A stretch of DNA of 64,000 nt from Calliopum simillimum (taxonomy: Eukaryota > Arthropoda > Insecta > Diptera > Lauxaniidae). Shown here one piece after another: positions 1-64,000 of this stretch. The notes beneath the pieces were generated by a model, which had not been told where the DNA came from, searched no databases, and saw only the letters and a program-made list of their open reading frames with translations. The position numbers and the translations under genes are program-made. Position 1 is the stretch's first letter, and the number at the start of each line of letters is the position of its first letter. The DNA is taken from assembly GCA_951812925.1 (NCBI GenBank), contig OX638371.1, positions 114,103,124-114,167,123 on the forward strand, read 5' to 3'.

Positions 1-1022
1 AGAAAATTTAGCTTGGTTCTCAGTAGGTTAAGTCGCTTTTCTTCATATGTCGCCGCTGCCTTACGATTGTGGTGTTTTGCTTATCAAAGTGATTCATTGT
101 CAAGCGTCAAAGGAGAAATAAAAATTAAACAGCAAAACAAAACAAGCCAGGTTAAAATAATGACAATCAGTTAAAAGTCTTGTATATGGAGTGTTTATAA
201 GCAAGGAACACTCGAAATAATTTAGTCAAGAAGTCAAGCATGAAAAAAGTGGGTACAAAGGGCAATAACGATTCAGTTAAAATATACATATGAATATGTC
301 TGTAAGTGCAACACAATCAAATTTAAAGAAATAAAAATCTAGGACAAAATTTGATTCCTCCATGAGTTTTTTGTTTTCTTATCATTGATTCATTTTTAAT
401 AGATCAAGTTTCATACTTTTTTAACTAGGTTGTAATGGCAAAACCAGTAGGTAGCAAAAAAATAAATTGATTTAAATTACTCGGGGGTAATGCAATTATC
501 GAATATGTTTTCCATATTTGCAGTATAAGCTATTTAATTGTTTCTACTGGTTTTGTTTTTTGCTTTTGAACAGCTCTGCAAAAGAATGAAATAAGTTTAG
601 TTTCTCATTTTTCCGGTAGTTAATTGTTATTTTTGAGAAATTCATTACAAAAACAATAACTGACGATAAAGTAAGATTTATCAATCATTATTTATTTATT
701 TCTAACCTTTATCGTATAATATAACCTGAACCTTTTTTGAGACCAAACAAAATAAGAGTAAAAATGTCCAAATGCATTCCGACACATATCGTCAGTAAAT
801 GTGAAAAGTAATAATTTATAAAAATACAAAAGAGTTGTCATTTCGAAAATGAAAAATGTAAAGATCGATCACTCTGCCATTGACTGGTAACAATGCAAGA
901 AGAAATCTTCAATTATTTTCATTATGCGTTAAAAGAAGCCTTTTTAATTCAGTATCAAGAAGGTAATTACTCTCTAACAATTATTTTGAATTTTCAACAT
1001 TGTTCAATGCTTTAAAAAACGA
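1..1022. other. AT-rich non-coding DNA
   Basis: No gene, RNA or repeat boundary recognised. Confidence 0.6.
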
Positions 1023-1651
1023 ATAGAGGCCTGACACAAAATTAAGTGCCTTAACAGCAGAATTGCGCGTGAAAGCCTTAAATGTTTTCTGAAAATGGAC
1101 TCTTCGAGTTTTACGGTGTTTTCCGAAAGAACTTGAATCGTCTATACAACATTACTGTACACTAGATAGTATCGATACCCCATACAAAATAAAATAACGA
1201 AATAAGGCCCAAAAAAAAACTAAAAAAAAGAAGTAACTCCCAATTATTCAAATGAAATATCGCCCAAAAACCAAAACGAATAATGCCCAAATTATTTTCA
1301 TCTAAATTTTTAACGAAACGGATGTCCAAATTTCGGGCGTTATTTTCAAAATGGCTCCCGGAAATAACGCCAGAAAATTTTTGGAAAAATCTACATATAA
1401 AACTCTGGCGTTATTTCTATTTTGTTTTGGAAATAAAGCGAAAAATATAATTTTGAGCGATAATCATTTTGAAGGTACCCGGACAAAATGATTATCGCTC
1501 AAAATTATATTTTTCGTTAATTCCTTTTTTTAGGGCGTTATTTCATATTTTTTGACGATATTTAATTTTAGTAGTTGGGCGTTATTTGGTTTTTTCATTA
1601 GGCGTTATTTCCTAAAGGCGCTTAAAAAATTGGCGGGTGTCACGCCTCTAT
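1023..1651. repeat. Foldback element built from GGAAATAACGCC-type units
   Basis: Ends are inverted (ATAGAGGCCTGACAC at 1023, complement of ATAGAGGCGTGACAC at the right end). Inside are many units like AAATAACGCC and GGCGTTATTT in both orientations, plus a perfect 32-bp hairpin (1439-1470 with 1485-1516, 14-base loop). No open frame of note. Confidence 0.6.
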
Positions 1652-3273
1652 AAAACGAAATCCAACATATTTCAGAAACTGATGCATAGGAACGAAATTT
1701 GGCGCATATGTAAAAAACACGAAGTCAAATAAAACTCATTTAAAAATGGGCACCACACCCTGGAAATAATTCATCATTGATATGAAACAGATGAATAAGG
1801 TTTGGTTTATATGTAAGGCACTGGGACAAAGGTGAGGCAACGCTCACCGGGTAATAACTGGTAGGAAATAAAATAAGGAATACATGCGTTCGTCTTAATG
1901 GATATCGACCATGTTTTAAAAAAAGAACAAATTTTAATGCTAAAATGAAAATTTTAAATAACTTTGCTCTAAAATATAATTAACGTACATGTTTGCAATA
2001 ATAACAAAGCATTATAGTGAAATTTAAATTATTCATTACTTCCATTGACATTATCGATACTCTGTGCTGTTAATATTTAAGTAACTCCACTCTATTCAAT
2101 GCACAACAACATAAAAAGCTAACTACTGCTGCTGTTGCTCTACTTTGTCTTCCTGCATATGTCTTGGCTGGATTTTGTTTCCTCTACGTTTTATTACGAG
2201 TTCACACAATTTTACAATTTCCTTTAAAGCGGGTTCACCATTATTGCGCGAATGCAAAATTTAAATTGTTGTTGCTCCACATTGGCTCAGCAGCAGCAAT
2301 AGTAGCAAAAACCAACTTTCTTTCGACTAAGTGACCGACCGAATGAATGACTTACGACGACGACTCTGATTTTATTATGCAAGTTTTAAAATGATGAAAT
2401 ATTAATATTAATTGAGATTTTGAGCGTCATGCCGTTATTTATTAATTTAAGTTCAGCATAACGACGTTTTAAGCTCTATAGTGCGATGTCTCTTTCTTCG
2501 TTCATCCATCCGTCTATCAGTCAATTTGTCCGTTAGTTCATTCATTCATAAAATCAATTTATAAACAATTTTTAAACATTTTCATAATTTGGAAAGCGAA
2601 GAATTACAATTAACTGATTTCAAACCAACGAATAATTAAGCTTGCTACTTTCTTTGATTATCAAGTTTGAGATTAACAGCAATAAATTTGAAGCATTCTA
2701 ACTTAAGATTATTTTTATACTGGAGCGACTTGATACATTAATTTTCAGACTGTATAAAGATGAATTTTTCTGAACCCTGAAGAACTTAATCCGAACATTT
2801 CCGATCTTTTTTTTAACTTCAGGTTACGAAATAGTATAACTTTGTCAATTCTTAAAATATTTGCGATTTTGATGGTATTACATTTAATATTTCGTCCTGC
2901 ATTCAATAGGATAAGAAAGTAAATTTTTTTACCTTTGTCAAGTTAAGTATGGGTAAGTTAATAGTTAATCTATGCCTCATGCTTTTACTCTTTGTACATG
3001 GCTGTCAATATCACTAATTTAATAAATATTTGTAAAAAGGAATAAAAAAGAGCATTTTTTCTTGATTACATAGAGTGACGACAAGTGATTGTTTGCATTT
3101 AAAATTTTCCTAATAAACATCAACCTACAACTGCATGCACAAAGTGTTGCGTCATTTCTACATAGTAAAATATTATTTGGAATAATCTCTCTTAAAAAAC
3201 TCACTCAAAATTGTTACTTATAACTACCAGAGATTTGTAATTCATTGAACATGTGTTTTAGTGTTATCTTTTT
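1652..3273. other. AT-rich non-coding DNA
   Basis: Nothing recognised; the short - strand frame at 3019-3204 has no coding features. Confidence 0.6.
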
Positions 3274-3666
3274 ATTAATACGCAAGACAAAAATTTGTCC
3301 TACCTTTTTTACTATGTTAGGAAGGGAGCACGACTTTGTACACCATTAGAAAGGTATTTGTTTGTAAATGTGCACAAAGTTAAAATTATTTAATATTTTG
3401 CCATTCAGCCAGGTAAAATTAAATGCAAATTTTTCAATATTAACAACGACTAAATAAGTACGTGGTAACACAGACCTGAGAAGAGGATACAGCAGAAAGG
3501 GAAAGACAAACAGCTGACTGGCACTGACATCATGTTTTTTGTTTCCTTTTCGTTTCACATTTGTCATTGTACTAGGGATGATAAATGTGCTTTTGTATTT
3601 TGTACCAAATAGCAAAAAAAAAAGTACTAAAACTGTCCAAAAAGTACTAAAATTATTCAATACAAT
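3274..3666. repeat. Unclassified 390-bp dispersed repeat, copy 1
   Basis: It runs from ATTAATACGCAAGACAAAAA to AAAGTACTAAAATTATTCAA. The same sequence recurs in the same orientation at 12491-12870 and, deleted in the middle, at 25519-25796. No inverted ends or coding sequence conserved between copies; a shared reverse-strand stretch VVVNIEKF...FNFT is read through it but the frames around it differ. Confidence 0.6.
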
Positions 3667-3769
3667 GCATCTCGCAAGATACTCTTTTTGACCCAATGCC
3701 GTGTAGCATCTATTGATGTCTTTCTTGTAAAAATTGTAGCACTCAATAGATGAATTAAAGCCATAATTT

Positions 3770-3912
3770 TGGAAAAGTCGCCAGAAAAGTTTTTAGCTTT
3801 ATTTCCAAAACAAAATGAAAATAATGCCAGAATTTTATACTAATATTTTCCTGGCTCCATATCCAAAAAACTTTCTGGCGTTATTTTCTATGGTGTTATT
3901 TCTGGGTGCACA
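3770..3912. repeat. Fragment of the GGAAATAACGCC foldback family
   Basis: Units such as TTTCTGGCGTTATTTTC and its complement in degenerate form occur here. This is a short isolated piece of the family seen at 1.0-1.65, 5.1-6.0, 45.8 and 50.2-50.8 kb. Confidence 0.5.
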
Positions 3913-5344
3913 AATCCAGACATTTAATTCTCTAAATTATTCGATAGAAACCAAATCAATCGTTTTTTGTAAAAAATTAATGACCTTTCAATTAAGCTTT
4001 GAGTAAGACACTAGTGCTTCGTATGGCAGCAACATTTTATCCGTCAATAGAGTGTGCCAAAATTATACATTAATTGTTACAAATGTTAATATTTTGGGCC
4101 AAAACTGTTAATTTGCATATCACGGCTTCCACGAAGAACAAGAAAAAAAAGCAAATACTCGGGCATATGTATGTATAAATGTGTTGACAAAATTTACACA
4201 TAAAAGCTGTTAACGCTTGCTAATTGAAAGTGTACATAAGCCAGGGGGGAAAACGCTTGATAGATCAATCAACAAACCAACTGACCGTAAGCTTGACTAT
4301 TCGACAGTTCAGACAAACAGACAGACAGGCATATCAACTGACGACAAACGAATAAACGTACAAAATAATCAACAGTCAACTAAGCATGGAAAATGTAAAA
4401 CTGTCACATTAATAATTCCATTGGAAAAATGCTGCGCAATGCGACATAAAATGTTGCTGCTGATGCTGATGTTGCTGTTGCTACTCTGTTCATGTGTAAG
4501 GGCAAGTTGAGATTGGGTAGTAATGTATAGGGAAGTAAAATGTATTCTGAGACTGAACGGACGCAGCAAAATTGATGCAGACAAAGAATAATTGTACTAT
4601 ATAAGCGTAAGGCACACACATATACTATACATTGTATATTTTATGCAGCCTCACAGACGACCCGCTTTTTAAATTTCAATAAAAATGCATTAAAACTAAT
4701 TACGGCGAGTTTGCCTGCCTGACACTCTGCTGAAAAGCGTAGAAAAGGTCGCAACGGAAATTAGCTATAATGCAGTAAAGTAATGCGGGATGTTGTTACT
4801 TATAAGTTTTTGTTTTGTTAGCAATAATCAAATATTGTAATTAGTTCATGTCAGTTTTTCCTTTTTGCTTAGCAGAAAATTAAATGAAATTATCTTAAAG
4901 AAACATTCTCTGATTTGTAGAGTTTAGAAAACCTTTGCGGTTGTTTTACTTTTTTGCATAGACGTTGCATAGACCTCAGGCTGAATTGGTGATATTCTGT
5001 TATCTGTGGTAGAAACTGTGGGCTAAGGACGAAAATGACTATAGCTTTATAGCACCGTTACACATTGTTGTCATCCCATATAAATGAACGGCATTGCGGC
5101 TTCCGGGAATAACGCCGGAAAATCAGAACAAAGCCAGAAATTTTCCGGCATAAATTTTTTGAAATAAAGCCTTTAATTCCAAAACAAAATAGAAATAACG
5201 GTGGAATTTCGCTTTCTGGCGTTATTTCCGGCAGTCCAAAAAATTAACTAGGAAATAACAGCAGAATTTTTAGAAATAACGCCAGAAAAATTTCCATACA
5301 AAATTCTGGCGTTATTTCCATTTTGTTTTGGAATTAAAGGCTTT

Positions 5345-5709
5345 GAAAATTGATTTTTTAATTGAACTTTTAGTCATATATTTGCAAAGATCGATTTACG
5401 CCCAGGCCAAAAACACAAAAAGTTTTCAAACTTGCAATTTTTCAATTATAATTAATTTAGTGAAATAAATATAATTATGATTACAACAAAATAGTCTGAT
5501 GAGTCTTTGTGGCGAAAGCCGAAACATATGTCACTATAGCCGTGTTTTTAATCTGTTCCTTGATTTGTCATAATTATGTGTTAGAAAATGCATTGATAGA
5601 TTTATATGTAAATCGATCTTTGCAAATATATGACTAAAAGTTCAATTAAACAATCAATTTTCAATATATAAATGTCATTAACTAAGTAACACACTTAAAA
5701 AATTCTTAA
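5345..5709. mobile_element. Short insertion with inverted repeats, 13-bp target duplication and a hammerhead ribozyme
   Basis: AATTAAAGGCTTT occurs at 5332-5344 and 5710-5722, and a related uninterrupted foldback unit suggests the original site, so the 365 bp between are an insertion. Inverted repeats of 56 bp (5344-5399 and 5608-5663, one mismatch) can fold the element into a long hairpin, with a further 10-bp pairing (5471-5480 and 5568-5577). A hammerhead core sits between them. A target duplication of 13 bp points to a retroelement. Penelope-like elements are known to carry hammerheads in their terminal repeats, so a short relative is plausible. No coding sequence is visible. Confidence 0.65.
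5491..5537 (+). ncRNA. Type I hammerhead ribozyme motif
   Basis: All conserved core positions are present in order: CTGATGA at 5496-5502, GAAA at 5521-5524, and T then C (predicted cleavage after C at 5532). Stem I is ATAGT (5491-5495) with ACTAT (5533-5537), five perfect pairs. Stem III is the self-pairing ACATATGT (5524-5531), very short like schistosome-type hammerheads. Stem II is GTCTTT with AAAGCC (5503-5508 and 5515-5520), five pairs and one U-C mismatch, loop GTGGCG. Activity is not shown by sequence alone; the stem II mismatch and tiny stem III may require dimeric folding. Confidence 0.72.
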
Positions 5710-6020
5710 AATTAAAGGCTTTATTTACAAAAATTTATGACTGAAAATTTCTGGCTTTATTTCCAAAAAAATTTCTGGCTTTATATCCTTTCTGTAAACC
5801 ACTTAACTTTTGGAAATAAAGCCATAAATTTTTGGAAAAAATCTCCATACAAAATTTTGGCGTTATTTCCATTTTTTTTTGTAAAACACATAGCTCTTGG
5901 GAAGAAAGCAGAAAAGTTTTTGGCTTTATTTTTAATTCAAAATGGGGAAAAACGTCAGAATTTTGTATGGAGATTTTTCTAGCTTGATTTCTGGCGTTTT
6001 TTCCTATGGTGGGAGCCCGG

Positions 6021-7937
6021 CATTTCTTCTGTTTTGGTGCGATTTTCTAAATAAATTGTATGTATGTATTTATTCTCCTTTAACTCCTAGGAGGAGCATA
6101 GGGCCAACACCAATAATGATATATTTTTCAAGTTGTTTTCAAAAATGGCAATTATTTTCGAAATCCAACAAATAAGAAAAGGGCTATTTAAATTAATAAA
6201 ATACGGATGTATACAGGAAAAAATTATAGTACATACTTTTGGGATGAACGAAAAAAATAATTTCGTACTTTACGGGTGAAAGTGTCTGTGATTGTTATCT
6301 AAATGCGTTATACTCAGATAATAAATATACAAAATATGCACGTACATAGCATTTTTTATGCTCTATAAATTCATTTTATGTTACGCTAAAAATCAAATAA
6401 AATATAGGCGTCATTCACAAACAGCAAGGTCAAGGTATCTAAACATGTTAACACGCATTAATAATAAAACAAAAAATGTGAAAAAATTCAAATAATCGTT
6501 CGCTTTTTTTAATTGAAAAAAATGCATCTGCTGCGCAATACATGCGATTTGCACCAACCAACCATATATGAGAAAAACAAAGGTGTACAAACAAATGCCT
6601 AAAAAAGTGTATTCAATTCATACTCTAAAATGTAATTTATTACGTTATCTGTATAATATTACGACATGACTTTATTTACTATAATACATAGTAATTATTA
6701 CGTACGGCCACTTGTGCGCTTTGCTTATATTTTGTATTTTTACTTTTTATCTGAGTGTTCACAGCTGTCTGTCTGTCTGTCCGGCTATGTTACCATAAAT
6801 GGTACACAAATCCATCTATGTGTCAGCCGCCACCAAGCTTGATTATTTGTACGAGTACTCCTATTAACAATATTTTCTTTTTAAGGTTTTGACTTGAGAC
6901 GGACGACGACGACGACTGACTTTCGCATTGCTGTGAATGTTGCTTGCAGCATTTGATCATTTGTTTACAGTGCAGTTACTCGGTTAAAGTGTTAAGTAAG
7001 CATTAAATTATTTTAATTGCTGGGTAAAACTTTTTGTTTTCATTATTAATATTTGCCATACGTTGCACGTTTTATAGTGACATAATCAAAATTCCAACAC
7101 ATGCACATTTATAGCACTGTTGATGATTAGTCGTTGTGTCATTTCTACAATACATGGGAATTTCCTTGTCTTTAAAGCTGTTGGTGCGGAAAATTATCAT
7201 TTATTTGTATGCACAAATGGCCTGTGATAATTGTATTTATATTTTAAGCTATTATTCATTTGGAAAATTGTTACTCAATTTCTATCCAATTTTTATGTTT
7301 CTTTTTTGGTAATACTCATGATTTAGAAGAACCAAAGTTCTCAATGAAATTTTAAAAAAGTTTTGTTTGTCAGTTGAATTGGTTTGTTATATTCAAAGTA
7401 TTTATCACGACAGTACTTTTCGGTCGTGTTGTAACGCATAATCTTTATCACCAAAATTCTTCTATATTAAAAAGATAACAAAGTTTATTCAACAACAATC
7501 AGATTGGCATATTACTTTAAAACTATGCTTATTTCGAAGACCAATGTTTCAGTCATAATGTTTTTTTTTTTGCCAAAGACTTCTTCAGACTAAATTTGTT
7601 GATTGTATTCGACGTAAGTAATGGGTCTTTATGAAAAATATATAGTAAACATTTTTCGTATCGTTCAGATATTGGGTAAATAGCTTGGAAACCGCAAAAA
7701 TTTAAAACCTCAATTTTTCAAAATTTTATTACCCATTTTGAAAATACAACTCAAACCAATTAAAACCAAAATCGAATGCCATGAAAAATATGAACGAAAA
7801 CTAAGTCCTCCATCCAAAAAAAAAATAAACAAACAAAAAAATAAATAAAATGGTTTTTGGGCATTTTCTGAGCACCTTGCGTACACTTATAATGCTTCGA
7901 ATTAAAACCAAGTAAATTGTAGGAATACATACATACA
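6021..7937. other. Non-coding DNA
   Basis: No gene recognised. The stretch GGACGACGACGACGACTGAC...GTGTTAAGTAAGC (6900-7000) could be an untranslated exon with a donor, but nothing confirms it. Confidence 0.5.
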
Positions 7938-7939
7938 TA

Positions 7940-9195
7940 TTGGGTGTACAACTTAAAAACCGGAATTTGACGGTGGATGTCCGTACTAACAAATATCGTG
8001 AAAGCTCGAACTTTATATATATGTCATTTTGAAGGTACATTTGACAGCTGTCAAAATCAGTCAACAAAACAATTTTATCTTGTGTGCATCATTATTATTT
8101 TTCACGATGAATAACTTCGAAAATTCGAGAAAAAGACAGCATTTGCGGGAGGTTCTGTTGGGTCATTTTTTTGCAAAGAAAACTGCTGCGGAAAGTCATA
8201 GTTTGCTTGTAGAAGCTTATGGCGACGATGCTTTAGGAAAAACACAGTGTTTTGAATGGTTTAAACGCTTCAAAAGTGCCGATTTTGACATCAAAGACAA
8301 AGAACGCGCAGGACAGCCAAAAAAGTATGAAGACGAAGAATTAGAGAAGCTACTCGATGAGGATTCGTGTCAAACACAAGACGAGCTTGCCAAATCGTTG
8401 GGAGTGACTCAGCAAGCCATTTCGAAACGTTTGAAAGCCGCCGGATACATTCAGAAGCAAGGTAATTGGGTCCCCTATGAGTTGAAGCCGAGAGACGTTG
8501 AACGGCGCTTCTGTATGTCTGAAATGCTGCTTGAGCGCAATAAAAACAAATCATTTTTGCATCGGATTGTGACTGGGGATGAAAAATGGATCCATTATGA
8601 CAATCCCAAGCGCAAAAAGTCATACGTGAAACCCGGCCAACCAGCCAAATCAACCTCGAAGCCAAATATCCATGGCGCCAAGGTTATGCTGTGTATTTGG
8701 TGGGATCAGAAGGGGCCGTTATATTATGAGTTGTTGAAATCGGGCCAGACAATCACAGGTGACCTGTACCGAACACAATTAATACGTTTGAAGCGTGCCA
8801 TCATCGAAAACCGCCCGGAAAATGCGACCAGACACGAAGCAATGTTGCAAGACCCGTGAAAAACTATTTGGAAAATAGTGGATGGGAAGTTTTGGCTCAC
8901 CCGCCTTATAGTCCGGACCTTGCTCCGTCTGACTTTCATTTATTTCGCTCGATGCTAAACGCCCTCACCGGAATACGCTTCACATCAGAGCAAGGCATCC
9001 GAAATTGGATAGATTCATTTTTGGCCGCCAAGCCGGCGCAATTTTTTTGGGATGGAATTCATAAATTGCCTGAAAGATGGGGAAATGTTGTAGCTTCCAA
9101 TGGACAATACTTTGAATAAAATATATTGTAACATTTTTCCACAATAAAGCATCAAATTTCGCTAAAAAATTTCGGGTTTTAAGTTGTACACCCAA
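7940..9195 (+). mobile_element. Mariner element, nearly full length, transposase inactivated
   Basis: The element is flanked by TA on both sides (7938-7939 and 9196-9197) and has imperfect inverted repeats starting TTGGGTGTACAACTTAAAA. The transposase starts at 8107 (MNNFENSRKRQHL), with a helix-turn-helix region (LAKSLGVTQQAISKRLKAAG), the first catalytic Asp in VTGDEKWIHYDN (near 8578) and the third in [14 protein letters not shown] (near 8931). The stretch around the second Asp (the usual HDN motif) is missing. At about 8847-8855 the frame jumps from RHEAML to KNYLENSGW with a stop at 8857-8859, so about 40 bp appear deleted. The element cannot encode an active enzyme. It shares ends with the copy at 14949-15843. 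Confidence 0.88.
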
Positions 9196-9688
9196 TACAT
9201 ACATATGGTAGGTTCAACGTAGGATTAACATTAAAAAACCGCATGACCCGCAAAATTTTTAAGGCTCGGATTCACAGTCATAAGTTAGTTATGACAAGGG
9301 TTTAACGAACAAAATTTTATGTTCATTAGTTATCCATTAATTAAACCCCCCACTTTTTTCCACTCGAATTATATTTCTGTAGTTACCGTTCCACGAATTT
9401 GATCAAGAATTTCACTTCTTCATCACTAATATGTGCTGCGCACACGTTTTCGTTATTTTGTTTTCCCAACCACAAACTTCTCTTGTTCATTGTTTTAGGT
9501 AACAACCATCACACTGTGGATATGAAACATTAAACTCTTGTCACCATTTTAGTTAACTAATTAGTTAACTATTGGCTTTGAACATGTCGTATTGGTTTTC
9601 TTAATCAGAGCCAGTAAAAAAAAAAGTTATAGCCATTCAAATTAAAAATTTAAGAAAAAACTTTTTTGAAAAAAAGTTTAAAAAAATA

Positions 9689-11046
9689 CTACACCTTTTC
9701 AAGTTCAAAATGAGAAAGTGTAAAATCATAATGAGAATGTGTAAATTGATAATGAGATTATATAAATTGATATTGAGAATTGTAAATTCATATTAGCCGT
9801 GTTCACGATCCGGAGCATTTAGACTTGCAAAGTAGCAAAATAGCAATAATTTCCACTTGATTGTGAGCAATATTAAAAGTATAAACATTGCAAGCTACGA
9901 AAAAATTTATTTCTCTGAGAAAATCGTATGAGCAAAAAGAACGAGAGCATAAACAAAAAATTTTTATTTGAAAAATGACATGATATTTTTATGCTATAGG
10001 TTTTTAGTATAGAAAATGTAAATGCAAATGTAAAATCAATCCTATATATTTTGTTGTTGTATATCAAAATTTTTCAACACCTATTTACAAATGCTATGAT
10101 GCAAGACCTTTTGCACCGGATCGTGAACATGGCTATTGAGAAAGTATAAATTGATAATGAGAAATGTAAATTCATATTGAGAAAATATAAATTGATAATG
10201 AGAAATAGTAAAATGATAATGGGAACCTGTAAATTGATAGTGAGAAGTGGAAATTCTTATTGAGAAAATAACAATTAATAATGAGAAGATATAAATTCAT
10301 AATGAGAATATGTAAAATCAAAATGAGAATATAAAAATTCAAAATGAGAAGCAGTTATTTTGTGAAATAGATGCAAAATTTTTTTATTAAGTGCATCAAA
10401 ATATCTACTCTCCAGCACTCATATTGTTAAATGCAAATCCTCAAAAACGTGGTTGAGTGTTGTACAGCTCTCCAATATTGCAGCCGCTGCTCGCACACAC
10501 CGGGGGCATTATCAGTGGGTATCTGAAGATTCGATTTAACATTCATCTTAACTTTAGCACAAATGTTCTCAGTAGGAATGAGCATAGGCGAATAAGGACC
10601 CAGACGCAAAACTGTTGCTTCTGCCGAATGCTCCACCACTGTTGCGCCTATGTTCTAATGATTTGAGGTGTTATCGCAAACTATGTATAACGAAGTCTCG
10701 TGCATTATTATGTCTTTTTTGCCATCGCTCTATGACCATTCCTACCCAATCACCACATGTATTGGTAGTGAATGATCCCCTAATACGAAATATTCTAATT
10801 ATGTTTTTACATTTTCTTATTATGAATTTATATCTTCTCATTATCAATTTTTCTTTTCTCAATAAGAATTTCCACTTCTCATTATCAATTTACAGGTTCC
10901 CATTATCATTTTATATTTTCTCAATATGAATTTACATTTCTCATTATCAATTTATATATTCTCATAATTTTTCACATTCTCGTTATGATTTTATACATTC
11001 TCATTATGATTTTACACTTTCTCATTTTGAGCTTGAAAAGGTGTAG
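9689..11046. mobile_element. Foldback (FB-like) element with tandem-repeat arms
   Basis: It starts CTACACCTTTTCAAG and ends with the exact complement. The left arm (9705-10350, interrupted) is made of roughly 20-bp units such as AATTGATAATGAGAA. The right arm (about 10790-11035) holds the inverted units (TTCTCATTATCAATT). About 400 bp of unrelated DNA lies between. This layout resembles Drosophila FB elements; kinship is not shown. The open frames at 10427-10929 look like chance. Confidence 0.65.
9795..10134. mobile_element. MITE nested in the left arm of the foldback element
   Basis: Inverted ends start AGCCGTGTTCACGATCCGG (left) and AGCCATGTTCACGATCCGG (right, complement). The arm sequence TTCATATTGAG is split with ATT duplicated (9792-9794 and 10135-10137), a 3-bp target duplication as in Harbinger-like elements. 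No coding capacity. Confidence 0.65.
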
Positions 11047-12490
11047 AACAAAAGTTGTTGCTCAACGTCATGGTTGCTACGTATAAGTTATGGAACTTAT
11101 CATCAAAGAACTCGAGAACTTCTTCTCAGAATATTTATTAATAATAAGAGGCCCTATATCAATTCTTAAAAAATAAATGAATTAATATTTATTAACACCA
11201 CAATTATTAGTAATAACTTTCCAAAAGTTCAAGCACAATATGTGCACTTTGTTATACAAAATAATTTCTAGCTCCAAATTTAGACAAAATTCGTTTATTT
11301 ATTATTGACAAAAATCACTTAAAATGCGGCCGCACTTTAATGTTCAATAACAATTTGAAGTCCAATTTAAATGTTGATAAATTTTTCATTTTTGCTTCGC
11401 TTCATATGGAAGACAGACTCTGCTGTGCTTAAGCATTTGCGTGTTGTGAACATTTTAGTTTATAATTTCAAACAGAACGATATATATTTGACATTAGATA
11501 TATGCATGCAGTTTGCTATTTATCTAACCGGAATTGGAAACAGTATTTTTGGTAAATGCCCGTCTGCCACCTTTTTATATAGATAACATTTTGTCATGCG
11601 AATGTTATTTTTGTTTGTTACAATGACTTAAAAATTTCATCTCAGTCCTTAAATGGTATTTGTTCGTGAACATTTTGTGTGATGACTTTCGACATGGATT
11701 AGAGCGATTAAAACATCTGATTCAAATTTTAAATGATATTAGATAGTTGCTCGACTGAAAATCGTATCTGTAAATCAGTTCTAAATTGATTACTTGTGGC
11801 AGTCTTAATTTTATGAAAAACGTTAATATCATTTATGCTTGGATCCAAACATAGAGAACAAATTTTCCATTGCATACATTCTGTATTGTATCTAAAAAAA
11901 AATACATTTTGTTCAGATACATAAATAGCAACCCCGTACAACATATTTGTCGTTATGGTTGGTAGTTTTTTGTTGTTATTTATTGCAATTATATTGTCTT
12001 TAGTGTCAGTTGTTGTCATTGGTTGTTCTGGTTTGGAAACATTAAACATTAAAATATAGTTTTCTATAAGTTGTATGCAACGTCGTACAACGACCTGGAA
12101 GAAAACGCCACACGAGACAATTGGTTTTTTATTGTTTCTCCACAAAAAAAAAAAAAAACAAAAAAAAAAAAATGAAACCAAGTACCCAGTACTTAGTTTT
12201 ATAAAATTGATTTTGATAGGCACACACATTTTGGCAAATTTTTCTTCAGTTCTTAGATGTTCAATAACTAAAGATAAAAATGTTGCCTACTTTAGTGGCC
12301 CCTAAACTTTGATAAAGTGCTTGAAATAAAATGAAATAACTTTGTTGATTATTCCTATTTCTGGAGACTTTTTCTATAATATCAGGCCTTGAAGAATTTA
12401 TTCAGAGTTTTCGAATACTTTTCGATAATTTCTGATTACCTTCTGCAATAAAGTTTTTGGCATGAAGTAGTCATCAAACAAAAATATATG
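11047..12490. other. Non-coding DNA
   Basis: Only short chance frames, including the 166-codon - strand frame at 11729-12229, whose composition (poly-Phe from A/T runs) argues against coding. Confidence 0.55.
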
Positions 12491-12870
12491 TATTAATAAT
12501 TACGCAAGACAAAAATTTGTCCTACCTTTTCTACTATGTCAGAAATGAACCACGACTTTGAATTGTACATCATTACAAAGGTATTTGTATTTGTGTGTTC
12601 AAAGCTCAAATTATTTTAATATTTTGCCATTAAGACAGGTAAAATTAAATCCAAATTTTTCAATGTTAACAACGACAAAATACGCGGTCACGCAGAGCTG
12701 CAAAGAGGATACAGCACAAAGAGAAAGACAAAAAGCTGACTGACACTGGCATAATGTTTTTTGTTTTCTTGTCGTTTCACATTTGTCATCATACCAGGAA
12801 TAATAAATGAGCTTTTCTATTTTGTACCAAATAGCAAAAAAAGTACTAAAACTGTCAAAAAAGTACCAAA
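12491..12870. repeat. Unclassified 390-bp dispersed repeat, copy 2
   Basis: Matches 3274-3666 along its length with scattered substitutions. Same orientation. Confidence 0.6.
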
Positions 12871-14162
12871 ATGTTTTGATATCAAACAAGCATAATCTTT
12901 GCACTATTTCGTTTTGAGGAACTATCTTTTTAGCGCTTCACCTCACGAAAGCCAACCCTCATATTTTACTTAAGCCCTTATAAGAGAAAAGTTGCTTAAA
13001 AATGCAAGATTTCAACAGTCTGATCTTAATATAATTAAGCCTAATAACAGTGGTACCTTAAGCACTTTTTAATTATGTTGGCAGCAGTGTTTTTAAATAA
13101 TTCCACTATTTTCTTGTGTTGCAAACCCTTTGACTGAGACAATCAACCATCAGTACAAACCTTTTGCGCATTGTATTCAGGTCAAATTTAAACGTTCAAA
13201 GTAAGAGCTAATTACGTTATATTACATTTTAATGCAAATATGTAATAACTTAACTACAAACAAATTATAGACAAGTGCGTTAGTGCGAGCAATATCTCTA
13301 ATTTATCCAATTGCCTTGGAGTGCTTCTGAACCACTGGTCATAAAATGATAAACGGTTCAAATTCAATGTGGCCCCTAAGAGGTTCTTTATGTTTGAACC
13401 AAGCAATAATTTAATAACTTTTACTAAATATGTGATTGGTCCAATAATATCGTACATTTCTGCGGAATTATGTGGCAAATATTTATTTCGCTTAATATAG
13501 GCCTTCTGTTAATTATTCCCAAATCTTGGCATATATAACCAAATAGTTTTCTCTCTGCAAATAGCAAAATAATAATAAAATTTTGAACTCAGCTTAAACG
13601 TGGAATTGCCCACTTATTATGATTTATGCTAAATAGATGATCGCCTGTATTGAATTATTATTATGCTATGATATTTCTGCGCTGGTACCAACTTTTTTTT
13701 TGCAAAGTGATCCGTGATCACATCACCAACATCATCGTCAACATCGCGCTATGCTGCTATTTAGACACATAACTGTTCTCTATTTATAGATATAAGTAGT
13801 ACACAACATCTCTTTATTCGAACGTTCTTCTTACATCGCATAGGAAATGCTTAAGTGTACATTCAGCTAAGTAACTAAAGGTAAATATTCGATTAACTTT
13901 ACACTTTGTTGGGAATGCGCTGTAAAGAAATAAAAAAAATAAGAATGAAATAAACTAACGCTTTAATTGGATTTTCCGTGATTCCGTATGAAAAAAACAG
14001 CGTATTTTTTAGCAATACATAACATACTTGAATCACTGGCTAGCAAAAAAAGTGATGACACTGATTCAATTTGATGATTTAGCTGACTGTGTATATTTGT
14101 TCTTAGCTACTTATATAGGTACATATAGATGATTTCGAACTAATGTTTCAAACAATAAATGC
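12871..14162. other. AT-rich non-coding DNA
   Basis: Nothing recognised. Confidence 0.55.
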
Positions 14163-14425
14163 TTTATGGCCAGGAACTTTTAAGTTAAAAAGCGTTCCAA
14201 CAATGTCAAAACGTGACACTCATGATATTTTGATCTACTTTTCTGTGGTGTTGTTTGGAAAAGCAAAAGTTCCTTTTTTGCCAGGATCTTTTATGTTAAA
14301 AAAGCATTCCTTAACCATATGACGTGACACTCATGACATTTCGATCTGATTTTTAGTGGTATTGCCTGGAAATACTGAAGTTGCTTGATGGCCAAGAATT
14401 TTTATGTTAAAATAGTGTACCTGCA
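14163..14425. repeat. Tandem repeat, about 112-bp period, just over two units
   Basis: The block GCCAGGAACTTTTAAGTTAAAA (14168) recurs as GCCAGGATCTTTTATGTTAAAA (14280) and GCCAAGAATTTTTATGTTAAAA (14391), with ACGTGACACTCATGA in each full unit. Diverged copies; no coding potential. Confidence 0.6.
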
Positions 14426-14948
14426 ATGATAGGCTATGTTAAAGACGTTAATGCGAAGCTCCTCATTTCGTCTCTTATACCCAAAAGCTGATTTCTACAA
14501 TACATTTAAAGAAAAGTTTTATAATTTTTGTAGCGAAAATCGTTCAAATATTACTACTTTTATTTATTTATAAAAAACTGCCTTCAAATTTTATAAATTC
14601 AATATTAAAAATTATTGAACTGTACAGTAAAAATTATCAAACAGGAATCCAATTTTTTTTTTAATTGAAATTAATATTTAAAAAAAGGAAAATAATTACA
14701 AGAAAAATAAATAAAAAACAACTAAAATAAAAATAAATAAAAAACAATTAAAATAAAAATAAAAAAACAATTAAAATAAAAAAAAAATATTTTTGTGTTT
14801 GTGTCGTGTGATAGATGCATGCACAATCAGTACCACTGCCATCATTTTAATGAAGTTGACTGAAAATCTATTTGTTTTAAAATTACCTCCTTTCTACCAA
14901 ATTATCAAACAAAAAACAAAATTTACCATGCTGTAAGTTTTATATGTA

Positions 14949-15843
14949 TTGTATGTGTACAACTTAAAAACCGGAATTTTTTAGCGAAATTTGATGCTTT
15001 ATTGTGGAAAAATGTTACAATATATTTTATTCAAAGTATTGTCCATTGGAAGCTACAACATTTCCCCATCTTTCAGGCAATTTATGAATTCCATCCCAAA
15101 AAAATTGCGCCGGCTTGGCGGCCAAAAATGAATCGAGCCAATTTTCGATATCTTGAACTTAAGTGAAGCGTATTCCTGATAGGGCATTCTGCATCGATCG
15201 GAACAAATGGTAGTCTGATGGTGCAAGGTCTGGGCTATAAAGCGGGTGAGGCAAAATTTCCCATCCGTTGTTTTCCGTTGTTTTCCAGGTAATTTTTGAC
15301 TGGGGCAGCAATATGTGGCCGAGCCTTATCGTGGTGGAAAATGATTGACTCATGTCTGGTCGCATACGTTGGCCGCTCTGCCTAGATTTTCTGCTTCAAT
15401 TGTTGACGATAGAATTGAGCATTAATGGTTTGGCCACCTGGCAACAGCTCATAATGGATCACACCTAGCTGGTCCTGACCAGGACGTTCTTTGTCTTCGA
15501 CATCAAAATAACCACTTTTAAACCACTCACGACAGCTTGATTCAGCTGGAGCATTGTCCCCATAAACTTCTACAAGAATGCGATGACTTTCGGCAGCTGT
15601 TTTCTTTGCAAAAAAATAACCCACTAGAACCCCCCCGCAAATGCTGTCTTTTTCTCCAATTTTCGAAGTTATTCATCGTGAAAAATAATAATGATGCACA
15701 CAAGATAAAATTGTTTTGTTGACTGATTTTGACAGCTGTCAAATGTACCTTCAAAATGACATATATATAAAGTTCGAGTTTTCACGATATTTGTTAGTAC
15801 GGACATCCACCGTCAAATTCCGGTTTTTAAGTTGTACACCCAA
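14949..15843 (-). mobile_element. Deleted mariner, same family as 7940-9195, opposite orientation
   Basis: Its right end (15843, followed by TA) and the adjoining 100 bp match the left end of the 7940 element almost exactly; its left end matches the other terminus with a small change (TTGTATGTGTACAAC). On the - strand it starts MNNFENWRKRQHLRG at about 15676, continues after a frameshift as FFAKKTAAESH, and jumps from KERPGQ straight to LGVIHYELLPGG, losing the helix-turn-helix end and the first catalytic Asp. The C terminus survives only in pieces (LPHPLYSPDLAPSDYHLF). This is a dead, internally deleted copy. Confidence 0.85.
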
Positions 15844-16103
15844 TATAAAAAATGTGGCTTATAACTGAATCAGCTACACGGAGAAAAAAAATAGTACTTG
15901 CTTCTTTATTTCTCATAAATTTTACCAGAATTTCAAATCAGAATAGTGACAACTTCACTCCGAAGTAAGATTCCCCTTCTGTTTTATTCAATTCAGAATG
16001 TATGTTTCCTAGTAATTTTTATGAAAAAATTGGCGTGATATTCACCTTACTGTATAGTTCAATTAACGAAAAAAAAAAAAAAAAAAAACGAAAAAAAAAA
16101 AAA

Positions 16104-16190
16104 AAAATAACTGACCGGCGCTGGGGTACGAACCCCGGCGCATCCGTATGATAGTCAGATACATATCCTCTGGGCTGCTCACGCATGTGA
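16104..16190 (-). other. tRNA-like sequence (SINE head or tRNA pseudogene)
   Basis: On the - strand the stretch contains an A-box-like AGCAGCCCAGAGGATATG and a strong T-arm CCGGGGTTCGTACCCC that fits the pol III B box (GGTTCGANNCC with one change). It is followed downstream by long T runs at 16067-16107, which could act as a pol III terminator. I cannot build a clean acceptor stem and anticodon arm, so a working tRNA is unlikely. Confidence 0.4.
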
Positions 16191-16478
16191 TGTAGAAGCA
16201 AAAAAATTTGTATATAAAGAAAATGCCTGTCCAAAAATAGAAATTGTTACTAAAATTATAAAAGTCAAAAAGATTTTATATTTTTATGATATTTACCTTA
16301 CTCGAGTAAGGTGACAATTATGACACTCATTTTTGTGCGTGAAAAAAAAAATATATTTTGACTAGAATTATAAATTCAAAATGGTCATAAATTTTTTTTC
16401 TGAAAGTATAAATTACTTTACATAAAGTCAAATGTAGGAAATTTGTAGTAAATATTCCTTTATTATTTAACTACATTT

Positions 16479-17102
16479 CCATCGGAAACGTCGATAGCTT
16501 CACGTATTTAGGCAGCATTATCTCCATGGATGGTGGAGCAAAAGAGGATATCAACTCAAGAATAGCAAAAGCAAAAGGCGGGTTTGCTCAACTGAACAAA
16601 ATATGATCTTCATCCGTTATATCCACCAAAACGAGAGTGCGCATTTTTGATTCGAATGTGAAATCGGTTTTGTTATATGGGTGCGAAACGTGGCTTGTTA
16701 CTGAACAACTAACGAACAAGTTGCAAGTATTCGTCAACAAATGCTTAAGGCGAATACTAAAGGTTTGGTGGCCTCGCACTATATCAAATGCCGAGCTACA
16801 TCAAAAATGCAATCAGAGGGCTAAAGCAATCGAGGTCAAGCTGCGCAAATGGAGATGGATTGGTCACACTCTCCGGAAACCACACAGCGAAGTGTGTCGC
16901 CAGGCTCTTGAGTGGAATCCACAAGGTAGTAGAGCACGTGGTAGACCCAAAACCAACTGGAAGAGGTCGCTGGAAAAGGAAATCCAAGAATCGGGAAAGT
17001 CCTGGCAAGAGATTAAAGTCATCGCAAGGGATCGTGACAAATGGAGAGATTTCATATTGGCCCTATGCTCCTCTTAGGTGTTAAAGGAGAATTCATACAT
17101 AC
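16479..17102 (+). mobile_element. 5'-truncated RTE-type non-LTR retrotransposon with 14-bp target duplication
   Basis: A 14-bp duplication ATTTAACTACATTT flanks the insert (16465-16478 and 17103-17116). It encodes the C-terminal end of a reverse transcriptase ORF: NVDSFTYLGSIISMDGG (from 16487), then LLYGCETWLVTEQL, LRRILKVWWPRTISNAELH, WRWIGHTLRK and GRPKTNWKR. One in-frame TGA at 16603-16605 replaces an expected Trp codon. The ORF ends at 17075-17077 and a short CATACATA-type tail follows. This is the usual structure of a target-primed, 5'-truncated insertion. The RTE-clade label rests on remembered motif resemblance. Confidence 0.8.
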
Positions 17103-17443
17103 ATTTAACTACATTTTATTTGTAAATATGACGTTAGGGACCCATCAAATAGTTCTTACGTAAGGTAAATTATATTTGAAATTTAGTGTTGATTACTTTA
17201 CTTTTTCGACTAGCCGAGTAGAGTAAAAATTATGATGCGTATTTTTCTTCGGGTATGAATATTTCCTGTTGGATACATACAAATTATTGAGTTGGAATTT
17301 TTACCCTGCTTTCCTTAAATTTTTTACATGATTTCTTATAGAAGTTAAATCACCTTACTTACAAGAAGATTTAGATCTCTCGTTTGCCCGGATTTCACAG
17401 CTCGTTTCTGGTAATTTTTATATATTTTTTGTTTCCGTGTAGC

Positions 17444-19312
17444 GTTTCACTTTTTGTTTTTAAAATTTTCGTTTTTTATTTTAAAACTTTACATTTTCAA
17501 AAATTAAAACGTTAATTTGTATATGTGAAGTACGTACATTCTCTTTTCTCTAATATCAATTTATTTGTAATTATCAATCCACGCTTGCGTGAAAGTGAAA
17601 ACAACAACTGATGATGACGACGACGACTTGCCTTATTGACAATTGTCAATCGTTGAAAGTGCAACATCGACATAAACAACAACAACAAAAAAAAAAAAAA
17701 AAACACCAAAGAACCTACATCATGCATTGACACCTTAACGTTTTTTTTTTTTTCGATGCGTATGCGGTTGATTGTGTTGCTGATGATCATCACCGGTTTG
17801 GTTTGTTGCCAACGCATTTGAAGGCATGTTTGCAAGACAAACAACAACTGACCAACACAATGTGAATAAAAACAACACTTTTTTAATTTTTATGCTTTTT
17901 ATGCCTTTCTGTTTATCATAAGGGGGGGGCTTTATTATTAAAAGAAAGTTTTTCTGTTCTTTCTGTTTTTAATAAAAATGAATTTCATATTTAATTTTAA
18001 ACATTTGTGTATTTCATGTTATGTATTTATAAGATTACATACATACCTCTGTGGTGCTGCGCATGCGCATAAGACATTACCGGTTTTGTGAGTGTAATAA
18101 TTTTTACTACTTTATTAGACATTTGGCGACAACGAGTCACCACATATTTTTCAGTTATATTTTCTGCAAAGGAATTCAGTTTTAATTAGTTCACTTTCAT
18201 TGTGAGAGGCTTGGAATTGCTGATTACGAAATGGTTTTTAGATATGGATTTTAAAGGAAAATTTCCTTGAACTCAAAGCCAAACAGGTTGCAAAATTTTT
18301 TCAAATATTTATACATTACTTGCAAAACTTCTTTAGCAAGAGCCTGTCCCAAAACTATATATAAAATGTTTTTTAAAAAAATTACCAAGAGTCATAATAG
18401 TTACAAAAAGTTCAAAATAAGTAGGTATCTCAAAATGCTAAAGAAATTCGAGAAAAAGCTTTTAAGGAATATTTTATTTGAATTTTAATTTAAATAGAAG
18501 AAAAATTAACATATAAAGATGGTTGAATCCACCAACACTAATATTTAAAATTTTTATTTTTGCCTCTTAATGAACAATTTATATCTAATTAAAGATACCA
18601 GACATTCAGTCACATGCACAAATACTTAAGTAATATGAGTCGATGTTTCTTAAATAAATTGTTCTAGAAAATCGACTTCAAGATCTGCAAAACGAAAAAG
18701 TAAACGATGGCATAAACTTAAAACTGAATTTCGTAATTTCTTGCCATACCCAGCATTTAAGGTCGCAGCTGTTGCTTGCAATTTGAAGCTTTGACGATTT
18801 GAAGCACCGTTTATAATAAGACTTTTATTTTTGTCATTTGCCTCTCTTGTTTTAGTTTTGTTACTTTTATTTTTGAACAGAACTGTAAAAAAAACCATTT
18901 ATTTCTAAAGGTTTTTTTGAATGGGCATTTTTAATAAAATTTTTTTTTTTGGCCAACTGTAAACTCTGACAAAGTCGCTTTCTTCCATAACATCGGCAGC
19001 TGATGTCCGATGTTTAAATATTATATATCGTTGTAAAGGGCATAATTGGGCCCTGCTTAGAATTTTTTGGTTTAAATGTCAATATATTCAAAAACTTTAA
19101 TTTTATAAAGTAAAAATGACATTAAAGGAGATACGAACCAGAGAAACTAGGTCATACTAGTCGAATATGACATCGGAGGCCTAACCAAAATGATGAAAAA
19201 ATGTAGGCCTAATTAAGCCCTTCACAACAATATGTATATAATTTTTAAACATCGGACATTACCTGCCAAAGTTTTGAAAATTTTTTTTTTTTTTTTTTGG
19301 AGACTGACCCGG
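17444..19312. other. AT-rich non-coding DNA
   Basis: Nothing recognised beyond A/T runs and a short TGATGATGACGACGACGAC microsatellite near 17610. Confidence 0.55.
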
Positions 19313-19442
19313 ACTGATGGCTGGCTCTCTGTGAAAATCATTTTAATATTTTTGGGAAGCAGTATAATTTTATTGTGCACTGCTTCCGTCGTAAAAGATA
19401 GCTCGTGGGATTGAAAATCAGCGAAGTCGGTCAACGGACACG
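19313..19442. mobile_element. Helentron/INE-1-like internal fragment
   Basis: The block CCGTCGTAAAAGATAGCTCG and GTCAACGGACACGC matches the middle of the other copies. It stops abruptly where a TACACGGAAAG sequence begins, suggesting a later insertion there. Confidence 0.6.
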
Positions 19443-20491
19443 CTACACGGAAAGAAAAGTTTTATAATTTTTGTAGCGAAAATCGGACAAAAATTACTAA
19501 ACTTTTGTTAATCTTCGTGCATTTTACATGCATCTATAAATAACTGCCTAAAAATTTTGTAAAAATTTCAAAGTTGCTTGGAAGGAAAAATTTCAATAGC
19601 AGCAAAGTAAAAATTGTCAAACAGGATAGTAAAAATTATTAAACAGGAATGCAATTTTTTTTATATTCTTTTTTTTTTTTTTTGACAATTATTATTAAAA
19701 AAAGAAACAATCAAATTAAAAAAAAAAAAATTATTTAAAATAGTCAAGATGGCAGCGTTAGATTCTGTCATTATTGGCCACGCCAAATATAGCACCCTTT
19801 GTAGTTTCTTGTTTTTTTTTTTTTTTCTTTGCTTCAGCGGTTTATGTGTATGCACTATTTTACAACTCTGATTTTAACATCATTTATTTGACAAATTTGA
19901 TTTTGCAAGAAATTTAGCAGCTTTTGTTTACTTCTGTTTGAAATTAGATCTTTTCATACAAAAACAAAAAGCTATGGGGGATATAATAAACAATAAAAAA
20001 AAAGTCACATGTTGAGGGACCCAACACGAAAACAATAATAACAATAAACAACAAAAACTCGTATAGCTAAGCTTAAAAATATTTTTATAGAGTTGTTTAA
20101 CCAGTTTTCTTTGGCGTTGTTGTTGTTGTTGTATAGTTGTACATACATATTTGTAATTGTTGTTGACTTTTGCATTGGTATTCGAAATTCGTTCAGAGTG
20201 AACGACGGACGAACGATATGGTGTTGAATATATAATGGATAAATTAAAGAAGCCAATGAGTCATTAAAAATAAAATTAAATATCCGATCTTGTAATCAAG
20301 TTTTATGAATAAAAATAATGCGGCAAAAAATTTGCGTATATTGTTTTTTTTTTTTTTTTTTGAAAGTAAGAGTAAATTTTTGGGTATGAAAGCAATCCGG
20401 ATCTTAACTTTTAATGGGACACATTTACAGTTGCGAGCATAAATGGATGAATGCTTGTCGCTTTTATACATAAAAACATTAATATTAAAGC

Positions 20492-21764
20492 ATATCGTTA
20501 GCTTAATATGGAAAAGGCCCTAAGAGGTAGTATTGCAAAGATTGAGGGCCATATGGATCAGCACCAGTATACTTCTATCCTTATGGTTCCATTCTGAAAA
20601 CATGCCAGTGTCTTGCATCCTGCAGCAAGATAACGATCCGAAGCATACCGAGCGGTTAGCAAAACGGTGTATGGAGGAAAATTACATCCCACTATTGGAT
20701 CGGCCTTCATGCAGCCTAGACTTCAATCCAGCCGAGAACCTCTGGGAGCAATTGAAATCAAAAGTTCAGTTGTATAAAGTTGGAAACTTCTTGGAGTTAT
20801 TTGCAAAAGTAAAGATGGAATGGGAAGCCATTCCAAATGCTGCGTTCCGAAAATTAGTGGATTCAATGGCTCTTAGGACTGAAGCAGTTATGAGAAATAA
20901 TGGTTTTGGAACGAAATATTAAATGTTTTTTAAATAAAAAGTTGCTTTGATTAAAAATAAACAAAGCGTTGTTAATTTTATGACCGAGAGGATTATTAAT
21001 CCTTACTCAATATGCTAAAAATCAAAATAGTAGGGGCTTCCTTTTGCATAAAGTGTACTTAACAAATAATTATTGTAAGACCATCAACCGATATAAAGTT
21101 TTTAAAGTTTCTTCAGAAAATTATGATATATTGACAAATCAATGTAATACACCGCTGCGTTGCTAATTAGTTGACCGCAACTGTATACTTGAAATTTAGT
21201 GTTGATTACTTTAATTTTTCGACTAGCCAATATAGTAAAAATATTATACGTATTTTTCTCCGTGTATGAGTTTAGTTGCTGTGGGTACTTTATTATCATA
21301 AACTTTACTTGATGTACACTTTAATGTTTTAAATTGTTGTTAGCTGCTGATTGTCACCACTTTTATGATAATCTTCCGTACAAAACATACACATTTTCGT
21401 TCAAATTTTTATCCAATCCAATTAACTTTCTTTGTAAAGGTTTTCCTTTTCATTTTATATCGAATAACTTTAATTTTATTCATAATTTTTGATTTATTGT
21501 AAAAAGCCCTAACTCACTTTTTTTTTTAAAAAAAATTTTAAAATGAAAAGACCTAACACACAAAACTACCCAAAAAACAAAAAAAAAAAAAAAATAAAAT
21601 AAAAAAAAAAAATCCTAGAATGAAAATTGTTGATAATTTTTGTTGTAAATTGCATTTAAAGTTTTTTTAAATGTTTGGCGTACCAAATATTATTCAGATT
21701 TTTCCTTCTCCTGTAAAGTATTAAAAATGTGAGTTACGCCTTTTCCATATTAAGCTAACGATAT
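20492..21764 (+). mobile_element. Tc1-like transposon remnant with transposase C terminus
   Basis: The + strand carries the C-terminal half of a Tc1-type transposase. KIEGHMDQHQYTSIL (near 20536) is followed, after a frameshift, by VSCILQQDNDPKHTERLAKR and SLDFNPAENLWEQLKSKV, which hold the second catalytic Asp and the final Glu of the DD34E triad; it ends NNGFGTKY with TAA at 20920-20922. A perfect 27-bp inverted repeat bounds the piece (20492-20518 and 21738-21764, starting ATATCGTTAGCTTAATATGG). The N-terminal half is gone. Sequence right of 21770 (AGTCGGCATAATTATTTTGA) looks like an outer transposon end, so the true boundary may lie further right. Confidence 0.7.
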
Positions 21765-22170
21765 ATAGATACTAGTCGGCATAATTATTTTGACAAAATC
21801 TATATGACTATCAAACTTTGCTTGACTTATTTACGATAACTAGATTTCGCCTTGTGGCCGAAATTCGACCATTTTCGATTCGACCATAAAATAAAGAAAA
21901 AAGTTTTTATACCCTTCCTTGGTCGATAAAACAAAAAAAGCTTTTAATATTCTTCCTTAGGGTTCGGGTTATCTGTATCGGTGCATCAGCTTAGTTGCAA
22001 TATCGTGCTTTCCATTTAGATGCGTGTAATTCCTACTAAAGAGCAAACAGTTTTTGATATCTTTCTGTACCAAAATTCGTAAAAGCCAATCATGCTATCG
22101 TGCTAACCCTATATCTATACCAAATTTCATAAAAATCGTATGCAGTAGTTTCGCCGTGAGAGCTTTTTTA

Positions 22171-23094
22171 TTGGGTGTTGGAATTAGTTTTAAAGGTTTT
22201 CTAAGAGATGGCGTAACTATCAAAAGATCGCATCGGGCACACCTGTGACTATATTCATTTCAAAGCACATTGTCTAAGATTCATTTTTCAGTATGTGTCA
22301 TTCCACTGAAGTGTAAACAACATATATTTTTTTCTATGTGAACATGTCGACTTTCGTTCCAACAAAACGCAATTTGCGGGAAGGTTTACTTTTGTGCTTC
22401 CATTTGAAGAAAAAAGCGGTTGAAGCACAACGCACGCACGCTGGCGATGAAAAGTGGATCCATTACGATAACCCTAAGCGAAAAAAATCGTGGGGACCAC
22501 CCGGCCATGCATCAACATCGACGGCCAAGCCGAATATTCATGGCGCCAAGCTTATGCTGTGTATTTGGTGGGATCAGAAGGGTGTCGTGTACTATGAGCT
22601 GCTAAAACCTAACGAAACCATCACTGGGGAACGCTACCAACAACAATTGATGCAATTGAGCCGAGCATAAAAGGTTAAACGGCCGGAATATGCCAAAAGA
22701 CACGACAAAGTGGTTTTTCAACATGACAACGCACGGCCACATGTTGCAAGAACCGTCAAGGAAACGTTGGAGACGCTGAATTGGGATGTGCTACCCCACC
22801 CGCCTTATAGCCCAGACATAGCCCCTTCCGACTACCACCTATTCAGATCGATGACGCATGGCTTGGCTGAGCAGCGCTTCACTTCTTACGAGGATACCAA
22901 AAAATGAGTCGATTCGTGGATTGTCTCAAAAGACGAGTCGTTCTTCCGTCGCGGAATCCATATGCTGCCAGAAAGATGGGAAAATGTTGTAGCTAACGAT
23001 GGACAATACTTTGAATAATATACATTGTACCGTTGTTTCTAAATAAATGCTCAAAAACCGAAAAAAAACCTTTAAAATTAATTCCAACACCCAA
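22171..23094 (+). mobile_element. Second mariner type, internally deleted
   Basis: Inverted repeats of about 30 bp begin TTGGGTGTTGGAATTA at 22171 and end at 23094 with one mismatch, flanked by TA at 22169-22170 and 23095-23096. The transposase reads MSTFVPTKRNLREGLLLC at 22344, then jumps to GDEKWIHYDNPKRKKSW, so the helix-turn-helix region is lost. Motifs for all three catalytic Asp residues remain (GDEKW, QHDNARPHVA, YSPDIAPSDYHLF), but stops occur at 22668-22670 and 22905-22907 in the same frame. The coding end is ERWENVVANDGQYFE near 23017. It is inserted at the 5' edge of a Helentron copy. Confidence 0.88.
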
Positions 23095-23423
23095 TATACC
23101 CTACACCCAGGGTATATTCACTTTGTCCTTCCGTTTGTAACGCAGAGAATGAGGCGTGGCAGATATGGAAAAGTATATATATTCTTGATCAGCGTCACCT
23201 CTTGAGTCGATATAGCCATGTCCGTCTGTCTGGCTGGCTGGCTGGGTAACGGCTGTGTGTGGAAATAAATTTTTTGGGAAAACTAAGCAAGATAATTCAA
23301 TGAAATTTGGTACACAGCCAACGGACACGCCTACCGCCCATACAAAAAATATCTTCGAAATGCAAATACTGCTGTGTAGGGTATTTAATGTTTGGCCAGG
23401 CCAAAGGTAACACCCTTACTAGT
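23095..23423. mobile_element. Helentron/INE-1-like element, copy 3 (internally deleted)
   Basis: Both ends are intact (TATACCCTACACCCAGGGTA start, hairpin at 23391-23405, CTAGT at 23419-23423), but the repeated middle blocks are missing. Its first bases coincide with the TA target site of the mariner at 22171-23094. Related degraded sequence (GCCGTGAGAGC followed by T-rich DNA) flanks the pair on both sides (about 22016-22170 and 23424-23660), so this is a cluster of such elements. Confidence 0.8.
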
Positions 23424-24081
23424 TCCATTTAGGAGCGTGTCAATCCTGTCTCCATACCGAATTTCGTTAAAATTGATGCAGTGGCTAAGCCGTGAGAGCG
23501 TTTTTTTTATTTAGGGGCGTGGCACCGCCCACTTTAAAAAAAATATAGTCCTATGCACTGCTCCCCCTCACAACCTTTCCAACAAAAAAAAAAAATCAAG
23601 CAAATCGGTTGAAATTTAGGTATAGAAACAGGGACTGAACCGATTTCGTTTGCCTATTTATATATAGATGATGCTCAAAAGATATATACATACCAAATAT
23701 TATGTCGTTTACCCTTGCCAAGCTAACAAGGATTTGTCGTGACATAAGTAAGTATTTTGACATCAACTTGGGATAATCTGTTTAACAGCAAAAAATGTGA
23801 TTCAAACGATTCAAATTTATTTTGATTACTTATAATTTTGTGGTATATTGAGCTCAATTCTGAACATTTCAATTATAAACGATTTGGGCTTCAATGGTTT
23901 TTTTTTAACCGCATATTTTTTTATAATTTGCTGACATTTTGCTAAAATAAATAAAATTGGACTTTGTTCTGTATTTTAATCGATCCCATCAAATAAAGCA
24001 CAGAAACATAATTTAATTACAAACGAAATGTTTCTAGTTGAAATCGGACTAGCCGTTTCCTCTACAGTCATATCTAGAAAA

Positions 24082-24210
24082 ACAGGGGTTGAATCGCCAC
24101 ATCAGTGAACGTCACGTAAAATCATGTATTTCGTAATGCAAAATACATGCGAAACACATGGTTTTACGTCACGAGTTGTACGTTCACTGATGCGTCGATT
24201 CGACCCCAGT
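24082..24210. repeat. Small foldback MITE
   Basis: ACAGGGGTTGAATCG at the left pairs with CGATTCGACCCCAGT at the right; CATCAGTGAACGT pairs with ACGTTCACTGATG, and CACGTAAAA with TTTTACGTCACG. The open frame at 24124-24354 runs through it and is probably chance. Confidence 0.55.
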
Positions 24211-25518
24211 TATTTTTACGAATACGAACACGACGAAACAATTTTTTTTTTTTTTACTTTTTTAGCTCAGCACACTCCAAGTAATCGAAATAAATTTGAA
24301 TCGGTCGAATCTGAATTTTTGGTGACATTTTCTGATAGTAATAGATTAAAATGATATCGATTGGTGCTTGGAAGATAACAATGAAGCAAGTAACAGTAGC
24401 AGGCCTGTTCTCAATCCAACTTCGATTTAAAAAGTAAAAGACTTGTGTGTGTATAAGAACAGAGTCAGTTTTATTTGTTTGTCTTATTTGAAAGAGTTTT
24501 TAGAGCATAAAAAGCATAACGACTTTAAAAGATTATGACTTGGTTTTCATGAATTTTTTTTTACTGTAAATATTATCTTTTGTTTTATTCCTGTATTTAT
24601 TTGCTATATCAACTTAAATTCGCTTTCTCAACGAGCTGGCAAAGTATGTGCTAACGTGCGGTTTTAACTTAATATCTATTAAATAAATTACTATCCGCTA
24701 GATAGACATTTGAGATGCCATCAACATTATCATCTAGCAAAAGCACCAACATTAGCTTGCAACTATAGCAATAACGACAATAATTTAGTAGATTTTTTTC
24801 TTCATTTTATTTAGACTTGTGCGCATAAGTGCAAACGCCTTCAAGCGACACATTCTGTTGAAGCTGCATATTTTTAATGTAACTTTGTGAAAGTATCAAG
24901 CGTTTATAATCTCTATGATAGGAGCGCTTTTTGTGCTACTAACATTTCTTAGAATGTTAGATAAATATGCGTTATTTAATCGTGCGCCATAATCTTAAAC
25001 TTAGTAAGCCTTGTGTAAAGTCGAAAAGTAATTTTTAAAAAGAAAATGAAGTAAAGTAAAGTTAATAAATGTAGTAATAAATTTTTGAATAAATATCTTC
25101 CAACAAATTTGCTCCATTTATTTATTTATTTTTTTTTTTTGTTCTTTTCAAAATCAGATTATCTTAAAACTATTAATCTTAAACGTCTAAACGTGTCTTG
25201 ACATAAAACCACAAAGTAATGTTAACAATTGTAATTAAAACCAATATGCCTGTATTTTAATTTTTTTTTTTTTTTTTTTCAACTAACTCTAGCCCAACTA
25301 GTTTATGATCATACTAACAATCAAGTTTTTTGTATAACTTAACAATGTTAGTGAGGTCAGAGACAAGAACATATCTCTTGCGTCAGATCTAATGGCACTG
25401 ATACTTAGTAGTAGTCACTGCGCGGGTGACATTTTTGTTTATTTTCGTTAGTATTTATTTCTTTATTAAAAGATTGCATTTTATGTCTTAATTAAAGGCA
25501 CCATATTTTAAATCTGTA
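24211..25518. other. AT-rich non-coding DNA upstream of the Lasp LIM exon
   Basis: No coding exon found, although the first Lasp coding exon was looked for here. Confidence 0.5.
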
Positions 25519-25796
25519 TATTAATGCGCAAGGCAAAAACTTGTCCATCTTTTTTTACTATGTTAGAAATAAAGTACGACTTTAAATTATACACCATTAG
25601 AAAGGTATTTTTGTGTAGATGTGCACAAAGTTAAAATTATGTTCAAAAGTATAGTACTGATTTCATGTTCTTTGTTTGGTTTATTTATATTTCGCTTGAA
25701 TTATTCCAGGGATGATAAATGAGCTTTTCTATTTTGTACCCCATAGCAAAAAAAGTACTAAAAGTGTCCAAAAAGTACCAAAATTATTTAATACAT
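25519..25796. repeat. Unclassified 390-bp dispersed repeat, copy 3 (internal deletion)
   Basis: Both ends match copies 1 and 2; about 110 bp in the middle are missing. It lies 220 bp upstream of the Lasp LIM exon. Confidence 0.6.
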
Positions 25797-26016
25797 TTGT
25801 GATCGAATTTTGACCACTCGGCGATTCTAGTAATAATTAAATGAACCACATTTGAAATTTAAACCTAATACCGTGCAAACGCCTGGTATTATGCAATGAA
25901 AAATATAACTAAGTGCTTGTTGAAAATCAATTTATTTCGCATTGCATAATTTTAGGTAGCGCAAAATACAATATTTTTTATGTAATTTAGTTCTTTTTTA
26001 TTTTATTTATTTTCAG

Positions 26017-26111
26017 ACATGGCATAAAACATGTTTCAGGTGTACAGAATGTGACATGATGTTGAATATGAAAACATATAAAGGTTTCAACAAATTGCCA
26101 TATTGCGAAGC
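26017..26111 (+). CDS. Lasp: Lasp exon: C-terminal half of the LIM domain
   Basis: The exon follows a pyrimidine-rich tract and AG at 26015-26016 and is followed by GTAAGT. It reads [12 protein letters not shown], then LNMKTYKG and PYCEA, so the zinc-ligand Cys and His residues of the second half of a LIM domain are present. It enters in phase 0 and leaves two bases (GC), completed to an Ala codon by the exon at 38801. The first LIM half must come from an upstream exon I could not locate. Confidence 0.9.
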
Positions 26112-29100
26112 GTAAGTAATTTTCAGTTGTAAAATTTTACAGCGTGTTTTTTATGGACTAAACATTTTTATATATTTAATTGAAAATTACCTATAACAAC
26201 CTGTATATGTACGAATATCTAATGCATATGCTACGCCATAGTTGCTAGAATTAATTAGATTAGATACAAACTTATAATCTTATCAAAGCTTTAGTTATGA
26301 GCGTGCGTGGATTGCATGTAAAAATATTTATCAAACTGTATAAATAAAAATATGTGATATGATTATGCTTGAAAGATATATTTTTTTAGAAAGTAAAATC
26401 CTACCTATTTCAAATTCATCATAGAAGGTATAGCATCTTTTTTTCTTGAACTGCTATAAAACTGGAATTGAAAAAGATTTTTAAGTGAATTAAAAGCGAA
26501 TTTATTCTTTAATTAATTTATAAGAAATAACAGTACTTCAACTTAAACAACAATTATTGAAAATATGTTTATTTTTATACCCTACACCCAGGGTATATTC
26601 ACTTTGTCCTTCCGTTTGTAACGCAGAGAAGGAGGCGTGGCAGGTATAGAAAAGTATATATATTCTTGATCAGCGTCACCTCCTGAGTCGATATAGCCAT
26701 GTCCGTCTGTCTGGCTGGCTGGCTGGCTGGCTGGCTGGGTGATGTGTGTGGAAATACACTTTTTGGGAAAACTAAGCAAGATAATTCAATGAAATTTGGT
26801 ACCCTGCCTCCGTCATCAAAGATAGCTCGGGGGATTGAAAATGAGCAAAATCGGTTAACGGACACGCCTACCGCCCATACAAAAAATATATTCAAAATGC
26901 AATTTTAGGAGTATTTTTCACAACAATGCAACCAAAATACACATAAATACTAGAAATTGTAAACGCAAGCTCTGAGAAAAAACTGAGCGAACTCGGACAA
27001 AAGGGCGTGGCACCTCCCATATAAGCAAAAGCTTCAAAACGCTATACTGAAAGCGATTTTTGAGATATTCGAACCAAATTTAACTCAGACACTAAGAACT
27101 ATAAATGAAAGCTCTCAACAAAAATTGGGTGAAATCGGACAAGGGGGCGTAGCACCTCCCATATGAGCAAAAGTTTCAAAATGCCATACGGAAAGAGTTT
27201 TTTGAGATAATCCAAACAAATTTCACTCAAATACTAAAGACTATAAATGCACGCTCTAAGCTAAAACTAGAGGAACTCGGACAAGAGGGCGTGGCACCTC
27301 CTATATAAGCAAAAGCTTCAAAACACTATGCTGAAAACATTTTTCACTCAGACATTTAAACCTATAAATGCAAGCTCTGAACAAAAACTGGGTGAACTCG
27401 AACAAGAGGGCGTAGCACCTCCCATATGAGCAAAATTTTAAAAATACTGCAGTGTAGGGTATTTAATGTTTGGCCAGGCCAAATTTTACACCCTTACTAG
27501 TTTTCAATTAAGAAAGGCTATAAAGCACCATATCATGGGTTATTTGGAACCCTATTGGCTTTTAAGTTTTTGTTTTGTGGAGCCGATTTAAACTTTACGG
27601 GATATCACCCGCGCGTTTTCTTCTGAATTGGTATTTGGAGATTAATGCCCCATTTTCCATAAAATCGTACGTGTGGCCGGTTTTGAGAAATGCTAATTTA
27701 AATGAAATTTTCCATATCAAATAAAAAAATCAAAATAGTAATTTTAGAAGTATATTTTGATGCTGAATCCAAAATGAGCACCAGAATTGCAATAGCTTGT
27801 CTGGATTTTGGAATATCCTCATCTGAAATGCAAAAAATTTCGTATTTTTCACTCTGTAAAATTTAGATAACTCAAAATCCAGAACAGTTTGCGCAATTCT
27901 GGTGCCAGATTTAAGGTTGCTATTTTTGTTTTTTGGGTTTTAGTTTTGGTTTTTTCATTTGATATGAAAAATATCATATAAATTAGAATTTCTCAAAAAA
28001 GGCCACACGTACGATTTAATGGGAAATGGGCATTGTACCTGAAAGCCCCCAGATACTAATTCAGAAGAAAACGCGCGGGATATCTCTTAAAATTAAAATC
28101 GGTTCCACCTAGCCGTGATGAGGGTGCCACGTCTCCCTGTTTTAGCCTAATAAAAGATGTTCTTGTGACGAAACTTGGCCAAGGAGAAAACTCAGTGAAA
28201 ATTTAGTTCCAGGAAGTGCAATCCAATGTAGTTATATCTCTGTATTTGGTGATAGTCTCCAGGGAGGGGGTCCTTTAAGTTATGAAAGCCATTTTGTTTT
28301 ACTCGAAAAGTAGGGCATAAATTGAAGCATGCATCACTTATCCGATGCGTAGGGTAAGGGAGGGAAATATGGACCACCCAACTTTCTTTTTTAAATAAAA
28401 TCCAAAATACATAAAACAAAACAGTTAATTTTATGTCATCTTGTAAAGGAAACAATTTACCTTTATTCTGGTTCACTTTTAGATAAATATCTCATCAGGA
28501 TAAAGAAAGAAAACTAAAAAACTGAAAATACTCAAAATGAAGTTAAAAAAAAGTGTAGTGTTATATGGACTATATAGTCCATTTGGTACAGAAGTTGCAT
28601 ATAAAAATGTCATTTCCACATTCGGCACATTTTTCATGACTCCAAGAACGTCAGATTACACATTCAACCCAAAATTCGCCACGTCGATCTTCTGAGTAAA
28701 GGGTGTTACATTATATATTTTTTATCATTTTTTATACCCTACACCCAGGGTATATTCACTTTGTCCTTCCGTTTGTAACGCAGAGAAGGAGGCGTGGCAG
28801 GTATAGAAAAGTATATATATTCTTGATCAGCGTCACCTCCTGAGTCGATATAGCCATGTCCGTCTGTCTGGCTGGCTGGCTGGGTGGCTGGCTGGCTGTG
28901 TGTTGAAATACACTTTTTGGGAAAACTGAGCAAGATAATTCAATGAAATTTGGTACACTGCCTCCGTCGTCAAAGTTAGCTCGGGGGATTGAAAATGAGC
29001 AAAATCGGTCAACGGACACACCTACCGCCCATACAAAAATTATATTCAAAATGCAATTTTAGGAGTATTTTTCACGACAATGCAACCACAATACATATAG

Positions 29101-32100
29101 GTACTACGAATTGTAAGCGCAAGCTCTGATAAAAATTTGAGCGAATTCGGACAAGAGGGCGTGGCACCTCCCATATAAGCAAAAGCTTCAAAACGCTATA
29201 CTGAAAGCGTTTTTTGAGATATTCGAACCAAATTTGACTCAGACACTAAGAATTATAAATGAAAGCTCTCAGCAAAAATTGGGTGAAATCAGACAAGGGG
29301 GCGTGGCACCTCCCATATAAGCAAAAGATTCAAAATGTTATACTGAAAGAGTTTTTTGAGATAATCCAACTAAATTTCACTCTGACACTAAAAACTATAA
29401 ATGCAAGCTCTGAACAAAAAACTGGGTGTACTCGGACAAGAGGGCGTGGCACCTCCCATATAAGCAAACTTTTCAAAATACTGCAGTGTAGGGTATTTAT
29501 TTTTTGGCCAGGCCAAAATTTACACCCTTACTAGTTTCTTTTGTAGTTAACGAATTACATATAATGACCATCAGACTCGTCATGAAAACTGCAACTAGAT
29601 TCCCCATCTGAAAAAGATGATAAATACATTTGTTTTTGAGGCTTTTTTCTTTGGTGGTCCATATTACCCACAGCACGTGTTGGTGAAATAAATGTTTTTT
29701 TTTTATCAAAAACTCTTTTGGTTAATGAACTTATTTGTGCTAATAAATTATAAATGGTATTCACTGACTTTATATAATTAACCATTTATTTAAAAACGCG
29801 ATGTCTAAAGTAAAATAATGAAATATACTCACTAGAAAAAAATTATCACTGATCTTTTTTTTAGAAAAATCAACTTTACAGAAACATTCGACTTCACCGA
29901 AAGCTAAAATCGCCCTATTATAAGTTTTAGGTATTAGCGTTGAGTTTGAACATGAATAACGGTAAATCCTATGTATGCAGTGGGAAATAACCGTATGGTC
30001 CATATTACCCACGTAGTCCATATTTCCCTCCCTTACCCTACATACAATTTTATGAATAACTAAAAATTTTAAGAAAAGGAGTGCCTTATCATTTGGGGCT
30101 ACCAGTTTTACCTGGTACAGCCTAATAAATAAAAGATGTTCTTGTGACAAAATTTAGCCAAGGAGGAAACTCAGTGAAAATTTACTTACAGGAAGTGCAA
30201 TCCAATGAAGTTATTTCGCAGTATTTGGTGATAGTCTCCAGGGGGGGGGGGCCTTTGAGTTATGAAAGGCATTTTCTTTTACACGAAAAATGGACATACA
30301 TTGAAGCATGCATCATGTATCCGATAGGAAAATGGAATTTTATAAATAAATAATAATTTTTGTGAAAAAATGTTAATTTCTTTCTTAAGTCCAAATTAAT
30401 TTTCCCAACTATTGCAATGTAACGTATGACTGTAGAAACTGCAATAAAATGCATACAAATAGTAACAATTGAAATATTTTGCGGGAAGTGCGGTAACTTC
30501 CGTTGCAATCTTTTGTATAATAAAATGTGTGTCATAAAGATTGTTGCAAGCAAAAATGTGACATGACAACAGTGTATATGAACTACAACAACACAACAAT
30601 GTGCAACAACAACAATAAAAGAAGGTATGCAGGATGTTTTCTTGCAGCTTTTGTTCTTTCAATAGTCATTTTCTGTATTTGTCTCTGTGAGTTGTGTGTT
30701 CATTTGTTTGTTTATAAACAATGTCACACCTCATTGACGATAAGTTATCTGTTGCTGCTGCTGCATGTGAAAAAACAGCAATAAATGCAAATATTTTTTG
30801 AAGTGCACTTAGAAAAATTATAAATTTATTTCGATTACAAGTACATATTTCGAAGTACATAATGCAATGATATTGTAAAGTATAAAAAAAGGCAATCTAA
30901 TTGTGGTGGGTCGATGAGAAAATGTTGCAAAACACCATCTCAAGCGCCAAATTCCGCAAATGTTGATGGATAAGAGTCACTCTCCGTAAACCACATAGCA
31001 AAGTACGTTTAAACACTTTTTTTCATTTTTTCATAGCATACTTTTGTGTGAAACTGAGAAAGCCAATTACGAGTAAGTCATCTTGTTGAGTTTTATCCAA
31101 GTTTTAGCAAAATCTGTATTTTTATATCATACTTATCTAATAAAAAAAAAAGCTATGACTCGCCTGTTCTAAATATAAATCCGAGTAACCCCAGTGGAAA
31201 ATTAACATATAAACTCAGTGATCCATGGCATGTTGAATCATTCGTTTTGCTCATTACATTTGTACATACATATTTATTTATTTCTTTTTCAACTCATTCT
31301 ACTATCAACATTGAGATTGAAATGTTCCATTTGGCATCCGATGACGATAGTGATGTTGTTGATGATGATGATGATCTCATATAACAAGCAAAATTAAGAA
31401 ATAAATAAAAAAAGCGCTCACCTCACAGTAATTCATATACTAATACACGTACAATGCAATATTTTCAATTACCGAAATTGTTGGTTTGTTATTGTTGTGT
31501 TTGTTCTACATTTCGTTGAACTCATAAAGAATTTGATTTCATGCATAACTCAACCCACTGTATGAATGTGTAGGAGTGCCGGCATTCAGCTCTTCTGTGG
31601 TATGACATGCAGTATAAGTAGATGAAAGAAAAAAATACAAAAATCACCGGTTGCGCCGGTTGAAAAGTTAACAATGTTGCTCTGCTTTATGAGTATTCGC
31701 ACTTAGCTATCAACAATTGGCTTAAGGTTGGTTGAACGGTGGTGGTGTGGCAATGATTGCGCTCGGTGGTGCAACAACATGGGCATTTATCATGACATAA
31801 CAAACTTCCAATCAATGCACGACGGACCAAGCAAAGAGCACAAAAGCAAGAATGACCGCATTTTTAACCTACAAATTCTATCGATTGCACGAACAGTTGG
31901 CTATATGATAGTATACAATACATACATACCTATCACTCGTAGATATGTATAAATGCATGAAAGAATGCAATATGAAAATATCGTTAAATACTCACAATCA
32001 AAAAAGTGCACAACAGTTAAGTTGTAAAGACGAGTTTTTTTTTTTTCTTTTTTAATTATCATATGGAATAGTTAGTGAAAATGACACTTATTCCGTCATA

Positions 32101-35100
32101 AAACTTTAAACTATCCACAAGAGTGTGAAAGCATTCTCTTAAATGTTAAACAAATTACTTTCTGTATCATACCCGGTAATTACTTCCTCATAAACTCCCA
32201 GAGAAACGCTGTGGAAGCAATGTGTGCAAAAAATGTCTATAAGCTCCTAAAAGAACCAAAATGGGAGTAAATGGAACAAAAACTTTTCTTTAACGTTCTA
32301 AAAGTAACTACCTTCTTTTTGTCAGAAACCCCGTCTTATTAATTCAGTATAGACAAGTGAAATTCAAAGCCTATGCCCACGGGCACTGGAGCTTTTGTGC
32401 TTAAAAGCTTTCCGTATATAGTGTATTCACTCACAGATAAGCGTTCAACTGTGTCAGTAGTGGTGCAGATCTGCGTCACTTGGTCTATACTAGTGATAAC
32501 CAAACTCAATACTAGCACATTTGGTCAATGTATAAAAGCTCATTAAAAACTTTTATATTTTGCATAAGCTGCAAGCAAGTGACATAGATCTGCACAGCTA
32601 CTGACACAGTTGAAAGCTTATCTGTAAGTGAATACATATACAGAAAGCTTTTAAGCAAAAAAGCTAAAGTGCCCGCGTGCATAGGCTTTGGATATCACTG
32701 GTATAAACTCAATTTAAAAAATATCATAACTTTTTAAAGAAAAATCATACAAGACCATAATTTTATTTCATTTTGAAGACAATTTAATAGAAAACATTTT
32801 CGTGCGTCCTCTATATCACCTCAAAAGACGTGTTTTTTTAATTTTTAGGTTAGATTAAAAAAATATTAATTTTCCACCTTGACCTGGACAAAGTCTTCAA
32901 AACAACAGAACTTACGGAGAAATAAATTCGGATTTAGCAGCTCCAAATCCCTAGAAGCCTTTGAACGATTGTAATTCTAAAACAACAATTTTTTCCACCT
33001 CGACCTGGACAAAGTCTTCAAAACAACAGAACTTACGGAGAAATAAATCCGGATTTAGCAGCTCCAAATCCCTAGAAGCCTTTGAACAATTGTAATTCTA
33101 AAACAACAATTTTTTCCCATTTCCAGTCGCATTTTTTCTATTTAAAGTCGTTCCTATGGGAGTTTTTGTATAATACGCCTACATTAAAAAGACACAAACC
33201 TCCAAACATTTCTGAAATTGGTGTCAACGAAAAACTGTTGCTACAGCGGGAATGTAAAGTTTAACATTTTTGTCACATTCATTGAAAACGTCTAAATTAG
33301 AACATTTACCTTAATATTATAATATTTGTTGTTATTTTATGCACGTCAATTAATGAAAAGCCAAAAACAATAGCAACTCGACTTCATTATTCACAAACAT
33401 TTTAAATCAAAAGATAAATAATGTAATGAACTATTGTTTGCAAATAATGAAACATCATATAAAAAAGCAGTTGGAAATATATTTATATTGCTGCAATATT
33501 GTGCATGGTCTCATTATATTTTCCAGCATGCAACCTAATTTATTGATGTATTATGTTGCTGCTGCAGATGTTGCTGATGTTTATGATGTGGTCATCAAAC
33601 GCCCTTGTGCCATTCAGTTATATTTGTTATGTTGCCAGTAGCCTACTCTACTAAATAGTACTTGTACAAAAATTCAACCAGCTCAAACAATACCATCATC
33701 ATCTACTGGAGATGACAAAAACTCAACAAAAATAAGTAATTTACCATCATAATAAAATGTACAACAATTGACGTCAAGCTCACAATTCATTTGTGCAGAA
33801 ATTATGTAATTTCCAAGCTATTTTTTTTTCTTGTGTAATATTGTTGAATTTTTAACTCTTAACATTTGTTCTGGGAACGCAATTTTTATCGGAATATACA
33901 CATTTGTGAATTTATTGATGGCTTTAAAACTAACCGTTAGGAAAAACACCTTTTACTACATCATTTATGACTTTCATATGAATGAAAAATTATTATATTT
34001 ATTCCAATTTTAAAAGGAATAATATTGTAATATTCTCTTTAACTACGAGTATTTACATAATGTCTATAGGCGCCAAATTCAATTGTAAAATAAGGTTCTC
34101 GCTGCCAATATTAAAAATTGAACAACAAAATATCGTATCGCAATATTTTTATTAGCGCTGTTCCATTGAAATAATTGTACACAAATGATAAGATATAGCA
34201 AATGATTTCTGAAGTTTATCTACAAATAAAAAAACACGGTTTGTGAAATACTAATTGAATGCGGGAAATGTAGAAACGTGATTATTTATAAAATTATAAA
34301 AGACTTTTGTAAAACGGAAATGTTGCCATATTTTTAAAAACTTCAATTTAATTGATTGATGATTCTTCCGAGAAAACATTTGATTCATATGTCATTATGT
34401 CTTGTTGGTTTATTTTTTTAAAATTGCTAGAGACTCAACGCCATTATACACTATTTCATCTATCAATGTATCGATTTCTTTCATCAATGTTTAAACAGTG
34501 AGGGATTTTCACAAAACATTGATAGAAAATTTTTGTACGAAGTACTTTGTGGCTTTTTCTTGTTGATAACGACACGTAACGGACAATGTCATGACGCCGT
34601 CAACTTGATAGCAGCTTTTAAGGGACAATATCACGAATTGAGAATATTTCACAAGTTCAGAGGCATTTCAATGACATTGTTTGACAGAGTTGACATTCTT
34701 ATTATGATTCATCGATGAAAAAATCATTTCTGAATGTTCGTATTATTTTCATGATGATTCATCGATGACAGTGTCATCACTTAAAAACGCCACCGGGAAC
34801 TTTTCGGTTAGTTATGGAATATAAGTTCATTAAAATTATAACCTTGTCTTGGCTTGGCAGTAGACTATATAAGTTGAAAAAGACCCTCATCTGAAGGAAC
34901 TATTTTTTGAGATAAATCATCCCATCTCATGAACTTTCTTCACAAACTAGCGTACAACGTGCATTATTTTTAACGAAATTTCTGTTAATTAATATTGTTT
35001 TGGCAACACAGCAAAAATTTTGGAAATAAGTTTTCAATGTTTCGAAACATTGTTCAAGCGTAAAGCTATCAATTTCTTATAGCCGATTCGTCGATATTAA

Positions 35101-38100
35101 TTGAAATGTCTCGATCTAAACAAAAAAAAAAACCATTTCATTAAAAATTTAGTTTTCCTCAACTCATATGAATTTATTTGGCTACGGAATTTTCGAAAGC
35201 CGAAAGTTTTTTTAGAATTCTGACATTCTTTTTGAATAGTTCTTTCACAAAATTCGAAATAGTTCGTGGAAATTCGACCAAAATTCGGAGGTATGCCGTT
35301 TTTGCTCAGTGCCACTTTTTTCACGTAGAGGAGTTCTGATAACATTTTTGAGTTCACAAGAAAGAGTTCTTAGCTTTTTTTTTTCTGTTGAAAAATTTTT
35401 TTTTCCAAAAAAAAAGTTCTCACTAGAATTTTGGATAGCGCTAAAAAAAGGTTTGGCAGTCACAAAAGAAGTATCTTAGAGGAGTTCTGAGTAGTGCTCT
35501 AGTTCTAAAGAAAATCCTTGTAACTTTTTCCCAAATATAAGTTCTTTTAATTTTAATCGAAAAATCGGAAAAATTTTATTTTCCGAAAAATGTTACTAGG
35601 ATTTTCTTTAGAAATCTTTGAGTGCTACCCAGAACTCTAATCAGAACTCAAAAATATTTTTTTTTTTTCGGATACCTACTGGGAATACAAAAAAAAAAAA
35701 AAAATTCTGAGTCTAAGAAACTAAGCAGCTCTTAATAAGATCTTGGAGCTGGCAAAATTCTTATATCTATACGCCTTCTGATACCCGATATAAAAGACAT
35801 AACATTTGCCATCTTCTTCTTAGAATATGATACCCATTACGAGTAACATATGTGCGTTGAACGAGGGCTGCCACAAACACTGGGTTTTTCTTGCAGCTCT
35901 CAACGTTGCAGACACCAGCAGGCGCCTTTAGTTGTCAAAGATTAAATGATGAGACCGAATACATTTGCCATCTTCCTATACGCCTATACGTAGGCTACTA
36001 TATATGTACACTTAGTGTTGCCAGATGCAATCTGACATTTCCATTGGAAAGTTTGATATTTTTTAGCAAAAACGTACTCATTACAGTTTACAGTGGTTTG
36101 AAAAAATCAATTTGGCAAAAAAATGGAATTAACTCGTGAACATTTTCGTGCGATCATTTTTCACAACTTTCGACGTGGATTATCACGACAAGAGTTCATC
36201 GATGAACTTAAATCTTTGTATGGCGATGAAGCACCATTCTATAGCACTGTGAAAAACTGGTTTAATGAATTCAATCGTGGCCGACGCTCGCTCAAAGACG
36301 AATTCCGTGCAGGTCGTCCAAAACGGCCGTTGTGCCAGAGAACATTGATGCCGTGCGTGAACTGATAATGCAAGATCGTCATGTGACATACCGTTAGATA
36401 GAGGCATCCTTGGGCATTTCTCCCACCAGCATACATTCGATATTGTATGAACACCTGGCCGTAAAAAAGGTTTGTTCTCTTTGGATCCTGCACAATTTGA
36501 CAACCGCTCAAAAAATGGCTCGTGTCGATTGGTGCAAAGAAATGTTGAAAAAATACGATCGCGGTGCTTCAAAAGACGTTTACAAGATCGTCACAGGTGA
36601 CGAATCATGGATATATGCGTATGAGCCCGAAACAAAACAGCAATCGACCGTGGGGGTCTTCGAAGACGAGCCAAATCCAACGAAAGTTGTTAGTGGAAGA
36701 AGCACTTCGAAGCGAATGGTCGCCAGTTTCTTCGGCAAAACTGCACGGCGTGCCTTTAACCCGTTTTAAATCGAACGTCGTAGCACATCAAATTTTTTTC
36801 CTGATTTTGTTTACTTATCGTTCAAATGATGTATAAAAAAATGTTCATCCGTGACTCTCGAGGAAATTTTGAGATAATCTTTTTTCCAATTGGGGCATTT
36901 TCCCATACAAAAAAAATAAAAATTTTTTTTAACTACATTAAACAAAAATCAAGTTAATCACATTCGATGTGTTCTGCGATGCTAAACGTGAATCCGACTT
37001 CAGAATCGCTCTGTCGTGTATAGTTTTTGAGATATTCTAACCTAAAAACCAAAAAAAGTAATTTTTTGCCATTTTTTGAAGCTATATAACTATGTAACAT
37101 ATGAGGAGTGTTTTTTCAAAAGGGCTTATAACCAAAACGAGGCAAAAGTAATATCATACACAATATTTGCATAATAATCGATTAGTGGATAAATCTGATT
37201 TTTTTAACTAATTGTAATTAATTTCAAGCCATCAGGTAAACTTTTCGTGAAAAAAGAACCCAATTTTATTTATTTATAACAAAGTATCAGGCAATTAATA
37301 TTATGATACTACTTTTGCCTCGTTTTGGTTATAGGCCTTTTGAAAAAAAAAAAACTCCTCATATCATTTATTCATTTATTCGTTAAATGTGGTTAAAGTA
37401 CTTGAAATTTTCCTATAAAACCTAATCTAAATTATGTTTATATCTTCATGATTTTAAGAGATATCATAGACCGAAATATTGACTAAACGGGTTTTTTGCA
37501 CTTTTGTGTCTCTTTAGGTCAGGATATCTTTGAGGAAATTAACGAATAAATGATATGTTACATAGTTATATAGCTTCAAAAAATGGCAAAAAACTACTTT
37601 TTTTGGTTTTTAGGTTAGAATATCTCAAAAATTATGCACGATAGAGGGATTCTGAGGTCGGATTCACGTTTAACATCGCAAAACACATCGAATGTGATTA
37701 TTTTGATTTTTGTTTAATGTAGTTAAAAAAATTTTTTTATGTTTTTTTGTATGGGAAAATGCTCCAATTGGAAAAGAGATTATCTCAAAATTTAGTCGAG
37801 GAGTCACGGATGAAATTTTTTTTATACATCATTTGAACGATAAGTAAACAGAATCTGGAAAAAAATTTGATGTGCTACGACGTTCGATTTAAAACGGATT
37901 GAGGCACGCCGTGACTGGTCATGTGGCGACTGTTCCGCTTGAGCAACGTAGGACGGTCAATTCTGAGTGGTGCACCACAATTTGTTTGCCTGAAGTCTTC
38001 GGAGAAATTCGAAAAACGAACAAGAGAAGACGAATCATTGTTCACCATGACAATGTGAGCTCTCACACATCGGCTCAAACCAGCGCCTTTTTGACCGGCC

Positions 38101-41100
38101 AAAACGTCGAATTGATGGGTCATCCGCCGTACAGCCCTGACTTGGCACCCAATGACTTCTTTTTATTCCCATACATTAAGAAAAAAATGCGTGGTCAACG
38201 ATTTTCTTCGCCAGAAGAGGTTTGGAGGTGTCTCAATCGGAGTGGAAAAAGTGCTTCGACAATTGGTTTGAGCGCATGCAGAAGTGTATAAATCATGCTG
38301 GAGAATACTTTGAAAAACAATAAAACCATTTTTGATGATAAATATTCGCATTTTCATTATTAGGCCAGAAATATATATAGCAGCCCACGTAGACAAATTT
38401 GCTACTGAATTAAAAAAATAAAAAATTAACGGGGATTCCAAAAAAAAACTTATAAAAGGGTATGTTAATAGGACATTTTTCATACTAAAGTGACCGCCAA
38501 GGTCAAAAAATAGGAAAAAAATCCAGAACTTTGCCAAACTTTTTTAAACCGTATAAACCAAATACACTACAAAATCCATACAATTAGGTAAAAAATTCCT
38601 ATAAACAACATTTCGCTCGAACGTGATACAAGAAATATTTTTTTTGTAAAACAAGTTAGAAAATCAGTTTTTTCACTATATTATTCATTATTTTCTCATT
38701 CGTTTGCTCAGTGTTTTTATAAGCTTAGAATGCAATAATCTTAACATATTGTTTTCGCAAATACCATTCTCATCTAATTTATCTTTTTGCATTTTTGCAG
38801 GCACATTCCAAAGGCCAAAGCTACAGCCATCGCAGATACGCCCGAATTGAAAAGAATTGCGGAGAATACAAAAATTCAATCGAATGTGAAATATCATGCA
38901 GAATTTGAGAAGGCCAAAGGCAAATTTACACAGGTCAGTTAGAAACGTCAGTTTAATCTATAAGTGAGTGAGTCTATAAAGTAGGGGTGTTGACGTGCAC
39001 AAATATTTGCTAAAGGCAAAATTTTATGCAACTTAAAAAGCAACCAACCAACAAAGTTTTCGTTGTGGTATATCCATAGGACAGCCTACTACATTAAAAA
39101 TGTTTACATATCTTTGATATTACATTTTTTTTTCTCATGTTACTATTTGGATTTTTTATAAATTTTTTTTTTATATTTATAAACAATTGCGTCATCCAAC
39201 AACTCTACCAACGAATGAACAGGTTGCTGATGATCCCGAAACATTGCGTATTAAACAAAATACAAATAATATCTCGAATGTTGCTTATCATGGTGATTTG
39301 GAGAAAAAAGCTGTCATGGAAAGGCAACGAGAGGCAGCAGAGGTCGCCGATAGTCGTGGAGGTAAGATGAAGAAAATTATTTAGATATATAAAGTGTATA
39401 CTCTGTTGTATTAAGTAATTTTAGCCTAATTAAATTGCTTTTAATTTATTAAGCAAATCATAAGTGTTTCAATCAAACTTCATTTATAAAATTGGTGTGA
39501 GTGATGGTAGATTAGATCTTATTTGTTCTAATGTCTATTTTACATTCGCTTCTTGATTTGCACTTTAATTCGGTTATTTAAAAATATTTTTTTATTCTTT
39601 TTTACAAGAAATGTATCGGTATAATAACGTTCTCACCGAGAGGCCTTGGTTTTCCTTCTCTGTTAGAATGCGATTGCAATGATTTACAAAAAATCAAATG
39701 TATTAATTTCTGATTCCAACTTATTGTTATTTTTATAGTAATTTTTAATCACTGAGTCCAAGAGTAACCGAGAACTTACTCTTAGATGCAGAGAGTAAAC
39801 GTTAAGATTACGAAGCTTCTGGGAGGTGATAGAAGAGACCTAGACTAACAAAAAAATTGCACCTGGGGGGGGGCTCTAAAATTGAACCCTTAGGAGTTAT
39901 AGTGAAAAAACTGATTTTCTAACTTGTTTTACAAAAAAAAATATTTCTTGTATCACGTTCGAGCGAAATGTTGTTTATAGGAATTTTTTACCTAATTGTA
40001 TGGATTTTGTAGTATATTTGGTTTATAGGGTTTAAAAGGGTTTGGCAAAGTTCTGGATTTTTTTCCTATTTTTTGACCTTGGCGGTCACTTTAGTATGAA
40101 AAATGTCCTATTAACATACCCTTTTATAAGTTTTTTTTTGGAATCCCCGTTAAATTTTTTTTTTTTTAATTCAGTAGCAAATTTGTCAAAGCAATTTTTT
40201 GATTTGAGGTAAAATAAAAAGGACAATCAGTTTGGCTTCAGTAGATAAAAGGAGCGTGCGCATCATACGCAACGGCCTTTGAGTGATCTCAAGAGATGGG
40301 AACACTCAATCATATCATAAGAGAATGATGCGTGAAAAATAAAAGAAATGTAAAATAATCAACACGTTATATTTTTATTAAGTTTTTTAAAATTTTAGAA
40401 GTTATGAATCAGTTTTCACTTTTTGGTCACAGGTCTCACCGATTGGAAGGTCCACAGAGAAAGAGGCCGAGCTTACTTGGATCGTTATGCCAGTAATTTA
40501 GGTTTTTTAATAAATGTTAACAGTTTTTAGGAGCTACGAACTTAAACTACTAAGCCAACTTAAAAATGTGAATTTCAATGGTTATTCACAATGGTTTGTT
40601 AATCTGGATAATGTGCAGGATATAAATAAAAATTATAAATATAGTAAGTTCGGGTAATGTAATATAGGCATTTTTGTTTTCTAAATTATAAATTACACGT
40701 AGTTTTCAAAGCATAGCTGCTACCACTTTATGTATTATGTTTTATTGATGTATTGTGCTGTATATTATGATTTTGGAGTTCTTTAGCGTGGGCCAATTTT
40801 AAGCTATTTCAATAAAATTGAAAAAAGGCAAAAAAAGTTAAGAAAAAAAAATTGGCGGGTAATGTGATATACTATATCGCATGGACCAACAATTTGCATT
40901 TTTGGCAAAAAGATCATCGTGTTATGAAGATACTTTTGTTGTGGAACTTTTACTTCAGGTAAGGAGTGATAAACATTACTAAAATCGCTTTTACAAAGCT
41001 TTAGCTCATTTTTCTTAAAAACTGTGACCTTTATATAAAAATGTTGGACCAACAAATTGTTAATAAGGAAAAACGTTTTAGATTTGGGCCAAAAGACCAT

Positions 41101-44100
41101 CGTGCCAAACATTTTGCATTGCAAGTGGAACATCAATTATTTTCGGTGCCAGAAATGCACTATATCACATTATCCGAATTTCAGTTTTAAAACAATCAGG
41201 TTATTTTTGAAAAACACACTCCAGCAAATAAAAAATTCAATTGATTTATGGTTAGGTATATTCACCCACTAGCAGAATTTAATATTTCGGCTTTAATATC
41301 AATTTTAGTTTTAGCGAAATCCTAACACGCAAATTAAGTTTTTATTTACTGCTAAATCGATTTTACAACACTGAAGGCAGAATAAATAAAGGTGGGCGCT
41401 CAAAAACTTGCAGCACGTTTCTTTTTCAGTTACTGTGGTGTTGACGAAAAAATCATTATCGAGAGTTGTTTATTTAAGAAGATATGCTGGTATATCACAT
41501 TACCCGCCTATATCACATTACCCGAAGTTACTCTACACAATAATAATTCTTCAATTTTTAAAAAAACACAACATCGTTTTTTAATTTTGACCTTAAACTT
41601 TCTTCATATTTTAAGAGGACCTTTTTCATACTTAAATGGCCGCTATTGCACAATCTTTTTAAACTACATACACTCTTAGAAAGTTCACACAATTAGCTAA
41701 GTTTCCCACAAAAAATGTTCCTTAAAAACGTTAGGGTAACCCAAGAAACATTTTTTTTTGTGAATCATGGTATAAAATCACTTTTTTCCTTATAACTCCT
41801 CAGGTGTACAAGACATTTTAGTTTAGGCCCCCTATATCACCAACCAGAAGATTAATAACCTTAATGCTTACACCCTGCATACATAGTACAAATTTAACAT
41901 TTTTATACGGAATATTTTTTGTAAAAACCGATTATTTTGGTGTCTACTTAATTAGATAATGATCACCATCTTTCGAAACCAATAGTTGTTTCATGAAAAT
42001 AAATGTCATATTCTAATGTATCGTGCCAAAACATCCTGCCACAGATCCTTAAAACACTTTTTTTGTGAATTAAGCTCGTTGAGTTGGAAGGACCCGAAAA
42101 ATCTTATAGTATTTTAAGATATTATGTAACAAAAATTTAAAAAAGGTTTTTAATTTCCTTTTGTACAATTCTATCAATTACATTTAACACATTGTTTTGT
42201 TTGCTTTAAAAATTTGCTTCATTTTTTTTATGATCATCCTGTTTGCTCGTCCTCGTATCTACACCACTGCCATATGTGCAACAACACTTCACTTATTCAC
42301 CACTCTCACATACATATGTATCCATTCTATGCTACATTACCACCACCACCAACACCAACAACCACCTCTCCAAAACTTGCAATCAGAAGAATCTGAGTAT
42401 TTCTCTGAAACACTGGCTGCGGAACAATTTTCACAATATGCGCCAATCACAACGATAACAACAGCAATTGCACACTCACCGCCGCAACAGTTGTCGCCAC
42501 CGCTACCGTCACCACAGCAACAACAACAACAACACCAACATCTACAACAATATCAACAGCAGCAACAGACAATGCCACCACCACCAATACAACATCAACA
42601 ACATAACACGGCAGCAATAATTGCAAGTAGTCAAGCGCCAACAACACAAATATACAATCAACAAAATAGACAGCAGCAACAACAACAACAGTACATGCAA
42701 CAACAGCACTATCAGCAACCACAAGCACTCAAACAGCAGTACCAGCAACAACAGCAGCAACAACAATTATTATTGCAATCACCAACAAAAAATTTAATAA
42801 AACAAACATCACATTTATATTCTTCAGTAGCAACATCATCACCATCAACATCGTCACAACAGCAGCAACAGCATCATCATCACAATAATCAGCAACAGCA
42901 GCAGCCACAATTGGCAACCTATCAAGGAAATGTGCCAACAACGTTATCAACATCATCATCATCGCAAGTGCAGCCACCAGTAAGTAACAACTACAATCAG
43001 TTACGTTCGAGCATACTGCAGAATTCTCATCATCCTACTGGTGCCGCTGAGAATTCTGTTGGTCCAACATCACCTTCCTCAGTTATATCACCCTATGCTG
43101 CCTATGATCAATATGACAATTATGCGCGTCCAGCAGCAACGTATAACAACAATAATAGCAATAGCAGCATCATTAATAATAATCATGCTGTCTATCAGCA
43201 ACAGCAATTGCAACAAAAGCCATATCAGCAGCAGCAACAACAACAATCGCAACAGCCAACTGCAGCCCAACAACTTTTTGCCAGCAATACATTTAACAAT
43301 CAGCAGCATCAGTCGGGAACATCACTAACTGCTGGTTCAATAGCATCGTCAACATCGAATACGGCGGCATCGGCGGCATCACATCATAGCAATGGCAGCG
43401 GTAGCGGTGTTATACACAATGGCAGCGGCGGCGGCGCCGGCAATAGTGCCGCTGCTATTGCTGCTAGCAACATTGGCAAAATTGCAGATTATGATCCACT
43501 TACTGATGGTCCACGTCAAATGCCCAACACCTCAAGACCCACAACAACCCTAATATATAGTTCCGAAAGCCGTGGTTCTGGTAAGTAGCTTACGCTCGCT
43601 CATGCTACATGTATTTTGTGTTTTATTAGGCAGTTTTGTAAGCTAGTTTTGTGCTGCTAATGCAGCTATATTTATGTATGTTCTTATTTATTTTATGTCA
43701 ATTATATTGTCACATACAGTTAAACTTCGATAACTTGAATTACTTTATCCATATTAAAAAGTCAAATTTAAATCGAATTATCGGAGTTTGACTGTATATT
43801 CAAATTTGCAACTTTAATTCAGATAGTAAAGAGTAAATAAACGAAATTCGAGGTAGTTTCTCTGATATCGAACTTAGATTTTGAAGGAACTCTGAATTGG
43901 CATTCTAGTAAAGCTTATAGATAACTCTGAAAAATGATTAGGCAAAAATTTCAGCTTATTTAAAACTCTATTTCAAGACAGCATCAATAGTTTATTCAAA
44001 CATTGCAATGAAAGTTTTCTTTTTGTTTTTCTTACAAAAAAAAAACTATTCCTAGGAGTTCAGTTAAATATATCCCCTTCGTTGCATGCCTTTTTTTTAA

Positions 44101-44333
44101 ACTACTCAGTTTAAACATTTTATTTATACATATGTATTATAATAATCATAAAAAACTATTTATCTTTAGTTAACAATGCATATCCAAAACGTGTGGGGTC
44201 TATTGCTGACATCGATCCAGCCAACGGAATTTATGGCTCTATAGCGGGTGATAATTTATCAGCCCATAGTATTCATCATCAACAGTCACAACAACAGCAG
44301 CAGCAGCAATATTATCAACAAATGCAACTTTTG

Positions 44334-44368
<35 letters not shown>

Positions 44369-47300
44369 AGCACTGCAAATGCAACAACATGATCAACAAT
44401 TGAGACAACAGCAATCACAACAACAATTGCATCAAACACAAAGCAAGCCCAGTTTGGTAAGTAAAAACAAAGCAAATAATTAGCAATTGAATTTGATAGT
44501 TGCTAGATTTACAAACATTACAGCCATGTGAAAATCGCTTCTCAACTAATGGACAACATTATACAGTTAACTGGCTGTCCCGTCAAATGTTGTTCTGCCA
44601 TTTACTGTATGTTTTCTTTCTAGGAAAGATTTGCGCAAAATCATATACCAAATTTTATTATGATAAGGTGTTCAATAGACACTATTTACATCATTGTACC
44701 AATTTTTATAGGAATAGTGGCGATGGGTGCGGAGATGCAGTATTTTGTATTTGGGTGCAACGCCCTCTGGTCCAATCCGTCCAATTTCGTATGGTCTTTG
44801 TACATTTATTCTTCAAGTTACATAACTGCTATAGGTGCAAGGTTATTGAATGTTCCGAATTTTTTTGTATGGGGAACAACGACTCCTGATTTAATCCCCT
44901 CTATTTACTGTATGGTTCTTGATAGATATTGTTGAAGCCAAACGCAATTTTTCTTTCAATGTAAATTAAAATACTTGGGAATAATGAATTATAGGTGGCA
45001 CTGATGTTGTACTAAATTTTCGGAGAATTAACAATATTGTTCTTGTATAATGACTTTCATATATATAAAAAGACACAACCATTTTGCAACTCGAAATCTC
45101 AACATCAGCGCCGATAAGGTAAATTTGAAAAGAATAAAACCCGCATTTGAAAACTCACCCAAATTCTATTTTTTATTTCTATAATTTCTTCAACTTTCCC
45201 AACAACTGCCAAGTTGTTGAGAAACTATCCAACCAAAGGTGTCATTTGCAGCCCGGGGTTCATAAAAACCACCCTCAGTGAAATCCACCCAAAGAACTAA
45301 ACCCACGAAATAAAAAAATATCATATACATAAATGTATCAAGTTTCGAATTGATATCAGTCCAAAGTGCGGAGATATAGCAATTTAAGTCATTCAATCCC
45401 CCATTTTTACGTTATTAACACGTTGAGTGCCATGTGTACCGCCGTACACACTTTACTTGTAGCGCTGTGCCACCATACAAAAAAATTGTCTATCACCAGG
45501 GGCCACCATACAAATTTAATATGTATGAAAAAATGTCGACTTGTAATAACTGTTGAATATTGATCTATAGGGGTATATAATAAGTTTGTGAAAAGAGATT
45601 TGTGCTTATAAGTGTTATTTGTCCTATAAAATGTCGTGACAGCCGGCGGTACACGTGGCACATGAGTGAAACCAAATTATCTAAGTACCTTGTTCACCGC
45701 AGATTTGTTGAAAATATTTGACCACAGTGCCATCATTCAAATAAAATATACATCTTGAGGTGAAGAAGCAATAAAAACAACCAAAAAGTTTGCAACATTT
45801 TGAAATAAATGTATAAATAGTTATTATAATTATTAGGCGTTAGGAAATAACGCCCAAGGAAATAACGCCCAAAAAAAAAAAAAAACGAAATAACGCCCAA
45901 AAATAAAATGACGTAATAACGCCCAAAATAAAAAACGAAATAACGCCCAAAAAATATGAAATAATTTGGACGTTATTTCGTTTTTTTTTTTTTGGGCTTT
46001 ATTTCCTTGAGCGTTATTTCCTAACGCCTAATTATTATGGATTATAATCCACCTTTTGCCTGGAATGTTTCAACGTAAAGCATTAGTTATTAGTTTTTAT
46101 TATTAATAACCCTTAATTGAATGTAATTTTTATTTTTGTTAGTTTTTGTTCCAATAAATTTATTTTTTTTGGTCCTCTTTTATGTAACTTTTGTAATTCT
46201 TTCAAAATAAAAGATATCGTAAAAATTTCAAAACTCTAACCAAAAATACATTTTCCTCTGTGATAAAATACAAAAATTTTTTGATTTACTGCAGTGCTTT
46301 AGAATATATATTGCATTGAGTACACATATGACTGTGCACCGCCGGCGGTACACACGGCACACTGGGGAAGTTTTAGTGTGTACCGCCGGCGGTGCACGTG
46401 GCACACAGGTGAAAGTTGACACGTGGCCCCTGACGACGGACATTTTGCTTGTATGGTGGCACTCAACGTGTTAATCTGGCGAAATATAAGGTGCACCGTT
46501 GAACAGTGTAATTGTTCCATAATTTTAGTAATCAATATAAAAAAAGTTAATTCTACTTTTTGTACCAGTTTTAATATCGTACGCTCTTTTTCCGCCCTGT
46601 TCCCAATTCCACTTTCACGTGAAAGTGGGTATAAAGTGGAATGCAAAACTTTTTGAAAAGTCGGCATTATGCTACGACTTTTCAATTAATTTTGCTTTTT
46701 TAAAGCTGTTTTTTCGATCAAATTGAGAAAAAAATACACACGTATAAGCTCCAGAGTTTTTCCCTTTTTTAGCGAGTAATTCTAATTTTTATTGCAAATG
46801 TAATATTATTAATATTGCTGAAATAAAAAACTAACTAAAAAAATATTTTTTCCGATGACAAGTTAAAAGTCGGCAAATTGGCATTTTCGAAGTCAGTGTT
46901 TGTGTGAATTATTTGACATTTCATTATATCATGGTGTTAGTAAGAATAGTTCGAAAATAGGATGCCACCTGATTTTATTTCTTAAATTGCAATAGAACAA
47001 CTAATTAACCCAATAAAATGCACTGAGCATGAAAAATTACTTTCTGAAATTCCCTCAAATCAGAGGAAACCCCATAATTGGGCATCTCGCCTAATACATT
47101 ATTTTGACCGGCAAAATTGCGAGCAGTTATAATTTCAAGTGCATTGCAGCAACCGTTGTTAACGTGAAACTCAACTAAAGTTTATAAATTTAATAAAAAG
47201 CATTTTGATTCATAAATCTTGTTTACTTGTGTGTATTTTTTAACTGACAGCTAAAAAGTTTGCGTTTCTACTGTGAAAAGTTAAACGTCTTGAACAGTCG

Positions 47301-47670
47301 TTGAATAGGCTTCACATCCACATCGAAAATAAAAAGTAATCAACAAGTCTTCGAAATTAAAAGTAATTGAAATTACACGGATTACGGAACAGGCCGGTTT
47401 GACAACTTTTGAAGACCAACTTTTACTAGTACATCTTGATACAATATTTAATTTTTGATCTTTTTTTGCGTTTCTTTATTTATTTCACAGCGTATCTATC
47501 GTGCTCTCTACGATTATGTTGCACAAGATGTTGATGAAGTGAGTTTCCGTGAAGGCGATGTCATTTTTGAAGTTGACTCCATTGATTCCGGCTGGATGAC
47601 CGGCAGAGTAGAGCGCACTGGAAAAACTGGCATGTTGCCTGCCAATTATGTGGAACAAGCGGTTATTTAA
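26017..47670 (+). CDS. Lasp: Lasp: LIM and SH3 domain protein (gene span, N-terminal exon missing)
   Basis: Lasp is an actin-binding scaffold: its LIM domain and nebulin repeats bind the cytoskeleton and its SH3 domain recruits partners. Six coding exons join in frame: 26017-26111, 38801-38933, 39223-39361, 42387-43580, 44170-44456 and 47491-47670. All have GT donors and AG acceptors, and phases match at every junction (2, 0, 1, 1, 0). The joined product is about 675 residues: half a LIM domain, two nebulin repeats, a long glutamine-rich linker and an SH3 domain ending in EQAVI. Order and motifs match Drosophila Lasp as I remember it. The exon with the start codon and the first LIM zinc ligands (about 23 residues in Drosophila) was not found. 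Introns are enlarged by transposons; the first visible one is 12.7 kb. Orthology is very likely; exact splice sites are inferred from the sequence alone. Confidence 0.92.
26576..27501. mobile_element. Helentron/INE-1-like non-autonomous element (HINE), copy 1
   Basis: It starts TATACCCTACACCCAGGGTA and contains the block TATATATTCTTGATCAGCG...GAGTCGATATAGCCATGTCC found in Drosophila INE-1 (DINE-1). A GTCY/GGCT microsatellite follows near 26700, then repeated about 120-bp blocks (AGGGCGTGGCACCTCCCATA). The 3' end has the Helitron signature: a hairpin TTTGGCCAGGCCAAA at 27469-27483, then 13 bases, then CTAGT ending at 27501. No coding capacity. It lies in a Lasp intron. Confidence 0.85.
27580..28115. 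repeat. Degenerate foldback repeat
   Basis: GGATATCACCCGCGCGTTTT on the left pairs with AAAACGCGCGGGATATC on the right, and the similarity continues inward (GTACGTGTGGCC with GGCCACACGTAC, and CAGAATTGC with GCAATTCTG). Arms extend for over 150 bp with mismatches. Unclassified. Confidence 0.55.
28349..30041. repeat. Element with perfect 26-bp inverted ends enclosing a Helentron copy
   Basis: GTAGGGTAAGGGAGGGAAAT begins the left end (28349-28374); its exact complement ends at 30041 (30016-30041). Internal partial copies of GGTCCATATTACCCA occur near 29655 and 29998. About 210 bp left of the element (28140-28348) recur as a direct repeat to its right (30118-30330), so the neighbourhood is composite. 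Confidence 0.5.
28733..29535. mobile_element. Helentron/INE-1-like element, copy 2
   Basis: It has the same start, microsatellite and internal blocks as the copy at 26576, with the hairpin at 29503-29517 and terminal CTAGT at 29531-29535. It lies inside a larger inverted-repeat element (28349-30041). Confidence 0.85.
30331..32346. other. Lasp intron, no gene recognised
   Basis: Mixed-composition intron with a GATGATGATGATGAT tract near 31350. Short frames (for example 30527-30784) lack coding features. Confidence 0.55.
32355..32700. mobile_element. hAT-like MITE
   Basis: The 346-bp element has inverted arms of roughly 100 bp or more (CAAAGCCTATGC near 32368 and its complement near 32685), ends resembling CAGTGA...TCACTG, and an 8-bp flanking duplication GTATAGAC/GTATAAAC (32347-32354 and 32701-32708) with one mismatch. 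Eight-base duplications and CAGTG termini are typical of the hAT superfamily. Confidence 0.65.
32872..33113. repeat. Tandem duplication, 121-bp unit, two copies
   Basis: The unit from TTTCCACCT through AACAACAATT occurs twice with only a few differences over 121 bp, indicating a recent tandem duplication in a Lasp intron. Function unknown. Confidence 0.8.
33114..35988. other. Lasp intron, no gene recognised
   Basis: Contains degenerate direct repeats (ATGATTCATCGATGA at 34704 and 34754) and T-rich inverted pieces around 35330-35700, but no classifiable element. Confidence 0.5.
36744..37913. mobile_element. Palindromic foldback element nested in mariner, ACTG target duplication
   Basis: The mariner frame breaks exactly at ACTG (36740-36743) and resumes at a second ACTG (37914-37917). 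Between them lies a 1170-bp element with perfect ends CACGGCGTGCC...GGCACGCCGTG and arms of about 360 bp (36744-37101 and 37555-37913) that are inverted copies of each other. No coding sequence is visible. A 4-bp duplication with CAC termini is what I would expect of a Chapaev/CACTA-group non-autonomous element, but that assignment is tentative. A second, TA-flanked MITE (37102-37361) has inserted next to the inner end of the left arm. Confidence 0.75.
37102..37361. mobile_element. Tc1/mariner-type MITE nested inside the foldback element
   Basis: This 260-bp element starts TGAGGAGTGTTTTTTCAAAA and ends with the complement, with inverted repeats of about 58 bp and TA at both flanks (37100-37101 and 37362-37363). 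Removing it restores the left-arm sequence ACATATCATTTATTCG, which is found uninterrupted in the right arm. No open frame. Confidence 0.72.
38392..38680. repeat. Lasp: Left arm of a 289-bp inverted repeat flanking two Lasp exons
   Basis: The sequence from GACAAATTTGCTACTGAATT to TTTTTTCACTATA recurs in reverse complement at 39898-40187 with only a few differences. It starts two bases after the mariner target site. No coding sequence; unclassified repeat. A diverged relative is visible near 41570-41830. Confidence 0.8.
38801..38933 (+). CDS. Lasp: Lasp exon: linker and first nebulin repeat
   Basis: The acceptor TTTTTGCAG precedes the exon and GTCAGT follows it. It encodes [18 protein letters not shown], then [15 protein letters not shown], the signature of the first nebulin-like actin-binding repeat. 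It ends on a complete CAG codon. It lies 120 bp downstream of the left arm of a 289-bp inverted repeat pair (38392-38680 and 39898-40187). Confidence 0.92.
39223..39361 (+). CDS. Lasp: Lasp exon: second nebulin repeat
   Basis: The exon follows AACAG and reads [14 protein letters not shown], then [14 protein letters not shown], the second nebulin repeat. It ends with one base (G) before GTAAGA, so the next exon enters with two bases. With the exon at 38801 it is bracketed by near-identical inverted repeats. Confidence 0.92.
39898..40187. repeat. Lasp: Right arm of the inverted repeat flanking two Lasp exons
   Basis: Near-identical reverse complement of 38392-38680. It lies 537 bp downstream of the second nebulin exon. 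Confidence 0.8.
40649..41526. repeat. Inverted-repeat element with TTCGGGTAATG ends
   Basis: The left end TTCGGGTAATGTAATATAGG is complementary to the right end (CCTATATCACATTACCCGAA). Further copies of the motif occur at 40857, 41162 and 41493, and an internal block (GGACCAACAA... to ...GTGGAAC) is repeated near 40880 and 41047. No clear target duplication or coding sequence. Confidence 0.5.
42387..43580 (+). CDS. Lasp: Lasp exon: glutamine-rich linker
   Basis: This exon of about 1.2 kb encodes [19 protein letters not shown], then a low-complexity stretch rich in Gln, His, Asn and Ser from CAG/CAA repeats, and ends with [19 protein letters not shown] and a SSESRGSG motif conserved in Drosophila Lasp. 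The donor GTAAGT follows 43580 in phase 1. The acceptor is ambiguous: CAGAAG offers AG at 42385-42386 or 42388-42389, both in frame. The reading frame is also open upstream to 42197, but that part is unlike Lasp and is probably intron. Long reverse-strand frames rich in Leu and Val here are shadows of the CAG/CAA repeats. Confidence 0.9.
44170..44456 (+). CDS. Lasp: Lasp exon: second glutamine-rich segment
   Basis: The acceptor CTTTAG at 44164-44169 precedes an exon starting [20 protein letters not shown], close to the Drosophila [21 protein letters not shown] stretch, followed by a polyglutamine tract. The donor GTAAGT at 44457 gives a phase 0 junction to the SH3 exon. Translation past the donor soon ends (SKNKANN then stop), so reading through the intron would give a short isoform without SH3. 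Confidence 0.88.
45419..46470. mobile_element. piggyBac-like non-autonomous element (TTAA-flanked)
   Basis: TTAA at 45415-45418 and 46471-46474 flanks inverted ends CACGTTGAGTGCCA...TGGCACTCAACGTG. Sub-terminal GC-rich repeats containing the palindrome CCGCCGGCGG occur near both ends (around 45643 and 46340-46400), unusual in this AT-rich DNA. No transposase is visible. It lies in the last Lasp intron and contains another MITE at 45833-46031. Confidence 0.7.
45833..46031. mobile_element. Foldback MITE with TTA target duplication
   Basis: The 199-bp element starts TTAGGCGTTAGGAAATAACG and ends with its complement; TTA precedes (45830-45832) and follows (46032-46034). The interior repeats AAATAACGCCCAAAA, linking it to the GGAAATAACGCC foldback family. 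The 3-bp TTA duplication suggests Harbinger-type mobilisation. Confidence 0.65.
47491..47670 (+). CDS. Lasp: Lasp terminal exon: SH3 domain
   Basis: The acceptor TATTTCACAG ends at 47490. The exon encodes a complete SH3 domain. ALYDY appears as [15 protein letters not shown], followed by the acidic RT loop, SGWMTGRV with the conserved Trp, and the [11 protein letters not shown] end, then TAA at 47668-47670. SH3 domains bind proline-rich partners. This is the most strongly conserved part of the gene in the window. Confidence 0.95.
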
Positions 47671-47773
47671 TAAGAATTGTTGTTTTATTGTTGTTGTCAT
47701 CACGTTGTTGTAAAACTTATTTGTTTTTTGTATTTAATTTTTTTAATAATTTTAATTATTAATATTATTTTAG

Positions 47774-48072
47774 CTGATAATACCAGCAACAACAACAACA
47801 ACATCAATGAAACAGTAAATTTTAACTCGAAAGAATATAGTAGCAATCAACGACAGCAATATAAGCAGCAGCAACAACAATATCAACAACAACAACAGCA
47901 GCAGCAACAACAAAAGTATCCCTATCAACAACAATATTTTCAATACAATAATCAGCAGCAGCAACAGTTACAACATCATCAACAACAACAAGTACATTAT
48001 CAGTATCAACCACAAAAGCCACAAATTCAAACACAAGATTTCAATTATAAAATTGAGCATGTTTTTAAGTGA
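47774..48072 (+). CDS. Possible alternative Lasp 3' exon (glutamine-rich) or Lasp 3' UTR
   Basis: Just after the SH3 exon, TTATTTTAG ending at 47773 is a good acceptor. A donor leaving one G (as at 39361 or 43580) would make this read ADNTSNNNNNINETVNF, then polyglutamine, then QTQDFNYKIEHVFK and TGA, about 99 codons. The open frame and the compositional likeness to the other glutamine-rich exons suggest coding, but I recall no matching Lasp isoform. It could equally be 3' UTR with CAA/CAG repeats. Confidence 0.35.
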
Positions 48073-50227
48073 AACTTGAAAAACAAAAAAAAAACATTGA
48101 CAAAAAAACAAAACAGAACATCTTCCCCCCAACTTGGTTAAATAATTGTTTATTTTTCACTTTTTTGTTTTTATTTTTTTTTTTTTCAATAACGACAAAT
48201 TTTGCAATATTGATTTAAAACAAAAAAAAAAAAAAATATGAAATTATATTTTCTAAATACTTGAATGATTTGAAACTGTATTTACCGACCAATACTATGT
48301 ACTTTTTTTAAACTTAGTAATGATGCAATAATTATAATAGCAGTGAAGTACATATAAATATAAATTAAAAACAAATTTATAAAATATACATAGAATATGA
48401 AGAACAAAGAAAACAAAAATTGCATTTAATTTATTGAGGAAATAAAAACCAGGATATATAATACATAGTACTAAACAATAGCATTTGATAGCATTTATAA
48501 TAGGAACATTCATTTTATTTAAATTAAAACCATTAAATATATTAATATGAAAAACTTTACTCGCAAATATAAAATCTATATTAGAAATTTAGATTAGCTA
48601 TATTCTGGTCAATGATTGGCAATATTGATCAAATTGATTATGTATATTTGACCACAATACATTTTTATGCAATTTACAAACTAAATACATTTTAAAATCC
48701 TGTGCATTAAATTTTATCCAAATTTACGTTCAATGATTCATTTAAAGAGCTTTTAATAAAAACAACCATAGTCACATTTTTCGAGTTATAAAACATTTCC
48801 GACTACATTTAGAGACTCAAACAAAATAGACGATAAAAAAATGTTTTCCCAAATTGGATTGTTTTTCTGGTTTTACTTTCAAAATTTGGAGATGCCTTAG
48901 ATATGTTTTACTTTTTTTTTCGCGGTACAAAGTTTTGTTGATATGCGGAAATTATTTGAAATAATTGGTTATAATGAGGTCATAAACGCATGACATTTCA
49001 ATTTCCAGCTACATACAATATTTGTTCGTAATAGAGAAATATTCGCTATGAGGAAATTCGTTATAAGTAGAACGAAAAAAGCTGTGTATTTGAGAGCAAT
49101 TCGTAATATAGATTTCGTTACATAGAATTCGTTAAAGAGAAGTTCGACTGTGTTGATTTAAAAAATTTCTTAAAATAAATTAATTTTTGAATAATTTTGG
49201 ACTATGATTTTTTTTTTTTTTTTTGTTAAAAGCCCTTTACTTGTACCTAAAAAAAAAATAGGAAAGTGAGTTTATAATGCGCATAAATTTAAGCCATATA
49301 AAAAAGAAACTGAGATTTTCATTTCTGATTAAAATTTCATATTTATTAATAACAACGAAACCATGCTATCCAACAATTAATTAGCTTTTTCCGAACCAAT
49401 TTTAATTTTTACAATGCTTAAAATAATGTTCGAGCATTTATATTTCATGTATTGTAATTTTTTCCAGCTTTCTTTTCATCACCTGTCAACTGAATACTCG
49501 TTTTTTGTAAGCATGTGTTGAAAGTTATTTGAAATATCATTTGTATTACTTTTTTTTATGCACGGGAATAACAGTCGTTCATGAATAATTACAAAGTTTC
49601 CTAACGAAAAACCAAGGTTGCATGTTATGGACTTTTTTGATCGACAGGTGAGACGGAAAGCTGGGTGACTAACATAACTTTCAATAATTTGCTTTTATTC
49701 TTTTAATTAATAAAACTAATAAAGAGATTCGATTTTTTTTCGTGGTCATGCCTTTTTTAAGTCTACATTTTTTGAACTATAATTAAATTTATAAATAGTT
49801 TATTCCAGTTTTTCATTTTTGCGCTGATGAATTTGAAATCCTCTGTGTCATTAAAAACAGGTTTTAATAACTTTCACACATCGTTAAACGTTAATAAGTA
49901 TATAGGTACAGCTGTAATATTTAGGACTCCCGGAATTCCTACGATTTCAATTACTTTTCATTTCTAAAGCTTTTTGTATGAGTGTGAGTCGCTTGATAAA
50001 AGTATATGATCCGTTTTATTGCGAATTGCATGGTCTAGAAATAATAAAGATTTTTGTATACGAAAAAATTATCTCTAGGAAATGGTCTTAAAAAACCGCA
50101 AAATGGTAAAAAAATTGTTTTTATCGAATATCTCCTTAACGATTTCTTGTTGACCTCAAAAAGTTAAGATTTCCAACAAAAAAGATCTATGTAAATGCAT
50201 TTTATTGTACGACTAACTCAGCGTTTT
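48073..50227. other. AT-rich non-coding DNA downstream of Lasp
   Basis: The first few hundred bases are likely Lasp 3' UTR. Nothing else recognised. Confidence 0.5.
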
Positions 50228-50802
50228 CGGCTCCCGGAAAAATACCAGAAAAATTTTTGTAAATGTAGCCAGAAAAATCTACGAACAAAATTCTGGCGTT
50301 ATTTCCATTTTGTTTTGGAGAAAGAGCCAAAAACTGTTCTGGCGTTTTTCCCATAAACTATGGCTTACTTTCCAAAAGTTCCGTAATTTACAAAAAGGAA
50401 ATAACGCCAGAAAATTTTTCGAAACAAACCCAGGAATTTTCTGGCATTAAATTTTGGAAATAAAGCCAAAAATTAAATATGAAATAACGCCAGAATTTTG
50501 GAAATAATGCTAGAAAAAATTCCACACAAATTTTGAGAAATTTATTTCCTTTCTAATTTGGCTTTATTTGCAAAAACGTATGCCAGAAAATTTCTGAGTT
50601 TATTTCTAGAAAATTTTCTGGCGTTATTTTCTTTTTGTAAACCACATAACTTTTGAAAATAAAGCATAACTTTTTGGAAAAAACGCCGGAGAAGTTTTAA
50701 GCTTTATTTCTAAAGCAAAATGAAAATAAGGCCAGAATTTCGTATGGATATTTTTTTTGACTTTATTTCCAAAAATTCTGGCGTTATTTCCAGGAGCCAC
50801 CA
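50228..50802. repeat. GGAAATAACGCC foldback element
   Basis: Inverted ends start GGCTCCCGGAAAAATACCAG and are complementary to GGCTCCTGGAAATAACGCCA. The interior is filled with inverted and direct copies of the same unit, alternating GCCAGAAAATTT and GGAAATAAAGCC. No coding sequence. Confidence 0.6.
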
Positions 50803-51330
50803 TTTTCATCAAAAAGCTATCGAGACGAAAAGAAATTTAAATCGCACGGATTGCGAAAGGGGCCTGATCTTTAGCGTCTGCAAAGGATTTTGTGAGCAGT
50901 TAAATTTTCAATTTAGTAATAAAATATGTTTTTCATGTACGTTCACAAAGTAATTATGTTTCGTTCTCTATATTTTTGTCCTGCAAGTGCCTTTAATTTT
51001 AGTATTTCCTTTGGACTATAGTTAATTTAAGCAAATCCATACATAAAAAGTACATTAATTATAAAATATACTAATATATCGTATTATATTACACATACAA
51101 TAACAGCCAAGTACTCGTATAATGAGAAACCAATATACGTTACATTATTTCAAAAGGAGCATTAACGCGATTTGCTGCTTTCAAACAAAAATTACATATT
51201 TACTATACATTCATATTTAAGTTTGCCTCTAAACGATGAGCTAAGTAATTAAAAAAGAAAACCAATCTGTAAATTAGTCATTATAATTGTTATTTGATTT
51301 ATAATTGATAAATTATTATAAAATTCGAAT

Positions 51331-51785
51331 GAATCCTGTGTTTGTAAAAACCCTTTCTACAACACAGAATTGCATATTAAATGTTTATAAAAAAAACTAT
51401 ATAAGAGCATTGAATAATAAATTTACTAACTTAAATAAAAAAATGTTTTAGTTGAACCACTTTAGTTTTAGCCCATTTTAAAGTAAAATGTCAAACAATT
51501 TAGTTGTTGTTCGAGAGGCCCAGAAAATGGGCTGTCTCCGTTGGGTGCGACCAGTGTTCAATCGCAATGAGGTTGGTAGCACGGCTTTTTCATACTCAAC
51601 CACAGCAATAAAGCTAATGCTTAAAAATCTATTGACGGGAGTCTTGTGTTTTACGTGAGCACCTGCCATGATGGCTTAATCTCACGGTGTTCTTCACACT
51701 CGGTCCAGTAAACGACGGACAGCGCTACCGTCAATACGGCAATGTGCCCCATTCCTAAGGTGTAGACTATCTTAAACCTTTACTA
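51331..51785 (-). mobile_element. 3' end of a non-LTR retrotransposon, copy A
   Basis: About 455 bp nearly identical to 52221-52674 in direct orientation. Read on the - strand it lies downstream of the retrotransposon coding remnant at 51818-52100, so it is probably its 3' UTR. The short - strand frame at 51478-51669 is preserved in sense only partly and I do not recognise it. Confidence 0.55.
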
Positions 51786-51817
51786 AACACATTCCACACA
51801 TAAAATACACATCCTTC

Positions 51818-52103
51818 CTATTCGCCAACAACCGTCCAGTCGCTACTAGCTAACAGTCTCCCACCTGCACCTAAACCCTTTTCCCAAATTCCCACACTCC
51901 ACCTTACATGCATCAATTGACCCACACACACCATATACACCCCCAATTTACACACCAAATTGCTCAACCAACCGGGCGCGCTGTCTACGAGACACCTCTC
52001 TAGATCATACACTCCATTGACCTGCGTAATCTCCAAGGCCTCGTGGTCGCGAATATCCTCGTAAAAAGGACAATCGCACAACACGTGCAATGAGTCCTCA
52101 AGG
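51818..52103 (-). pseudogene. Reverse transcriptase C terminus of a non-LTR retrotransposon
   Basis: The - strand reads LEDSLHVLCDCPFYEDIRD, a Cys/His-rich motif typical of the end of Jockey/R1-like ORF2 proteins, then a Trp-rich stretch ending SSDWTVVGE and stop. Only the last part of the ORF is present. The 26 bp at 52079-52104 recur at 52196-52221. Confidence 0.6.
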
Positions 52104-52220
52104 AAGTAGAACTTAAGTACTTAACTTAAGTTGAACTGAACTGAAGCAAATCAATATTTGTTTTTTCTGCTTTCATATAAAAGTACATATATATATAACA
52201 CGTGCAATGAGTCCTCAAGG

Positions 52221-53240
52221 AATCCTGTGTTTGTAAAAATCCTTTCTACAACACAGAATTGCATATTAAATGTTTATAAAAAAAAAACTGTATAAGAGCA
52301 TTAAATAATAAATTTACTGACTTAAATAGAAAAATGTTTTAGTTGAACCACTTTAGTTTTAGCCCATTTTAAAGTAAAATGTCAAACAATTTAGTTGTTG
52401 TTCGAGAGGCCCAGAAAATGGGCTGTCTCTACTGGGTGCGACCAGTTGTCAATCGCAATGAGGTTGGTAGCACGGCTTTTTCATACTCAACCACAGCAAT
52501 AAAGCTAATACTTAAAAATCTATTGACAGGAGTCTTGTGTTTTACGTGAGCACCTGCCATGATGGCTTAATCTCACGGTGTTCTTCACACTCGGTCCAGT
52601 AAACGACGGACAGCGCCACCCTCAATACGGCAATGTGCCCCATTCCTAAGGTGTAGACTATCTTAAACCTTTACCATTCTTTGGGTCATGGCACTATCTT
52701 AAACCTTTACCATTCTTTGGGTCATGGCACTCGGTTGAGAATGCAACTCCACACTGAGCTTCCAAACTCTCCCCGCGATTTTGAGTATAATCCACAACCT
52801 GGATAAATCCAGCGGGCTACTGACTCCCGTGGTGCCAGAAAGTCTCCGGTCAGACTTCGTAGCCAAAGCTACTACCAGTACAGCTCCATCCAGCCTGGAT
52901 TCCACACATAAAATACACATCCTACCTATTCGCCCAACAACGGTCCAGTCGCTACTACCTAACAGTCTCCCACCTGCACATAAACCCTTTTCCCAAATTC
53001 CCAGTGTCACTCCAAGAATTTTGAGGATATTTGATGGTGGGGGTTCAGTCGAGGGTCTTGTTTAACTTACTCGTCCATTAGGTGAAGAGCGCTGCACAGG
53101 ATTTTGCGTGATGAGTTGTAGCTTTCGATCATCGAAAAATTGCTTAAGAACACCAAGATAATCATTAATCCTTTGCTCGGCTTCCGCTATTGTTTTAGCT
53201 GATGCCACACTCGGAGAGACCCTCCCGTTGAGAGGCCAGG
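52221..53240 (-). pseudogene. Second copy of the non-LTR retrotransposon 3' end with more coding remnant
   Basis: The - strand from 53240 reads SVASAKTIAEAEQRINDYLG, then VLKQFFDDRKLQL, which fits the segment after the catalytic YADD box of a reverse transcriptase. At 53010-52699 comes GIWEKGLCAGGRLLGSSDWT, shared with the first copy, running to a stop after TQRMVKV. The 52221-52674 block is the presumed 3' UTR. Frames are interrupted. A 40-bp stretch (ACTATCTTAAACCTTTACCATTCTTTGG) is locally duplicated near 52660-52730. Confidence 0.55.
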
Positions 53241-53916
53241 AATCGCAAATTCGACAACATCAGGTATGTGCTTTGGAATTCAATAATATAGTGGAAACAA
53301 ACGCTGAAACAAGTAATAATTGAATGTTGGAGGGAGTTGAAGGCACTTGCTAGTCATCGTGTGCACGATAGAAAGAAGAATATTTTCAAACACATAAAAT
53401 CATAAGGTAATAAATGATCATAACCAGCATTTGACAATAACCTAAAACTTTGCATTCTCAAAAACCCATTCAAAAATTTATTCGGCGGAAAGATTAGACC
53501 CGAGATGGAGGAATAATCATCAAATCACAAATATATTTTGAGTGTGATTTTATATTCCCGCCGAATGAACATTTTGATTAAGGACGTAGTAATTCTTTTA
53601 AATTCAATTTTTAATTTTTTATTGGCGAAAACGAATAATAATGCAAAAAAAAATTATTTATTTTCACAAATATTACAAATTTGAATTTATAATCACCCCT
53701 ATCACTGAATCCATCGTAGATACGATTTTCGTGAAACCTACGAAAAAGATATAATTGAATTCGAATCGTTACGAATTAAATTCGAAATTCGTAGAGAAGT
53801 ATCACTGAATTCATTCGTAACGTCAAATTTTATTAATTTTCTACGAAAGCATTTTTCTGTCGGAGAAATTTCGTAACTTTATTTAAAAACCCGTTAAAAT
53901 CAATAAAGTCATCAAA

Positions 53917-54706
53917 ATGTAAGTAAATAATTAAAGAAAAAAGCTAGCGAAAATTTAATTTGCATATTTACATATTTAGGTCCAGAATCGTAACAACACG
54001 CCAACAGTACTCCCGGCTGTTAGAACTTTTGCAAGAAAAGCCGGAAATCGCGCAGGGCTATAGTAAGTGCCCCAAAGAAGAGGTGACAGCTTTTTGGCAA
54101 AAGGTTGAGGAGGAGTTGAACGGCCTGGGGCCACCTACCAAGGATGTTTCAAGTTGGAAAAAGGTAAAAATTTTGTATATTTTGTGCGTTTTTTAAGTAT
54201 CCGTTTATTGTTTTAGGTGTGGCTAGACTGGAAAGCTTACATAAAGCGGAAGCTAATGGAGAATAAGCGAGAGCAAGAAGCAACAGGTGGCGGGCAATAC
54301 AGGCAGCACAGCTTTAACGAAATGGAAGACCAAATCATTGCACTGACAGCTTTGCAGACCAGTACATCTGGAGTTCGGAACACCATAAGTGTAGGAGTTC
54401 CTAGGACGGCGGAGCAAGCTAATGACGAGACCGATGCTGATGTATCCATGATGTCCCAGGACTTAAATTTACCGCGACGCACTACACCTCCCAAAAGAAA
54501 ACTAGTACTGCAGAGATTTTGAAGGAACAATTAGAATTGCAGAAAAGCTACTACGAAGATAGTAGAAAGCATTTTGAGGAGCAGAATAAAAACTTTGAGG
54601 AAATATCTGCAGGCATACGCCGAATATATCGAGCACAAGAAAAAATGTATGACCTGAAAAAAGAGGAACTAGAAGAAACGCGCAGGCACAATGCAGTTAC
54701 TCCCTG
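53917..54706 (+). CDS. Harbinger Myb/SANT-like DNA-binding accessory protein (frameshifted)
   Basis: The likely first intron splits the start codon: AT at 53917-53918, donor GTAAGT, acceptor TATTTAG, then G at 53980. Exon 2 (53980-54163) reads SRIVTTRQQYSRLLELLQ, then FWQKVEEELN and WKK; exon 3 begins at 54217 with VWLDWKAYIKRK. This Trp spacing is that of the Myb/SANT-like domain of Harbinger accessory proteins, which bring the nuclease to the transposon ends and the nucleus. The first frame stops at 54522, while a coiled-coil tail (KEQLELQKSYYEDS, EEQNKNFEEISAGIRRIY) continues in another frame to 54707. A one-base indel near the AAAAGAAAAC run at about 54493 would explain this; it could be real decay or a sequence error. 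Confidence 0.75.
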
Positions 54707-55084
54707 ACTCGACGAGCAATAAATCATGCAATACTTCAGGTCATAACAGCAAAATATCTAGTGGAGACACCAAAATGTTATGAAATGAAAATTTCATAAC
54801 ATCAAATCACATCAATTTTGACATAAAAAAAAAATTATGATTTAAATTATAACATAAATAATTGCACGTCGAGTCGTGGTGTAAATGAAAATCTCCTTCG
54901 GGAAAAAAACAAAATTAAACAAAAGATGTTAGAAATAGAGTTGGAGAAACTGCAACTAGGCAACGAAAACTATCCTTAATAAAATATTGTAGATTTTTGT
55001 TTTTTAAAAATTTTTATTAAAAAATGATTCCTACTATTTTAAAGTAAAAAACTAGTGTTTTATTTAAATTGATGAACCCATCTA

Positions 55085-56328
55085 CTAAGCAAGTGTATTT
55101 AAAATAGATTGCCTAATCTGTGAGGCTTCATTAGCATAATTTAGCGGTGAATCTTCGGCAATTTCAACATCTGACGCTGGCTCCATATTTTCATATACAT
55201 CATCAGGTACATTAAAGTGCAGGCAAATATTGTGTAAGGCCGCAGCAACATTCACGATTTGAGTTACCTTCTGGGGTTCATAATGAAGTTCACGTGCCCC
55301 CAGAAGGCATCTAAATCGATTTTTTAAGATGCCAATAGTCCTTTCGACAATATTTCTTGTTTTTGAGTGCACTGTGTTGTAGGTGCTTTCTCGGCTACCC
55401 GATGAAGGCGAACGAAACGGAGTCATAAGCCATGGCTCCAATGCATAGCCAGAATCTCCTGCAAGAAAAAGAAATTACATTAGTTTAAGGTTGCAAGCAT
55501 TTTACTAATGAGCACATACCTAAGATCCATGTGTTCCGTTCTCCATTTAGGTACTTCCTCTCAAAAAAAGCTCTTGCACTGCTTACATTCCATACGTGGG
55601 AATCGTGGTTGCTTCCAGGGTACTGTGCATTAACATAGCGTATCCGCATTTCATTATCGCACATCTGCAAGTATCAATTCTGTTAGAGATTTAGAATACA
55701 AATATATTTTCCAGAACTTACAATCATAGCATTAATGCTGAAATATCCTTTCCTGTTAAAGAAGAGAAATTTGTTTTCCTTGGGCGAAATAATTTTGATA
55801 TGTGTCCCATCAACGCAAAGAATTACTCCTGGAAACCTATGTTTGGTGTAAAAATCCACCTTGGCTCTCCGTGTCTCACTATCAGTCATATCCAGTTTTA
55901 TCCATCGGGCACATAGTCGCCTTTGTAAAATCTGTAACACATCTTTAAGGACACCTGAAAATGTTGATTGCGCCATCGGCACATCAAAATCTTTTCCAAC
56001 GCCGTGCTGATAGCCTCCCTCGGCAAAAAACCTCAGCACTGAGGCCAATCGATGAAGCTCACTCATTGACGATTACCTTGCAACACCTGAGCTTTCTTCC
56101 TCGAGAACACTAAGAACATAACTGAATGCATCTTTATTTAAGCGGTAGTTTTTGATAAACCTGGAATTTCAAACACTTGTAACACAACAATTGTATCGCA
56201 AAAAATGTATCTAACATAACGTCGTCCATTTCCATAAGGTTAGTTGCATCTCTCAACACCTTCCGCTGAACTTTGAGAGTTCTCTCGCTTTCTTCTAATA
56301 GAATAACCGCAGACGCTAAGGAATCCAT
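55085..56328 (-). CDS. HARBI1-like Harbinger transposase (DDE nuclease, probably broken)
   Basis: Exons on the - strand are about 56066-55722, 55664-55520 and 55458-55085. Visible motifs in order are VDGTHIKI (first catalytic Asp), SNHDSHVW, GDSGYALEPWLMTPF and NIVERTIGILKNRF (catalytic Glu), the DDE_Tnp_4 pattern of HARBI1 proteins. An N-terminal segment starting MDSLASAVILLEESER at 56328 is in another frame. The expected YRLNKDAFSYVLSVLEEESSG stretch is present, but a TAA stop in the same frame falls just before the MSELHRLASVLRFF segment. The gene therefore looks disrupted upstream of an otherwise good catalytic core, unless an extra intron removes the stop. Confidence 0.8.
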
Positions 56329-56563
56329 AATTTTGCACAACTATTGAAAAACAAATTAAGCCTTTGCAAAAGCTTTATAATCAAAAATATTTTGAAGTTC
56401 AAATGTTTACTTTATTTTGAATTCGAAAAGTCAAATAATCAGTTGAACAGTTGACAACTCATTTTCGAATTCAGATGGAATCAGTGATTGAAATTTGTTC
56501 GTATTCGTAACAAACGTTCGTATTCGTAGCTTTTCTACGATGGATTCAGTGATAGGGGTGAAT

Positions 56564-57142
56564 AAAATTTGCTTCGTAAACAAAAAGTACGTTTCTGATT
56601 TTATTTTGTGATTTGTTTCGTTTTGAATTTATTATAGTATTGCCAAGTTGAGTTAATAACAGTTTAATAGCTGCGATTGGTATACTTACAAGTATAAACG
56701 CTCTACTGGTAGATATTGCGAAGACGCCAAATTTACAACACTTTCACAAATTTGATTTTTATTGAAGTCAATGGTTTATTTTTAGCAATATACATATTAG
56801 TAAAACAAATAGTTTATAGATCACTTACATTAATTTGTATTCCACGCAAGTGATATGGACTTTAGTAGGTATCACTTTTTTAATATTTCCTTGTTCTGTT
56901 CGTTAAGCTACAATTTATTCCAACTGTGCCAGCTTGACGTTTATAAAATTTAACAACAATATTGAAAAACTTAGTCACGAATTTTTAGTTTTTAGTTTAT
57001 TTTTGTATTACTGACGTTTCATTTAACAGCTGATGATAATGCTGGAAACGCATAGCCTAGGTCTTATTTATATTTGACAGTCTTCGATAGAATTATAAAT
57101 CATTACAAATTTTTTTTTTTTTTACAAAGTAAGTACATTTAT
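56564..57142. other. Spacer between Harbinger and the CCDC13-like gene
   Basis: Presumably holds the 3' UTR of the - strand gene. Nothing else recognised. Confidence 0.5.
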
Positions 57143-60100
57143 CTAGTTTATATCGCCACTACAACGAGACATATTTTCGAGTATATTACTCCTCTGTCCT
57201 AAGATTGTATCCAAAATTATATTCTTTGAATTGACAATAATTTCCTCAAAAGTTTTGGCATCAAGTTCTTTCTCATCGCTTATATGTGATATTTTTTCTT
57301 GAAGCATTGTTATCTTTTCATTGGCAAACTCTAGTCTACACATTAAAAATAATATTAGTTTCTTTTTAAGGGGTCTTATTTCAAACTTACTGATTTTTTA
57401 AATCTTCTACTTGAGGTTGTATCATATCGTCAACAGATGTTGCTGTATTTATTGATATCATCGAAGAGTTCTCGAATACAAAAGAACTGAGTGATGTGGT
57501 GCTAACATTATTAGCATATTCAGCTATTCGTTGGCTGCGTTTTTTCCGTTCATTATGAATGTCAAGCTCCTTTTCTAGATGACCTGTGGTAAAGAAAAAA
57601 TATAACAGACTGGTTGAATATGCATTTGAATTTTTTGTTTTGTAGTTTTGATAAGAAAATTCTTAAATTCAAATCTTACGTATAGTAGCTTCCAAACGGT
57701 GTATGCGTATTTTTTGCTTAGACAACTGCTCTGTCATGGTTTCATTTTTTTTACGTTCTTGTTCAATGCGTTCATTTAGATTTTTATTATGTTCTACGAG
57801 CATATTTTTTTCAGCTTCCAGCGAATCCAAGATGGCAATAAATTCTTCCTGTAAAAGTTTATTTTTGTTTTATCTTAAATTACTACCATTTTTGATTCAT
57901 TTTATCTGAGAAAAGATTCATATTGCTTGTTTTTTCATAAAAACGACACGTAACGGCCAATATGTTGCTCGACTTTATCGCCAAACTTCTTTCGTTATGT
58001 TTTTTTCTTTCGTACATAAACAATGACAATAATTACGTAAGTGTCGTCTTATAAAAAACCAAACAAAAATTCGTTTTTGTTGTTTTTCTCAGCTGTCAAT
58101 TTCTAATAAAAATGTTTTGTACCTTTTTAAGCTCTCTGCAGGAAAATAAAAATTCTCCACAAATGGCCTTCATATCAGCTTCTACACGTTCGATGTGTTC
58201 GCTTAATTTCGCAATGTGTTTATCCTTGGAAGAAAGTAATTCTTGCATATTTTCTAACTCACTACGCAATTCTTCTATTCTAAATTCAGTCTCTTCACGC
58301 TTTCGCACTTCATTTGCCATATCACGAGATATTTTTTCAATACGATTTTCATATTGATATTTTTGTGCATTTAACTTTTCATTCATTGACGCCAAGTTAA
58401 TGCCATTGTAATCGGTTTGTTCCTCAAGTGTACACGTTTTCATTTTGCATTTTAACATCTCATCGTTTAAGGTCTTATTGCGCACTTTGAGCGCCAACAC
58501 TTTGCCACGTTGTTCATCGAGTTGTGATTTTAGATCAGCAATTTCATTTTCTAAAGCTTCAACTTTTGCTCGATGCAAAATTTCACTCTTTCGTACATTA
58601 GGTCCAAAACGATCACTATTTGCCTGATACCGATTTGAAGGCGTAGTAGGTGTACTGTGGGTACTTGGCGCAGTAATTGGCGGATTTATTTTTGCATCGT
58701 TATAGTTGTGAATGGTGTATTCTTCATTATTCTGCTCGTACATTTCTAGACGCTCTTTTAGCTCATGTATACGTTGTTGTAAATGTAAAATTTGCTGTGA
58801 TCGTCCGCGCCAAGTGGACTGTCCACCCGAAGCAGCTAAGGTGTTTAAATTGAAATTCTCTCCAACTTCTTGTTGCAAACATTTTTGAGCCAGCTTAAGT
58901 TGTGTTTGCAGTTCAGCATTTTTATTTTTTGTCTCAAAAAGTTTCTGTTGTACAGAGTTAAATTTGATCTGAAGATCCTCTACAGCAGTTGGCGTCTAGT
59001 GGCAGAGAAAAGTATTTTAATAAATTGAAATATTGGATTGCAAGAAAATCGGAGACCATATTGTCGATACATATTTTCACTTACCTGCGTCTTTCGAGAA
59101 TTTGGATCATGTTTCGTTTTCTGCTCCATTGCTTTAAGTTCTCGTTCTAATTTTAGAATTTGCATTACTTTCTTCGTGACACAATTCTTAGTTGTTTCTA
59201 GTTCTGCACGCAGCACTCGGTTTTTCTTGCTCAAATCTAAAATTTTGGTGCTTGCAATTGAAGAATTGCAACGCAACTCTTCGATTGGTACCGAATTCAG
59301 AACTTCATTAAGTGATTTAACTGAACGTTTTAAGTCTATTATCTCATTATTTTTATCATTGATCGCCTTGGCTAGTGATTCATTTTGTAAAGCGACCTCC
59401 TAAATTGAAAGTATGATTATGTTTTAATATTAGATTTTCTCAAAAATATAACAGCTATGATATTATCTGCAGTTTTATGGACTTTAATGCACCATAAAAA
59501 CAAAATTAAGACAATTATTTATTTTTGTTTGCACCAAATTTCGTTTGGGGATATTTGGCTAAATTGTGAAGCTAGATATCGTATTCTAATACCCCAAAGG
59601 ACTTAGTTCAAAATTTTAAATAAGATTTGCCCATAGTAATAAGGCAATGGGATTTGCCATTCGGTGTTTTCCATCATATTAAAGTACTGTTAAATTGTAG
59701 GAAAATTCTAGAAATTAAGTTGTTTTTAATCTGTTTGTCTGTCTGTCCGTTGAAATCATTTTAATATTTTTTGCAAGCAATATAATTCGATGAAATTTGG
59801 TACACTATCTCCGTCATCAAAGTTAGCTCGATTTATTGAAAGCGAAATCGACCAACAGACACGCCCATCGCCCATACAAAAAATATATTCAAAATGCAAC
59901 TTTAGGAGTATTTTTCACAACAATGCAACCAAAATACACATAACTACTGGCGACGGTAAGTGCGAGCTCTGAGCAACTTCGTGGCACTTATCATACAAGC
60001 AAAAGCTTCAAGATGCTATACGGAAAGCGATTTTCGAGATGATCCAGCTAAATTTCACTCAGACACTAAGAAGTATAACTGCAAGATCTGAGCAGAAACT

Positions 60101-60659
60101 CGGACAAGAGGGAGTGGCACCTCCCATAAGAGCGAAAGCTTTAAAATGCTATACTAAAACTGTACTTTGAGATAATCCAACCAAATTTCACTCAGACACT
60201 GAGAACAGTAAGTGAAAGATCTGAACAAAATCTATGCGAATTCGGACAAGATGTCGTGGCACCTCCCGTTAAAGCAATGTTTTCATATACTGCAGTGTAG
60301 AGTATTTAATGTATATCACCCTTACCAGTTTTTTTTTTTTTTTTATTAAATCTCATTTTTTGACCTCTATTTTCGGAAAATGGACGGGGAGCAAACAAAA
60401 TCACAACTTCGCATCTATTACATCTCGTTCAATAGGGTTAGCTTACAAATTTTATTTAACTTCTTACCTGAAGTTTCCTTTTTAATTTTTTTGCCTCAAG
60501 CTTCTTTGGTTCAATTGGATGAGCTACGGCAATACTAGATGTGAGTACTTCCAATTTTCCACCAACAGCGGAACGATCTTTGCGCTGTTTTGTTCGAGTT
60601 GTCTTTGCTGGTTTTTTATCTGTGCTTGTACCGCGGTCCTGCGTTGTAATTACATCCAT
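57143..60659 (-). CDS. CCDC13: CCDC13-like coiled-coil protein, six exons
   Basis: Reading leftward, the exons are 60659-60468, 59399-59085, 58995-58123, 57848-57680, 57583-57391 and 57335-57143. All junctions are GT..AG and phases agree (0, 0, 0, 1, 2), giving about 644 residues. The start ATG is followed by a basic, low-complexity N terminus. The rest is mostly coiled coil with heptad-rich Glu, Lys, Leu and Gln. Two blocks match vertebrate CCDC13 as I remember it: KILDLSKKNRVLRAE in exon 2, and QEVGENFNLNTLAASGG followed by STWRGRSQQILHLQQ in exon 3. CCDC13 is known as a centriolar-satellite protein needed for cilium formation; a role here in ciliated sensory neurons or sperm is inference. 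Intron 1 holds a decayed Helentron copy. The gene starts head to head with zetaCOP. Confidence 0.85.
59730..60333. mobile_element. Decayed Helentron/INE-1-like element in intron 1 of the CCDC13-like gene
   Basis: It shares the TGTCTGTCTGTCCG microsatellite and the CAATGAAATTTGGTACAC-like block, plus the repeated GTGGCACCTCCCAT blocks, and ends ATCACCCTTACCAGTT. The terminal hairpin and the first 130 bp or so are lost. It is older than the copies at 26.6 and 28.7 kb, judging by divergence. Confidence 0.7.
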
Positions 60660-61063
60660 TTTTTCTTTTCTAATATATGTATTTATATTATAAAAAATTT
60701 GTTAATTTTTTAAATATTAAAAATATATGCGATTGAAATGACACGTTCAAAGGAGAAAAGTAAAGTTCGGTCAGTTTTTTTTTCAAGTTTTCTCCTTTTT
60801 TTGTGTTTTGACACAAAAGTTACGGTAAGTTTCATTTAAATTTTTTTTTTTAATTTCCTTTTCCTGTTGTCAAAGTTGTTGTCATAATGCCAGTTCACAA
60901 TATCACATAATTGTAAAAGATTTGAATTGTGAATTGTATTAAAACATTGTCTTCTTCTTCTTGATTGTGCATTGTGAATTATATTAAAACAGCTGTCAAT
61001 TTTTACACGTCAACTTTTTAGCAAAATTGATTTCTTAATTTCATACACAAATTTTTATTAAAA
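60660..61063. promoter_or_regulatory. Shared divergent promoter region of CCDC13-like gene and zetaCOP
   Basis: The two start codons are 404 bp apart and point away from each other, so both 5' UTRs and core promoters must fit here. The stretch is T-rich and contains a degenerate direct repeat (TTGTGAATTGTATTAAAACA near 60927 and TTGTGAATTATATTAAAACA near 60971). I see no convincing TATA box or initiator. Bidirectional use is inferred from geometry only. Confidence 0.5.
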
Positions 61064-63498
61064 ATGGACAGATTTATGCTGGTAAGTATTAAACTTTTGA
61101 CCATTTTTTCACGAGGTATCATTTAACCTTTGCCTGTTGTTTTAGGAACCAACACTTAACATTATCAAGGGGATGTGCATCATGGACAATGATGGTAACC
61201 GCATTTTGGCCAAATACTATGACAAAAATGTCTTACCCTCTGTGAAGGAACAGAAAACCTTTGAGAAGAATCTCTTTAATAAAACACATCGTTCCAACAC
61301 AGAAATTATAATGCTTGACGGGCTGACCTGTGTTTATAAGAGTAATGTTGATTTGTTCTTCTATGTGATGGGCAGCACCTACGAAAATGAATTGATATTG
61401 TTGTCAGTGCTTAATTGTTTGTATGATTCCATCAGTCTGATACTTAAAAAGAATGTGGAGAAGCGTTTGGTGCTGGATAATTTGGAGATAATAATGTTGG
61501 CGTTTGATGAGATTTGCGATGGCGGGTGAGTTGCACAAATAGTTGTTGGGTAAAGTTAGGATATATTGATGTCGGAAATTGAGGTTTTATCACCACAAAT
61601 TGCATGGATGGCAACGAGAAAGAATCTCCCGAACAATTCCTCTGCAACTGCCCTGCTCTAGCTAGAACCAGGCTTAAATCTCTAGGAAAACCCTTTTTCA
61701 ACGATTTGAGTGAACTCGCCGATATTGAAATCGGCCCCAGCTCAACTACATCAATAGAACAAAATGGATATAAGTATCCTTAACAGTTTCCTTTAAAGGA
61801 TATCTAATCCAGACCCTGACAACCCCTCCTACCAGCCAGCCCGATCATTTATGTGGTATTAAAACGGCACTAACAGTGCTACTTAGGCTTAGCATCGTTT
61901 TACTACGCCACCACTCTAATCTAATCCAATCTAGGAATATATTGCGTATTTGTTGTTCAATGTAATTAAATTTAAACATATGCAATTGCATTCATCGAGA
62001 TAACACCTTTTAAGGATTGCACTAAAATGAATACAGTTCCGACGACTAATGTTTTGGCTATACAACAGCGGTGGTATTTCTTAAAACAGCATAAATGGTA
62101 AGCAATTAGGTTCCTTGAAATCCAAAAATCATAAAAAATAATAAGTTCTTCGTGTTCTGTGGTACTAAACGGGTGTGCTATTCAAAACCATTCCCAAAAA
62201 GCATTACACAAAAACGAATGCTCAACGAAAAAAATCTTCACAGATTTCAGGTGTAATGAGTTCTACATGAATAATACAGCTTGTTACCGTTTATGGTGTT
62301 AAAGTATGTACACCACGTATATTGTTGTAACAATTTAATTAAACCCATTTTTTTTTTAAATTTATTACAAAACGTTTTTCTTTTAGAATAATACTCGATG
62401 CGGATCCAACGTCTGTGGTGAAACGTGTAGATTTACGCAACGATGATATTCCAATTGCAGAACAAACCGTAGCCCAGGTAACTAACACTTTAAATGGGCT
62501 CTTTTGGTAGTTTATCTTTCACAATCAATCTCTCTTTATACCTATTGCTTCAGTTTAAGATTTAACTATAAAAAATTTAAGAGATTTTGTTAAAATACCG
62601 CAAAACTGGCCACATTTCGAGATCGCTATAAAATTGAAAATTAAAATAAAGTTAATGATTTAATCTCGTTCGGGCACTAAAAGTACTTACAAATTTCGCT
62701 AGCTCATTTAAATTAAAAGTTCATCTGAAGCAAATATTAGACCAATTTTGTCTTGATATTTCTTGAAGTTTTCCACGAAGGTGTCCACAAAATTTTAGCA
62801 TTACGTGACTGGTCGGTTTTCCTTTTGTACGGTCTTATTAGATTTGAAAGGATTAAATCATTTGTAATTTACTATATCTAGCTCTCTTACAAGATTTGTA
62901 GGGTAATTTCTTTAAATAAAAACTAATTTTTTATATAATTTAGCAAAAAGTCATAATTTGTTCAGTTCACATTTCACATTTTCCAAAAAAAAAAGGTTTA
63001 ACTTAAAAGTGGCTCACTAGTTTTGCGGTTAATTTTTGTTTTACTTAAATTTAAAAATTATTTTGTGCTTAATTGAGTCAGAAAATTTTATTTAGTTAAC
63101 TTTATTTGTATAATTTTTAAGTTTTTTACTCAGTATTTTGTATTTTTAGTGAACTTAATTTGTATAATTTTTAAATTTTTTACTCAGTGTTTTGTATTTT
63201 AATTTCACAAGTTTTTAATTTTCTCATTTAGAAGTTACTTAAATTGTTAAGTTGGAAATTTTAATTAATTTATTTTATACTTTACCTCTTTCCTTTTCGA
63301 ATGCTGTAGTGGAAATTACTTTACACCAAATAGTTATGTGTTGCAAAATAATAATAAAAAAAAAAAAAAAATATATAAACTAATTGATATACATTTTAAA
63401 AGACTTAAAATTTATTTTAACATTCCCCTAAACATTTCGTACAATTTCAGGTTTTACAATCGGCACGTGAACAACTCAAATGGTCCATACTTAAGTGA
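61064..63498 (+). CDS. zetaCOP: Coatomer subunit zeta (COPI coat), four exons
   Basis: Exons are 61064-61081, 61146-61525, 62387-62477 and 63451-63498, all with GT..AG junctions and matching phases. They give 178 residues, the usual size of zeta-COP (177 in human COPZ1). The protein starts [15 protein letters not shown] and contains [48 protein letters not shown] and [11 protein letters not shown], typical of the small longin-fold chain of the COPI/AP adaptor family. Zeta-COP pairs with gamma-COP in the coat that returns vesicles from Golgi to ER. The first coding exon is only six codons. A polyadenylation signal AATAAA lies at 63685-63690. Intron 2 carries the 3' end of a non-LTR retrotransposon. 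Nothing looks damaged. Confidence 0.96.
61600..61935 (+). pseudogene. Jockey-like retrotransposon 3' end in zetaCOP intron 2
   Basis: The + strand reads [20 protein letters not shown], then [20 protein letters not shown], the C-terminal Cys/His-rich motif of non-LTR ORF2 proteins, and stops after NGYKYP. A tail ending CTCTAATCTAATCCAATCTA follows, like the simple 3' repeats of some Jockey-group elements. 5'-truncated. Confidence 0.6.
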
Positions 63499-64000
63499 AA
63501 ATTGTCTAAAAAGTTTTAGAATTGTGTATTAATATTATTAATGATGAAAATTAACTACCAAAACGCAATACATTCGATTTTTTCTATTAATTTAGTATAC
63601 ATATATTTTTATTTAACGTATCCACAACTACGTGTTTTCTGTTGAATTCAACAGGTTCTTTGCTTCAGAAAAGTAAATTACCTGAATAAAAATCAATATA
63701 ATAAAGTACATACATAAATATTTGATTAATATGTAATATTTGTGTATTTAATGTTCATAAAATTTCTCATTTGTTTTATTCTTATACGGACATTATGCGT
63801 TCTTTAAATTTTTATATGTAGTTCAGTCAATCAGTCGGTAAGTCAATAAAGTGCATTCTTTGGAACAATAACCCGAGCAATGCAATGTAATTTAAATGAC
63901 CCTCATTTTAAATAAGTGGAACACTCAGCAATTCAGAAAAATAATAATAAAAAGCAATCACTAGGGACTTCACACGTCATGTTAGCATAAAAGTTGTTTA
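63499..64000. other. zetaCOP 3' UTR and downstream DNA
   Basis: AATAAA at 63685-63690 is the likely polyadenylation signal; a second, ATAAAG-type, lies 12 bases on. Nothing recognised after it. Confidence 0.55.

Follow-up and report, generated by a model that had tools for sequence, protein, structure and literature searches.

A hammerhead-bearing, SINE-like repeat of Calliopum simillimum with the insertion anatomy of Penelope-like elements

The 365-bp insertion at 5345-5709 of the window (the whole stretch of 64,000 nt of Calliopum simillimum DNA that was analysed) is a truncated copy of an abundant 543-bp non-coding unit. We regard this unit, with a probability of roughly 0.8, as a non-autonomous, non-coding, SINE-like element of the metazoan retrozyme kind that is moved by the machinery of Penelope-like elements (PLEs); the insertion anatomy was observed directly in the genomic copies, and the enzyme is what we infer from it. 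An earlier note on this DNA had placed a hammerhead ribozyme at the tip of a short foldback retroelement and had pointed to Penelope elements and retrozymes. That connection proved correct, but the short foldback layout did not hold.

The repeat unit and its copies in the genome

The genome searched was the 690-Mb assembly of 334 contigs; among the contigs listed, five exceed 100 Mb and one measures 20 Mb. The window element gave 2063 first-look candidates, 40 of which were scored, on contigs C1-C6, and 97 matched pieces were listed. Copies are thus abundant, but their flanking structure varies and the arms are not conserved: in 37 of the 40 scored, the match starts no earlier than query position 62, so that the left arm seen in the window is missing at that place, and inverted pieces of other lengths are found in other copies. 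The real unit, as defined from head-to-tail tandem copies, is 543-545 bp long; its parts are a tRNA-like head with A and B boxes, the hammerhead, and a 3' terminus that is fixed. Five full units and one partial unit make up L038, the longest array observed. The unit is non-coding, with a G+C content of 33% and a longest stop-free run of 68 aa, and neither a reverse transcriptase nor a GIY-YIG frame was found in it.

The loci analysed below are a non-random sample, as L009-L045 were the best-scoring copies and L054-L113, together with L153, were picked for the cleavage-site sequence; L027 overlaps with L109, and L028 with L100. One further locus, L079, contains an older relative of the unit, about 70% identical, in which the ribozyme core has changed.

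Insertion anatomy

The ends were analysed in 97 loci (L093 and L105 having been excluded beforehand), 95 of which matched at the identity cut. Seventy insertions were complete: 30 consist of an inverted left piece followed by a forward right piece, and the others show no inversion, 23 being reverse-oriented and 17 forward-oriented. Outer 3' ends fell mostly into two zones of the unit, some 45 nt apart, with 71 of 120 at U380-399 (zone A), 32 at U330-369 (zone B), and 17 elsewhere, a count in which the insertion shared by L027 and L109 was entered twice. Among the 29 inverted insertions scored with their flanks, 19 joined an A end to a B end, two had two A ends, none had two B ends, and eight had another end. 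An A-B pairing was therefore found in 19 of the 21 insertions with both ends scorable (binomial p about 1e-4, with zone limits set after the data had been seen). In the 12 A-B pairs with a duplication, the two zones were spaced by 38-60 nt (median 44).

Target duplications of at least 12 bp were present in 12 of the 29 inverted insertions, versus one of 40 others and 0.45% of random pairings, and those of at least 10 bp were 88% A+T. Conserved terminal arms were sought across the copies, and none were seen. The insertions thus display the PLE-type traits, namely two internal start zones, a tail at one end, and a head-to-head inverted 5' flank, and what had been taken for a foldback is an inverted 5' flank as in PLE insertions, not a terminal-inverted-repeat design.

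These traits have close counterparts in the available text of two reports. The protein of the Anolis PLE Poseidon is described as cutting and extending both target strands, with starts at two neighbouring positions within the RNA that enclose a 30-40-bp "tail" (PMC11167929). In Adineta Pen2a, a 31-bp tail is optional at one of the inverted pLTRs, with the inverted pLTR shorter by 37 bp (PMC3846280). The present element shares with both PLEs, as far as these sources describe them, the inverted 5' flank, the 30-40-bp tail at one inverted end, the two internal start sites, the cutting and extension of both strands, the hammerhead, the A+T-rich targets, and an AC-rich stem-loop at the start site (PMC11167929, PMC3846280). 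It differs in that its unit is non-coding and that its zones lie 38-60 nt apart, versus the 30-40 published, the upstream zone being broad (PMC11167929). Its duplications are also longer than the 8-10 bp given for Adineta PLEs (PMC3846280).

The window insertion and its target site

The features of the window insertion are listed in Table 1. In the window sequence, the insertion lies between 13-bp direct copies of AATTAAAGGCTTT; this 13-mer occurs on the given strand at 5332 and 5710 only, and its reverse complement occurs once, at 5166. The proposal that the duplication is the target-site duplication of a retroelement was upheld. The target locus is an imperfect palindrome, in which the uninterrupted stretch 5127-5209 pairs partly with 5301-5344 and partly with 5710-5761, and contains the single reverse 13-mer. 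Judged from its sequence, this stretch serves as an internal image of the empty site and, because it shows the site as it was before insertion, the 13-bp duplication is very probably real. The surroundings (5100-6000 of the window) are dense in imperfect inverted repeats on a GGCGTTATTTCC/GGAAATAAAGCC theme.

The outer ends of the insertion correspond to unit positions 344 (left) and 392 (right), making it one of the 19 A-B pairs, and the last bases of the forward unit copy, whose end falls in zone A (downstream), overlap the target duplication. Unlike other copies, it is without A and B boxes. The inverted repeats described in the earlier note are present as arms of 57 nt, 98% complementary (5343-5399/5608-5664). 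However, the right arm ends 45 nt before the right end of the insertion (5709), and thus the repeats are not both terminal and the whole element does not form one hairpin. Folded in another copy, the tail stretch with the AC-rich stem-loop was of ordinary stability (z-score -0.08).

Table 1 Features of the window insertion and its target locus (window positions).
Feature	Position	Strand	Basis and remarks
Left target-site duplication copy, AATTAAAGGCTTT	5332..5344	.	13-mer count in window
Inverted 5' flank, reverse copy of unit 290-344	5345..5399	-	blastn to unit, and arms; outer end in zone B (upstream)
Forward 5'-truncated unit copy, unit 71 to about 388-392	5391..5709	+	95% identity to unit consensus, 326 bp
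Type I hammerhead motif	5491..5537	+	Sequence, descriptor and shuffles, other copies; predicted cleavage C5532/A5533
AC-rich stem-loop TAAGT-AACAC-ACTTA	5683..5697	+	Sequence; between the two end zones, resembles one described at PLE reverse transcription starts in the available text of PMC11167929
Right target-site duplication copy	5710..5722	.	13-mer count in window
Partner arm of palindromic target locus	5127..5209	.	Inverted repeats I2 and I4, 90% and 91% complementary

The hammerhead motif

The type I hammerhead was borne out by its sequence. Stem I (5491-5495/5533-5537) has five of five pairs and is followed by the core at 5496-5502; stem II (5503-5508/5515-5520) has five of six pairs and is followed by GAA at 5521-5523; stem III (5524-5531) is a self-complementary palindrome, and the cleavage position follows C5532. 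A strict hammerhead descriptor found this motif as its one site in the 64 kb on both strands, and gave two matches in 200 dinucleotide shuffles of the window. The Rfam search that the earlier note had suggested did not confirm it: there was no match at the gathering threshold in the window, and the window copy yielded no hammerhead match even with the cut-off relaxed to E 10. In other copies, Rfam hammerhead scores of 21.5-25.1 bits (E 0.17-0.47) were obtained, which lie under the gathering scores.

The ribozyme stretch is identical over 63 nt in 50 of the 65 extracted rows (two rows being empty), with a perfect stem II, GUCUUU/AAAGAC. The mismatch noted earlier in stem II is thus present in the window copy but atypical, the commonest version being fully paired, and the copies are too alike to show covariation. 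Stability of the 63-nt stretch was ordinary (z-score 0.37).

In the window copy, the predicted active fold is unfavourable (+1.1 versus -8.1 kcal/mol for the best fold), and hence this copy may be a weak or dead ribozyme. For the consensus monomer, the active fold was not favoured either (-4.0 versus -6.7 kcal/mol). The stem III palindrome permits an 8-bp joint stem between two copies, and the dimer fold reached -19.8 versus a best fold of -21.0 kcal/mol. A dimer is the likelier form in which the ribozyme would act and, because stem III is a palindrome, any cleavage would probably take place in dimers. Amphibian hammerheads with a short helix III are described as acting as dimers in the accessible part of the retrozyme literature (PMC7229834).

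Breaks at the predicted cleavage site

A pattern for the cleavage product with a base other than C in front of it matched 64 places, 61 of which were fetched. A place was scored as a break when the upstream sequence was either foreign to the element or a piece of it in inverted orientation. Breaks exactly at the cleavage site were counted in 28 of 59 element places by eye and in 25 of 61 by a script with a fixed score cut. The count by eye started from 30 of 60 places, from which L093 and L105 (an unrelated inverted-repeat transposon) were dropped and L070 was left uncounted, and to which L153 was added; three doubtful cases (L060, L087, and L106) were kept as breaks. The script classified 60 places as 24 breaks, 32 internal, and four "not element", before addition of L153. 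It called L057, L089, and L113, which have inverted A+T-rich neighbours, internal, and L086 not element, and it counted L070, a locus omitted by eye, with a junction some 10 nt upstream of the cleavage site.

A control site shifted by +5, for which all 39 places were fetched, gave five breaks by eye (L134 and two places with indels excluded), six by script, and seven under a first rule. At -5, where 20 of 35 places were read, six breaks were found by eye and seven by script, with L172 representing an internal deletion. Breaks at the cleavage site were thus in 4- to 5.6-fold excess over +5 (p 3e-5 by eye, 4e-4 by script) and in about 2- to 2.7-fold excess over -5 (p 0.0025 by eye, 0.024 by script, scaled to 35), the latter excess being smaller because the -5 control is also rich in breaks. 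L027, chosen without regard to the cleavage site, starts exactly there. Seven loci (L074, L078, L083, L096, L102, L110, and L113), each belonging to the group picked for its cleavage-site sequence, contain a piece that runs only from U215 to U388-392, which is the product expected from a cut monomer. The excess of breaks is read as the likely trace of self-cleavage before reverse transcription.

The two excluded loci, L093 and L105, carry a DNA-transposon-like repeat, with inverted ends by eye, that holds the same 17 bases as the cleavage product (ACTATAGCCGTGTTTTT).

The tRNA-like head

The head of the unit contains an A box (consensus TGGTGCAGTGG) and a B box (GGTTCGACTCC) 43 nt apart, an assignment for which we assumed the generally known Pol III box consensus. 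Within one mismatch, the A box was present in 71 of 75 heads and the B box in 59 of 75. T4 and T5 runs sit between the B box and the hammerhead, and a Pol III transcript might therefore end before the ribozyme. Two folded heads showed ordinary stability (z-scores -0.22 and -1.50).

Such a head would also fit a tRNA-derived SINE of the ordinary, LINE-mobilised kind, with the hammerhead as a roleless passenger, an explanation that we consider unlikely. Both boxes stand at consensus, and no A and B box with a gap of 25-60 nt was met in 20,000 mononucleotide shuffles of the unit. LINE machinery is known to produce target duplications of such length and 5' truncation, so that the 13-17 bp duplications and the truncated copies are also compatible with it. 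However, it does not account for the two paired end zones, the inverted 5' flanks, the head-to-tail arrays, or the enrichment of breaks at the cleavage site, and the copies end at TTCTTAAA with no consistent poly(A) tail. No recognisable relation to a tRNA was seen: ARAGORN found no tRNA in nine loci, and Rfam gave no tRNA match at E 10 in three loci.

The arrays themselves could reflect a tandem satellite spread by recombination, with the hammerhead and the duplications being incidental. Unit similarity is indeed higher inside a locus, with a mean of 0.956 (52 pairs) versus 0.926 across loci (10,976 pairs), but the insertions scattered over contigs C1-C6, which have duplications and fixed end zones, make this origin very improbable. 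The likeness within arrays was also considered as a sign of a circular template, which it does not single out, as local amplification explains it too. Finally, a DNA transposon of the foldback or MITE type, bounded by terminal inverted repeats of 56 bp and near the layout first proposed, would have the 57-nt arms and 13-bp duplication of the window copy in its favour, but the arms vary in length, position, and presence between copies and the right one is not terminal, which leaves this design with hardly any likelihood.

A proposed model for retrozyme movement by PLE machinery

For the preferred reading, a retrozyme-like element moved by a PLE, we propose the following course. The 543-nt unit would be transcribed from tandem arrays, either by Pol III from the tRNA-like head or by read-through, and the hammerhead, probably as a dimer, would cut some transcripts at GUC|ACUAUAG, as the genomic footprints suggest. 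A reverse transcriptase/GIY-YIG nuclease, presumably encoded by a PLE, would bind the RNA and nick an A+T-rich target on both strands, with about 13-17 bp between the nicks. Reverse transcription would begin inside the RNA in the two zones, about U380-399 and U330-363, typically one per target strand, and the two first-strand copies would be joined head to head, yielding the inverted 5' flank and the duplication. Where cut RNA served as the template, the copy would stop at the cleavage site. The window copy may represent one such insertion, its left part of 55 nt stemming from zone B and its right part of about 319 nt from zone A.

A more specific version can be put forward only tentatively, as we hold it to be somewhat less probable than its opposite. 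It describes a retrozyme that has a Pol III-type promoter of its own and is mobilised in trans by PLE machinery, in which each of two start zones on one RNA would serve one target strand, so that the tail appears at one insertion end only, and in which the hammerhead cut would set where one class of germ-line templates begins. A strict rule of one zone per strand is at odds with the Anolis PLE, for which the available text reports that the start site in vitro is the same for both strands (PMC11167929). If true, this version would settle both the identity of the enzyme that moves animal retrozymes and the function of the hammerhead. With about 2000 candidate copies, readable end pairs, and cleavage-site breaks, genome data allow both questions to be tested, and the way in which the two end zones are paired limits the possible modes of template use by the enzyme.

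Several observations count against the preferred reading: no PLE sharing the unit sequence was found among the loci compared, the Rfam scores are below gathering, and the active fold of the consensus monomer is not favoured. In addition, hammerhead mutants of the Anolis PLE are described as having no effect on insertion in vitro, and the hammerhead site was neither the start nor the end of any read, within the accessible part of that report (PMC11167929). The shorter duplications and the 31-bp tail of Adineta PLEs and the unit length, 543 versus 170-400 nt, also speak against it.

Published metazoan non-LTR retrozymes have monomers of 170-400 nt and a type I hammerhead, and insects are listed among the holders of similar repeats, according to the available text of Cervera and de la Pena (2020, PMC7229834). 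As described there, they resemble the present unit in the type I hammerhead, the absence of coding capacity, tandem monomers, low G+C content (here 33%), long duplications, and co-existing PLEs. They differ in size, the 170-400 nt being a range of cases and not a definition, and in lacking the tRNA-like head found here (PMC7229834). The unit is retrozyme-like, and the sequence features tested (a type I hammerhead by sequence and descriptor, head-to-tail non-coding repeats, low G+C, and a target-site duplication) were all found, with the exception of the published size range, against its 543-545 bp. What appears new relative to known retrozymes is, as far as sequence can tell, the 543-nt unit with a SINE-like head. 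In the portions of the sources consulted, the enzyme that moves animal retrozymes was left open, with PLEs named as likely candidates (PMC7229834, PMC7761336); retrozymes may rely on PLEs (PMC8969392), and a promoter has been reported in a plant retrozyme LTR (PMC9695139).

The nearest element in the open literature searched is a schistosome repeat. The Schistosoma SMalpha repeats are likewise SINE-like, and their unit combines a tRNA with a type I hammerhead, but they contain a full tRNA, whereas here the A and B boxes lie in a degenerate head, and PLE-type end pairing is not mentioned for them in the available text (PMC8490949, PMC4918200). Our search, which covered the open literature, turned up no fly element that combines a hammerhead with a tRNA-like head; given this coverage, that is weak evidence of absence.

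PLEs of this genome

At least 51 GIY-YIG matches were obtained in the genome, and at least one of them, on the contig of L157, looks bacterial. A reverse transcriptase and a GIY-YIG domain in one open frame were found at four PLE loci. One PLE (L154:971-3463) has an open frame of 830 aa with both domains, and a hammerhead-core motif in its 3' region. Hammerhead-core motifs were found, by pattern only, in 11 of 16 further PLE 3' flanks, whereas five PLE loci or flanks searched with Rfam (L154, L156, L158, L183, and L190) gave no hammerhead match. A 2014 study reportedly described hammerheads in PLEs.

No sharing of the unit sequence was detected in the five GIY-YIG loci L154-L158 (L157 looking bacterial), and among the 16 further 3' flanks compared, out of at least 51 GIY-YIG matches, only that of L191 matched well. 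The 3' flank of L194 contains a 53-bp match to the unit on the other strand (E 5e-4). In the loci compared, the PLEs of this genome thus differ from the unit in having no sequence match to it.

L191, with its 70% match to the tRNA-like head, was considered as the partner PLE and rejected, because the matching stretch is a separate, abundant repeat, and its 39 other scored places, compared by eye, were not beside a GIY-YIG match among the matches listed. This second repeat (L191:274-441, on the + strand of contig C3 of assembly G000) includes a minisatellite leader as well as a tRNA-like head whose identity to that of the unit is 70%, and gave 1603 first-look candidates, 40 of which were scored at 97-100%. 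On the 67-kb contig C183 of the same assembly, the frames of L157 resemble bacterial regulators by eye, and for this reason the assembly seems to contain bacterial DNA.
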